Part shown: positions 1 to 64,000 of the stretch, in pieces
Numbering within the stretch: position 1 is the first letter of the stretch
Layout of the letters: each line of letters opens with the position of its first letter
Assembly (NCBI RefSeq): GCF_949628265.1
Contig: NC_088790.1
Location: 2,732,545 to 2,796,544 of the forward strand
Source: Cloeon dipterum
Lineage: Eukaryota > Arthropoda > Insecta > Ephemeroptera > Baetidae
Direction of reading: 5' to 3'
Length of the DNA: 64,000 bases
Position numbers and translations under genes: made by a program
Notes under the pieces: model-generated
Told to the model about the DNA's origin: nothing
Database searches by the model: none
What the model saw: the letters and a program-made list of their open reading frames with translations, nothing else

Positions 1-345
1 CGATTCTCTGATTCGCCAGATCGAGACAGCAGCGCCCCAGCGACGAGGCACGTCTATTAAAAGCTATTGCCTTGTCGCCTGATTCGCTAATGCTGAATGT
101 CGCTGTGGCGCTGCAGTCTCGATTCGGCCAATCAGAGAGAACCACCCCCTTCTCTGATTGGTTGCCTGCGTTCTTATTCAAATTATAACCCGCCAAAGTA
201 ACGGTTTTCACGGTTCCACCGATTTACGACACTTTGCGTTAAATTGGCGACCAAGTTTTTCGGCTCTTTAACCTAATTTGCCCCTCAGGAATCTACTGGC
301 ACTATCAAAATCGAGGTTCAAGTGCTAAATACTAAAAGTTATCGT
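1..345. repeat. Dispersed short repeat (family A), copy in the PPOX intron
   Basis: This stretch lies in the intron before the last PPOX exon. It resembles the elements at about 17,630-17,913 and 46,864-47,150. The shared blocks are a 'gatcgagacagcagcgcc' core, a 'tctgattggt' block, an 'aaagtaacggtttt' block, and a right end reading 'cccctcaggaatctactggcac'. The left end is cut by the window edge. No coding capacity is seen, so it looks like a small non-autonomous DNA element. The boundaries are approximate. Confidence 0.6.
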
Positions 346-352
346 TTCTCAG

Positions 353-1534
353 GTCAGACCGATCACTCGAGACCATCCTGCGGCCAAAAATCGGATGATC
401 TTCGCCAAAGGCAAGCTGCACCTCCTACCAAACAGCCTGTCAGGTTTGTTCCAGACTAAGGCTCCGTTTTCCAAGCCCCTTGCCGCCTGCGCCTGGACGG
501 ATTTCTGGGCAAAGCGGAAAATTTCTACCGACGAAAGCTCCTTTGACTTCATCAAACGACGATTCGGTGAGGATGTGGCCGAATACGCCATATCGCCCAT
601 GCTGTGCGGAATTTGTGCTGGCAGTGCCAAGGAGATCAGTGCTAAAATGCTGTTCAGGAGCCTGTTTGAGGCCGAGCAGAAGCACGGCTCCGTGTTCAAG
701 GGGTTACTGAAAGAGGCGCTGAGTGCAGAGAAAAAGGCTGCAAATGCAGATCAACCTGGCAAATTGGTGACTCGGGCCAAGACTGAGAGGTGGAGCATTT
801 ATTCCCTGGAGAACGGTCTCGAGAATCTTCCCCTGACGATGGCCCAGAAGCTTCGAGAGTCAAAGGTTGAATTTAAACTGAACGACCCTTGTGTGCAAAT
901 TAAATTCAACTCCGACTCTGTACGCCTTTTGCTCCGCTCTGGCACATCCATCGAGGGAGAAACATTAATTTCCGCCTTACCGGCGTCCAGTCTGGCACCC
1001 CTGCTGAAGGAGCAGCATCCCCAGCTGTCCAGGGCGCTGTCCGAACAGACCTGCGCCACGGTGGCGGTGGTCAACATCCAGTTTAAAGGAAATCTGATAA
1101 AAGAGCCGGGTTTCGGCTTTCTCGTGCCGCCCGTCGAGCAGAAACCTCTCCTTGGCGTCATTTACGATTCCGTCTGCTTCCCGTGTCCCAGCGGCGACAC
1201 CGTTTTCACCGCCATGATGGGTGGACACTGGTTTCATCCGCAGTTCACCGGAAAAAGCCCGCAGGAGCTCGCGAGTGTCGCAATTCGTGGTATCCAGGAC
1301 ATTTTGGGCATCACCCAAGAGCCAGTTGACGTGAATTCGGTTATTCTTAAAGACTGCATTCCCCAGTACACTGTTGGACATTACGAGAGACTGGACGAGA
1401 TTGATAATTATGTGGAGAGTAATCGGTTGCCTTTGCATCTGGTTGGCTCGTCGTACAGAGGAATTGGTATCAACGATGTCATCATGTCTGCAAAGCTGGC
1501 TGTTGATAAAATTAAAAGACAAAGCAGTGGTTAA
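353..1534 (+). CDS. PPOX: Protoporphyrinogen oxidase, last coding exon (5' part outside the window)
   Basis: This enzyme of the inner mitochondrial membrane oxidises protoporphyrinogen IX to protoporphyrin IX with FAD, the penultimate step of heme synthesis. The visible exon starts after a 'tttctcag' acceptor at 353 and gives 393 residues to a TAA at 1532-1534. Family blocks are DHPAAKNRMIF near its start, PFSKPL, the VASLA-like stretch 'VAEYAISPMLCGICAG', AERW-like 'TERWSIYSLENGLENLP', 'GVIYDSVCFP' and 'CIPQYTVGHYERL'. The C-terminus 'GSSYRGIGINDVI' corresponds to the C-terminal FAD-contact region of the human enzyme. About 80 N-terminal residues with the GxGxxG dinucleotide motif must lie upstream. 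The long open frames on the opposite strand (977-1522) are shadows. The assignment is secure, but the intron at 1-352 is known only from its acceptor. Confidence 0.95.
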   Translation, partial: VRPITRDHPAAKNRMIFAKGKLHLLPNSLSGLFQTKAPFSKPLAACAWTDFWAKRKISTDESSFDFIKRRFGEDVAEYAISPMLCGICAGSAKEISAKMLFRSLFEAEQKHGSVFKGLLKEALSAEKKAANADQPGKLVTRAKTERWSIYSLENGLENLPLTMAQKLRESKVEFKLNDPCVQIKFNSDSVRLLLRSGTSIEGETLISALPASSLAPLLKEQHPQLSRALSEQTCATVAVVNIQFKGNLIKEPGFGFLVPPVEQKPLLGVIYDSVCFPCPSGDTVFTAMMGGHWFHPQFTGKSPQELASVAIRGIQDILGITQEPVDVNSVILKDCIPQYTVGHYERLDEIDNYVESNRLPLHLVGSSYRGIGINDVIMSAKLAVDKIKRQSSG

Positions 1535-2743
1535 AAGGGTTTACGGTTTCCCAAAAATTGCATAAATTTTTTTTCTCTAATTTAAGAACAAATCTTTACA
1601 AGATGACTAAAAGTTTAGCAAAAATTTAACAGATTTGCAGTGATTTAAAGAAATGAAAGACCAGTAGCCTGTTGTCTCGCATTGTTAAGGCATACTCTCA
1701 GGCTTTTCTGGGATCTAAATCGTGGCTGCCCTATGTCTGAGATGGCAAAAAGGTGACCCAAAATGCACAGGTAGCTTAATTTGCCGGTAGGAAGCGCCAC
1801 TTGCTGGTTTTCGCACCTTTTCCCCAACTGTCTGGCGTTTCAGTCAAAGACATGGGTGCGGCGAGGCGAAAAGATGGGTTCAAGATCCTCTTCAGGGCCA
1901 CTTGGGACCCTTGGCGGTGTTTTTAGGACCCAGTGAGCATAAACTCCGGGAAGTGAATAATTTAAAAGACTCGTTTGGGCCATTAAAATGAGACCCTCTT
2001 ATGTCTTACTTGTAAATTGTAATCGATAAGTCAAAACGCATGTTGCTTTGCCGCGTGAAACATATAAAAATTGCGCATGCGTGATCATTGATTCGAGTCT
2101 CGGGTCATCTCTGCGAGGGGTGGCGCATGCGCAGTGCCTTTAAAAGGCTTTCAAGTTGCACGCGCCAAAGCAACGTGTGATTGGGCCCACTCTCGGGAAT
2201 CGATTGGAAAACATCGTTTTAGAGGGTCTTAAAGGAGATTTTTATAATCGAATTTAGTATTATTTGTGGCTGGTGCTAAACGGGAAAAATTTACCTGAGG
2301 AAATCTCTTGTATTTTATACTATTTTGGAAAGAATTTCTTCCCTTGAATTCCCTTTAGAAAAAATTCAGTGACCCAAAAAAGCTTGATTTTATGAAAACC
2401 ATCTTGGAAAACTTAAAACTACTACAATCGGTGTTGTTACCAGAACACCTTTTTTATAAAAAAAATCCGAACTATTGCAAAAGAAATGTAAATAAACAAA
2501 TTGGTCCGATTTACCTCGCTGAGCAGACGTGAATTTTATTGAAATTAGAGCGCATTTTAATTCCCATCTTCTTGTCAAACACTGAATAAATGATTTGCAG
2601 TTTTATATTTTTCAATGTCATTGTTCGATCGCGTTTAATTTCAGCTTCCACTGCATGATAGTTCTTATCAGTTTTAAGATACGAGCGGGTATTTTAGTTT
2701 GTTTGACCGAGAAAGTCCAAATATTTTACAGATTTCACAGAAA
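1535..2743. other. Intergenic region between PPOX and D2HGDH, with promoter-like motifs
   Basis: No conserved coding sequence was seen in these 1.2 kb. It contains the PPOX 3' end and the presumed D2HGDH 5' region. A TATAAAA lies at 2063-2069. NRF-1-like palindromes lie at 2072-2081 (TGCGCATGCG) and 2123-2132 (GCGCATGCGC). The block at about 2085-2215 ends in 'gggaatcgattgg', reminiscent of the family A/B repeat ends, so part of it may be repeat-derived. Confidence 0.5.
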
Positions 2744-5656
2744 ATGCAGCGAATATACTCGAGCAGCCTTCAGAAAATTAACCAGATTTCCCAGAAATGC
2801 TGGAAATCCACTTCTACCAGGGTAAAACTAAACATAAAAAAATTATAAATAATAATTCAATAAAATAATTCCAGGTGGAACTAACTCAGGTCCGCTACCC
2901 GAAGCTGAAACGAGGCAACTACTCGGTGATCAGTGACAAACACATTTCCACCTTCGAAAAAATCATTCCTGGTCGTGTCTTGACCTCAGCCACGGACGAC
3001 CTTGAGTCCTTCAACACGGATTGGCTGCGCACCGCGCGCGGAAACAGCTCGGTTGTGCTCAAACCGAAGTCGACAGAGGAGGTGTCTGAAATCCTCAAGT
3101 TCTGCAATCAGGAGAGACTGGCTGTGTGTCCTCAAGGTGGCAACACCGGCCTGGTCGCTGGCAGCGTCCCTGTTTTCGACGAGGTCATTCTCAATTTGTC
3201 TCTGATGCGGAAAATCGAGTCCATCGACACTGCGTCTGGTAATTTTTCGAAAATTGTGTAATTAAAATGAAGATGAATTTTTTAATTTTTAGGTGTGATC
3301 GTTTGTGAGGCTGGGTGTATCTTGGAAGAATTAGACAATGTTCTTCGGGAGAAGGACCTGATGATGCCCCTCGACCTGGGCGCTAAGGGCAGTTGTCAAA
3401 TCGGAGGCAACGTTTCAACCAATGCCGGGGGGTTGCGCCTCCTTCGCTACGGCAGCATGCACGCCAACACCCTCGGATTAATTGCTGTAAGGTTAATTTT
3501 ACTTAAAATGTTGCATACAAATGGGTTTATTTGTATTTAAAAACGTATAAAAACAGAAAAAAACACCTGTAGACATTAAAGACCCACTGAAACCTCTTTT
3601 TTGTATGTTCGAATCGATTCCTGAGGGTCGATATCGGTGGGGTTCATCATTTACCGATCGAAAACGATTTTGTGGCGGCGCTAATTAAGCAAAACGCTCG
3701 TGGCTTTGGTGCGTATTTATTGCTTCTGCAAATCAAAAGACCTAGAAAAAAATCAATTAGAGGTTTACGCCGGATTTATTGAAAAATTAAAAGTGATTTT
3801 GATTCTTCTCCTTAAAATCTTTGCAATTTTTGAGGAAAATTTCGGTGTAAACCAAATCTTATTACAGGTGAAAGCTGACGGGACCGTGGTGGATGCGCTG
3901 AACTGCCTGAAGAAAGACAACACTGGCTACGCTCTGCACCACCTGTTCGTCGGTTCTGAAGGGACCCTGGGCGTGGTCACCAAGGTTGCGATTCAGTGCC
4001 CTCGCGTTCCACAAGCCGTTTCTCTCATGTTTCTCGGTGCGTTTTAATTTTAATTCCCTTCTTTTTTAATTCTGAAATATTTTCAAACGCAGGTTTGAGC
4101 GATTTTGCGTCTGTGATGGAAACGACGCAGCGTGCCAAGGGTTTCTTGGGCGAAATCCTCTCCTCGTGCGAGCTGATGGACCTGGAGTGCGCGGACGCGG
4201 TGGTGCAAAACATGAAACTAAAACTGCCGCTCGAAAGAATGCCTTTTTACATGCTGCTCGAGACATCGGGCAGCAACGCAGCGCACGACGAGGAAAAGCT
4301 CAACGCATTTCTGGAGGCGGTCATGAACCAAGGCCTCGTTATGGACGGAACTGTCATCACAGAGCCCTCAAGATTAAAGGTACAACAAAAATTCAAGCTT
4401 AATCAAAACGAGAACAAGAAAGAAACATTATTTGAAATTTCAGGCAGTTTGGCACCTTCGGGAATGCATTGCGGAAGCGTTGCTCAGGGATGGCTACGTT
4501 TACAAGTATGACGTCACCCTGCCCGCTCAGAAATTCTACGACCTTGTGCCCTTTTTCAATGACAAACTGAAAGAGGCTGGAGCTCTACGCTGCTGCGCCT
4601 TTGGACATTTAGGTGATCTTTATTTATTTATTTATTTTATTTTTTTTAAGAAACAACTTAAAATTACGGGGGTGAAGGACGGTTTTAGCCGTGTAAAGAT
4701 TATCTGATTTTATTCACACCACCGATTTAAGAATAAAACCAAAAAAATCTTAATTTTTTCGGATTTTACGTGACATGTTTGGCGAATTTTGAGAAAGCAA
4801 TAATATTTTTTGAAAGTTAAGGTTTGCGTTGAACTCCTTTCATCAAGCCCGATCGAATGAGCACCAAATTAGAGGTCATTGGTCAAGGTCAGAGGTCCCC
4901 AAGGCTCATTTTCGAATTTTTCCTGGTGTTCTTTTCAAATTTTTAAAAATCCAAAACGCCTTTAAAAAGTGGTCGCAGGGTACCTGTGAATTTATTTGAA
5001 AATTTCGAGGAGGTTTTCGGCATTGTTTTTTAGAAATTCAAATTTTGAAATTTGATAAACTCAAAATTTTCAATTTTTGCAAATGTTGTGATCTCCAAAT
5101 CTCGGGGTATAATCGTCAGAAATGCAAAATCTGCCCACCGTTTGACTTGGCTTAACTTTCCCTGGTGAGCTGTATAGTTTTTGGGATGCTTACCCTTCAT
5201 CCCTCAACCTTTATACTGCCCATAATTTTATCCTCCGAGTCAAACAGTGAATAATATTTTGAACCGTCGCGACTTCTTCCTCTTTTATATCTCGATTTAT
5301 ATAATTTATCATGGACAGTGAGTATTTTAAATATCTATTCATACAGAAAAATTAGACAGATATTTTTTTATAAAATTTGAATTTTTTGCTCGTTTTCAGG
5401 AGATGGAAACGTGCACTTCAACGTGACTTCCACTGAGTTCTCGTACAAGCTGTTGGGTTTGATCGAGCCTTCGATCTACGAGTGGACATCGAAGCACCGT
5501 GGCAGCATCAGTGCCGAACACGGAATTGGGCTGAAAAAGAGGGACTTTTTGAAGTTCTCCAAGACCGCAGAGGCAATCGAGATGATGCGAGACATCAAAC
5601 AAGTGATGGATCCAAACGGAATCCTCAATCCCTACAAAGTTCTGCCAGCCATTTAA
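2744..5656 (+). CDS. D2HGDH: D-2-hydroxyglutarate dehydrogenase, mitochondrial (7 exons)
   Basis: This FAD enzyme oxidises D-2-hydroxyglutarate to 2-oxoglutarate in mitochondria. The exons are 2744-2821, 2875-3238, 3293-3486, 3868-4036, 4093-4379, 4444-4612 and 5400-5656. All phases agree, giving 505 residues (human about 521). Residues 1-26 ([18 protein letters not shown]...) are basic and hydroxylated with no acid, as expected of a mitochondrial presequence. The FAD-binding PCMH motif PQGGNTGL is at residues 112-119. Further landmarks are '[12 protein letters not shown]', '[12 protein letters not shown]', '[14 protein letters not shown]', 'RDGYVYKYD', '[12 protein letters not shown]', '[12 protein letters not shown]' and the C-terminal '[10 protein letters not shown]'. 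The 'GHLGDGN' motif spans the last intron (787 bp), which contains repeat family D. The intron at 3487-3867 carries a family A end. The start is chosen by the in-frame ATG of a short first exon ending AGG|GTAAAA. Confidence 0.95.
4830..5240. repeat. Dispersed repeat family D, copy in D2HGDH intron 6
   Basis: It contains 'caagcccgatcgaatgagca', 'atctcggggtataatcgtca', 'tgcccaccgtttgacttg' and a 'gggatgcttacccttcatcc' end. The same order of blocks occurs at 58,085-58,445, and half of it at 51,085-51,240 with an inverted copy at 51,395-51,545. It is intronic and non-coding. Confidence 0.55.
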
Positions 5657-6998
5657 AATTGAATGTATATAAACCTGTTTGTTGGCTCGCCGTAACAAGT
5701 TTTAATAAATAATGTCGGACATGTGTGGCAAAGCGTGCGCACGAGAAGTTGGTTATTAATCTGTGTCAGTGGAAGGAAAGTGAACGAGAATGCTCTTGTG
5801 AAGCCAAATCGGTGCTTTCGAGACTGATTGGTCAGAAAAGAAGGTGATTCTTTATTGTCAGAAAATGCGATCTGCTGGAAAAATAACCTGGTTTATTTCA
5901 ATTGTCAGCCTTTACTGTGATGAAAAATTGGCGAGACTGGGAAATCAAATTTTGTATTATATGATGAATATATATTTTAATAAAAATTGCAACTAAATAA
6001 TGCTCGATTTTTTTTTTAATTTAAAACAGTTAAAAAAAGAAAATTCAGCTGAGTTTTAAATAGGGGCCACAAATGTAAGGATTGACTTCAAGAACCGCCA
6101 AATTCTGCAAAATTTTTACTGAAAATTTATCCCGTGGGGGTGAGGTTTGTTTTCAACCTCCTCAAAAACTCAAAAATATTAAAAAGAGAAAACCGAATTT
6201 GTTAAATCTGACCGAAAAACGCGTGGTACTATTTAAGGTGAATTTTAAGGCAAAAAAAACACGTTTTTCGAAATTTAAATTCGAATTTCTCAAAAATACG
6301 GAAATATTGTAATACCATTTTTTGATATAATTTTTCTGCGGCACATTTTGGCTATCTCAGAAATAAAAATTTTGTTTCCTTCGGTATGCAGGAGTTTCTT
6401 TAAATTTTTGGTGCAATTTTAGTGACCTTGACCATTGACCTACGAAGTTTGTCGACGTTGTAAAGTTGTTGGGCGTTTAATGTAGATTATAACTAAGCCC
6501 CTACTACCTTATTCACCTTCTGACGCCTGCTCTCTCCAGGCGCCTCATAAGCGCGCTCATGGTTTGAATCTTTACACAGGAACATGACAATTTTAGACAT
6601 CTTAATTATCAATTCAACTTTACTCTGGATTTAATTAAAATTTTCCTTTAAAAATTGGACAACCTATTTGAGCCCCTGTAAGCTTGCCAGTTTTTTTTAG
6701 TACAATACCAAAATTCTCAAAAAATATAAAACAAATCGTATAAATTCCATGCAAATTAATGAAGTGGTGTCAGTCAGCATTGAACTCTTTCAAGTGAGTT
6801 TGCTTATGTGTGAGAGGAAGAAGCTTCGAGCTTCAGGGGTATGCTTAATTGAGTTAGTGTCAGGGGATAATCACATTAGGGGGGCGCATGCAACTAATAG
6901 GATCTATAGGGGAGGCGCGCGGTCACGAGGCGCGGACAACTCAAGCGTTCAGTCGGACGATTCCAGCAGGTCTGCAAGCACGAGAGCCAAAATTCGCC
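5657..6998. other. Intergenic region D2HGDH to G-beta, mostly repeat family C
   Basis: About 1.3 kb without coding sequence. It contains the D2HGDH poly(A) signal AATAAA at about 5704 and a family C repeat copy (about 6075-6500) matching 22,480-23,000. The 5' region of the G-beta gene lies at 6,700-6,998. No other feature could be supported. Confidence 0.5.
6075..6500 (+). repeat. Dispersed repeat family C, copy 1
   Basis: Shared blocks with 22,480-23,000 are 'tctcaaaaatacggaaa', 'gcacattttggctatctca', 'gaccttgaccattgacctac' (one mismatch class), and 'aaagttgttgggcgtt'. The reverse complement of the same order occurs at 42,760-43,540. This is likely an interspersed non-autonomous element. 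The ends are not resolved. Confidence 0.6.
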
Positions 6999-9102
6999 AT
7001 GCCTAAGGAAGACTCGGAGCAGACCGCCCTCAGGACTGAGCTGGAAAACCTCATCTCCAGCATCCAGGTAAGGTTGCAATTGTTTTTATTTGAATTTTTG
7101 GCCAATTCTGTTCACCGCACAGGACAAGCAAAAGGAGGTCAACGATGCGAACCTGGCCGATAAATGCGGGGATATGGGCGACGCGCCTAAAATCCGGCTC
7201 AGCACCAAAAAAATGCTCAAGGGCCACATCAACAAGGTGACCACCTGTCATTACAGCGGAGACAGCAGGTGAAATTATTATTTAAAATAAAAAAATATTT
7301 TTCATTGATATAAATTTATACAGACACGCTGTAACCGGCTCTCTGGACGGAAAGCTGATCATCTGGGACACCTGGACGGGCAACAAGGTTCAGGTCATTC
7401 CTCTGAGGTCGTCCTGGGTCATGAGCAGCACTTTTGCGCCCAGCGGAAACTTCGTCGGTACGTAAAAATTAATTTTTTTTTTTTAATTTAAATTAATGAA
7501 TTGGTGGAAGCTTGTGGCGGCATGGACAACATGTGCACTGTGTACGACGTGAACAATCGGGACGCCAGCACCGGCGCCGCCAAGATGCTGCGAGAACTGC
7601 TCGGCTACGAAGGCTTTTTGTCTTCGTGCCGCTTTATCGACGACACCCACCTCATCACTGGCTCTGGAGATTGTAAAGTGTAAGCGATCATTTTTGAAAA
7701 ATCGAAAAGATCATGAAAATTCCAACTTCTGGCAATTTCTATCTCGATTGAATCGAAAAAACTAAAATAAATAAAGTTCCTTCCGACAACTTTTAAGAAT
7801 TCCCTTGCGGCAGTTTGAAATCCCTTCTCTACAAGCAGTTTATATTTTTCCCTTACGCTGTATGTAATTTGATTGCTTCTTAAATGTATATAGGTGCCAT
7901 TGGGATTTGGAAGCCAACAAAAAGACGATGGAATTCAACGCGCACTGCGGCGACGTTGTGTGCATCTCTTTGGGACCGGACAACAACACCTATCTGACCA
8001 GCAGCGTGGACAAAACCTGTCGCCTCTGGGACATGCGTGAAGAGGCGCCGAAACAGACCTTCTTTGGTCACGAAGCCGACGTTAATTCCATCTGCGTAAG
8101 TATTTTCGCGCTCTACGAACGTGACTCCCCACCACCAACAGCGGATAGCCAATAGCAATGCTCTAATACACTGGTACAACTTCTTCAAGTGGATAAAGAG
8201 TTGAAAAAACCTGTTTAAAATTATATCTGCTTTGTGTAAAATCATATATATCCTATGTAAATTGGGCTGGAGTTAGTTTTCTAAATTTTCTGAGACAAAT
8301 CGTACATTTCTTTAGTGTAAAATAACGAATTTTTATTTCAAAATTTCCAGTAAATTTAAAAATTCTGTGTAATTTTGTCCTGGATTAATTTAATGAATTT
8401 ATTTTTGGACAATCAGTACCATCCATCCGGATTTGGCTTTGCCACCTGCTCCGAGGACAAGACGACGCGCCTCTTCGACATCCGCTCCGACCAACAGGTA
8501 GCCTTGTACAAGGTACCTTCGGGCAACCCTGGATTTACAAGCTGCGGCCTCTCCAAGTCGGGCCGAATGGTGCTCTGCGGCACGGACGACGGAAACGTCC
8601 ACAGCTGGGACACTTTGAAGACCAACCACTGCGGTAAGCCATGAATTTTCTTGAAGGTGGTTTCCCTGATGCCTTCTTAAGGGTCAAATTTGACATATCC
8701 AACGGTGAACGTGCAGATTATTGAATAGTGGTTTCTGATCACTTGAGAACTACCCTGACGCCAGGGTTCAATTTTTAAACCTGTTAAGATGGTCACATCT
8801 GATCTCATGGAAGGCTCTAAGCATGCTCCCAGGGTAGTAACCAACTGGTCGTGCAATTTTGAATATAAAAAATTTACCCTGATCAAGTAAAAATAACCTT
8901 TGACCCCGAGTATCTCTCGAACTCAAGGTTTAACCATTCCGAAACGAAATTTGTGTCAATTTTCCCTCCTCTGAACGCGTTCAATCACCTTTCAGGTCAG
9001 CTGCATGGACACGAAAATCGCGTCACCTCCATTTCGGTTTCGCCCAACGGAATCGCCTTGGTCTCCGCCTCGTGGGACATGAACGTCCGCGTCTGGGGAT
9101 AG
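6999..9102 (+). CDS. G-protein beta subunit, visual (Gbeta76C-like) type, 7 exons
   Basis: Seven-bladed WD40 beta subunit of a heterotrimeric G protein, acting at the inner membrane face with a gamma subunit. The exons are 6999-7067, 7123-7268, 7324-7457, 7511-7679, 7894-8095, 8417-8633 and 8996-9102, giving 347 residues with every phase consistent. The N-terminal helix is [19 protein letters not shown]. Then come WD repeats with '[11 protein letters not shown]', '[13 protein letters not shown]', 'GSGDCKVCHWD', '[11 protein letters not shown]', '[12 protein letters not shown]', '[11 protein letters not shown]' and '[12 protein letters not shown]'. The MPK... start and the '[15 protein letters not shown]' block match my memory of the Drosophila eye-specific Gbeta76C. 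The general Gbeta13F is MNELDSL..., so I infer a visual G-beta coupled to Gq. The acceptor before 7511 has a weak pyrimidine tract. An AATAAA at 9212-9217 probably ends the mRNA. Confidence 0.93.
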
Positions 9103-10598
9103 ACCAAAACGACCGTTCGCCCAGCGCTAGAGGCATATCGCTCCTCCGACTAAATTAAGGCTGTTTAAAAAAATAATGTTTATTGATGCTTATGTGTTGC
9201 GAATTATTAATAATAAAGCAGGCTGATTAAAGAAAAACTAATTAATTTAATTAAACATCATGGTTTGTTACAAAGGGCTTGTTTATTTTGAGGACATACA
9301 GTTGCTCTTCCCACTGTACCGTTGGCGTTAAAATTTTTCGAACAACATTCCAAACGCTCTCTTTACTTCACTAGAGTTAAGCGAGACAACTTAGAAACTA
9401 ATGCCTTAAGAATTGTTTACATTCATATTGATAAATGAGATGGCCAATCTAATCACACATTGGCCGACTTGTTGAAGGGAGGCGACACGGGCGACACTCG
9501 CACGATGAACAGTTTTATTTTTTTCCTCAGTAATTGTCTCTCGTGGCATTCTTAAAACCATGCACTTCACCAGACAATAAATATATTCTTGTATTATTTC
9601 CAACTATGTGTGTGTTGCGTGTGTGTGTGAGTGTGTGGATGTGTGTGGTGTGTGGAATGGCGACGGAAAACTTGCAGAGCCGACAGACTCGTCCGAGATG
9701 AGCGGATACTAATTTATGTCATGACTTGAGTTTAGCGGGTGGGAGTGCTTCGGTGTTGTGCTGAATTAAGATTGCTCTGAAACAGAACAGGCAGTCACGT
9801 CAGTGGCTTGCTTCCTCGCACTCACTAGCGTTGCGTTTAAAACCAAAACCAAGCTGCGGCTCAAAGCTCCGAGAGGAAGATCCGTAATCAGATCGCAATT
9901 CACAAGGGAATTTTCCGCTTTGACGAAGACTTTATGCCTCATTTAACTGAAAATTATTGTAGCCTAAAAGCGGACTGAGCTAGTTAAAACAATAATTGTG
10001 ATGATTTTTGGCATGGAGACGAGACGAATCGATTAATGGGGCATTCTTTTATCGATTTTTTAAGCCAAATGTTATTTTGACTGAATTTTAAAGGTCGAAT
10101 AATTAAAATAAAACGAAATTTTTTGGTTACAAATTATTCGGAAGGTTATAATATTTAGGCGTCGTAAATTCGACCCAATTTCAAAATCAGGATTTGGTCG
10201 GAATTCCGAAAATTAAGTATCAATCGATTCGTCTCATCAAGTAGAATCTGCAAAACATAAATATCATTTTAATAGCATTTTTTTCTATGTTTAAAAGCGG
10301 CAAATGAGGCAAAAATCGTGTTAAAACGGATCGAAATGTCGGTTCCCTCGTCAATTAGAATCAGCAAAACGGGTGGCAACTTTGGTCTCATGCACAACTA
10401 TAAGAAATGATTAACAAATGGCCAATTGGATGTTTTGATTTGACTTTTCCCATTTCAAAATCAGCAAAGAAAAGATCAAGGCAAAATTAATTATTCTACT
10501 TTACGGCAGCGTAATGAAACAAGAGTTGCTTTAGTGTCTTACCAAAAAATTAAAACATCGATGTCTGAATGAGAATTAAGTACTGTGAGGGAGGGCAA
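9103..10598. other. Convergent 3' regions of G-beta (+) and squid (-)
   Basis: The G-beta 3' UTR ends near the AATAAA at 9212-9217. The remainder is probably the long squid 3' UTR on the minus strand, with candidate minus-strand AATAAA signals at 9514-9519 and 9282-9287. A TG-rich microsatellite occupies about 9606-9655. No coding sequence is seen. Confidence 0.5.
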
Positions 10599-13500
10599 CT
10601 AGTACGGTTGCTGCCGATGCATTCCACGACCACCCCTCTGTTTGCCACCGCCATAGCCTGCAACAATTTATGTAGTTGTAGAAAGACCTCAACCTCTTGC
10701 TAATCAACTTGTTAATGAATTTTTTTATATTTTAACGTACGAAAACTCAAATGGCGTGAATAAGGAAAAAGCAGGCAAATAAAACATGAGAGTAATACTT
10801 AAAGAAAAAAATGTTCACTTCAAGACAGTGCACAACTCATCTAAGTGACCAAACGAAACGATAATAAAACGGTTGAGTTTTTTTTGGTTTTGTTTAAAAT
10901 TCGACTACTGCTCTGAATGACTGTTGAATGAATGGCATGCAAAACGAGAGAGTGAAAATTATGATAACTAAAACAGCAGAGAAGGGTGGTGGGCTTGTTC
11001 GGATTGACCATTTTTAGCAATATTGTATGATGCAGTACCTTTACCACGGGGGCCACCGCGTCCATAGCCTCCATCATAATTATTGCCATAGCCGTAGTCT
11101 GCAGCAAGGAACACCGATTAATTCAAGAAAAAAAGAGCTAGTTCCATTGCACACAAGTGTTTGAAAAAAAGAGCCCATGGTTTTGCCAAAACCGAGCTCT
11201 TTTCTCTCAAATTTATCTCTCTTTATATTTATTTATTTACTTTCCTTATTGACTTTAAAGCAAAATGATCGGATGATTTGGTGAGAGAAGGAAAATTCAA
11301 GACGCCCACTCACCGTAGTTGCCATAATTGTATCCGGTGTAGTCGTAGCCTCCGTATCCGCCGTAGTTGCCGTAGCCGCCGTTTCCGTAGTAGTCGTAGC
11401 CACCGCCGTATCCGCCTGAAAGAGGCCAATCTCGTTCATTTCTCCTCTCTCGAGCCGCTCACTCAATTCCACCAAGTATAAAGAAGTCCATTTTTTCTTT
11501 TATTTAAATTTGAGAGACTCTAAAGAGGCACCAAAATGTCATGCGAGTTAAATCAAAGGGAGCCCGCGAGCGAATGTGCTGGAATTCTTTTTACTCGAGT
11601 CACGGACTTTTGTTCTTTCCTACACCACTTAAACCAGGTCCACCAAGAAATAAACTGAGATAAAACTAACCGTCATTTCCCTCGCCGTGGCTCCAGCCAT
11701 TATTGTAGTTATTCTGGCTGCCTCCGAAACCTGCGTAGCAACCAGTTTAAAATCAAAAAACTCAAACAAAACCACCCTTTTCTAAAAAATATTATGGATT
11801 GAGGTGATTGATACCCTTTTTGAAAGGTGCCAAGAGCAACTAAGGTTCAAACAGTGCTCGAGAAAGAGTGAATAGAGAATAACTTACCGCCGCCTCCACG
11901 ACCACGTCCGCCACGACCTCCTCGGCCGCCGCGTGGATGTCCTCTGCCTCTTCCTCCGCGCATGCCACCCATGTTCTCTGGCCTTGGCGTCGCTTTCTTT
12001 ACGTCCACCTAGAAGAAATAAATCGAGTTTGTTGTAAGATATTAAAGTAGTTTGATTTAGGAAAATATGTATTCATCTATTTAGAGAGTTGTCATATATT
12101 ATAACTACTTTGAATGGGCCTTTAGGCGCTTTCATTTTTTTTCAATTCCATTTATAAACCTAGTGAACATCATATAAATTATAATCTAGGTATATAATCC
12201 GATTTTAAATATCCCGCACTCACTGACAGGGACAGGGACAGAACCTGAAGCTTTATATAACGTCAACAGCTAACGTTTAAATTTCTCGCAATATTCTTTG
12301 AGATTTATCGAGTAAACCACACCCCCTTTTCTAAATACGGACACAATCTCAGCAAGAACGAAACATCTTTCGTTTTCCCCGCGTTTATTGATATTAAATG
12401 CTTCGCCCCATTTTTTCAAATTATCTAGGCTACCAAACCCCAGTCAAAATTTCCGCGAATTGTTGGTAAGAGCGCAAATTTTTAAATTACTGGGAAACGT
12501 TTCGGTGGAACACGCTCCAATTTCAAATTTCCTGCGTTTGCCAATTAGCAATTTCGCGACCATGCCGCTCCATTTGAGTGAGTACCACGCACAGCACACC
12601 TATCAAGTTAAACGATTTTCCACGACTTCCTTTCCCAAGCCTCCAACTTAGATTACCCGCAATTAATAAATTAGACGTTCCAGTGATTTGGGCGAATTCA
12701 AAATTAAACCACGTCCCTATTTCCAAGTTCCCAGACCGAGTCATCTTAATCTGACCGTCGTGAGCGGGTGCACAAGTGACCCAAAAAAGCGCAATCCCAA
12801 TTTCAAATCATTACAAGAACTTCGCTCTTCGCTTACCTCTTTGCCATTGATGGTCTGTTTGGGGGTTTTGAGCAGCTCCTGCACCACTTGGTCGGATTCA
12901 AAGGTGATAAAGCAGAAGCCCTTGCGCTGGTTCTTGACTTTGTCGAAGGGCATTTCTACTTCCATGATGACTCCGAAGTTTGAGAAGAAGGCTTTGATTT
13001 CGTCATCACTGAGATCGGTGGGCAGGCCACCGACGAAAATCTTGCCGTGCCTGGCCTTTGCTTTCTTAGGGTCGACTTTCTTGCTGTTAATTACATGATC
13101 GCCGGCGTTCAAAGCCTGTTTTTGGTGCACAAGATAGATTTTAAAGTACAAGCCACGCGACGGAGGTTAACCTTTTCGAGGCCCTCGGCGGTTCCGAAAA
13201 CGATGAAAGCGAATCCTCTTGAGCGGCCGGTGTTGGGGTCAGTCTTCACGTTGATGCTCTCGATTTCACCAAACTTGGAAAAGTGTTCCCGCAGCTCCTC
13301 TGTGAATTTTAACGAGTGTCAAAACTGAATAAATAAAATAGATTCGGTGGCACTTACTGTCGGTGGTCTCCCAACTGAGTCCTCCGACGAATAATTTTCT
13401 GCAATGAGAGAGAGGGGAATCAGTAAAATCTGGAAAGAAAAGAGGCTCCCGTCCTAAAATTTTCGGAAAAAATAGTGACTGGGTCTAGTTTGGAACTGGA

Positions 13501-16464
13501 TTTTTGCGTGATTTTAACAAGGCCAGCAACCAACAAGCAACCACGATTCATCTGAAAAGTCTTTCAAAAAATGGCAAAAATTTAAATATAATAGTAAATA
13601 TATATATAGTCAATGATTAAATATATAAATAGTCGTGATTTCAAGAGAGACATCAAGTATATATATAATTGGTACGTGAGAATTTATTTCTGCAAAAACT
13701 GTTAATGTATAGAAGCACAAAAATATGTATAAGAGTGACGAGTAGATCGATCAAACGAACGAACAAGAGTTGGTTTTCTTTCATGTCGTTATTTTGAAAG
13801 TGGTTCAAAATCTCAACGTCAAGAAAAACCCAGAGGAGTGAGGATTTTGTGTACTACTTGAGACAATACCATAGGTGCCGCGGGGAGCACCAAAGGCCAC
13901 TCCACCTGATGACGAATTCCAGGGCCGTCCGGTGCCCTCCATCCACTTCACCTGGAGACGATAATTAACCACATTTTAGTCAGTTCGACCCAATCGTCAA
14001 CCAACACACACCGTCTTGCCAACGACTCTTTTGACTTTTCAAACTGCTTTAAAAAGATAGTATTCACTCCGTTTGCCGCTCGGCGGTGAATTTTTACACA
14101 GCACTTTCTTTAATCGTACACAAATTATGTATTACACTTAACAGAGATCGTTTGTTTGTTTGTTTGTTTCTCACAGAGATCGCATTTGGTTGTTACAGTT
14201 ACATTGATCGCATTACAACATCAATATCTTACTTTCAGGGATGTGCAAAGATAATCGATCTTTACCGAGGAGAATTTCCGATACTAAAATGACTGTGTCG
14301 ACCGGAGAGGGAGAGTAACTGGCAGGACTAAATTCAAGAAAAAAGGGGGGAAATCTCGTGAATTTCAATAGGGGGGCGTGGTGGCAATCTGGACTTAGAA
14401 TAAGGTGTGCCGCGTGTCACGGACCTTTGAAACATAAATTCGCGTGAGTTTAGAAAAGGGGGCGTGGTTTACAAAAGAGTTATTAAAAAGGGGTCGATGT
14501 AGAGCGCCAAAAAACCGAAAATTATCTGGGGAAGATTATCTGGCACGTGTCAAACTTCGTGAAAATAAAAAATGGCGGGAAATTTGAAATAAAGGTGTGC
14601 TATCAAGGAGAATTTAATAAGGCGTGGCTGTGTCACAAACCAAGGATTAAGGAAAATAAAAGCGGGAATTTCGAAAACGGGGCACCAAGAAAATAAATAC
14701 CGCGGAAAATCATTAGATTCGACATTTTCACAAGAGCCTTAACAGAATGAACGATCTATTCTCATTTGACGGCGCGAACACAGGAAAAGACAGTCAGTTT
14801 TGCACATCCCTACCAAGTTTTATCTTATTTACAGACTCTATCAAGACATCTAGAGAGTTTGGATTTCAAGGATTGTCACTTTTATTGTCTCAAATATTTT
14901 GGTTCTTACATGATTCATGATTCACGGCCAGCGAGCAAACGAAGTAGGCCTTGTTGGGTCCGGTGCCCGGCTCGCCGACCCCCGAAACTTTCGGGGGTGG
15001 CGACCCGGGACGCGCGGACGCGGCCCAAACCCCTTTAACGAGAGAAAGAGAGATAGGAGCACTTCTTGGAAGAAGATTTTACCAGCGAGCAATTTATTTA
15101 ATCGACAGCAAACGAGATAGACCGAGTGAGTGAGAGAAACACTGGTGGTCAGTTAAATTGCACTAGATGTGTATTTAAAATGGCGTCAAGAATGGTCACT
15201 AATTAATTAATGAGAAGTCTATTAATTATTAATTTAAAAATAGGTATAATTCAGTCAGCAAGATATATTAATTAAAAAGACCCATCCAAAACACTTAGCA
15301 CTAGGAGGGGGCGAGGGGAGCGAAAATCGTGCCTTAAACATCGTTGATTCAAAGTCGATTGTGAGAACTGAATCCTTAGTAGTTGTTACGATTGATCATT
15401 CAGAACGCCGAGATTGTTATCTCAGCCAGAGATTGTGACAGGAGCAAATATAATTACACTGAAGCAGAGAGACAACTAGGTTTACCTCATTATACAGACT
15501 CTCAACTCAAGGCTGGAAAAAAGCAGTGAAATTGCGAGGTTTCGCTCGGGAATTAATTATTAATATGTATTTGATCAATCAGATTGGCTGCTTGCTATCT
15601 TTCTTTACTCTACTATCTGAGATTCGTGCTGAAAAAGAACGGCAGGTGCATTATAATAATCAATGTCCAGTAATATTAATAACAAAGTGGGACGCGGCTG
15701 AGATAACTTGATTCATAACGGGGGGCGATCGATGCTCAAGGCACTTGTCGTTTTTCGTTCCCTCGAAAACGTGCAATCGGCCAATATTGCTCGCCACTAT
15801 GCCGTCCACCGGGTGTCCCGGGACGCCGGTCACCGAACGCACCCGGCCAAGCCGGCCGATGGGCCTTCGTCAGCCCGATGATCGCGGATTTTGAAAGAGC
15901 GACGCCGTCGCCTCCATTTTGCCGGCAGTCATTGACCCAGCAGCCGGCCTCGATTCCGAGGCTGACTAGTCAAGCCAAGCGTCTTTCTTCGCTACCCGCC
16001 CGAATAGCAATCTAAATCCGAAAATTCGCTTTTCGTCCCGACGGCGTTACGGTTTTATATCCGGAATTGTGCGTGGGAAGTGAGGCAAAAGGAAAATCTC
16101 TGCAGATTATTGATTAATTCGCAACTGCGTAGATTTATAGGGGGGCTAGGGGCGGCAAAGATTTTTGCATCATTTTCATGCGAATTGGCCGAATTAACGT
16201 CCCTGACACTTCGAAAACGAGCAATTTTGGCCGATCGACAGGTCACACTCACACGCAAGCCAGAAAAAGAAGCGTGGAAAGACAAATTTACCTGTCGTCG
16301 TCTCTGCCGGATGACTCGATCTGCTGCTGCTGCTGCCCCTGGTCACCGTTGCCGTTTTCGGCGCCGTTCAGCAGGGCATCTTCGTTCTCCACATTGTCGC
16401 ATTCACCACCCATGTCTCCCTGGAAGTCTCCATTACCGCTTGCGTCGTACTCTTGTTCGGCCAT
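10599..16464 (-). CDS. sqd: Squid/hrp40-type hnRNP with two RRMs and a Gly/Tyr-rich tail
   Basis: Nuclear RNA-binding protein of the Squid/hnRNP A/B-D family. Drosophila Squid acts in mRNA export and localisation. The coding exons on the minus strand are 16292-16464, 13358-13398, 13172-13299, 12837-13115, 11888-12008, 11671-11730, 11314-11415, 11039-11098 and 10599-10657. They total 340 residues with consistent phases. RRM1 starts at residue 59, with RNP2 LFVGGL and RNP1 RGFAFIVF (about 99-106). The linker INSKKVDPKKAKARHGK leads to RRM2 with IFVGGL and KGFCFITF. The tail is RGG repeats, then GYG/YDY repeats, ending KQRGG..HRQQPY, as in fly Squid. The N-terminus is acidic, with a five-Gln run from a CAG repeat at about 16,321-16,337. 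Intron 1 is 2.9 kb and holds GC-rich features listed separately. The three tail exons are all phase 1-1, so each can be skipped without a frameshift. Confidence 0.95.
13870..13951 (-). other. Possible alternative (poison) exon in squid intron 1
   Basis: On the minus strand an acceptor (tctccag) and a donor (TATG|GTATTG) bound 82 nt. One frame reads WMEGTGRPWNSSSGGVAFG. Joined to exon 1 (which ends with AG of a codon) it would read AGG then TGA, an immediate stop. Using its own ATG it leaves the frame of the RRM1 exon. It is GC-richer than the flanks. If it is spliced, it would be a nonsense-mediated-decay exon, which is common in hnRNP genes. There is no transcript evidence. Confidence 0.25.
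14957..15030. other. GC-rich near-perfect hairpin in squid intron 1
   Basis: A 10-bp perfect stem (14978-14987 with 14989-14998, loop one base) continues after one bulged base with CGCC/GGCG, then CCCGG/CCGGG outside. Together these form an imperfect palindrome of about 65 nt. Flanking intron DNA is AT-rich. No coding sequence is seen. Confidence 0.55.
15720..16050. other. CpG-rich island in squid intron 1
   Basis: About 330 bases rich in CG dinucleotides sit inside an AT-rich intron, 250-750 bases downstream of squid coding exon 1. Possible meanings are an internal promoter or alternative 5' exon of squid, or inserted GC-rich DNA such as an rDNA fragment. I saw no convincing rRNA alignment from memory and no long open frame. 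Confidence 0.4.
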
Positions 16465-17350
16465 CGTGCTTTTATGTTCGAAAATTGACGCAACTTCAGG
16501 GAAATTGCCTCGGCTAAAATGGATGCCTGTGATGCTACAGAAAGAGAAGGAGACGGGGGCGCTGAGCGATTGCGGTGCTTGTCACAAACACGAGCGTGAC
16601 CGACGACCGAGATCCCTGCGCGGGACGCGGGGGAATTGGAATCGCCCAATCGCAGCATTTGGCCTTCAATCAACAACCAATTGAATTTGCCAGCTGAATA
16701 AACCTTATTATTTTATTCTTTATTGTTTGTAACTCAAAATAATTGTCCAACATCAAAGAAAATGAAATACAATTTACTAATTTGGTTTGAATCCAGCTGC
16801 CGTGCAGTTTCCTGGGTTTATTTCGTGTGGCGCTGGTTTCTGGTTTGGCTGGGTTTGGCGCCACTAGTACTAGATGGAAGAAACAAAACAAAGTGCAAGG
16901 AGGTTACGCCCCCTATTCTATCTGCACTGGTTTCATGCTTTACTCTCCTTCACATCATCTGATCTGACATCACCTGCTGCTGCTGGCTCCTGTCGTTGCT
17001 TACTACCTGGGCGCGCTTTGTAAACCGGCTCACTGCGTAGACAGTTGTTTTCGCTGTACTTGATTGTGGAAAGTCTCTAACGCTTAATTCATCGCATCGA
17101 AAAAAACCAACTATCAAGTAAGAATTTTTAACAGGCTAGTTTGTTCCTGGTTGAATCTCTTTAATCTAAATCTGTACATATTATGTATCCGGCAATTTCA
17201 GCCATGTGTATCAGGAATTCATGGACCAAATTGAAATTTTGAAACATAATTATTTCGTTTATTATCTCTGTATCATATATTATGTCTGTTGTACACCTTT
17301 TGGTGTTTAATAAATATTTCATTAAATTATTTCGTTTCATTGACCAGGAC
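16465..17350. promoter_or_regulatory. Shared 5' region of squid (-) and exportin-5 (+)
   Basis: The two start codons are 886 bases apart, head to head. The squid side (16,535-16,640) is CpG-rich. On the exportin side a non-coding exon probably ends at about 17,117 (ATCAA|GTAAGA), with its acceptor directly before 17,349. Both products work in RNA processing and export. No TATA box was seen. Confidence 0.5.
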
Positions 17351-20300
17351 ATGGATCCCTCTGCTGTGCACCAAGTGTGTGCTCAACTTGTCGGTGCTGT
17401 AGAGGTGTCTCTGGACCCAAACGCCAGTGTGAGCAAAAGAAGGGAAGCGTATGAAGCATGCGAGCAGTTTAAAGAAAATTCTCCTATATGCGCACAATGT
17501 GGACAAGTGCTTGCCCAGCTGCCAAATCCAGCTATCATCAGGCATTTTGGGCTCCAACTCATGGAACATTGCATACGACACCGGTGGAACGTGCTCTCAA
17601 TCGAAGATAAACTTTTCATCAAGGCAAGTAACCAGTCAAAGTTGCTGAGGGCCGTAAATCGGTGGTTTTTGGTTGACCAATCGGAGAAGAGAGTGGGTCT
17701 GATCAGCCAGATCGAGACAGCAGCGCCACAGCGACAGCCAGCGGAAGTGAGTCTTGCAACAAGTCCAGCTGTCTTGTCTATCCCTTCTCTGATTGGTCGC
17801 CGGCGTTCTTCACACCAAAGATCCACCAATAGCAACGGCTTTCATGTTTTCGGCGCTTTTTGTGCCGAATTTTCAATTTTCCTAACTCGACCCTGAGGAA
17901 TTGTTTGGCATTGCTTAAAATGAATATTTCCTCACGTGTGAACAGGAAAGCAGCATGCAACTGTTGCGAGGAGGCACCCTTTCCATGTTTGATGAACAAT
18001 CGCACATCAAGGACGCGATTGCAAGACTTATCGTGGAGATGGTGAAGCGCGAGTGGCCTCAGCAGTGGCCCAGCTTTCTCGAGGAGATGGACGCGCTCTG
18101 CAAGCGCGGCCCAACGCAAGCTGAGCTTGCGTTGCTGATTTTCAGACGCCTTGCTGAGGATGTAGCCGTTCTTCAAGTAATTGTAGTTTATTGCCAATAA
18201 TCTTTTGATTAAATTTTTGAATTGTTAGACCCTTGAATCAAATCAGAGGCGTAAGGACATACACCACGCCTTGAACGCAAACATGGAGAGCATCTTTGGC
18301 TTCTTCCTGCACGTAATTAACACTAATTTGCAACTAATTGGCAACGCTGAAGCAAACAAAATTCCACTGAAGCTATGTGAAGTATATAGGCGCATTTAAT
18401 CCCATCAAGAAAAATGGTTTAAACAATAATTTCCAGGTTGTTTTGAAAACTCTGAGTGCGTTTGTTGAATGGGTCTCATCGGCTGCACTAATCTACAATA
18501 ATGGACAGCTCTTGCATTCCCTCTGTGCTTTGCTCAATGATTCTCAGTGCGAACCTGTTCTTTACGCAGCAGCCGAGTGTCTAGTTCAGGTATTAGTTCA
18601 GAACTGTCCTCCTATTTTCCATAATCGACTCCTGTTTTTCAGATTTTGAACAGAAAGGGATCTTGGGAAGAGCGGCAGTTTGCTGTGTTGCTTCTGCAAA
18701 ATCCGCACACGATGAACTGCATTTGCATGGCCGCGGAAAGAGGCTTGCGCTGTCCTCCGAGTGAGCCAGTGTACTTGTTCCTGAAACTGCTGACACAGGT
18801 TGTGACTGGCCTCGGATCTCAAATGCAATATCTTCTGGCCAAGGACGCCAGCACTGCGCTGCCAGCAAACTTTTCCATTTTTCTGGAGGTTCTCATGCTC
18901 TTCACGCAGCATCCAAGCCATGTGATTACCAGAGAGTGCAATTCTCTTTGGGCCGCATTTTTCAAGCACAATCAAATTTCGAAAAATCCTGAATTCATAT
19001 TCTTTGCGAAGCGATGGATCGAGATTTCTGTTCCTAAGGTTTGTGGATTTTTGTCTTGCATAAATGATTGTTTGGTATGAGAGGTCATTTTTCCGGAAAA
19101 TCTGCCTCAGGGAGCTAACTAAAGTGAGATTATTTTGAGTTCTGATGATGTTAGAATGTCATTGAGTTTATACAAGTTGTTGTCCATCCAAATGGCACAA
19201 AGTTTTGTTAGGAATTGAGATAATCTCAATTTTCTCAGCTCCGAGAGTGTGATTGGTCCTCATCTAAATCAAATCTCTCGTGGAATCGTCTAGCTTAAAA
19301 GAATAATTAAGTTGTCATTACAGTGCATGAAAGTTGGGGTGCCAAGCCAAACAGAATGCGCCTCATCAGTCTACTCGACCATGGATTTTGACTCGGATGA
19401 AGAGTTTTTCGTATTTTTCCACCGCTACCGGGCCGAAATGCAAGATTGTTTGAACCAGGTCACTCTGATTCTTCCCCTGGAGGCGTTCGAGTACGCTGAA
19501 TACTGTCTGAAGACCGTCATGTCCAAGGAAACGCCAGCCGTGTGCTCCTTTTTCACTCCTCTGGTCATCGAATGGGAGGCAGTGACCGTCGTGCTCGACT
19601 CGGTTCTCAACAAAATCCTGCACTGCGCCGTACGGCCGTCACCAGCCGCCGGGCTCGGCTTGATAAAGCAGTGTCTGCAGTTGCAGAACAACGATCCCTT
19701 CATCATGTCCTTCGTGCTATCCAGCATATCCGCGCTCTTCGTCTTCCTCAGCATGGACCAGGCGTGCGCAGCCACGCTGCCGCAAGTCCTGCAGAAGATT
19801 TTCTCAGCTTTGGTCTTCGCCCTGCCTGGACAGACCAAGGACAAACGAACGAGAGCCGTGAAGAACGTGAGGAGACACGCGGCCTCGCTGATGGTGAAGC
19901 TGGCGCAGAAGTATCCGCTGCTCTTGCTACCTTTGTTCGACGAGATCAAGGTGACCATCAACAACCTGTCCACGGCACCGGACCAACTGTCCCAGCTGGA
20001 GATCGTCACTCTGCAGGAGGCCCTGATTCTGGTCAGCAACCACTTCAACGACTACGCCAGACAAACGAGCTTCATCGCTGAAACGATCGAGCCGATTTCT
20101 CCCATTTGGGTTTCGCTCGGGCCTGTTTTCAGTGACGTGAGGGCTTTCATGTCCTACGTGGGCTTGGACAAACCGCCCGTCGAACCCAGCACTGAGGACA
20201 CGAACGGCAAGAACCGATCTCGAATAATGCGCTGCACCAAATTGCTGTTCGCCATCATCAGACGCTCCCAGTGGCCGACCGACCCTGAACTGCAGGCCAA

Positions 20301-22322
20301 AGGGGGCTTCATCGCGTGCCACACGCCCAACGGCGTTCCTGTGCAGAAAAATCCTGCCGCGCCGCACTTCCTACCTAACTTCTTGCCCCAGCTTTTGGCG
20401 CTGTGCAAGACGCTGCATGACCTCTGGAAGCCGGATGCTCTCGCAGCGCTTTCTGAAGGCTACAAGAAGTGCAACGACATGGTTGAGGTAACTCAAATTT
20501 TATTAATTTTTAGAAATTCAACTAAATAAACAGCACGGGCTCTTCAGACGTTAGAAAATGTAGCTGAAAAGTCGAGGAAAAAGCGGTTTTAAACAGTAAA
20601 CTTTTGCTCGAGTCGAGATATCAACTGAGGACGGTCGAAATCGACTTACAGGATCTGTCCTTGACCAGACCCAGAGATTAAAAATTTCGTAAATTATTAC
20701 AATTGTCATCGAAATTTGCGTCTTTTCCTAGGTTTTCGCCTCTGCAAAGCTCAAATTAAAATCCAAAACTGCTGAATGACAATCCTGAAACCAGTCCTTG
20801 AAATATTTGTGGAAGCCATCAACCCTGACGTGATTTTAAAATTAATTAAATATGTTTCAGGAATTGAAACGTAATGCGTTGGGAACAAACGTAACGTCTT
20901 GGTCTGTGGTCGAGTCGGCAGAGCACAAACCCCAATCGCCGCTGGAACGCATGCAGAATTTCCTAACCACCCTGTACGAGCACTGCTACCTCATTCTCGG
21001 CGCCGCTGGAGTTTCTTTCGGTCACGACTTCTACAGCATTCCAATGCTCTCGGAAAACCTGGTACTCTCAGTGTTTACCGACCTGGATCACGTGCCAGAC
21101 TACAGACTCCGATCCCTGATTCGTCCCTTCCTCAAATCCTTCATTTCCTGCTGCCCGTCTAGTTACTACGAAATCCTGAAGCCGCTTCTCTCGGCAATCT
21201 GTCCCTACAGTGAGTACATTTCGAGCCAAATCAAAGGCTGGTGTTAAGTTTCATTCTCTTCTAGTGTACCAAAGACTGACAAACAAGTGGCAGCACATTG
21301 CAAGTCTCTACGACAATGGAGAAATCGAGAGCCCTGAGACTTGTGATACTCAAGTGAGTCCAATGATAAGTAATAAAGCTATATAATTTTTTAAATTCCC
21401 TAGTGCTGTGAGGCTGTTTTGGAGGATAATCTGAACAGACTGCTCTCTCGCGAATATTTCGACCTCCTGAGGGCGGTGCTCATCGGATCTAGTCCAGGAT
21501 TTTCAGCCGCCACTGACGAAACGATGGACGTTCCCATGGACGCGGGCCCACTCAACGCCAAAAACACCGAAGTCATCAGCGATCTCGGCAAACAAATGTT
21601 GAGTGTAGACGTTATCTGCCAGTCCGTATTCCTTTGTGTTTTAAAGTGAGTTGTCAAAAGTTTTGCCCTGCCTGTTCAAAAAAACTTTATTTGTTTCAGA
21701 GCATTTTCTTGGTCGGACAACACGTTATCTCAAAGAGCGACTCAACTGACGCTGCCACTTGTGAAGCTGTTGTTTGCGGAAAGCAAACTGTCAGACCAAG
21801 CGGTTTCCCACATAATGTGTTCGATTCTCCATGGGCTGGAGGTGCAGGGAGAGCACGAAAATGTCAGCACAAGTTTCACCCATTTAGGAGCTTCAGTTTA
21901 CGACTTACTCAGGCCGCAGTTTGCGGTCGTCAAAGAGGTAAATTAACGGATTCTTGTCAGATTTTCAAATTTTGATTCAATCCTCATTTAAGATTATGCT
22001 CAGCATTCCTGGGACAAGTGTGGAAGACGTTAACCGCCTCGATGAAAAAGTGCTCAATCCAGTCAAAGGAGCAAAAAGGGAGAAATCAATCAGGGACTCC
22101 TTCAGAAAAATTTCTCTCAAGGTAGGAATCGTATTGATTGTTAATTTATTTTTAATTTGCCCGTTTCAGATCACGAATGAAGGCACAAGCAAGCTCTTCC
22201 AAAAGAAAGTCAACATCAAAGATCTGCGACCCATGCCACGGAAGGTCAAAGTGTCGTCTTCTCTCATGGACAGCCCGGATGTCCAGCATAATGTTCTTGA
22301 TGATTTATTTGGAAACTGGTAA
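17351..22322 (+). CDS. XPO5: Exportin-5 (12 coding exons)
   Basis: Importin-beta family exporter that carries pre-miRNAs and other double-stranded RNAs out of the nucleus with RanGTP. The exons are 17351-17623, 17946-18176, 18229-18381, 18437-18589, 18643-19038, 19324-20487, 20861-21209, 21265-21353, 21404-21645, 21700-21937, 21993-22121 and 22170-22322. They give 1189 residues (human 1204). Diagnostic blocks are 'IIRHFGLQLMEHCIRHRWN', 'HIKDAIARLIVEMVKREWPQ', 'RRLAEDVAVLQ', 'MDFDSDEEFFVFF', 'TRAVKNVRRHA', 'EALILVSNHFNDYARQ', 'WPTDPELQAKGGF', 'FLTTLYEHCYLILG' and the C-terminal 'LFQKKVNIKDLRPM'. The first intron uses a GC donor (AAG|GCAAGT), supported by phase and by the family join IK|ESSMQLL. 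A family A repeat begins seven bases inside it. The gene converges on cyclophilin B. Confidence 0.95.
17630..17913. repeat. Family A repeat filling exportin-5 intron 1
   Basis: The left end 'ccagtcaaagttgctgaggg' and right end 'ctcgaccctgaggaattg' are inverted relatives of each other and of the ends of the copy at 46,864-47,150. The interior 'cgagacagcagcgccacagc' is shared with both other copies. It occupies most of the 322-base intron. Confidence 0.65.
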
Positions 22323-22439
22323 GCAAAAACAGATTTCTTTGTAACAAAGAAATTTTGCTACCCTTTTTTTATGTAATTTGCTGAATTGGTGTTCAGCTTC
22401 AAATAAAAAATTAAAATAATTTATTGATTTAAATTCCTT

Positions 22440-23240
22440 AGAATTCCTTATTCACTTGGAAAGTAAATATTTTGATTCTGACCAAGGAGCTCCAGTGCGG
22501 TCATGTAGAGCTGAATGCAGAAAGTTAAACGTAAAATTCACTTTAGATTTTTTTTTCAGGGTGGAAAACGGAACGACATCAATGACGGCCAAATTCAATG
22601 AAATTTTAAAAATCACTCCCAGAGGGTGAGGGTGTACTTGAACCCCCTCAAAACCCACAACTATTCAAAAGGGACAATTTAATTTGCCAAATTTGACTGA
22701 AAAATCTCTGTGAAACTAGAGTAAATTGCATTTGAAGCATAATTTTGGGGCTAAAAATGTTTATCGAATTTCTCAAAAATACGGAAAGACCGTAACTCAA
22801 TTTTTTTTAATATAATAATATTTTCTGATTGAATGAGGCACATTTTGGCTATCTCACAAGAAATTAAATTTTTTGTTTATTTCGACATTCAGGAATTTTT
22901 TGAAATCGTAGGTAAAATTTTAGTGGCCTTGACCTTTGACCTAGGAAGTTTGTCAACGTGGCAAAGTTGTTGGGCGTTAAATGTAGACCATTTTAGACAC
23001 CTTATTTATAAATTTATCGTTACTTCAACAAATTCCCTAAAAAAAATCAACCTTTTAAATTTAACCCAGTTTGAGCGCCTGTTAAATGGGCAATTTTTGT
23101 AATTCTTACCCAAAACTTTTGGTCCGCAAGGGAAAAGTGTAAAATAATTATTTTCAATCAAATTTGGCCCAAAATTTCTGCGTTTATAAAAATCTCGATT
23201 TTTAAGGTGAAAAAAAAACGTTTGAGAACATTTTATTTTA
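22440..23240 (+). repeat. Repeat family C, copy 2, between exportin-5 and cyclophilin B
   Basis: It carries the same ordered blocks as 6075-6500, preceded by a segment (22,480-22,640) that matches the inverse of 43,380-43,540: 'gtaaaattcactttagat', 'ggtggaaaacggaacgac', and a 'gagggtgagg' near 'aaccccctcaaaa'. The copy at 42.8-43.5 kb is in the opposite orientation. No open frame of interest is seen. Confidence 0.6.
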
Positions 23241-23287
23241 TATAATTTAATCATTCAGCAATTCGTACAAAAACGACAAAATGTAAT

Positions 23288-24068
23288 TTATTCAGTGGCA
23301 TCTGCCTTCTCCACTGAGAACTGAGGTTCGGCTTTCTCTGCACCGCAGTCCTTGATAACAACATCCTTCTCAGGACGATCTCTGGCATCGGTCTTGGTGC
23401 TCTCGATTTTGCGCACAATGTCCTAATAATTATCTTTTAATTATATTGCTTCATTAAATTGTTGTTGAATAATTACCATGCCCTTGACTATCTTGCCGAA
23501 AACAACGTGACGTCCATCAAGCCAAGAAGTTGTCTTGGTGGTGATGAAGAACTGAGATCCATTGGTGTCCTTTCCTGCATTGGCCATCGACAGCCATCCA
23601 GCACCGTAATGCTTGAGCTTGAAGTTTTCGTCTTCGAACCTGTCTCCGTAGATAGAGTGGCCTGGAAAAATATTTTAAATACCACAAATGCATAACATAT
23701 TTTCGTGACAAATACCTCCAGTTCCATCTCCTCGGGTGAAGTCCCCACCCTGAATCATGAAGTCCTTGATCACCCTGTGGAATTTGCTGCCCTTGTAGCC
23801 CTGGCCAACATCCTTTTGTGCCAGCTCGACAAAGTTTCTGACGGTTTTGGGAACAGTGCCTCCGAAAAGACCGATTTCGATGCGGCCTGCTGGTTGGCCT
23901 CCAATTTCAATGTCGAACCAAACCTACAATTGTTGTTTTTGATCAATTAAAATTAAATTAAATAAAAAAATCTGTGTATCTACCGACCTTATCAGTCACT
24001 TTGGGGCCGCTATCTGCCTGGACGCAGGCGAGGCCCACCAAAAGGCAGCACGAAATCAGGAGCTTCAT
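23288..24068 (-). CDS. PPIB: ER cyclophilin B-type peptidyl-prolyl cis-trans isomerase
   Basis: Secretory-pathway prolyl isomerase that assists folding in the ER. The minus-strand exons are 23988-24068, 23716-23923, 23477-23661 and 23288-23422, giving 202 residues. The signal peptide is [18 protein letters not shown]. The catalytic cyclophilin core is complete: '[16 protein letters not shown]' (Arg, Phe and Gln of the active site), 'GSQFFITT', the tryptophan in '[13 protein letters not shown]', and '[13 protein letters not shown]'. The C-terminus '[10 protein letters not shown]' follows the PPIB pattern '[10 protein letters not shown]' and has no KDEL-type signal, as in PPIB. The poly(A) signal AATAAA overlaps the stop codon (23287-23292, minus strand). 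A Drosophila ninaA-like paralogue is less likely because there is no C-terminal membrane anchor. Confidence 0.94.
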
Positions 24069-24274
24069 GGTGCCTCGCTTCTCTCTCAAGCAGGCACTGA
24101 CGACAGACTGAGATGCAGAACGCGAGGGTTCACGGCTAACCAACGGGCCACCCTAGCAACAAGATTTTTCTGCCGAGATGATAGGTAGGTAGGTGGGTTT
24201 GCGCCTCCTATGGAAGGTCAACCACCGGCGCCGCACTATGTCGAATGGAACGTGAAACGTGAACACACGTACCC

Positions 24275-24325
24275 ATTCGCTATTGGTCATGTGACGTGTC
24301 GATTCCAGCTTCTGATTGGTTATAC
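24275..24325 (-). promoter_or_regulatory. CCAAT/UPR-type motifs upstream of cyclophilin B
   Basis: Two inverted CCAAT boxes (ATTGG at 24282-24286 and 24315-24319) flank TGACGTGT at 24292-24299. This matches the TGACGTG core bound by ATF6/XBP1. The motifs lie 215-250 bases upstream of the start codon. Regulation by ER stress is inferred from motif and product only. Confidence 0.4.
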
Positions 24326-24329
24326 GTTT

Positions 24330-25789
24330 CATCTGCAGTGAAGGCCGTAAAACAGTCAGTCGCCGACAGCATCCGGCGGGAATGAATATGGAACGAACTA
24401 TTTTGACAGAGTCAACAGCCTAAAACGAATGTTAAATAACCGAAAAGCTGACATTCACTGTAATGCAAAAAGCTTTACTTTAATTTAGTTCCGCAATTTC
24501 CAGAAAAATTAGGAAAAATATTATGGCGCGGTGTTAATATTTTTTATCTCATCTTGATTAAAATTATCTGGATCGAAATGATTCCAAATATTTACTAAAT
24601 AAGACGTTGTTGGTTTTAAAGCAATATGACAGTTGATTTTTTTGTTTCTTTTGCAAAACTGCGATAAATCGATGGTAAGTTAAATCAGGATTTTTTTACA
24701 TTCGCGCTTTTGCGAAACTACAGCCACGCCTAATTTAATTTTCAGGGAATCCACGCTCCATTTGAAAATTCCCGGAACACAATAATTTACTTAATATCTT
24801 GCGATTTTCCTGCGGCTTGCGACACGTCACGTATCACGCTTTCTTAAAAGGTTATCCACGCGCACATTTAATAAATAATTTTTATTTGACGATTTTCCCG
24901 GTTTTCCGAAACAAACAAAGCCATTAATAATTTACTTGGACACCTCGAACACCCCCACTTCAAAATTCTCGCGAACTTTATTTTGGTTTTTTTAATTTTT
25001 GCCACGCCCCAATTCTAAATTTTTTTTTTTAATTTTATTTTACATGTCAAGAGTACTACAATCTGCAACCCAAAATAAACGTATTCAAGCGACATTTCAG
25101 TAAAAACGAATATTTCTACGACTTTTCCCGCGCGTTTCGGTTCAATTGATACTAAATTTACAGGCCCCCCCCCCCCCCCCCGTTTAAAAATCCCCTGAAG
25201 TTATGCACTCATCCTGTGGATGTGATCATTAAATGTAAAAATTTACAAAGTTAAATAATGTATACTACCATAATTCAGTCAATATTACTGACGTTCACAT
25301 AATGTGGAACACATTTGTTTACGGCTACAAGCGGAAAATAACTAATGGCTATTTCACAGCTGGCTGTTTTAAATTTAATGTTTCAGTTGATCAGCCAATT
25401 TATCTCAAAATCGACTACATACTGCAGATGATTTTTTGAAAAAAAATCAAGTTTTCAACGTCAAGAAAATTGTAGGACGTTCTTATATCATGCACCTTTT
25501 AACCGTTTCTTAAATTTATAATCTAAACAGTGCTGCTCTTAGGATAGCATGCAAGTCCGTAATTAGAAAATGGCTTTAACGTCCATCGATAAGGCCACTC
25601 ATTTTTCGTTTAAATCATTATTGCTGAGCAAAAAGACGTCGTTCTGATTCGGAAATTTAGTGAAATATAACTCATTTCTTATTCTGGCATTAAATTGTTG
25701 AATAGTTTAATAACCCAAAGAGTCACATCAGACGTAAGTTGTGTTTGAAGATGCAAAAAGATTCTCCTGTAGCATCCACGAAAAATGAT
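24330..25789. other. AT-rich intergenic region between cyclophilin B and RpL39
   Basis: No coding sequence is recognised in 1.4 kb. It contains the 3' flank of RpL39 (minus strand) and a 17-base cytosine run at 25165-25181. Nothing else could be supported. Confidence 0.5.
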
Positions 25790-26473
25790 TTACAACTTCA
25801 GCTTCGTCCTCCTCCAGTGACGCCTCTTAGCGTTGTATCTGTAATTAAATTTCCAAGCATAAGAAATCGCTATGATATCTGTCAGCAGCAGTAAGCAAAG
25901 TGGGTTAATTCAATTCGCTACAGCTAAATTATTTTAAAGTCACTAGGGTCTGCAAAAAAGCCCGAATGGCCAGCTGACGAAATGTGGCAAATTGTAGCAT
26001 AAACACAGTATCTAACAACGAAATGTGATTTGTATTTTAAATCATTTTTATCGAATTAAATTCTTCCCGGCATGTGGCATGTTACAAACATGGCAAGCAT
26101 GGGACTAATAATGTAATAATCTCAGGTAAATTTTGAATTTCGCTTCGGAGATACCACGCAAATGTTACAGATTGCTCTTCGGCATTAATGTCTCAAAATT
26201 GACTTTGTAAGGACAGCAAATTTAGTATAAATGACGCAGTAACCATCCTTACCTGATTGTGTTCCCAGTTCTCAAACGAATCCATTGAGGAATGGGCCGA
26301 TTTTGCTTCAGCTTTTTGCCAAGCTTTTGCTTGATCCGGAATGTTTTGTGGGCCGACTAAAACGAAAAAATCATACTTCAGTAAATAGTCTACAGAATAT
26401 AATTCAGGTTGATTAAAAATGATGGATGATTATCTTGAAATTTTGAGATTAAATACGATATAAAACACACCAT
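25790..26473 (-). CDS. RpL39: 60S ribosomal protein L39 (3 exons)
   Basis: Small basic protein of the large ribosomal subunit near the exit tunnel. The minus-strand exons are 26471-26473 (the ATG alone), 26253-26356 and 25790-25838, giving 51 residues, the universal eL39 length. The translation begins [20 protein letters not shown], continues '[16 protein letters not shown]' and ends '[15 protein letters not shown]', almost identical to animal eL39. Splitting the start codon from the rest by an intron directly after ATG (ATG|GTGTGT) is typical of ribosomal protein genes. The coding parts are too short for simple ORF finding. The upstream start region is shared with the TTC17-like gene. Confidence 0.96.
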
Positions 26474-26972
26474 GTTGGATGCAGGCGACAAAACAACAAC
26501 AGGACAGTCGTGAGGGTTTGTGACGTCACTACACATACACACTACCATCAGCGCACCATCGCCACCACAAGGAACTTACGGCGAAGAGGGAAATTCAAAA
26601 CTTTCTTGGGTTATCTAATTCGCCGCGACCCGCAACCAATCAGCGACGAACAAATTTCAAACTCTTCGCCAATCACTGCCGACCAGTTGTTTTGTTTGTC
26701 TCTGTTCAAGATTTCCGAGCGGAAACTCAGCAGGAACCAACAGTTCTTAAAATTACTCTTATTGGATTATTAATTTAATTTATCAAAAAGTGACCTCCTT
26801 AAACTCGTGCAAATGATCTGACAACCGACATGGCAATTGAGTTGCCATGTCATCTTAATTGTTTCAAAAACACTGACCTAATAGTGGTAATGCCAGAGTA
26901 TCAACAGTTTGTTGTGATTTATACCACAGCTTCAAATCATAATTCCAATCCGTAGAACGAAAGGGAAAGACA
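26474..26972. promoter_or_regulatory. Shared 5' region of RpL39 (-) and the TTC17-like gene (+)
   Basis: The start codons are 499 bases apart in head-to-head orientation. A pyrimidine-rich minus-strand stretch just upstream of the RpL39 ATG could be a TOP-type start. I see no TATA box placed for either gene. The presumed first nucleotides were not determined. Confidence 0.4.
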
Positions 26973-29900
26973 ATGTTGCGCATTTTATTTATTTCCGTGC
27001 CACTCGCACTCTTCTTTTTGGAGATTTCAGCGACGACTCACTGGATTGTCACCGAAACAGGAAAAATTCAATCAAAAGTAAGGGTTTTGATTATGATTCG
27101 CATGATTTATTATAATAAAATACGTGATCGTTTTAATTTTAGGACGACACGATGTTCGACATGAAGAATCCTGATGATCTTTTGGGATTTTTGGAGCTGG
27201 AGAAAAAAGTGGCGTCGATTGAAAATCTGACAAGGCTGGTGGCGAAGAGGGCCAGGTTTGCTGAGGACAATGACAAAGTTTACTTTGGCGAAAATCAACC
27301 AATTGAGTGCAAAAAAGCAATTCCAATCGAAGACTGCAACTTTTACCAAAGCTCTTCGTTGATCACAAAGGAATCTGAGTACAGAATTAATTTAAATATC
27401 AAATTTCCCAATTACTCACTGCTAAATTTAGGACCCTGTTGCAAGGCTACGTGGAAAGTGTCGACAAGTTCCCAGAGTGCGCCGCGCTGAACTTCAGTCT
27501 CAATTTCTACGAACACCTCCCCGCCATGCAAGAAAGGCTGTTGCTCAAAATGAATCCTGAGAGAGCAGTTCTGCCAACTGCCAAACTGGACATGTTCGGA
27601 AAGCGGGTGGCTGCCCACCTCAAGGCGAACCAAACCAACTGGCAACTGTACAACCTGGCCACCCTCTTTTGGAGGGCCAAAGGCGAGCCTGTGAAGGCCG
27701 TGAATTGCATTCGGCAGGCACTGCTGCGCTCGCCGTCATCGTACAAGCACGTCAGTCTTCTGCATCTCGGCAACGTCTTCCACCAGTCAAAACGGTCCGT
27801 CGAGGCGGCGATAATTCTGCACGCAGCCATCGACCACTCGTCGGACGAACCTGAATCTCACTGGACCCTGGGCAACATTTACTCGGTTCTCGGCGACTAC
27901 CAACGGGCCATCATGTGCTACAAGAACGCCCTCAGACTGGACAAGAGTCTCCCCATCGTGGAAAAAAATCTGCTGGCCGTCGAGTGTCACGTGTCGGTCA
28001 ACCAAGCGCTGTCGGAAGTGATGGAGCGGCTGCAGGAACTGCTCAGCGATCTGGAGGATGCGAAACTGCTCAAGCAGCAGAGGTCTCGCATTGAGAGTCT
28101 GGTCCACAAGTACAAGTCCATCACGAACATCGCCGAGAGGAATTTCGGTACCGAGGTTGGCAACAGGATCATGGACTTGGACGACAGGCTCAAGAGCCTC
28201 GTGGACATGGTTAAAACTCTGTCGGAAAACATGGATTTTGAAAAGAGGGTTCTGACCAAACTCAACCCCCAGGAGGGAGAGTGCCTTTTCTTAGAGGAAA
28301 TAGACGCTGCTGTTCTCTACTCGTCTTTTGAACACAGGTAATCCAGATTTTTTCCTTTGCAGGTGTATAAAAGGGAGTATAAGTTTTAACTCTTGAAACT
28401 TTCACTATTATTAACCGAAATTTTGGTCCTAATTTAAAAATGCGTCGGTCCAAGGTTACCTTTCTTTGAAATATCGGTTTTTCAGGGTGATAACCCCCTT
28501 TGACTTATTTTAGGTAGTGTAGCCAGTGGAATTATACACAAGGGCAGCAAGTTTCATCTCAAATTAAGGTCAAATAGAACCTATGGCCTGTCAAAACACG
28601 TAAAATTAGCCATAATCATCAAATGGGGTGCCATTTCTCGGGTTTTATACCCTGGGAAGCTCTAATTTGAAGTTAAAATTTAAAAATTCTTCATCCAACC
28701 ATATAAAAATGCTCTAGCTTATGAATAACATAATGAGCTCTGATAAAATTTTAACTTTAAAAGAGTAATGACATTTATGACCTCAAATTTGAACTTCGCT
28801 GGGTAAAGACACCAAACTCAAATTTTTAGGACATTTAATCGTGTTTTGACGCTCAGGGTCACATTAGGGTTGGACCCTGAATATGTGAATCTGCCTAAAT
28901 TTTTGTTAACCATAGTGTGCTAAAGAAAATTTTATTTAATCAACGTTTAGCACATTAACGCAATTTCAGGGCCATCGAGCTGGAATTCAAACTGCAGCAA
29001 TGAAACTTCAATGTCCTTGTTCAGAATTTCACTGGCAAAATTTTGGTCTTGATCCTAATTTGAAGAAGGCAATCACCTTGAAAAATCGATATTTCGTTGA
29101 AAGGTCGCGAACTTCGACTTTGTTTTTAGTTAAAGTAGCTGAGAGTCAAAATAAAGATAGGGTTAAAGGTGAAAGTTCAAAGATGATATCTTGACTTAAT
29201 CTCTGATTTTCAGGGTATTTAAAAAAAATATACTTATATACTAATTTTGAAATTCGAAAAAATTGGTTAGAAGAGCAGCAAAAACTCCCCCATTTTTCAT
29301 ATATTTTTTGTGCCGTAGTAAATCAATTTTTGTGAATTACCGATATGAAATTCCAGTTAAATATAAAAATTTCGTATTAAATTGTGTTTCAGAATAAGTG
29401 ACATTTTAAACGAGGGCCTGAATCTGAAAAAGGGTGAAAATCACCCCCTGCCATGGCATCCTCCCATGTGCGAAGAAGACTTCCGAAAAAAGTTCCCGCA
29501 AATTCCCAATAATGTTATGAACAATTTTTTGTCCCCCGGCAAATCAAACAAGCTGAAAGCACAACCTTCCCTGATGAATCATCTGCGTGAGTTCGTCGAT
29601 GCAGAACTTGAAGCGGACGAAGAGCTCGGCCAGAGGATTCATGCTGCTCTTGAAAAGGTATTATAGTTTTATTTACTGCTTATTTTGGTTTACAAATAAT
29701 ATATCTCTCTAGACTAATTCATCGTCATCATTTGGTAAGCATTTTTACAAGAAAATGGTTAAAGTGGGTCGATACAATTGAAAATTATTTGATACAATAA
29801 GCAATAATCAAAACAAAAGGATTTTTTACAGTAAAAATTCAAATTTTCGCCAAATTTTCCAGCGCTTGACCACATTTTCTTGGCATATTTCGGTTCCTCT

Positions 29901-30640
29901 CGTTGAGATCTGCCCAACAGTGTATGAAACCTATTAGGGAAACTCTTTTGTTTTGAAATAGGATTTCAAATAAGGAGACAGCTGAAAAGCTTACAAACAT
30001 TGCAGCCGCTTTACTCAAAAATTGTCACTGCTACTTAGGCCAATTTGGCTTCAACTGAATCTTAAGGGAAGACTTCATGCATTGGCAACAAACATTTTCC
30101 AGGATTTTGCATAATCAATCAACCCTGCAATAAAAATTGCAAAACGTGTTTCAGGAGCTTGGACCTCGACATCTCCTGCGTGCGTTTGCCGGTCTCTACT
30201 GGTACGCCCGTGGAGAACTTCGGCTCGCCACAAAATGCTTGCTTTCCTCGCTGCTCGTGTGCCCTGAGGACGAGTCGGTGATTCCTCTCACTGCAATGTC
30301 CTCGATGCTGATGAGCATGGGCCTGTCAGAAGGAGCGTTGTACTTAGCCTTGCGCGGCATCGAGTCGAACATGAGCGACGTCGGGTGTAACGTGCTTCTC
30401 TCGTCGCTCTACCTGCTGCGGGACGACCTTAAAAATGCCAAACTGCACCTGCAGCAGGCCTTTCTCAACAGACCACACGGTCATTTAAGATCAGTTGCTC
30501 ACAATATCGAGTGCCATATAAGAAAACTTAACCATGACAAAGATTTTTGCGAAAGCAGAGTTGAAAACGGAAGTGATGGTGATGATTATTCATCCAAGCC
30601 AAATCTAGATCAGTGTATTAAAGTGACCAAGAATAAATGA
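26973..30640 (+). CDS. TTC17: TTC17-like tetratricopeptide repeat protein (compact form)
   Basis: Human TTC17 is linked to actin organisation and ciliogenesis. The exons are 26973-27077, 27143-27378, 27432-28337, 29393-29657 and 30155-30640, giving 665 residues (human about 1140). A signal peptide (MLRILFISVPLALFFLEISA) precedes TTHWIVTETGKIQ, the family signature. TPR pairs follow: 'WQLYNLATLFWRAKGEPVKA', 'HLGNVFHQSKRSVEAAIILH', 'HWTLGNIYSVLGDYQRAIMC'. Then comes a coiled segment (SEVMERLQELLSDLED...). The C-terminal TPRs begin 'GLYWYARGELRLATKCL' and end 'IECHIRKL', like the TTC17 end. The middle of the human protein, including its second TPR block, seems absent. Exons in the 1.06 kb and 0.5 kb introns could have been missed, or the gene is truly compact. 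The family assignment is good, but one-to-one orthology is less sure. Confidence 0.8.
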
Positions 30641-31281
30641 TAGTCATTAAAAATCTCATTACCTGTATTTTTTGTCTCATTTCCTATTAAAAATTGGATC
30701 ATTTTCTTGAGATAAAAGAGCCATATCTAATTATATAATTTTAGGATTCTTTGTTGTTAAGCCCACCGTTTTTCAGATGAAATTTTATGATAATGATAAA
30801 ATAACGTTTTCGGATCAGAAGACACTCTTAATAGAATGCAAAATAAAAGTTCTTGGCTAATTCCTGCATGCCACGCCATCTTGGATCTGATTAAGAATTA
30901 ACAGATTTTAATAATTCCCGTGGAAACAAAATTCTTTGAAAAGCAATATTCAAATTGTAATAGCTGTTTGTATTACAAACAGCTCATCAAAAATTCACTT
31001 CGCGCCAGAAAGAATTCTTGTTGTTCGCGCCAATCGCCAAAGCTACAAAGTTAGAACTAGCCCCACTCTTTGTAGTCCTTTTGTCAGCAAGCATCCAGCG
31101 TTAGGCCAGCGCGCGAACTAAAACTAACCAATCAAAGCGCAGCTTTTGTTTGATGTGTCTTGAACTGATGCAACTTATTTTCCTGTGCTCATTCAACTCT
31201 CACTCTAAATTAGATACATCCATTGGTGATTATTTCGTTGAAATAAGCTGGAAGATGTAAACAAAGAACAATTCTTAGCTA
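30641..31281. other. Intergenic region with E2F- and CCAAT-like motifs
   Basis: No coding sequence is seen. An inverted repeat 'agctgtttgtattacaaaca' lies at about 30,962-30,984. TTCGCGCC occurs at 30999-31006 and 31024-31031. CCAAT occurs at 31030-31034 and 31128-31132. This looks like a promoter for plus-strand transcription into the 31.28 kb candidate, since no minus-strand gene starts here. Confidence 0.4.
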
Positions 31282-31699
31282 ATGGATATCAATAACTGGG
31301 GACAGAGTGGGTAAGTTTTGACTTTGCATGCTGATGTCAAAGCGATTTTTCGATTTAAAACGCAAGAAAAAGTTAAATAATGTACTTTAGATTTGCGCAT
31401 TATAGGTATTATGGCTTCGGCTGGGCACTGGACGATTAGGCGGGAAAATGAAAGTGTTGTTTTCTGTGGTAAGTAAATTTTGTAAATTGTTCCGAGTGAA
31501 TGTATTAATGTTTGCGTCACTCGGCGGGCCACATGATTTCGACCGTCATCTTGGATCTGCCCGGAAGAAACTGTTATACAGCGCGAATGTGGCCTCCGCT
31601 GCATTAAAACAATAGCCGCACGAACATGAAACCGAAAGACAAGAAGCGTTCTGGTGTCAAGTTAAAAAGGAAGGAAGTGGCAATATCGGTCGCCATCAG
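31282..31699 (+). CDS. Candidate spliced small-ORF transcript (unrecognised)
   Basis: I do not recognise this. Consensus splice sites suggest exons 31282-31310 (donor GG|GTAAGT), about 31406-31468 (donor GTG|GTAAGT) and 31616-31699 (donor CAG|GTATGA). The first frame reads MDINNWGQSG, then YYGFGWALDD and stop. An alternative acceptor 15 bases upstream inserts five residues in frame. A second ATG at 31448 opens MKVLFSV, continuing into exon 3 as PHEHETERQEAFWCQVKK. Exon 3 also has its own ATG at 31627 in another frame. The promoter-like motifs upstream support transcription. The acceptors have weak pyrimidine tracts and no homologue is known to me. It could be the 5' part of a longer gene disrupted by repeats. 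Confidence 0.25.
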
Positions 31700-31739
31700 G
31701 TATGAAAAAGAGCTCAGACAAATTGGCTCTGCGGAAGGC

Positions 31740-32230
31740 GTACTTTTCTACACCTGCAAAGCCCTAATTTGATTATTTGTCCCCTCGCGAAGCCCTTGGG
31801 TGAGACACATGTCGCCAACCCAGCAAAAAATCTGTAGCAAGAAGGAGCCGAGCAAAGCTGCTCTTTTTGGCTTGTAGCAAAATCGAGCCAACTTGCTTGC
31901 TTTTTTTGGAACTTTTTCGCTCCCGTGCGCTTTAAAGCAAATTCGCTCTTTTTTTCTCAAAAGCAAGCGTTGCTCTTTTTGGCTCGTAGCAAAATCGAGC
32001 CAACTTGCTTGCTTTTTTTCGAACTTTTCTGCTACATTCGTTTCAAAGCAAATCTGCTTTAATTTGCTTAAAAGCAGAGATGCTTATTTTAGCTTTCATA
32101 GCAGTTCTGTGTGGGAATTTCTTGCTTATCCAAATAATCTATATTCCATTTCGCTTTTTCTGCTATGTGACCTTGTTTAAAATATTTGTCACGATAGCAA
32201 AATATGCTTTTTAATCATCAATAATGTGAA
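31740..32230 (+). repeat. Left arm of a long inverted repeat; AGCAAAA-rich tandem units
   Basis: Two degenerate tandem units of about 111 bases start near 31,875 and 31,986. Each begins 'tagcaaaatcgagccaactt'. The reverse complement of the same composition and order, including 'cccagcaaaaaat' near the outer end, occurs at 34,830-35,260. No reading frame of interest is seen. Confidence 0.6.
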
Positions 32231-32367
32231 TGAGCGAGCGAAGTCGCTTTTTCTTGCTCTCTTTGCTAATTTTAGCCAAAACTTTCAAATTTGTCACGGA
32301 TTTCAGTTAGCATTTGCGTTGGAGTGTCCCCAGAGATTTTATTGTTCTCTCCATTTGCATTTCTTCC

Positions 32368-32607
32368 AGGCCCGGACTGGTAATCAGGCGCACCGGGCGA
32401 AACCCCGGTGGGCCGCGGCCCAGGTTGGCCGCCCAGACCGGCCAATATTTCCCAAACTTGACTGCCAAGCGGCACACGTTTGTGGATGTCGCGGCCCATA
32501 AATATCATTTAGTGGCCGGGGGGGGGGGGGGGCGGAATGGGCCACGGATGCTCGGTGGGCCACGAAAGTCAAGTCCCCGGTAAAAAAATTGGCGCCAGTC
32601 CGGGCCC
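32368..32607. repeat. Small GC-rich inverted-repeat element (hAT-like MITE)
   Basis: The left end 'ggcccggactgg' is repeated inverted at the right end ('ccagtccgggcc'), 240 bases apart. The interior is GC-rich, unlike its surroundings, and contains a 15-base guanine run at 32518-32532. Ends of this kind resemble hAT-type non-autonomous elements. I could not see an 8-bp target duplication. Confidence 0.55.
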
Positions 32608-32619
32608 GATTCCTTCAGA

Positions 32620-33400
32620 TAGTTCAGATAGATTTTTTTATGCAACCTTTTGAAAGGAATATTCAACTTTAAATTTTTTCACCAAATTTATTCAATTAAC
32701 AATTATTTAATAAACAACATTTGCATTTTTATGTATATAAATATAATAGTTTCGATTTTTATCGGATAATTTTCATGATTTTATTTGTAAAATAATATGT
32801 AGAATATGAGTTAATTTAATTGAAATTGTATTTTATGATTAATTATTCTTTTTTAAAATATTCTTTTCCTCAAAAAGCATTATTATAAATATAGTATGGC
32901 ATTTTAGGGAATTAAAAACAGAACTTAAAAATCAAAATAATTGCAGAAAATCTTCTTAGAATCTTAGGTAGCATTTACCAATTATGTATGTAATTGCGAA
33001 AAACCAAAATTTAATACTCAATCAATTCAATGGATAAAGAGAGCGCGTTAAGCATTATAATAGCACGCGCCCATCTTCATTAAAAATTAGTGGAATGCAG
33101 GGATCGAACGTGTGCAACACTGTGCAAGTGGAAGTAGTGTGGTGGGTGCGTTGACTGCATTTTTAAACCCAAGGCGCAGTAGGGAATGAGGGAATGGGAG
33201 ACGGGAGGGAAGAGAAGCAGCAGCGGTCAGCCAAGCGCCGGAGGGGGGAGGGGGAGCTAGCTGGCCGGCCGGCCGACCGATGACCATCAATTGACACGGC
33301 AGCGCAAGTGTTTTGATTTGAAACCGACGCTCGCTCGAAATTCTTTCATTCGTTTTGCCCTTTTTCGCGAACTTTTCGGCCATTTCGACGCCCAGGAGCT
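32620..33400. other. AT-rich spacer followed by a GC-rich promoter-like stretch
   Basis: Bases 32,620-33,060 are AT-rich with nothing recognisable. Bases 33,160-33,300 are G/C-rich with 'ggccggccggccgacc'-type repeats. They sit directly upstream of the 33,408 candidate start codon. Confidence 0.35.
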
Positions 33401-33407
33401 TGCGACA

Positions 33408-34320
33408 ATGGTGCGTGACAAAGAATCACGTCGTTGTTGCTGCCTTGACGCTGCACCAGAGAAGAATTTGGACCAGCTAAATAAGGTAGGCGAACATTTT
33501 ATTTTGTAAGAGTTTTATGCATTCTTTCAGCAATCTGAGCAATCTCTTTAAAATGATCCATGTGTAATTCGGTTCGGATCATGCCCGTTCGTTTTTAGAC
33601 ATTCGGCGAATCTAGCTATGTGTTAAGGCACAAGAATTTTTGTTTCTGTATGTACATTATGTATGTATTGGTCAGGCAGACGTGCATAATGGTAGACTCA
33701 CCATTTTCGCCCAACTCACACTTCTCACTGGGATAGGGCATTATTAACATTGATTCTTCCCAACAGAGCGAGAAGTGTGAGTGATCGGAAAGCGTACGTG
33801 AGCCCCCTATCTGTATTTTCATGCTACAATCGATAATTTTTCCCCGCCAAATTGGTAAATTTTCGGGAAGTTACCCCATGTATTATGTATGGGGGGACCA
33901 ACACTTTCCGCTCACTCACATTTCTCGTTCTCTGATGGGAAGAATCAATGTAATGCCCTATCCGAGCGAGAAGTGTGAGTCTACCATATATGTGTGAATT
34001 TATCAAATTTTGATGCATGTATGCATGCAAATTTCCCTTAGCATTTTCCGTTTCGGGTGTTGGCCATCGGCAACGTCTTTGCTGCTTGGAATTTTTTATG
34101 CACATACATACATATGTACATGTTTTTTTACCATTATAAAAATCGACTGTTTGGGCTGACCATTTAGTTCCGCACTATTTTTGTTTATCTTTTGAGTCCC
34201 AACTTCTTCCCTCGGTACATACACAATTGTGCTCTCTTATTTGTTATTCCCGTATTGTTTTCTGTGTTTCAGGAACACGAAAGCTGCTTATTTGTGCACA
34301 AAGAAGAATGCACTGTATAA
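33408..34320 (+). CDS. Candidate two-exon small Cys-rich protein (unrecognised)
   Basis: I do not recognise this. The ATG at 33408 has a good context (gcgacaATGG) and opens MVRDKESRRCCCLDAA followed by PEKNLDQLNK, ending at a donor AAG|GTAGGC (exon 33408-33485). A strong acceptor with a pyrimidine tract (ctgtgtttcag) at 34272 joins in phase to EHESCLFVHKEECTV and a stop (exon 34273-34320). The result is 41 residues with five cysteines. The upstream GC-rich stretch looks like a promoter. The intron contains a foldback element. Alternatively exon 1 belongs to a longer gene with other downstream exons, or the pairing is chance. Confidence 0.3.
33687..33990. repeat. Foldback element with arms of about 100 bases
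   Basis: The left arm begins 'tggtagactcac' and runs through 'gatagggcattatt...ttgattcttccc' to 'gagtgatcggaaagcg'. The right arm is its inverse with few mismatches and ends 'gtgagtctacca'. The central loop is about 100 bases. Flanking TA dinucleotides could be a target duplication. It looks like a foldback MITE. Confidence 0.7.
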
Positions 34321-34829
34321 AGCGTTGCTGTGTGATGTCCCTGTGCGATCGATTCATCACTTAAAATTCAGGCGATTATTTTTACTGAATTTTGAGGTTG
34401 TATATTTTGCAGAATTCTTCCTGGTTTTTGTAATGGCGCATAGCTTAACAAAAAATTGATTTTATTTTTACTGTGGAAATGATTTTTGCTCTTTTCTAGC
34501 AACAAAGAAAATTGAGTTTGGTTGTTAACCTATGCGCACCAGGACGAAACAAGTTTTTTTCCTGGGTTTTTGCCAGTGGAATTTTCATATTAAAATATAA
34601 TTTTTGGAATACTTTGCTATCAACATACACATCATTTTTGAAAAAATAAATAAAATTTGCACCTAAACTGTCCGATTAAGTTTTCAATTCTTCTCACAAA
34701 CCTGTCTCTTTATTATGTTAAGAGCTACAAAACACTGCTGCTTGGGTCTTGGGTACTTGAAGGTTCAGCGAGTGAATAAATAAAATTATATATAAAAGCA
34801 ATTTAAATTCACAAATGGTTTATAGGAAG

Positions 34830-35260
34830 AGCACGAAAAGAGCTACACCAGAAGCAAATAAATGCGATAAAAACCTAAAAGCGAATTAGAGCGAGAAAAA
34901 GCGACGCATAAATCGATATAAATCTACTATAACCTATTAAAACCCAAGAAATATAAGCTAAAACTGAACTTTTATTCATGATAAAAAAACGTCCACAAAC
35001 TTTGATGTAAAATGGTTCGAGTTAAATGCTAAAATATAGCTGCCAAAATATTCAGCAATAGGGCTCTGTACTTAAACGCAAAATAAAGCGAATTCGCTTG
35101 GAAGCAAGAACGAGCAGAAAAAAGCGGAGCAAAAAAAAGCAAAAAGGTCCGAATTTGTTGCCAAAAAAAGCAAGCAAGAAAAAGCGGCTTTTTTCCGCTC
35201 CAAATTTTTTGCTGGGCAACGAGCGAGCGCAGCGCGGCCGGTGAAGCCCCACGCGCGCGC
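34830..35260 (-). repeat. Right arm of the long inverted repeat (AGCAAAA-rich)
   Basis: It is the reverse complement counterpart of 31,740-32,230. It contains 'aaaaaagcaagcaagaaaaa' and ends 'ttttttgctgggcaacgagc'. Outside it lies a GC-rich stretch ('cacgcgcgcgcctacg') that also has a weaker counterpart on the left. Together the arms enclose about 2.6 kb. Confidence 0.55.
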
Positions 35261-36090
35261 CTACGTGAAACTCGACACAGCAGGTTTAAAAATTATTACT
35301 TCTAAGGTTTTATAATACATTTATATGTATGTATGTCGTAATGGAATTACCCCTAAGCAAATTTGCCCGCGCGGCGAGCGGAATTTGGCCCTGTTTTGCA
35401 GCACGCGCGCAATGCAAGTTGCATGACGTGCAAAAATGCCACCATGGATATTAGGCCAACCCAGATATCGCCTTACATAATTTCGTCAAGCAAGCGTGCA
35501 ATAAATTACTTACAATGGTGGTTAATGGCTTCAATCTGAAAATTCACAAACATTAAAGCCCTAAAAGCCCATGAATTGAGTGAATTTAACGGTTGGCGCC
35601 ATTTTTATTATTAAGATGTTAGTAAATAAATGGCGTCAATCATGCAATGCAGGGGACTTTAAGGCTTTTTCCTCAAATAAAAATCAAGGTTGATTGATTG
35701 CTGAATATGGACTAGCCAACGATAGCCGCTGTCACACGCACAAGAGTTTGCATAGTCTAATCTTGTGCAGTGTCCAGCAGCTCCCGTGCATAGTCACAAT
35801 TTTTCTTCTGTCACTTTCTGTCTCTTCACGCTGTACACAACACAAAGAACATGATGGATTAAATTTAAAATCAACCACAGATTTTTTTAAATAAGAAACT
35901 GAAAAATAATTCTTTTAGTCTCAAGTTCTCTCTAAAAAAGGAAGATAGCTCTTTTTAATTGTCAAAATTTCTAAGAACATCGAAGCTAACCAACTGCCAA
36001 GCGAATTGAAAGACCTGAGATTTAAAAATGAAGTGAAGAAATAGGGAAGGTTTGGTTCCTATCAATCATTTGTAATTATTTTCTGCACAC
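35260..36090. other. Non-coding spacer
   Basis: GC-rich at 35,260-35,420, then AT-rich. No conserved coding sequence, RNA gene or clear repeat was recognised. Confidence 0.4.
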
Positions 36091-36094
36091 TGCA

Positions 36095-36640
36095 ATTTTT
36101 TAAGACAAAAATTACCGTGCTGAGTGAGCACCAGCCGACAATTTGTCCTGAATTGGCTGGACTGGTAATGATTTTCCCAATAAATAGATTTAAAAAAAAA
36201 AAATAAAAAGGGTCGAGCATCAAATGTCTCCTATTTGTAAAATCCCGATTTATTTCACAATTGAGGGACCTTTTCCACAAAATTCGCACACTGTTTGATA
36301 GATAGAGACGAGACAAATCGATGTCAAGCCAAAAAATCACTGACAAACCGTAAAATTTTTCAAGAAATTTGACCAAATATGAACTCTAAATAGAATTTGT
36401 AAAACGTATTCTTGAAAAAATCTGGTAAAAGCCAAAACGTTCCAGGTTCCCATTTAATTTTCTGAGAAAATCAGCTCAAAAGTTTGCATGCTAATCAAGA
36501 ATTGTCTCCCTACTGTAAAATTACGATTTATTTCAAAATTGAGGGAATTTTTCCTCAAAATTTGCGCACCGTTTGATGGACAGAGACGAAATTCATCGAA
36601 ATCAAGCCAAAAATCACTGGCAAATTCGTTAGAAATTCTG
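36095..36640. repeat. Two direct copies of a repeat unit of about 150 bases
   Basis: Copies at about 36,225-36,355 and 36,500-36,620 share 'cgatttatttca', 'aattgaggga', a 'ttccacaaaattcgcacac' type block, 'gtttgatggacagagacga' and 'tcaagccaaaaatcac'. Related fragments are seen near 37,440-37,480, 41,510-41,580 and 45,370-45,440. Confidence 0.55.
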
Positions 36641-37960
36641 GAATGCAATTAAATCTGTAAAAAAGTCAAACAAACATTTTGGCTTTCTCACAAACAATTT
36701 AAAAAAAAATACGACAATAGTTTAAGAAAAAAATCTTTGACAATTTCAAATATTTAGCTTTTGTCCTTAGAAATAAAGAGTTGCAGGAAAAGAAGAGTGC
36801 TAACCATGACCAGGTGCTGGATGTGGGCTGTGAGGCGAGGAGGGCGCGCGGCCTCCGGTCCGTCCGTCCGCACTGCTGCAGCTTGCGGTCGCGATTAAAC
36901 GTAAGCAAATGACGCTTTCTGTTTTATAGCACGCCATTGCTTCTCCACCCCTATCTTTGGTCGAATTAATTTGGCTTCCTTCACCCTCTTTGTCCTCTTT
37001 CGCTGCACTTCTCCATTCTCGTTATGTATTTACCTGGCCCTCGCACACACACACACACACAAACACACAGCCGTGCGTGCAAATTTATGTGAACATGTGC
37101 CAAATCGGCGCGCGCTAGCTCGCAGAGGCTCACGCACGAGCCGATTTTTTTCCCCGCAACCTAGCTACGTGCGAGTGCGTGGCTCGCGACGGGGCTAAAC
37201 GTTTTTCTTGTAACTTCTGCTTAATCCTTTTATGGCAAGCTTATAAAAATCAGCTGTCTACTTCAATTGTGATCGATTGCGAAGACGTGAATAAAATATA
37301 ATAAATAAAAATAGTGACTGATTTTCTTTTGAGAGTAAATTAAGACCAAAGGTAGAATTTTAAAAATATGCTAAATTTATCAAAAATTAAAATGATTCTT
37401 TTGCTTGATTTCGATTTTTCTATTCAACGATATGTGAATTTTGAGGCGAAATTTTCCTAAATATTGAGACAAATCGTTAATTTACAGTAAGGAGACAATT
37501 TTTGCTGAACACATTTAATTCAACAGATTTTTCAAAAATTTTAAGAAATTTAAATTTTTTTAGGAAAAAAGAGCTTGAAATTCTTTATCAGATTGTAGAT
37601 TAGCTTAATAACATGATTCATGCAGGAAAACGCACCTGAGCTGATTTACATTGAGCTCACACACTTTTTAATAGGATACATAATTTTGTATGGTCTCCTT
37701 TTGCCTTTTGCCGGGGCTTCGCCAACGCCCTGCAAGCATTCCTCCCCCAACCATACGGTTCAAAATTTATTTATTTAAACCCCACATGTTCGATTCGATT
37801 CAGCAGTTTTCATAATTGACATGCAAGCATACCTCGTACCATACATAATTGAAAAAAATTGGCAATTTCCTGCGCAACAAAATTATTTTATTTTTGGACT
37901 TTTTATTTAATTTTGAAAAAAGGAATGAGCGGGAAACTAATTCCAATTTTCCTATTTGAG
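36640..37960. other. Non-coding spacer with two GC-rich patches
   Basis: GC-rich patches at about 36,800-36,890 and 37,070-37,195 and a short CA-repeat at about 37,043-37,068 lie in otherwise AT-rich DNA. No gene was recognised. Confidence 0.4.
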
Positions 37961-37964
37961 ACTT

Positions 37965-38600
37965 TGAGGAATATTTTAAATTCCAGAATTTTAGAATTAG
38001 CTCAGAAAGACGAATCGAATGATAAGGTAACTTTTAAATATTTCGTGATATTATTAAAATTATCCAACGGAAATGTGTTCTTGGAAAATTGCATGCAGAA
38101 ATGTAACTATCACAAGCTTTTAGAAGTGTTTTTTATTATTATAAAATCATGATATTTCTAATTTGATAAATGCGAGTCAATTTTTCTAACGGCTTTTCCG
38201 GGAAATTGAGGAGAGAAAAATACTTCGGTGATCGGATTTCAATAAATGCTACATTTTTGGTATCTGCTCAGCGAGACAAATCGAATGATATGTCACTTTC
38301 ACAATTTTGGAGAAATCGAATGATTTTTCCAAAATATTCCAACAGAAAAAGCGTTTCGGGAAAATCGCGAGCAGAAATTTAACGGCTCGAAGGAGTTTTA
38401 ATTTTTTCAATCGTGAATCTTGTGAAAGAAGCTAATTCAAATTTCAAAAATACGAGAGTTTGTTTTTCAAACGGGCTTCCCGGAAAATTGGGGACAGAAA
38501 AATACTTCAGTGATTGGATTTCAATAAATTTTACATTTTTTGAATCTGCTCAGTGAGACGAATCGAATGACGTGCCATTTGCAAACTTTATGAAAATATA
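37965..38600 (+). repeat. Dispersed repeat family E, clustered copies
   Basis: Copies at about 38,180-38,300 and 38,470-38,590 share 'gaaaaatacttc', 'tcggatttcaataaat', 'tctgctcagcgagac' and 'gaatcgaatga'. A shorter piece lies at 37,990-38,030. Others are at about 40,390-40,430 and 53,410-53,450, and inverted at about 43,640-43,690. Confidence 0.6.
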
Positions 38601-38953
38601 GTAAATTTTGAAAATGTTTTTATATTTAGTAGAAAAATCAAAATTTCATCAGCTTTGCCAATAAGATTTCCAATTTATACCTTTATTTAAATCACCAATT
38701 AAAAAATGTATTTAAAGTTTTTTAAACGTATAATTAAGTTATCTGCATTTTTTTTTGCAAAAACAGAATAATTGCCGTGTTTTATTGCTTGACGGTTTGG
38801 AGTGCAGCGCGGCAGAAAAATCCATTGCTCTGATTTGTGTGAATAGAGAGCCAATTGCCTAGGCTTGATTGAAAAAGTGCACAGGGCCGACAAGCTCTAG
38901 GGCTCGCCTCTCTCTCACTCGCAGAGCAAACCCTGTATGTGTTGATGCGAGAG

Positions 38954-38997
<44 letters not shown>

Positions 38998-39480
38998 CGG
39001 CATTGACGTCAAAGTCATGACGTAGTTGGTCCCGCTGTATCGACACAATTATTCAGCCCCACGGCGGCTAACAAAGTTGACGGTGTGCAGCAATTAGGGG
39101 ATGGTCCTTGTTATTAACCGCCAAACGAATGCATCAATTATTAGCAATCGTGCGAATAAACCATTGATTTTCGGTGCAAAAAATAAAAATAAAAAGAATG
39201 AATGAATGGGCAGATACGCGGATACGCAGACTTTTCTGGCAATTGCTGTAAGAATTTATTAGAAATAATTTATCAGGATTTCTTTTATTATTTTATATGA
39301 GAAGCCGGAAAAACTGTCTTTTTAATTTTAATAATGAAACAATTTATCAAGCATGCTAGGTTGTCACGCTAATTATAAATGAAAAGTTCGGAATTTCTTT
39401 AAAAAAACCGTGCCAGGAAAATTTACCAAGCCTTTTTTCCCGAACGAGAAAAAAATCTGAAATTAAAAAAACGCACCCTT
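38600..39480. other. Non-coding spacer with GA microsatellite and a CRE site
   Basis: A GA dinucleotide run occupies 38949-38997. It is followed by a perfect palindromic TGACGTCA at 39004-39011. No gene is recognised. Confidence 0.5.
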
Positions 39481-40210
39481 CAGACGGAATTGAAGACTGG
39501 CCACGGACTGCAGGGTTGCGGCCACTTGTTACCAAGGAGTGAACCTCTCCTGAAGCAAACGGCAGGGGCCAAAAAAGGGTTGTCAGGGCGGCAGCTTACC
39601 TTGGGCCGGAGCTGGCGATGGGCAGGAGCGAGTCCTTCGGGCGGCTGGCGTGTACAAAAAGTAGGACCTCGGCAAGGGTAGAGAGAACTGAGACCGATAT
39701 CCAGTAACCTCAATGGAGGCGCTCTCTGATTGGTCCAGCGGCCTCTGACGTCGGTGCATTGATTGTTACATCCCCACGTGGGAAACGGAGCCCATTTACT
39801 TTTGTTTTATTAATCGCGGCGGCGTCGCCCCGGGGCGGCCGGCGGGGGCCCTGGCAGGGCCCCCGCCGGGCCCGCAGCCCCCGAGCGCGCGGGCCGTGCG
39901 GCCCGCGGGCGCCGGGAACGGGCCCCGCGAAAAGTGCTGTTGCGCTCGCTGCTTGCGTCATTGCCATTATATCTATCCCGGCTCAACCCCATTCTACCCC
40001 CTTGCGTGGTGACGTCATCGGCTACATTCAGAGAGCCTTTGTGGGGTTGTGTGTGTGCGAGTGAGTGGCTCCGCTTCGTGTTATTACATTTCCAAGCTTT
40101 GCGGTGCGACTTTTTGCTTCGTTCCTCGCTGAAAATCAAGAGCGATTATACGCAAGGGCTGGCTCGAGGGCCGCTCGGGGTGCTCCTCCCAAAACAAGCC
40201 TAATAAACAG
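39480..40210. promoter_or_regulatory. CpG island with GC hairpins and CRE sites (candidate promoter)
   Basis: This is the most GC-rich non-coding stretch of the window. A perfect 14-bp stem (39839-39852 with 39856-39869, three-base loop) is followed by a second perfect 8-bp stem (39888-39895 with 39900-39907, four-base loop). TGACGTCA lies at 40010-40017 and a related TGACGTCG near 39,747. A minus-strand donor-like CCCAAG|GTAAGC lies at about 39,601, so a minus-strand non-coding first exon is possible. There is no recognisable coding sequence. Confidence 0.4.
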
Positions 40211-42000
40211 TTCAAACGGAAGTTTTTATTGTTGTTGTCACAAAGTCATATATTCGAAATGAAAGGCATTATTCGTTTAAGAATGATAAAATTCTAACAC
40301 AAAAATGCCAAAGGAATGAATGGATCTCATTGCGTAATTTAAAATTAAATATTTTCTGTGGCATTCCTGAAAAATTGTCAATTTGAATACATTTAAAAGC
40401 GAGATGAATCGAATGATGAGCCAGCTTAATATTTTTCCAAAATTTCTAACAGAAAAAATTTGGTCTGGGAAAATCACGTGCCTAAAAAAATAGCGGCGCC
40501 GGCGTTTTTTTTTCATAAACAGTTTTCAAATGATGAAATTTTTTATTTTTCTCATTTTGTTTTACACTAAATACGAATTAATTTTTAAAACAGCTTTACC
40601 GGGAAACTGAAAGCAAAAATTTTCTTTCAAATCATTGCAAATTTCATTTGCTTTCCGATTTTACTTTTTATAGCCGCTGAATAATAAAAATATTAAGACT
40701 ATTTCTGGAACATTTTCTACATTTTTTTACTGGAACTATTCCCTCGATATTTCCCCCGGTAAAATTCTTGGAATTGTATTTATTTTCCGGTAATTCCCTA
40801 GATTTCTTTACTGTCCGGAGAGTTCCTAGATTACTGGACTTTCTTTTCTTGGAAATATAATTCCATAGCTTTTTTTTATATCTCGTTAAACACCCAATAG
40901 ATATTATGATTTTACCGCAAAAGTAAACATAAATTTAGACTCTCCGTAAACTTTCTTACATAATGTCTTGAATAGCCGTAAATTGCCTTGATATTTTTTC
41001 CGGAACATTCTCTGTTATTTTGGGCTTCCATCTCTCGTTTTATGTTTTTTCTCCAATAAAATTTACTTAATTTTCCATAAAATATCGTTCATTTTGATTT
41101 TCCGGATTATGAAACAAATTTATATTTTGCCAGTAAATTTGCAGAAATTTGCTCTAGAAATTTCTGAAACGGATACCAAGTGATGTAGCTCCATATTTGT
41201 CATTAGAAATAAAATATTCTTCATTTTCATGTTTTTAGGAAAAAAATACAAAAATCTACTTTCAAAACGCGTAAAAATTGTAAATTTGATCATCTTTCAG
41301 AATGTTTTTAGTTATTCACCCTATGAGTTACATTTTTTATTTTTCTGGAACGTCAAGAATGAGCCACCAATCTCATACTGCAAAATATTTAAACTCATCC
41401 CTTAGGTTTCATTTGAAGCCAAAATTGACCTAAGTATCAGTGCAAATTTTTTAGAAAAGTGGCTGCAAAATTAGTAAAATGGTCCTTATTTGAAATCCAA
41501 TTATATTTCACAACAATGAGTTTCCCTTAAAGGTTTCATACGCTGTTGGACAGATCTCGACGAGAGGAATTGGAATCTGCCAAGAAAATGTGGTCAAACG
41601 CTGCAAATTTGAATTTTTACTGTAGCAAAAGGTCCATTTTTTATTAAAACAAATTGTATATCGATCAAATGCTTATTGCATCCAACAATTCAAACTGTTT
41701 CCACATTAAAAACAATTCCTTTTCGCCTCCAAGAAATCCACTCTGGCGCGGATGTGATGTAAGCGTTTTAATATCTGCTGGAAATAAATTTTGAGAGCTC
41801 CACCGACACTTTTAGCAGCAAATGCGCCGTTTCGTGCAAAGCGAGAGTAAATGAAAAATTCACGTAAATCGAATTGTGCGGCTGGAGTCTATTAGTGGCG
41901 AGGCTAAAATTGTCTGCCGACCAGAAATAGTATCTATTCCGGATGAAAATTTCATCGATGGGCATGAATAGAGGCGACACGCACGTGTTTCTCTGATGTG
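40210..42000. other. AT-rich non-coding spacer
   Basis: It contains a family E fragment near 40,390-40,620 and a piece related to the 36.2 kb repeat near 41,510-41,580. Nothing else was recognised. Confidence 0.4.
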
Positions 42001-42760
42001 ACGGACGAATTTTCTCGCGTTCAATACGCGCGCGACGCGCGCCGGCGGCTGTGGAGCTGCAGTCGCCTGCACAAATTTATAATAGGCAACGCGTCAGGCC
42101 CAGCAGAGCGCACGGTTGCCTACGCCGACCACCGCAGGGGCCGCGCGCTTGCTTAACATAAATAGCAGCTCTCTCTCGCTCTCTCTCGTGGTGATAAATT
42201 GCACGCAGCAGGCAGAGGGCAGAAAAGCCCCTGCTGCGCTTACTCAGCCGATTATTTGCGAGCCTTTGACGTTTTGCCACTTCTCGACGTATTTTGGCAC
42301 TTCTTGAGGCCGACCTAGTGATCGTTATGTATTATGTATTAACAGCTGACAATCGACTAATTTGCCAAAATCGACTATTGTTGCTTCATCAGTACAAAGT
42401 AGGGTAAATTTGTTTCCCCTACAAAGTTATCTTTTTTATGATTATTTTCAAGAGAACAGTTTAATCCTCAAGAGATTTCTAGCCTCTCTTTTAGCAATTT
42501 CATTCATATTTGCATTTTTTCACTGGATATAGCAATGTAAAGGAAAAAATAGCCCTGCAGAACCATATAAAAAATCAATTTTAAAAAATTTGCTAAATTT
42601 ATAATGTAAAAAAAAGATGGGTCCACTGTTAGAAAGGGTCTCGGACTTTTGGTCAACTATGAAGATAAAAAAATATCATGATGGATGATCAAAAATAGGG
42701 ATTTTTACAAAATCAGCATAAAAGCCACTGCGGTTTCATGGAAAATTAAAAAATGTTAAC
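42000..42760. other. Non-coding spacer with a CpG-rich patch
   Basis: Bases 42,000-42,140 are CpG-rich. A CTCTCT-rich short repeat follows at about 42,167-42,190. No gene is recognised. Confidence 0.35.
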
Positions 42761-43540
42761 ACTCGTTATTTTCCAAAATTGCTGATTTTTTTAGGCGCGA
42801 AATGTTATTTTTTATAGGGGTTAAATTCGGAAAAAATGTGGGAAAAAATAGAACTCGGGTTTTTTATACACCAGTGGTGCATTTTTGCGCATTGCAAAAT
42901 TGACAAACCTAGAAAATATTGGGTCAGAATTCCAAAAATTGCCTAGTTGACAGGGGCTCAAATTGGGTCAATTTTTAAAAAGTAGATTTTTAAAGGGAAT
43001 TTGTAACTATAATAGTTATAGTAACGATAAACCGATAAAAAAGGTGTCTAAAATTATCTACATTAAACGCCCAACAACTTTCCCAAGTTAAAGAACTTCG
43101 TAGGTCAAAGTCAAGGTCACTAAAATTCAACCTAAGATTTCTAAAAATTTCTGCATACAGAAGGAAACAAATGTTTTTATTTCTGAGATATTCAAAATGT
43201 GCCTAATTTAATAAGAAACCTCCTATAGAGAAATAAAGTTAAGGGTTGTCCGCATTTTTGAGAAATTCTAATTTGAATTTTAAAAAACTTGTTTTTTGCC
43301 CTAAAATTACATTCTAATTGCAATTTACAATATTTTCACGCATTTTGCTAACTCAAGTCGTTCCTTTTTTAATGTTCATTAGGGGGTTGAAATCACCTTC
43401 CACCCCTAGGGGGTGAGATTTGCTTCAAAATTAAATTTCACCGTCTTTGGTGTCGTTTCCTATGTTTTCCACCCCCGAAAAATCAAATCTGAAGTCAATT
43501 TCACGTTAATTGCTTCATTCAGCTCTACATGGCCTATCTA
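42760..43540 (-). repeat. Repeat family C, inverted copy 3
   Basis: Reverse-complement order of the blocks seen at 22,480-23,000. It contains 'acgcccaacaactttcc', 'gtaggtcaaagtcaaggtca', 'tctgagatattcaaaatgtg' and 'accccctagggggtgag'-like DNA at about 43,404-43,420. It extends to 'agctctacatggcc', the inverse of 22,495-22,515. Confidence 0.6.
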
Positions 43541-44500
43541 AGGCTGTTGGGGCACTTTTGGGGCTGCATTTGGCATGATTTTTGTCTCCAAATGTTGGTA
43601 AAATGTTTTTGCAAAAGTATAGACACTGCAAATCATTTGATATGCCTCGCTGAGCAGATTTTAAAAATGTAAAGCTTATTGAAATCCGACCTCTCCTCTA
43701 GAGTTTATGCCCGTTTCAAATATGCTTTAATATTTCTTTCTCAAATTACTAGATTTTGTTTGAGGAAATTGCTGATATATTGCCTTCTCAATTATTTACT
43801 ATCCAACAATGAAGAAAATTATAAAGAAGCCATCGCCCATAATGATTTAATAGATTAAACCTAATCCGGACGTGGTATTCGGCGGCGGTGAGTCGTCCTG
43901 TGTCTCGGATGCGAAACGCCGTAGTCGAAGTGGCGCAAGAGCGGTCCAGGAATAGCTCAGGGTCACGTGAGCTGCGAGCCGAGAAGCGGTGGGAATGGAG
44001 ATCGCTCGCAGTCTTCTACTGTGTGTGTGCAGAGGACCACTGCCCATCTTCTTTTCTTCAGGTACCACATTTCAGCAACGTTGATTTCTCTTTCTCAACT
44101 TTTCTGTCAAAAAGCTCGGGACGAAACCAGCAGTGCCGAAAGTGATTTCAGCAGTGCTTCGTGAATACATTTGTTTGTTCTAATTTTCTGTGAAAGTTGT
44201 TCAGCTTGGAAAATTTAGAAATAATTATTTTAAACAAACCTAACGTCTGGTTTCTCTTACGTTGTTAATTTTAAACCTAAAAAATATTTTGGGTACTTAA
44301 ATTTAAACACACATTTATTCAGAGTTATTTTATTCTCTTTCTTGTCATAATTTACGGATCCGATTTCCCTTGGAGGCGCCAAGAATAACTTTCACTTCGC
44401 TTAAATTTAAAAATAAAGCAATCCGTAAAGTTGGGCTGAAAAACTGAGAAACTCTCGGTTTTAAGGTGTTAGGAGATCAAGTTATCCAATCGCTGACGTT
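43540..44500. other. Non-coding spacer upstream of troponin I
   Basis: A CpG-rich patch at 43,865-44,000 includes a CACGTG E-box near 43,963. It precedes a donor-like CAG|GTACCA at about 44,060. It could hold a distal non-coding exon of troponin I, but this is unproven. Confidence 0.35.
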
Positions 44501-44960
44501 GGAGCCAAATATGGCACTGGGCGGCGCTCTCACGTTCTATTTTCGAGTTCTCAGCAGTGCCAAGAACACGCAGCTCGGCTCGCGCGCACCGCCACTTAGT
44601 TGACAATGGGTCGCGTTTTTTGCCCAACAAACATTTCAATTCGTCAACGGCCTTCAGTTATTGCAAATTCGCCAATTTCCTAATTAAAATTAGCTCACTC
44701 TTTGGTAATTTGTTTTATTTTTAGAAATTAAACAACAGCGTTTGTTTCATTTATTTATTTATATTTATTTTTCGATGCACAAACAGGAATTTGGGTGAAA
44801 CGTGATAGCCGAGTCTGGCGGCGTTATAAATAATGCTGCGCCCACGCTGAAAATTAAGAGGCGGCGCGAGAATAGCGAGAATAGCGAAGCCCGCCCGCCG
44901 CAGTTAACACCACACTCGTGCCAGCCAACTTGCATTAAGTAGAAATTTTGTCTGTCTGCA
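44500..44960 (+). promoter_or_regulatory. Troponin I proximal promoter
   Basis: A perfect CArG box CCAAATATGG lies at 44505-44514. A MEF2 consensus (TTATTTTTAG, the reverse of CTAAAAATAA) lies at 44715-44724, and a TATAAATA box begins at 44825. The start codon follows at 44992, with an acceptor-like 'tctgtctgcag' just upstream at 44,950-44,960. This spacing suits a muscle-specific TATA promoter. Binding is inferred. Confidence 0.55.
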
Positions 44961-44991
44961 GGTTTTGTGAAGAAGATCAAACACAGTAAAC

Positions 44992-47900
44992 ATGGCGGAT
45001 GAAGAGGTGAGGTAAGCATCCGATGGCTCCTGCCAGCGAATTTCTACTCTTTGCCAAAGTGCGGTGACTTTTAAAACGATCCCCCATTGCAGCATGCGAG
45101 AGAAATTTTAGCATGGTTTTGAATTTTCAATTACTTTCAGTAGTTCGATATTTCCACAGCCCCCTTAAATTTTTTAATTTAAATTAAATGAGGAAAATGG
45201 TAGTTAGTTTATATAGTGCCTTGGGTTTTGGAGTGTAAATTAATCAGATTGATTTTGGACTGGTTTGACCCTAATACAGCAGCTCGGAGGAAGAGAGCCA
45301 GCAGGAAATTGACAAGCGCGAGGTGCGTATAGCGTTTGGAGTTGATTAGTTTTATTTAAAGTGGATCTCTACAGCAAAATCACGATTGATTTCCAATTTC
45401 GGCGACTTTCCTCAATATTCGTGCTCCAAGCGTTGCAAAAATCCGCACTCAATTTTGCCTCAGTTTTAAAAAATGTTCTAATCTTTTTCTCATGACCTCG
45501 ACTTGAAAATTTTTAAAAATAAATATTTGGAGAAATTGAGGCAGAAAATGGCAATTATAGAAAACAAAATCTACACAGTAGAGCAAATTTTGACCTCTCC
45601 GACCGAAAATTTTAGATTTTCACAGGAAAAAATTCATTTCCTACTTTAATTGCGCAAAAATTTAGTGATAAAAACCAGAGGTGAAAAAACGGGTGGCAAG
45701 CAAAAAATAAGAACAAAAATTTAAAACCCCGTTTTATTGGACATTCTGAAATAAAACTCAGCCCTCCCTGATTTTATTTTTGTATTAATTATCAGTCAGT
45801 AAAGATCCACTTTAAATTACATCTTGTACAAATTTAATCCCTTAACAAATTTGAGGTTTAAAATCAACCAACCAACCTGGACTCGTTCTAATTCGCAACC
45901 CTTCTTTTTCAGAACAAAAAAATGGAAGAGGCATGTTGGAAAAACCTATAGGAATGCTCTCAACATAATCTTAGCGAAATTCCAAATGCGACTCGATCTG
46001 TTTGGCATTTCTGTCCTAAATATGCTGAGGTGCATGGTGCCAGAAAGAACTCGCAGCTAGTCCAAACTTGAAATTTAATTTAATCTCGAATTGGCGAATA
46101 ATTGCGGTGGCTGCGAGTTCTCGCTGGCGAGGGTCCGTCGTGGCCCTGGCTGCGGACGGCGCTAAGTGTGGCCCTGTGCCTCCAGGAGAAGAAGAAGAAG
46201 CAGGCCGAAATCGAGGCCAAGCGCGCCGAAGTGCGTAAGCGCATGGAGGAGGCGTCCAAGGCCAAGAAGGCCAAGAAGGGCTTCATGACACCTGAGAGGA
46301 AGAAGAAACTCAGGGTGAGTTGCGCCTCGAGACGAATAGGAGAGCAAAAATAACGCCCTGGGGTTGCAGTTGCTGCTGCGTAAGAAAGCCGCTGAGGAAC
46401 TGAAGAAGGAGCAGGAGCGCAAGGCCGCCGAGCGTAAGCGCATCATCGACGAGCGCTGCGGAAGCCCCCAGGACCTCGACGATGCCAACGACGGTACGAA
46501 CCCTTGCATTCTTCTTCTTACTCTTTTGCCTCCTTCCGGCCACAATTTTCGGGTTTTGTCAAATGCAGTTTCAACTTTTGAGTAAGGATTTTTTGATTAC
46601 AAACCAAACAAAGCAGCAACATGAATATCATTATCGAGAGTGGCTATTTTTGATATAAAAAAATACGCGGTGACACAATTCACGCTACAGATTTTTATTT
46701 TTAGTTTGCCACACAGAAACAGAATTTCAGTTTTACTGGGGAGGAACAAATGCAAAAGACTGCACAGATTTTATTTTGATTTCTCTCTTTCTCCACACAA
46801 GATGGTGCCCCTGTAATTTTTAAGGTTCTACATTTAGCCCTGAATTTCATTTTTTGACAAAGCCAGTCGATTCCTGAGGGTCGAATCAGGTTCAGCAGCC
46901 GGGTTTTGGTTCACATATAAAGCGCCACCAACCAATCAGAGAAAGGAGCGGTTCTCTGATTGACTAGACCGAGACAGCAGCGCCACAGTGACAGCCAGTG
47001 GCGCTCGTGTCTCGATCTGATTGGTTCTTGCGGCTAGATTCAAACCAAAAACCGCCAAAATAACGGTTTTTTTCGTTTTCATCTACTTTTCGACAGAAAG
47101 ATTCGGCTGTCTAAACTAATTCGACCCTAAGGAATGCAATGGCACTGTCAGAAATGACTTTCCAGAGCTAGATTTTAATAATTGACTGGAATTCAAGCAC
47201 TGTGACTAATAGTGTAATTGGTCAGGCGATGTGAAGAAGTTGTGCGAAAAATACCACAACCGAATTGCGGGGCTTGAGGTTGAAAAGTATGACCTTGAAT
47301 ACGAGGTGTCCAAGAAGGACTACGAGGTCAGCCACGAAACACTATTCCAGTTATTCTGCTCTCTCTTTTGTTATTTCTTTTTCAAAGCAAGCGCAAAGCA
47401 AGAGCTTTTCCAGTTAATAATCTCTCATTGACAACATGCACATAAAATTCTCCCCTGCTGCTGACAATTCTGCGCACCAGCTTCTCATAATCAGTGGTGT
47501 TTGCTTACACACGCACGCACACAAAGACACAGTGTTACGCGAGCTTCTCACGCGAGTTTGAGGCGACTTTTGTACAGACAAGACACACACCTACACACAC
47601 TTATAGCGATGCCCTGGCCCCAGAAAGACACACTCGCGCGTGCTGGGCTCTCATCGCGAGCAAGCAAGCAAAAGTTTCACTTTTCAACTGCACTCGCGCT
47701 CGCTGCACCGAATCCGTACGAGTGCGAATTTGCATTAAATCAATAAGCGAAGGAAGCCATTGGTCGGTCGGCCGGTCGGTCGGTCGGCAGGTGCTTCTCG
47801 CTCGCGACTTAGTTTTTGTGATGACGGCCCAGGACACACACGGCCAGGGCATACCGCGACCTCCTGTTCTATACTGTCAGTCTGACTTTCGTGAAGTTGG

Positions 47901-50900
47901 TTTGGAGACAAAACATAAAGATTATCGTTATTAGCATGTGCTGCGTCACGCCACTCATAAAATTTCCTTCTTTCCGACTGTCTACCTTATGTTGATGTAT
48001 ATTGAATGTCCTAAACAGACAACAATCCTTTATTCCATTTACAGCTGAACTGCAGACCATTATTAAACAATACTGGGAGAGGTTGTTCCTCCTCGAAGGG
48101 GATAAATATGACCTAGAGAGAGCTATGAAACTAAGACAGTTCGAGGTAAATCCGCTCTCTTCTAGGAACTGGTTACTGATTTTTGCCAGAATATTAATAG
48201 AAAATGCGCGGATTTTTTTGGATTGTGGATTATTATTATTATGACATTAATTTTTTCACATCAATTCACGCAAATTTCGTCGGACTCAGACCAAAAATTC
48301 GCAGCTTCGTTGAAATCTGTTTTTTTTTCGTTCGTCTGATTCTGTCGTGAAATCTCTCGCTGAAAAACTTGTGGCAGAAAATGATCACCCTTTCCACTCG
48401 CCTTTCAACTCTTCCTCCATCCTTGCCCCTCAGCTCTATTTGCAGGAGAAGTGACTTCTTAATAATTACATCTGCCTATAGTGGAACTGAAAGAGATCCT
48501 GCAGTCCTATTTTGATCGCGTATACCTGTGCGAAGGTCAGAAATGGGATTTGGAACATGAAGTGAGAAAGAGAGATTACGAGGTATGCAAGCCCGCTGGC
48601 CTATTCAAAAATGCTGTGCAGGCGTCATTTTTCCTCATTTTTAAGAAATATCATATCTATATATATACATAAAGTGTACCATTTTTTATCCTATAAAGAA
48701 GAGATTTCACGCCTGGCCAGCTCTGGGGCGGTTCGGATCTGACAGGGCCCATTATCGAAAACATTTTTTTGACCAGTCCCTAGGGCAGTGAACGGATGTC
48801 GAGTCGTATTTTTAACTCCTTTGCACTTGGACCAGAGCCAACCTATTTTCGGGGAGGTGTGGAATGGGACTTTTTTTTAAAAGACCGTCTTTTACAAAGT
48901 TTCCGAGCACACCAATCGATTCTTGAGGGTCGAATCAGGTAAAGTGCATATTTTTTCCCTTCTAAAAGTGCAGCGCGACATGCCAACTTTTTTTCCCGCC
49001 AAAACAAAATGAATGCGAGAAGTGCGCATGTGTCAAAGCTGGTTTGAGCAATTGTAGAGAGACACCGCGCCTGTACGAATGACTTATTTGTCAGATCCAG
49101 CCGGCTCTGACGCATGCGCACTTCTCGCATTCATTTTGTTTTGGCGGGAAAAAATTTCGCACACTTGACTTTTTGTTCGGAAAAAAGATCCATTTTCCCT
49201 AATTCGAGCCTCAAGAATCGATTGGTGTGCTCAGAAACTTGAAATAAAATGTTGTCTCGTAAATGTTTCCCCAAACGTGAATGCACCCCTTGTTTGTGTT
49301 GTTCGAAAACCTGCCTCTCACCGTCAGAACCCCCTCAAAAATGAAAAAAAATAAATGGCATTATTCGACTTCACTGCCCTAATAATTCCAAGTTGCACGC
49401 GCGGCGCAGAGAGGACCATATTCATTTTTACATAGGGATGATCTGCAGCAGTAGTAAATAATAAATCATTCAAAAAACCCCACGGACCCGATTACTCCAG
49501 GGCTGGCTTTTGGCTGCGGAATGTCATTAGCTTGGAATCGGCGTGTGTGTGGTGCAAACTTCCCAGCTGCCAAATCCTCCCCTAATCACCTCTCTCTTTG
49601 GCCTCATTTGATGAGTCACGGTCAGCTCTTTCTCATTTTCAGTACCACCCGATAACTTCTAATGCATCCCTTTAGCGGGTACAGCATGAATAGGCCCAAA
49701 ATGTGTACAAAAATACTCACTGCTACTGTAAATAGCTCTCCTCTCTCCTTAAAACCCGTTGCTGCCCAGTGGCGCTTTGATTTCCACTTTTGAGTATTTT
49801 GTCTCTTCGAGACATCATATAATATATATTTATATCATGCGTTCCAACTCTCTCTCTCTCATTATACGATTTACATTACATACTGCGCGGAGTGTGCTGG
49901 TCAACCACGATGGTTGAGGGGATACTCGTCGCATATTATTTTCGTCACAGTTTGTTTCATGGCCACTGAATGCGGCACGACAACATCCAAATCTCCACCA
50001 AATCCTCCTCGCTTCCTGATTGATTTTTGTCTCTCACTTCCTTCGAACTTTGTAAAACCTTGGTCTGAGCTGATGAGGATTTTGCACCAGTTGGCAGTGT
50101 GATTTGTAGCAATCATTACCCGATGAGTCCCACTAAAATGTTCAAAATTAATCGCAAATCACGCCCCCGGTTGAAATTGGGTGGAAAAAAATGCTGCATG
50201 GTGCCGGCAAATACAGATACTATTTTTCCGTGGATATTAGATTTTTAATGCTGAGAGTAGTAGATTTGGAAAATCAAAACGTCCATGGTGTGCACTCCTT
50301 TTGCTCGTTTTTTACTAGAAAAATTCTTTGACACGCTTTCAGTGTATCTATGGCTTGAATTGCTTTTGAATGTACTTTTTCTTCATCTCTAACCAACTGT
50401 TGACATAACACCCAATAACAACTTTCAACTATTAAGCAGTTGCATTTTTAAATTTCTCCCTTTTGGAAGCATTTCACTCTCGCAACTAAAATGCAGCTGC
50501 TTTTTAGCGCGCACTGGTTGTCGGACAGGCGTTAATCGGTTTTATTCGTTGCAGATTTCCGACCTCAACAGCCAAGTCAACGACCTTCGCGGCAAATTGT
50601 AAGTAACTGCTTGAGCCGAATTTTGGAATTTTTGCATTTTTTTGCTCGTGAGAGGCCCGTAAGCTGACCTCGCCCTGATCTTTCTAGCGTGAAACCTACC
50701 CTGAAGAAGGTTTCCAAGTACGAGAACAAATTCGCCAAACTGCAGAAGAAGGCGGCTGAGTTCAACTTCCGTAACCAGCTCAAGGTCGTCAAGAAGAAAG
50801 AATTCCAGCTTGAGGAGGAAGACAAGGAGGTAAATTTCCCTTTTTTTCAGCGATTTATTCGGTGTCCCAAATAGAACGCTTTACTCCAGGATTCGCCAAA

Positions 50901-51875
50901 TTTGCCATGCGCCGGTAATAACCCGCCAATTTTTGGATTTTTCCGCATTTTTCCAATTTTCATATCACATAAAAATACCATAAAATTATGGCATTGAAAA
51001 AAATTGAAATTAACATCTTTGCCAAAAATCTTTAGTGGTGATAATTTTAGTTTTCGAGAAATTGCACTTGAAATTTTTAAAAATTAAATTTTTCGATTTT
51101 TTAGGTACTTTGCCCCTCCAAATCTCGGGTTCTGATTATCAGAATTGCACAAACTAGCCACCGTTAGGCTCGTCTTGACCTCCACTAACTAACCAAAGTG
51201 TTAACGGGGTGCTTAACCCATCCCCTTTCAACCCCATTGCTGCAAAATTGATAAAAAATTATTATACTTCCTCTGGAAATTTTTTTAACCATCCAAAACT
51301 CTTTCTAAAATACCACTCCGTCCCAAAAACAGAAAAATTTCAAAATATTCAGAGCTTAAAAATTTGTCACTTTTTTGAGAGGGTTGATGAAGTATAGCAA
51401 CTTAGGGGCGGACGGTAAGAACCCCTAAACCCAACAACTGGTTAGGGAACGTCGAGACGAGTCCAACGGTGGGTAATCTTTGCAATTCTGGTGATTAGAA
51501 CCCGAGATTTGGAGGTGCAAAATTAACGAAATTTTAAAAATTCATATTTTTGAAATGGGAATTTCTCGAAAATTCCCTGAACTGCAATTCCATTAACTGC
51601 AATATTCACACTTGTCATGGGACATTTTTTTTTAGCAAATTGCAAAACCAAATTAAAAAATCAAATTTATATTTTTAATTTTTAATGATCCGTTTTTTGC
51701 GATGCATTGTTTTCTCCCGGAAAAAAATCGGATTTTTTGCGAACCCTACTTAACTCCAATCTTAATTTGAACGCGAGCTAATGCGTGTGTCTCTTCTGTT
51801 TAATTGCAGAAGAAACCCGACTGGTCCAAATCCAAGGATGAAAAGAAGGTAAAAGAAGAAGAAGTTGAAGCTTAA
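44992..51875 (+). CDS. wupA: Troponin I (wupA type), short C-terminal isoforms
   Basis: Inhibitory subunit of the thin-filament troponin complex in striated muscle. The exons are 44992-45011, 45280-45322, 46186-46314, 46370-46493, one of three alternatives (47226-47326, 48045-48145, 48482-48582), 50555-50598, 50688-50829 and 51810-51875. The form with all of these has 222 residues. The near-invariant insect core is present: '[20 protein letters not shown]', '[12 protein letters not shown]', '[20 protein letters not shown]', '[20 protein letters not shown]', '[18 protein letters not shown]', 'KKPDWSK'. A first donor at 45005 (GAG|GTGAGG) is in phase 0 and would join exon 3 directly, skipping the acidic [14 protein letters not shown] cassette. 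The short form ends VKEEEVEA and uses an AATAAA at 52498-52503. Gene layout and alternative exons match Drosophila wupA, which has four exon-6 variants. Confidence 0.96.
46864..47150. repeat. Family A repeat in the troponin I intron before the alternative exons
   Basis: The left end 'ccagtcgattcctgagggtc' and right end 'ttcgaccctaaggaatgcaa' are inverted relatives. The interior holds 'cgagacagcagcgccacagt' and 'aaaataacggttttt', shared with copies at 1-345 and 17,630-17,913. It ends about 75 bases before the first alternative exon. Confidence 0.65.
47226..47326 (+). CDS. wupA: Troponin I alternative exon, variant 1
   Basis: A 101-nt phase 1-1 exon that joins G|GC and encodes [20 protein letters not shown] followed by [14 protein letters not shown]. 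It resembles the Drosophila exon that ends DYE. It is used instead of, not together with, the two variants downstream, as judged by identical length, phase and the shared xYDLExx motif. Confidence 0.9.
47327..48044. other. Intron between troponin I alternative exons 1 and 2
   Basis: About 700 bases, with CA-rich stretches and a 'ggtcggtcggccggtcggtc' run at about 47,762-47,790. I searched by eye for a fourth 101-nt variant exon and did not find one. Confidence 0.4.
48045..48145 (+). CDS. wupA: Troponin I alternative exon, variant 2
   Basis: A 101-nt exon with acceptor 'tccatttacag' and donor GAG|GTAAAT. It encodes [20 protein letters not shown] followed by [14 protein letters not shown]. Same phase and length as the other variants, with a more hydrophobic centre (RLFLLEG). 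Confidence 0.9.
48482..48582 (+). CDS. wupA: Troponin I alternative exon, variant 3
   Basis: A 101-nt exon with acceptor 'tctgcctatag' and donor GAG|GTATGC. It encodes [20 protein letters not shown] followed by [14 protein letters not shown]. The Tyr of the KYDLE motif is Trp here. It differs from the other variants at most positions in the first half. Confidence 0.9.
48893..49245. repeat. Foldback MITE (family B) in the troponin I intron
   Basis: The left end 'gagcacaccaatcgattctt' is repeated inverted at 49,210-49,236 and extends to 'gaggNtcgaat'. Inner arms also pair: 'cccgccaaaacaaaatgaat' near 48,993 with 'ttcattttgttttggcggga' near 49,131, and 'gaagtgcgcatg' with 'catgcgcacttc'. Total about 350 bases. 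The end motif 'tcgattcttgagggtcgaat' is related to family A ends. Confidence 0.75.
49246..50554. other. Troponin I intron
   Basis: About 1.3 kb between the last alternative exon and exon 50555-50598, apart from the foldback element. No coding sequence is recognised. Confidence 0.5.
51085..51545. repeat. Foldback form of repeat family D in a troponin I intron
   Basis: The left arm (about 51,110-51,240) contains 'ctccaaatctcgggttctga' and 'gcttaacccatcccctttca'. The right arm (about 51,395-51,530) is its inverse with 'aacccgagatttggagg'. Similar single arms occur at 4,830-5,240, 58,085-58,445 and 58,880-59,010. Confidence 0.65.
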
Positions 51876-53112
51876 TGTTCTATATATTATTTTATTTTAC
51901 TTCTTCCGATTACCATTCTGTGAATTTTTGATCGCGTTTCAACTCTTTATCATAAACTGAATTTGATGTCAGTCGTGTTTTGTCTACGAATTTTTGGGGG
52001 CCAGGTCGCCAAACAGAATCGTAAGGTGGTTCCGTGTCCCTTTTGCAAAATTCAAATCGAGCTGGAATTTTTTCCATTTTGTCTCGCAGCCTGCATGCCA
52101 GGCCATTTTTGTTTTCATTGGCCGAATTTGTGTGTTTTGCTTCACAAATACGTTTTCATTTTTTTTCTCTCTCTCTCCACCTCCATGAACGTGTACCATT
52201 TTAGATCTAGTTTCTGTAGACTTGTGCCCGCCCTTTGTCGAGGAAAAATTTTCTCAAACAACTCCTTCACTCCCTTTTTAAGATAAACACACTCACGACA
52301 TCAAATGCCATCCAGCAGAGCAACGAAACAAATCACATCTCAAACTAAACACACGAATCTCTTTGTTTCAATTAATGTGAACACTGAGTTGGACAAAGTC
52401 TATCAATTGTCTGAAACCCATTAAAACCTGGTTATTTCTCTTGTATGTTGAAACTGTTTGTGTGACAAATGAAGCGACCAGCGGCTATTTATTTCGCAAT
52501 AAAAAAACCTGGATTCGATTCGTCCCATCCACGTTGTTGTGTCTGTTTTCTCACTAGAGTCTCCACACCTTTTAGTCTCGAGTATATTTTGTGCCACAAA
52601 GACGTTTTTTGAATGTTTTTGCTGGAACCCACCTGCATGCTCCAAACCGATTTTCGACAGGAATTTTTTGGACCAGCCCTTTGTCGTGTGAATTCGAACA
52701 TTGCATGCGAGCAACCACCATCTGAGCAGCTGATGTTTTTGCGATTTTTTGGTAATCTAGAGAGATTTTGACACGGCATGTACAGTCAACCGACGAGGCG
52801 TAAGTATCAGAGAATCGAGAAGCTGGCAAACAGGTACGTTCCAGTCCAAGGGAATTTGATTTAAAATTAGATTAGTACGCAGCTCATGTAAATTGCAAAT
52901 TTGAGTTAATTGGACGCGGTGCACTTTCGCTGCCGCTTGAATATTTAATCTAAATAAATTTCCAATAGATTGACTAAACGACTGACAAATTCACTGATTG
53001 ACCAAATTAAATAAATACAAATTTGAGTAGTCACGCATAAAATTTAAATTCCACCTAACCGCAAAGGTCCTGCACGCGGACTGTCAATGCTAAGCCACTA
53101 ATTCGCTTGTAG
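51876..53112. other. Troponin I short-form 3' UTR, then spacer within the long-form intron
   Basis: The 3' UTR of the short TnI mRNA runs to the AATAAA at 52498-52503. Beyond it is AT-rich intron of the long (TnH) form, with no recognised coding sequence before 53113. Confidence 0.5.
52498..52503 (+). terminator. Poly(A) signal of the short troponin I mRNA
   Basis: An AATAAA hexamer 623 bases after the short-form stop codon, upstream of the Pro-Ala exons. Use of this site would preclude the troponin H form. Confidence 0.5.
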
Positions 53113-55870
53113 AAAGGAGAAGCTGCCGAGGGCGAGGCAGCAGCTGAGGGAGCCCCTGCCGAGGGCGAAGCCCCCGCCGAAGGCGAAGCTCCTGCCGCTC
53201 CCGCGGAGGGAGAGGCTGCTCCTCCTGCAGACGGAGCCGCACCACCTGCCGAAGGCGCACCTGCCGAGGTAAACCTCCTACACTGCACAGAATCTATGAT
53301 TTTTCTTTCGCTACCATATTCGATTGCGTTTGATAGAAGATAGAATCTTACAGTTTAACTGCCATAATTTCTTGAAAAGCAAATTGGATTTGAATAAACT
53401 TTACATATCTGGAATCTGCTCAGCGAGATGAATTGAATGATGTGTCATTTTATATACTTTTGAGAAGTTTTGAGTTTTTTCACAATTTTGTAATAGACCC
53501 GCAATGGCTTTTAAGAGTTTTAATTTTTTTGACGTGATTTGCATCAAATCAAGCCATGTTTAGGCCATTTCAATTTACTTGCTGGTTACTTTTTAAAATG
53601 GCCTTCCCTCGGTAAATTGGAAAAAGTTTTTTAATCCAGGAATATTTAAAATAAAATTAATTTGCAAATAATTTTTGCTCCAATTTCTACCACTTCGTTT
53701 TAATCAGATCCAAGATTTTCTTCTAATTTCAAACCCTGTACGATGGTAGGAAGGAAACCAATTTCTACACGGATCTCCTTGTAAAATTTAATTTCAGGAT
53801 TAGAGGTTACAAAATATTTTCTTTCCACTTGGAATTTTTAAAAAAATCGTTTTCTACAAAATTAAACAAAGGTTGTAGGGGCGATCGGAAAATACAAAAA
53901 TGACCATTTTAGGGCGCACCACCCGCAGAGGGAGCACCACCTGCCGAAGGCGCTGCACCGCCCGCAGACGGAGCAGCACCACCAGCGGAAGGAGGTAATG
54001 AGGATGTTTCCCAAGTTCTATAACGAATTCTAAACGCAAACACACGTTGCTAAACACGAAACTATTTGAATGCAAGCTAAACTTAAAACGCTTTGAGATG
54101 TTAATACCATATTTTGTATATAAAACTACTTTCTTAACAGGTAAATGAAAAATAACTTGACACAAAAACGAACACTCTACAAAATACACATTATTTTACG
54201 ACTTTTGATTTCTAGCCAGGGTCTTTTTCGACGGTTTTTTCAATTTTTTATTTTCGTGGCCATTTTTGCCACTCCGTAAACCAATTTGCTGGTTTGCTTT
54301 TCACCGTTTTCCCTTTTATTTTGTTCTGCTTGCCATCTTTTCGGCAAGAATTCATTTTGGCAGAATCCAGACAGTGTATGCACTTAGTTGGCAAGGGTCT
54401 AGAATTTTGACGAAATTTTGTTGGACCTGAAAATTTTTTTTTGGTGTATAAATTAATCTGAAATTCCTGCCCGACACCATTGTAGGTCACTTCGTGTATA
54501 TCGAAGGGATCAAAGAGATAGCCGAAAGTTGCCTCATTTAATTGAGAACATTTTATAAAAATTTCGATTTGTTTCGCAAAAATGCACCCCTAAAATAAAA
54601 AAAAAACCTTTTTTTCAAACCCCCTAAAAATTGAAAAGCACTAATTTTAAGCAGATTTTGAATCAATATCGAGTCTGGGGAAAGGGGGTTGAAAACAATC
54701 CCTTTCCCTGCGGGTGAGGTTTTGTAATAAACCGAATTTGGCCGCTTTTGTCTATTCCCATGTGTTTGATCCCGCAGAACTCGAATATGAGGTCAAATTA
54801 GAACTATATGAGCCCAATTTTTTTGCCTTTTGGATCACCTTCAGGGCAACATCTCCACCACCCCTGTGTTAAAAACAAAAACAACGTTTTTGTCACCCCT
54901 TAAAATTTTCGTTGCAAAGCAAACTTAGCCGTTCTTGGTGTCGATTCCTATTTTTTTTGACCCGGCAGAACTCGATTTTGGGATAAATTCACATTTTTTA
55001 ACCTTTTGGGACAACAACTCCACCAAAATCTCATCAAAATCCGAGACCCTTGCGAACGAAATGCCTATATTGTGTGGATCCTCTTTTTTTATCAATAAAC
55101 ACTCTTCCAAATCTCTGCTCTGATAATAAAAAACTAATTCAAATTAATGGAGCGCCAGCGCGGATAGCGGAAACGGGAAGGAGCGCCAAGAAAGCAGCCC
55201 TTCTGTGCTAAAGCCAAAAAGAACCTGGGCTCGAAACGACCCTGCCATTAAAAGACTAATTAATAAATCTAACCGCACGAACGCTTTTCTAGCTCCTGCA
55301 CCTCCCGCAGACGGCGCTGCTCCGGCCGAAGGTGCTGCACCCCCCGCCGAGGGTGCAGCGCCGGCCGAGGGTGCGCCCGCTCCCGCCGAGGGCGCTCCCG
55401 CGGCCCCGGTCGAGGGTGCTCCCGCGGCTCCCGTCGAGGGTGCCCCCGCGGCTCCTGCCGAGGGCGCCGCTCCCGCGCCTGCCGAGGGTGCCCCCGCGGC
55501 GCCCGCCGAGGGCGCTGCTCCCGCGCCTGCCGAGGGTGCCCCCGCGGCTCCCGCCGCCGAAGGTACAGTCCCGCCCGCTGAGGGGGCCCCCGCCGCTCCC
55601 GCCGCTGAGGGAACCGCACCCGCTGACGGTGCCGCCCCTCCCGCCCCAGCACCTGCTGCTGCTGAGGGCGCCGCGCCCGCCCCTGCCGAGGCAGCTCCGG
55701 CCCCAGAAACCCCGGCTGCAGCCCCTACTGATGCTGTTCCTCCTCCTCCAGCAGAGGCTGCGCCCGCCGCCGAAGCCGCACCCGCCGCCCCCGCTGCAGA
55801 GGCCGCCCCTGCCGCCGAAGCCGCTCCCGCACCGGAAGCCGCCCCCGCCGCAGAGGCACCCCCCGCATAA
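53113..55870 (+). CDS. wupA: Troponin H C-terminal extension exons of the troponin I gene
   Basis: Exons 53113-53268, 53913-53994 and 55293-55870 join in frame to exon 51810-51848, using an internal donor (AAG|GTAAAA) 27 bases before the short-form stop. They add 270 residues composed almost only of Ala, Pro, Glu and Gly (KGEAAEGEAAAEGAPAEGEA..., then APAEGAP-type repeats), ending AAEAPPA and TAA. The full TnH form would be 484 residues. From the literature as I recall it, troponin H of insect flight muscle carries such a Pro-Ala-rich tail: on TnI in Lethocerus and on tropomyosin in Drosophila. The tail is thought to extend from the thin filament and to bind partners such as glutathione S-transferase. 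The GC-rich exon 3 has 30-base tandem repeats. Poly(A) signals lie at 55986-55991 and 56010-56015. Confidence 0.88.
53400..53460 (+). repeat. Repeat family E fragment in the troponin H intron
   Basis: It contains 'ggaatctgctcagcgagatg' followed by 'aattgaatgatgtgtcattt', matching the family core seen at 38.2 and 38.5 kb. Confidence 0.5.
53995..55292. other. Last intron of the troponin H form
   Basis: About 1.3 kb of AT-rich DNA. Bases 54,600-54,760 resemble the 'gggggtgaggttt' part of repeat family C, seen again at about 54,840-54,960. No coding sequence is seen. Confidence 0.4.
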
Positions 55871-56015
55871 ACGTTCCGAGCCGCACCACCAAAATCACTT
55901 CACTAACTGTTCCGTCACGAATTGGTGCCCTCAAAGGTCACGAGAGCTCTGGACGAGGTTCCATTTAAAATGTATTCACTGTATGAATAAAAGCTACATC
56001 ACGGTGTCAAATAAA

Positions 56016-57079
56016 TGTAATGTACTATTTTAAGGTATGTTTTGTCACGTCAATACCAACATCACCTCGACCATGTTGGCTCTGCCTTTTCTATTTAGCT
56101 CTTTCAAACTTTACTTACAATTAGCGCACAATTTTGGTTTATGGTATGTTTTATAGAGGTGTCGAAATAACCAAGTTCTCTGCCGATTCAATTAAATAAA
56201 TTTATTCCGGGAAATCAGGTTTGAAGATATTTTACATATTGGAGTAATTTGTTTTAGTTGGAGTATTTTTTTGCATCTTACAAACGTCATTTTATCATTT
56301 TTCCCTGAGTATTGAATAAAACGGTTCCCTGAGTGAGTGCAAACGTGCTAAGAAATTTTCAGAGTGGGGTTAAATGTTTGTCCCAGAGATTCAGAGGGTC
56401 AACAGTCGAAAAAATGATGATTTTGACCCTCGAAACATTCTTAGTGTCACTACTGAGGTCACATGAGATCATCAGAACAGGTAAAAAATCGAACCCTGGA
56501 GTCAGGGTAGCTTTCGAGCGATCCATAGCCACTTAAAATACGCCTGACAGGCTCTGTTTTTGTTCAATTTGCAAGACCTGCACACCAATGGAATTGCCAA
56601 GTCAAGAGCTTTAAGAAAGAATATGTTCAATTCGACCACTTTGGAAGGCATCAGAGCAACTTCAGGGTACTCAGGAACGAGATCTGGGCGTTTTCTGAGC
56701 GCCCTGGTAGCTTTCAAAATGGGTCGAGCTACACATATTCTGAAAGCTCTCGACTTAAAATCAACCAATCAAGCAATTTTGATTTTTTTTTCTTCAAAAT
56801 TAAGCCGAAAAAATGCCCTTGGCCCTCCGCATCTTGAATACTAAAAATTGTGTCCACCCTGAAAGTTTCCAAGCATATTACACACACTCAAAGGGAAATA
56901 CTAGGCTATACATATTCAGAATAATTAAAATAAAGTATATTCAAATTTAAAATCGGGAATTTAAAACCGATTTCCCTTCAAACTTGGTTCAATTAACACC
57001 TCTATAATCATCTTTTTTCTCAAACAAAAAATCATCATTTTTAAAATGAGCAAGACAATTTGTTTTTATTTTTTTACCT
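56016..57079. other. Spacer between convergent troponin I/H and FIG4
   Basis: AT-rich. No conserved coding sequence is recognised. A minus-strand AATAAA (57065-57070) just after the FIG4 stop codon may end the FIG4 mRNA. Confidence 0.45.
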
Positions 57080-60000
57080 TTAAGCATCACCAAGGAGATT
57101 TCTGACGAAGCACTGGTAAGTTTTAATGGAGTTCAAATCGACCGAGATGTCCAGTTTGCTCTTCATCGACACATAGCTCTCGTAAATCTGAAGAGACTCG
57201 TCAGACACTTGCACTTTGACCGGCTCGACCTCCGAGGATTCCACTGCTAACGTTACAGGCCCACGCGGCTTCACATATCTGCAAATCAAACGCAATTTAA
57301 TTGCTGTTGTAAATATATTTAATTTAAACCTACTGCTCATAGAGTGCTACGTCTCGTGGGGCTGGTTTCCTGATGCACGTGCCGTAAACCTCCTCCATGC
57401 TTGGGAAGAGACTCTTAAAAGCCACCACAACCTTGTTTGAGCCGTTTTCCATGAATTCAAACTCGCCACTGGGATCGCCTTCGGAGTCAGATTCAAAGCT
57501 GGAACTAATTATAAACTTAATTAACTACCAAGATCCAATCAGAAGAAATTCACCTTGTGCTGGAGGTTGTGGAACTAGTTGAGCTGCTGCCGGTCAGAGA
57601 GGGATTTTTCATTGGGTTTTTGGTGGCGTCATCCCTGTGTTTGCCTGGACGACCGCGTATCACAAAGGGACTGTAAATTGTCGTGAAATGGGGCATGAAG
57701 TCCCTGACAGAGTGTGTGATTTTGTAGGCGAATGTGTCGTCCAAATTGTGCAGCTCGTAGGGACGGTAGTAATCATAGAAGCAGTCCACACGCTCGTCTC
57801 CTTTCCTCGCGCACGAGATTTCGAGGATAGGCTTGTTGACCGCATACAACGGTCTCGGAAGCGCATTCATCACCTCGTCACTCCACCACTTGGTCAAAGG
57901 ACATCTGCGGAATTAGAGAACTATTTTCAGAATAATTTCATTTCAATTTTTATCCAACCATCCATGATTAGTGTATATTATGTGCATGCTAAAAGTCAAA
58001 TAAATATATTATTATTATTATTATTCATTTTAAGCGAATTTTTAGAATTAAATTACTCATTTTTTTAAGTTAAAAGGTGCAGTAAATTTCTCTCGACAAG
58101 CCCGATTGAATAAACACCAAATTTAAGGTCATCGGTACGGGCAAAGGTCACCAAAGCACATTTTAAAAAATTTTCGGGTCTTTTTTGGAATTAAAATCTT
58201 TTTTTAAATCCTGAAACGCTATTTAAAATTGGTCTCAGGGCTCAGGATATATGTGAATTTGTACGAAAATCTCAAGGCGGTGTTCAGCTTCATTTTCTAA
58301 AATATTTAATTTTTGCAAATATTGTGAGCGCTAAATCTTGGGTTCAAACTGTCAAAAATGCAAAAATTGCACACCGTTTAACATGAATTGACTTCCCTCT
58401 GCAAGCCGAATCGTTTTATGGGTGCTCACCCCCAACCCCTTGTCGAAAAGTGAATTTTTTATTTTTTAACTAGATTTTGAAAATTTTGCACTACTGCTTT
58501 GAAACAATTTGGTTAATTTCAGTGACATTTTGGTGTCATTAATTAATGCACAAGGGAAAAGCAGCGTATAAATTACCCTTTATATCAGATAAATACCTGA
58601 GAGGAATTCCTTTTCCAAGCGTGTCCGGGTGGTGCAAGTAGTTGTCAGAAGCAAGATCCCAAATTTGAGGATCACCATCTTTGGGCACAAATAGTCCAAG
58701 GAATATGTTCATTGTGCGCTGTTTCTCAGTGTCTACAACATAAATCAATTTTATAGTGGGAATTCAATAAACTACGAAAATTGTTCATTATTCGTTAAAA
58801 ACTACCGATTTAAAAAATTATTTGAATTTCTATTTAAAAAAATTGCTTTTTAATTCAGTGGCTTAAGAAATTTGCAATTTTTCAAGGGGGTTGAATTTTT
58901 CCAACCCCCTAAACTATTCAGCTGGTCAGAGGAGTTCAATACAAGTCTTATGGTGGGTAATTATTGCATATCTAATGGTTGGAATCCGAGATTTGGAGTT
59001 GTTAAAATATAAAAATCATGAAAAAATCCAAACAATATCCTTCTTTTGAGACTTAATGTGGCACTTTTCGTAAACTAAAGAAGACACCACACTGACAGTT
59101 CTACACAAGTTCATCAATGTCAAGCGTCAACCTTTAAGCACATATATAAATCCTAAAATCAGGGGCTCACTTCCAAAATTTTAATTAAAAACCAAAATTG
59201 ACATTAGTTATCTTTGACCTTGACCTAGGATCACAAGTTTAGCGTCAATTAGAATGGGCATTACGAGAGGAATCCACACCACACATTATTTTTTAAATTG
59301 AACCACGTGGGGTTGATATACTGACATCTTAAGTCTCAAAGTACCAAATTTCCGGTAAAACCCAAATAAAATGCTCATTTTGTCGCAACCTAATTTCTGG
59401 TGTAAATTTTGAAAAGTTTGCTTGGTCTCATGCCAAATTTGTCCTCCATAACCAGTGACATTTCGTTTTTTCCTCTTCCCAAAAACCCCGAAAACAATAA
59501 ATTTTCAGTAAACTTCATTTTGTCTTGGAATACACCTCAATTTCCCGATGTAGTACCTGAAAAAGTATTCCTGCAGTATCTGCTAACAGTCTGCATAATG
59601 TCATTGCCCTGGGAAGTCCAAGGGGACGTCTTTCTGTACGTCTTGATCCTGTGCACCAGCTGAGAGCCGCCGTACTGCAGCGCCAGCGTGTCGCCGTGGT
59701 CCTCATAGAGGCTCTCGAGCAGGCGGACGCAGTCCGTGTCAAAGTCCAGTTTGGGTCTGTCCAGGGCGCCGAGAGCGCAGAGCTGCAAGCCGAGCGCACT
59801 TCGGCCCAAAGCGAATTGGGCGGTGTTGGTGCGGTCCAGGCAGTCGACGCAGTTGACGCGCACCACGCCGCACTGCAGCCGGCCCTTGCCGTACAGTCCG
59901 CCTCCTGGCTGGCCCAGGTTTCCCAGCAGCTCTTGGTACGGGCCGATTTTGCCATTCACTTCGTTGCTGGTGAAGATTCCAGTTTTGCAGACGGCGTTGT

Positions 60001-62911
60001 ACGCGATGTCGTCCAGCCAGCCCATCACGTTTGCACCGATTCTGTTGCATTGAAAAATAAATTAATTACATAATTTTAACTACTGCTCCTCTCAAAGCTG
60101 AATTTTAATGAAAAGAAAACCTTTTACGCCTTTGCACATGAGACAAAAAAAAGGGAAAAAATATCTTTTAATTTTTCAATGGTCGCGAAAATCTCCAAAT
60201 CGGTCTCCAGACCAGCGTTGGACCAGCAGGTGCGATGGAGTGTGTGGGAACCCATTATGGGCCAATTTTCTATGTTATTCTTATGGAAAAAGTGCAAAAA
60301 TCTCGTTTATGATCCGATAGACTCGCAATTGGTCTCAAAATTTTTTCAGATCATATTTGCATTGATATATAAAGTTGGGCTTGTCAAAGTCAATCAAGAG
60401 AATAAAAAAAATCTTAAGCATGAAAATCCAGCCTGGGAACGGATCTCAGGTCGGGGTGTTCTGAAAAAGGTCTTTAGGGTATCCTAAGTTTAAGTCCAAT
60501 CAAACACCTGTCTGATGAGGGGTTGTGGTCGACGATCGGACAAACGGCTGGATTAAAAAAAAAAATTGAAAATGTTCACTTTTTTCGACAAGCGGTCACT
60601 CCTTACCAAGGGGCATCGATTGTACTTTGTACAGTTTGGCCCCGAAATCAAAAGTTTGAAATGTCACTTATCACGTTTTTTCGAATTTAAAAAATAATAG
60701 CACGGCTCCAATGGGTCGCACAGTAAAAACCATAGTTAGTTAGACTCGCCGTGAAATTCTGCAATTTTTAGGCCATTAGGCAGGCCCCGCTCGCCTCCAC
60801 TCCCAAAATCAGCGATTTTTTAAGTGTTTGGTTTTTTTAAATCCAACTTCAGGCTTTCATAAATTACTAAGGTTCTTAGAAGGGAAAAGAGGGCCTTACG
60901 ACTTGTTTTTCCGCGCCATGTCAAAGCTTGTGTACTGAATGTGGTGTTCAGGTGGCAGGAACTGGTTCAGGTAGCGCACCGAATTCATGTACTCCTCGCT
61001 GAGTAAGCTTTCTTGCTTTTTCTTTTCCCTCTTCTTCACTAGGTTGAGGATTATCACAGGGGCACCGTACCTCATGAACAGGTTGTTGAAGTGGTTGCCT
61101 GAATTTTGAATTAAAAAATATATTTAGTTGACAGTTGACACCCTTTTGGCATGGAAAACTGAAACTTTAGTGCGGATTAAGGTCAAAAATGTTCCATGTT
61201 TAAGGAGATCAGCTTCATAATATATATATAAAAAAAAGGAAAATGGGAGCATGATAATATGTTGAAATTTAGAACAGATTCGAGTTACTTGTGACGAAAT
61301 ACATTTAAAAGGACACCAAAAAACACTTATTTACAAAAAAAAAACACCCCCAGGAAGCAGGGTAGGTTTCAGCCCCGAAACATGACCTCAAATGGTCAAA
61401 ATGCATTATTTTTTAAATAAAATTTGGGTCAAATAGACACTCAAAATCAGTCCAAAAATTTGCTTTTCCCCTTTCTAAAAAAAATAAAAAGCGATTTTCA
61501 GGGCGTTTTAATTTGATTTTTTCTACAAAAGAGGAAAAGGAGTGTACCCAATTTTTATATGTTGTTGGCACATATACCACATTTTGGAAATTTTTTTAAT
61601 TTTAGAAATTTGTACTAGGAATTTCTTATTTTTTCCCGTTGTTTTAGGCAAAAATTAAAAGCTTCATTCCATGCCAACAGAATTGACTTGAAACCTCAGA
61701 TAAAAAATTACCTGCAGTAATTGCAAAAGGATCAGGGATGTCGATGCTGATTACCGGCTTTGGTTTGATATTAGTTATGGATTGGCTCCAATGGGTCGGG
61801 ATGGAGCCTCTCATCTGTACAAATGAGGAGAAACATCCCAGCTCCAACGAGGACAGCTTCGAGTCGTGCACAATCTGCTCCGTTTCGACCTCGTTTGCGA
61901 CATCTCCGAGGAAATTGGCGCCTCTTTTCAGGAATCTCGTGCCGGCATACTTGTTGGACCTTCTTGCAATCACAGTTATGTAAATGGAGCGTCCGTAAAT
62001 GCTGAGGTTGGACTGTCCGACAAAGCCGTGGACAACGTCGATTATCCACTCCGAGTTCATGATGCGCTTTGCGTCTTTCATCAAGTACGAGTTCCAGATG
62101 AAGCGCTCGTTGGGCACGTTCTTGAACACGAAGCTCTGGTCTCCACTCATCAACCCTTTCAGGGCGTCGTTAGTTACAGGAGTCATGTTGCATTGAAGAG
62201 TGTTTGAAATATCGTAGCTATAGCTGGAAATTATTAAAAATGTATTTTTCAACTGAATGTCATTTTTGTAAACAGAACCAAACCTGAAGTAAAAATTGCT
62301 AGAAAGGTAGATGTTTTGAAACATTTTGACGTAGCGAGACTCGTCTGGGTGGTAGTGCCGTATTCCATCGTTCGGAATATAAATCATAGCGGTATCTTCA
62401 ATTTTATAAATAGAGTGGTAGCCTATCACAGCGATTCTGGTTCTTTTGGTAATCAATATTATGTAATAGCCCTCGAGGAATCTAACAAATCCTGAAACAA
62501 ATTATGAGATTATCTAATATTTATGTCATTCAAATTTTGTTTTTATTTTACCAACAATCCCAAAGGCAGAAACAACTTTGCAAATTCCAGAGCCAGTCGA
62601 TCTTGGGCCAGTCTTGATTCTGTTTCCTCCGTCAATCGTGTTAACCAAATCTTTAATTTGGTCTTTTGAGTAGAGTATGTTGTCATCAGTGATGTTCAAC
62701 TCTTTCGGTTCCATTCGGTCGATTTTCAGAACTCTACATCTCGTTTGTGAATTGTTGGAACCGAGCAAGTAAAACCGCTAAATTTGAGCAGATTAGATTG
62801 AAAAAGGAATTAATTTAAATTAATGGAATTTACCGATCTTGTTTCGTAAAGAGCTATCTTTTGGATTGGGCTGATGGCTCCAAAGCAGTTTGCTGACATT
62901 CTTTCGTTCAT
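57080..62911 (-). CDS. FIG4: FIG4 / SAC3 polyphosphoinositide 5-phosphatase (10 exons)
   Basis: SAC-domain phosphatase that works with PIKfyve (Fab1) and VAC14 on endolysosomes and removes the 5-phosphate of PI(3,5)P2. The minus-strand exons are 62834-62911, 62552-62777, 62284-62491, 61712-62223, 60900-61098, 59557-60041, 58597-58732, 57554-57904, 57334-57504 and 57080-57278. The phases agree throughout and give 854 residues (human 907). The N-terminus '[18 protein letters not shown]' is FIG4-specific. SAC-domain blocks include '[19 protein letters not shown]', '[17 protein letters not shown]', '[17 protein letters not shown]', 'IPTHWSQ' and the catalytic CX5R motif [12 protein letters not shown] (Cys472, Arg478). 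Downstream, '[10 protein letters not shown]' and '[12 protein letters not shown]' match the FIG4 C-terminal region, and a Ser/Thr-rich linker ([11 protein letters not shown]) follows. Two large introns carry repeat family D pieces. Confidence 0.95.
58085..58445. repeat. Repeat family D, copy in a FIG4 intron
   Basis: It shows 'acaagcccgattgaataaac', 'aaatcttgggttcaaactgt', 'gcacaccgttta' and 'gggtgctcacccccaaccc', the same order as 4,830-5,240. An inverted partial copy lies at 58,880-59,010, ending 'ggaatccgagatttggagtt'. Confidence 0.55.
60060..60899. other. FIG4 intron 5, about 0.86 kb
   Basis: AT-rich intron between the exons at 60900-61098 and 59557-60041. Short open frames here show no similarity to known proteins. 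No repeat family was matched. Confidence 0.45.
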
Positions 62912-63826
62912 GGTTGACGAAAATGGTTATGTCACCTCCTGAAAGTTTAGTTATTTGATTTTAGATCTATTGCACATTAATTAAAATATAGCATCATAAT
63001 ACAATTTAAATGAAGTTAACCTCAGCAAGAGCAAAAATCATATTACATTACATAGATACATACGTGTATGTACCAATTAAGTTTCCCAAAAAGTGGAGGT
63101 TTAGTCCATGGTTTTCCTGTTCATGGATCTTCTAGTTTCTAATCAGATGACTATGACGCGACGTCTGGTTTCTGCCCATTATTAATTCGAACACAGAAAA
63201 CTACTACTGATTGTGAGATTGGTTCGAGAATTTTAATTCCACCCAGGTCCACAGAAAGCCACTCCTCCAGCTCACTCACATGGCGCAGGCGTCAGAGCAA
63301 GCTGATAAGTTCTGCGGCCGCTCACCGATAGCAGGTTGAGCGCTGTTTTCAACCAATCATAGGCTGCAAACGCGAAATCATACCAGTTTTTCTCGAATTC
63401 CCCCTCTCATAATTATTCGATGAGGTAGAAGTGGCAAGCTTGGTGGCATCTAATTTGCTGATAACAGCGTTCGACCTGCCATCAGTGAGTGGCCGTAGAA
63501 CTTCAAAGCTAGCTCAAGCCCGCGCCACAATGTGTCATGAGTGTTAAGCTCTAGGGGGCGTGGTACTTGTGTTTGTTGTTTGTGTATTTTCATTTTGCTC
63601 TTGTGGTTCTCGTCGAATTTTGAGAGTGTGGAAAAAGCAGAACCGAATCAAGCTTTCAAAAGTAAGTTCGCATCCTCAGTTCTCTCTGAAATTCTCTTGA
63701 ATCACGTAAAATGCATTCATTGAAGAATTTGAAACATTAATTGGTTCTGACTTTCTTTTCCAGATTTCCCTAAGACCGATTATTTGTTTGCTTAATTCGC
63801 TGCAGCTTGAATAAAAGCCTTTCAAA
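62912..63826. promoter_or_regulatory. Shared 5' region of FIG4 (-) and YJU2 (+)
   Basis: The start codons are 915 bases apart, head to head. A non-coding YJU2 exon probably ends at about 63,659 (CAAAA|GTAAGT), with the next acceptor 'ttttccag' at about 63,764. A CCAAT box lies near 63,353. No TATA box is seen. Confidence 0.45.
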
Positions 63827-64000
63827 ATGTCCGAGCGAAAAGTTTTAAATGTAAGTATTTGTGTTTATTGTTGTATTTTTCGTTCGGTAATATCATATTT
63901 TTTACTTCACAGAAATACTACCCTCCGGATTTTGATCCGTCCAAAATCCCACGCATGAAATTGCCAAAAAACAGACAATACACTGTCCGTTTGATGGCTC
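63827..64000 (+). CDS. YJU2: YJU2 splicing factor homologue (CCDC94), N-terminal part, cut by the window end
   Basis: YJU2/Cwc16 joins the spliceosome at catalytic activation and promotes the first step of splicing. Exon 63827-63850 encodes MSERKVLN. After a short intron, exon 63913 onward continues [20 protein letters not shown] followed by RQYTVRLMA, where the window ends. This is almost identical to the N-terminus of human CCDC94. The zinc-binding CxxC region would follow beyond the edge. Confidence 0.95.

Follow-up and report, generated by a model that had tools for sequence, protein, structure and literature searches.

Troponin H (TnH) of Lethocerus flight muscle joins troponin I (TnI) and a Pro-Ala half in one polypeptide. 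Antibody detection of TnH is reported for every winged insect examined, and for cicadas it is described as a 75-80 kDa band on gels that reacts with the antibody MAC143. The dipteran heavy tropomyosins (TmH-33/34) carry a flight-muscle-specific C-terminal extension rich in Pro, Ala, Gly, and Glu. In Drosophila, Bru1 is required for a switch of wupA between a flight-muscle and a tubular ending, a precedent for ends of this gene that differ between muscles. The Cloeon dipterum locus described here shares features with each of these systems. The Apis TnI gene also reportedly yields a flight-muscle TnH, which in work by Herranz et al. from 2005 is said to be a TnI of high molecular weight that contains APPAEGA-type sequence. 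The secreted and membrane forms of immunoglobulin mu involve a composite terminal exon.

The gene in the window (the whole stretch of 64,000 nucleotides that was analysed; all features below lie on its plus strand) is an insect troponin I gene of the wupA type. A profile search with its protein matches the Pfam Troponin domain with 143 bits against a cut-off of 26.2 over residues 60-189, and all 22 distinct PDB sequences matching the short form carry the name troponin I or, among the weaker matches, troponin T. Across the genome (190 Mb, 10 contigs), the search returned three Troponin-domain matches, two of which (C5:2778908 and C5:2779772) are exons of this TnI gene, while the third (C1:25536178) reads as troponin T when judged by eye.

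Coding begins with the ATG in exon 44992-45011, which has tandem donors after 45006 and 45011. A likely N-terminal cassette exon of 43 nt (45280-45322) keeps the frame only with the donor at 45011. In-frame translation places further coding exons at 46186-46314 and 46370-46493, the latter within the Pfam Troponin domain by profile match. As in insect troponin I, the central exons are mutually exclusive: exon 6 is present in three interchangeable 101-nt copies (47226-47326, 48045-48145, and 48482-48582), followed by exon 7 (50555-50598) and exon 8 (50688-50829), both read from in-frame translation. The gene model is open and in phase for all three exon-6 choices with either of two endings, resulting in a short form of 222 aa and a long form of 485 aa.

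Both endings pass through a composite terminal exon (51810-51875), in which an internal donor lies upstream of the stop and the poly(A) signal. Read through, the exon encodes the end of the short form and its TAA stop; the internal 5' splice site (AAG/GTAAAA after 51848; GTAAAA at 51849-51854) would limit the used part to 51810-51848. A sequence scan locates the short-form poly(A) signal AATAAA at 52498-52503, with a GT-rich run at ~52533-52550, and two long-form AATAAA signals at 55986 and 56010 (55986-56015), 3' of the long-form stop. The preliminary description had placed the exon with its normal stop, the internal donor, and the in-frame junction to three tail exons right to the base in coordinates and phases; its short-form signal at 52498 between the two endings, and separate signals for the long form, are likewise present. 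The arrangement resembles that of immunoglobulin mu in having an internal donor in the last coding exon and an alternative intron that encloses the stop and a poly(A) site. It differs in belonging to an unrelated gene, in which the two reactions may compete.

The internal donor exceeds chance expectation. Its predicted U1 pairing is -6.8 kcal/mol; of the 1146 GTs in the interval 40000-63990, 2.4% pair equally well or better, and among the three GTs within exon 51810-51875 this one ranks first. Within the rest of the gene, it beats six donors and comes within 0.1 kcal/mol of three more. The donor overlaps the Lys-Val-Lys codons of the short form (AAG/GTA AAA). Thus, the A at position +5 of the donor is dictated by the KVK motif of the protein, which would hold the donor below full strength; its predicted pairing is in the mid-range for the gene.

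Since the U1 pairing of the internal donor is comparable to that of others in the gene, for example the donor after 50829, one might suppose that the tail is always added, that only TnH is made, and that the stop at 51873 and its poly(A) signal are vestigial. We consider this improbable: the short-form ending is intact and resembles the Drosophila TnI end (AKVKEEVEAEA), and the poly(A) signal 3' of its stop is well formed and accompanied by a GT-rich run. Moreover, cicada leg and tensor muscles are described as lacking the heavy band.

The tail itself is encoded in three exons. Tail exon 1 (53113-53268) encodes 52 aa of Ala, Glu, Gly, and Pro, tail exon 2 (53913-53994) comprises 82 nt and runs from phase 0 to phase 1, and tail exon 3 (55293-55870) contains the remaining tail and the long-form stop (55868-55870). 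All three were recognized by translation, the first and third also by genome search and repeat test. The acceptor ahead of 53113 reads gcttgtag/AAAGGA, and the tail donors are GAG/gtaaac at 53268 and GAG/gtaatg at 53994. The frame is kept across all three tail junctions; skipping of exon 53113-53268 would preserve it, and skipping of exon 53913-53994 would lose the tail frame. Pyrimidines fill 6 of 15 positions in the acceptor ahead of 53913, fewer than the mean of 7.5 in the background. Each of the remaining tail acceptors has 9 of 15, within the range of 7-12 seen in the rest of the gene.

Of the 271 tail residues, 95% are Ala, Pro, Glu, or Gly (A 123, P 68, E 37, G 29), with APPAEGA occurring 4 times and PAEGA 14 times. 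The tail contains no exact copy of GESGAGKT, a sequence that one paper ascribes to the extension beside its Pro-Ala make-up and that we do not take as defining troponin H. The tail is acidic and probably disordered. Tails of the Pro-Ala type commonly run slowly on gels. The calculated mass of the long form is 48.6 kDa, less than the 75-80 kDa gel mass of TnH. Like the flight-muscle TnH of Lethocerus, the predicted protein has an N-terminal TnI sequence and a Pro-Ala-rich C-terminal part in a single polypeptide; unlike it, the Cloeon form, with its 271-aa tail and 48.6 kDa, is known from DNA. APPAEGA-type sequence is also what the Apis protein is said to contain, Apis being, in contrast, holometabolous.

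An open frame alone is weak evidence for coding, since the GC-rich repeats here lack stops in more than one frame of either strand. We therefore compared repeat copies within the tail, using 914 pairs of repeat windows with at least 21/30 identity and leaving out identical pairs; the windows overlap, so that the counts are not independent. The offsets between similar windows are multiples of 3 in 914/914 pairs, and mismatches at codon positions 1, 2, and 3 stand at 1296 : 1058 : 4809, third positions differing 3.7-4.5 times as often as positions 1 or 2. Differences between near repeats thus fall mostly at third codon positions, which identifies the tail as constrained coding sequence. A low-complexity, noncoding repeat with chance splice sites would share the highly repetitive, GC-rich character of these exons, but neither the third-position excess nor the strict spacing in multiples of 3, and we regard it as highly implausible.

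The codon-position test gives the same result for the plus frame and the mirror minus frame and cannot tell the two apart. Together with an open frame of 251 aa on the minus strand (55144-55899), this would allow the Ala/Pro exons to be minus-strand sequence or part of another transcript, their fit to TnI being coincidental. The three splice junctions, however, share a consistent phase with TnI. Further, Met is absent from the plus-strand tail and an in-frame TAG at the acceptor precedes the tail frame; consequently, the tail cannot begin its own protein with ATG. The tail also agrees with the known make-up of TnH. We rejected a minus-strand or separate-gene tail because of the junction phases and the missing Met; despite the open mirror frame, such a tail appears very unlikely.

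The gene structure, the reading frame, and the coding constraint on the tail are established by these analyses. We hold with high confidence that this is a winged-insect TnI gene with a composite terminal exon and two endings, which yield either ordinary TnI or a Pro-Ala-tailed troponin H. Cleavage at the poly(A) site near 52520, with the internal donor at 51848 ignored, would give ordinary 26-kDa TnI. Use of the internal donor would instead remove, with the intron, both the stop and the poly(A) site of the short form and join the three tail exons, yielding a 485-residue troponin H that most likely serves flight muscle. We infer that both mRNAs are produced and that the long one is specific to flight muscle; splicing and poly(A) cleavage at 52498 may act as competing reactions. 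Judged by its sequence, the long form matches troponin H as TnI with a Pro-Ala tail, a kind already known. The analysis supports the proposal that a single TnI gene can specify, by way of an internal 5' splice site, both normal TnI and a TnH with a Pro-Ala tail. TnI-linked TnH is indeed known from Lethocerus; the novelty is less than had been implied, as the literature reports it well beyond that genus.

The tail query recovered its own three exons from the genome and one weak match (33%). The latter (C2:19773879-19774388) was rejected as a tail source, being an unrelated tandem array of QPKVEGV. The genome search with the tail gave no second copy or obvious source elsewhere, leaving unsupported the suggestion that the layout would reveal how the fusion arose. 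The Cloeon tail shares with the dipteran TmH-33/34 a C-terminal extension rich in Pro, Ala, Gly, and Glu. In flies this extension sits on tropomyosin, whereas no Ala/Pro tail was found in 17 kb at the two Cloeon tropomyosin loci, 3' sides included and the larger locus covered in its 3' part; in these stretches there is no heavy tropomyosin of the dipteran type. Drosophila wupA is the same gene and also has alternative endings, the Pro-Ala tail of flies being on tropomyosin rather than TnI. The literature places the tail on tropomyosin in Diptera but on TnI elsewhere among the insects, in agreement with the preliminary description.

Six regulator motifs were tried in the intron 51849-53112. Bruno-like motifs show no clear enrichment there (TGTGT 4 versus 2.0 expected, P 0.135; TATGT 1 versus 1.1; TGTTT 8 versus 5.3, P 0.153), and P values for TGTGT, TATGT, TGTTT, and TGCT range from 0.135 to 0.85. 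TGCATG, the Rbfox motif, occurs 3 times versus 0.41 expected (P 0.009) and GCATG 4 times versus 1.0 (P 0.017), both single-test values among the six motifs. We place no weight on these counts.

The locus provides a clean genomic model of troponin H from a mayfly, an insect order near the root of the winged insects, with a possible splice-versus-polyadenylation switch that could help to set flight-muscle identity. It makes testable in genomes whether TnI already bore the tail when flight originated, and whether only in flies the tail shifted to tropomyosin. Tentatively, and with a better chance of being wrong than right, TnI-linked TnH via the composite-exon donor may already have been present in the last common ancestor of winged insects, the dipteran tropomyosin tail being a later move; the KVK-limited donor strength may have inclined the gene towards a regulated choice and eased the acquisition of exons downstream.

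Several observations were made elsewhere in the genome, which in its size, its missing telomere-type repeats, and its opsin cluster looks like that of a baetid mayfly. An exon-by-exon search, weak for this family, gave one odorant-binding protein match from four candidates, which at face value speaks against the expansion expected for Cloeon. No exact five-fold repeat of TTAGG or TCAGG was found in the genome, and the TTAGG telomere repeat is reported absent in Ephemeroptera as well as Odonata and Diptera (PMC8977481). Tandem blue opsins are a further criterion for baetid mayflies; C1 has two adjacent opsin-like genes, one almost complete and one covered in part. The FAK-lysine opsin pattern was not found on C1, DP rather than NP standing after the residue there. 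Four distinct tandem opsin genes with the FAK lysine are located at C2:19053310-19066564 and are judged to be of the long-wave type from the 39-69% identity of their matched stretches to fly Rh1. Cloeon dipterum has been described as having a small genome and a single cluster of four long-wave opsins (PMC7250882).

The window carries an insect troponin I (TnI) gene on the plus strand, with exon ends placed from splice sites and reading frame. Its coding exons lie at 44992-45011, 45280-45322 (a cassette), 46186-46314, and 46370-46493, followed by three alternative 101-nt copies of exon 6 (47226-47326, 48045-48145, and 48482-48582) and by exons 50555-50598 and 50688-50829. The last ordinary exon starts at 51810 and offers two endings. 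It either runs to the stop codon at 51873-51875 (short form) or is left after 51848 at an internal donor, AAG|GTAAAA, which joins in frame to three tail exons at 53113-53268, 53913-53994, and 55293-55870 (long form). With each of the three exon 6 alternatives, the short form is an open frame of 222 aa and the long form one of 485 aa. The identity of the gene is supported by a Pfam Troponin domain match of 143 bits and by matches to 22 distinct Protein Data Bank sequences, every one of which is labelled troponin I or, for weaker matches, troponin T. The preliminary description, in which a single gene encodes both TnI and a Pro-Ala-tailed troponin H (TnH), is very likely right.

The three exon 6 copies (47226-48582) are mutually exclusive; Drosophila TnI has four such copies. 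At the 5′ end (44992-46314), the first coding exon has two alternative donors 5 nt apart, after 45006 and 45011. The donor after 45011 is in frame only if the cassette 45280-45322 is included, and that after 45006 only if it is skipped; either of the other combinations disrupts the frame. At its acceptor, the cassette has a NAGNAG site.

The tail comprises 271 residues, among them 123 Ala, 68 Pro, 37 Glu, and 29 Gly, and contains no Met. As its GC-rich repeats leave several frames open on both strands, open frames were not used as evidence for it. Instead, 30-base windows of the joined tail were compared pairwise, excluding identical pairs. Among the 914 pairs with at least 21 identities, every offset is a multiple of three, and mismatches number 1296 at codon position 1, 1058 at position 2, and 4809 at position 3; for the 48 pairs with at least 26 identities the counts are 2, 19, and 132, although overlap between windows means that these pair counts are not independent. 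The test is blind to strand, as third positions are the same in the plus frame and in its mirror on the minus strand; it is the three donors and the three acceptors, all of which preserve the TnI frame, that fix the strand as plus. Splice sites, frame, and codon positions thus confirm a TnI gene with an internal donor to in-frame Pro-Ala exons, the tail of which is under coding constraint. A TAG lies in frame at the acceptor of the first tail exon.

The last TnI exon would act as a composite exon. Cleavage near 52520 would yield TnI, while use of the internal donor would remove the stop codon and this poly(A) site with the intron and add the tail. We infer that both mRNAs are produced, that splicing and cleavage compete at this exon, and that the long form is used in flight muscle. 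The predicted U1 pairing of the internal donor is -6.8 kcal/mol, equalled or bettered by 2.4% of 1146 GT sites (40000-63990). Donors across the gene span -4.3 to -10.2, and the internal donor is therefore of medium strength rather than unusually weak. At the three tail acceptors, 9, 6, and 9 of 15 bases are pyrimidines (7 to 12 at the other acceptors of the gene; background mean 7.5). The poly(A) signal at 52498 is accompanied by a GT-rich run from ~52533, and AATAAA occurs at 55986 and 56010, downstream of the long-form stop. Nine further copies fall between 52953 and 55262, inside the three long-form introns, and the hexamer by itself is therefore weak evidence of a poly(A) site. Skipping the 156-nt tail exon keeps the frame, whereas skipping the 82-nt exon shifts it; in the latter case, the last exon (55293-56033) is read in a Leu/Arg/Pro-rich frame up to a stop at 56031-56033.

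In Drosophila, Bru1 controls whether this gene takes its flight-muscle or its tubular ending (PMC11081514, PMC8742874). On this analogy, a CELF-type factor is a plausible candidate regulator of the TnI endings in the window. Bruno-like motifs show no clear enrichment in the regulated intron (51849-53112). The Rbfox-type motif TGCATG occurs there three times against 0.41 expected (P 0.009, uncorrected for the six motifs tried), with the inner GCATG at 52093, 52635, and 52703.

The genome containing the window (190,111,064 bases, 10 contigs) was searched for related sequences. The tail recovered its own three exons and, at 33% identity, a single weak match, rejected as an unrelated QPKVEGV array; at C2:19773000-19775000, a long tandem array encodes QPKVEGV-type repeats, with several frames open. 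The genome search recovered no second copy or obvious source of the tail, and there is no support for the proposal that the layout reveals the origin of the fusion. Inspected by eye, a third Troponin-domain match, on contig C1, looks like troponin T, leaving the window gene as the sole TnI found. A search for tropomyosin gave two loci, both on contig C2. No Ala/Pro-rich frame was found at either in the 17 kb fetched, which took in the 3′ part of the larger locus and reached ~3 kb past the last exon found at each; the best 25-residue windows hold 14 and 15 residues of A, P, G, or E. Thus, as far as searched, this species has the troponin and not the dipteran tropomyosin arrangement.

The tailed TnI is a further example of the already known TnH. 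Herranz and colleagues are said to have described a single Apis TnI gene giving a flight-muscle isoform with APPAEGA-type sequence, and reportedly regarded the forms of fly and bee as independent. In the tail encoded here, APPAEGA occurs four times. Herranz et al, 2005 is the reference given for Apis and Anopheles in a review of lattice and stretch-activation work (PMC13322953), and another source places the Pro-Ala tail on TnI in other insects and on tropomyosin in Diptera (PMC4657346). In the literature searched, which covered few subscription journals, no description of a TnH gene from a mayfly was found; the one paper retrieved on troponin and mayfly flight muscle has only a fly TnH paper in its reference list. 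What gives the find its value is the clarity of the switch, together with the probable position of the species close to the base of the winged insects.

Upstream of TnI, the plus strand of the window carries an amine-oxidoreductase-type exon (329-1534) and an exportin-5 exon (19294-20529). Downstream, a SacI-domain phosphatase exon (Syja_N; 61644-62501, minus strand) is presumably FIG4-like, and we take 63827-64000 to be the start of a YJU2/CCDC94-like gene. In the genome as a whole, exact five-fold repeats of TTAGG and TCAGG are absent. A search for odorant-binding proteins gave only one match, which speaks against a mayfly of the Cloeon kind, but such a search, run exon by exon, is weak for this family. 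Four distinct opsin genes lie in tandem at C2:19053310-19066564, all carrying the retinal lysine within FAK; they are apparently of long-wave type, judged by identity to the fly opsin Rh1 rather than by a tree. Two adjacent opsin-like genes, one nearly whole and the other seen partly, lie at C1:2255528-2258108. A published account of Cloeon dipterum gives a 180 Mb genome, a single cluster of four long-wave opsins, and a tandem pair of blue opsins (PMC7250882). The species is best read as a baetid mayfly, with Odonata, which share the absence of TTAGG and an expansion of long-wave opsins, as a less likely alternative. For Neocloeon triangulifer, too, a public genome exists (PMC11634025).
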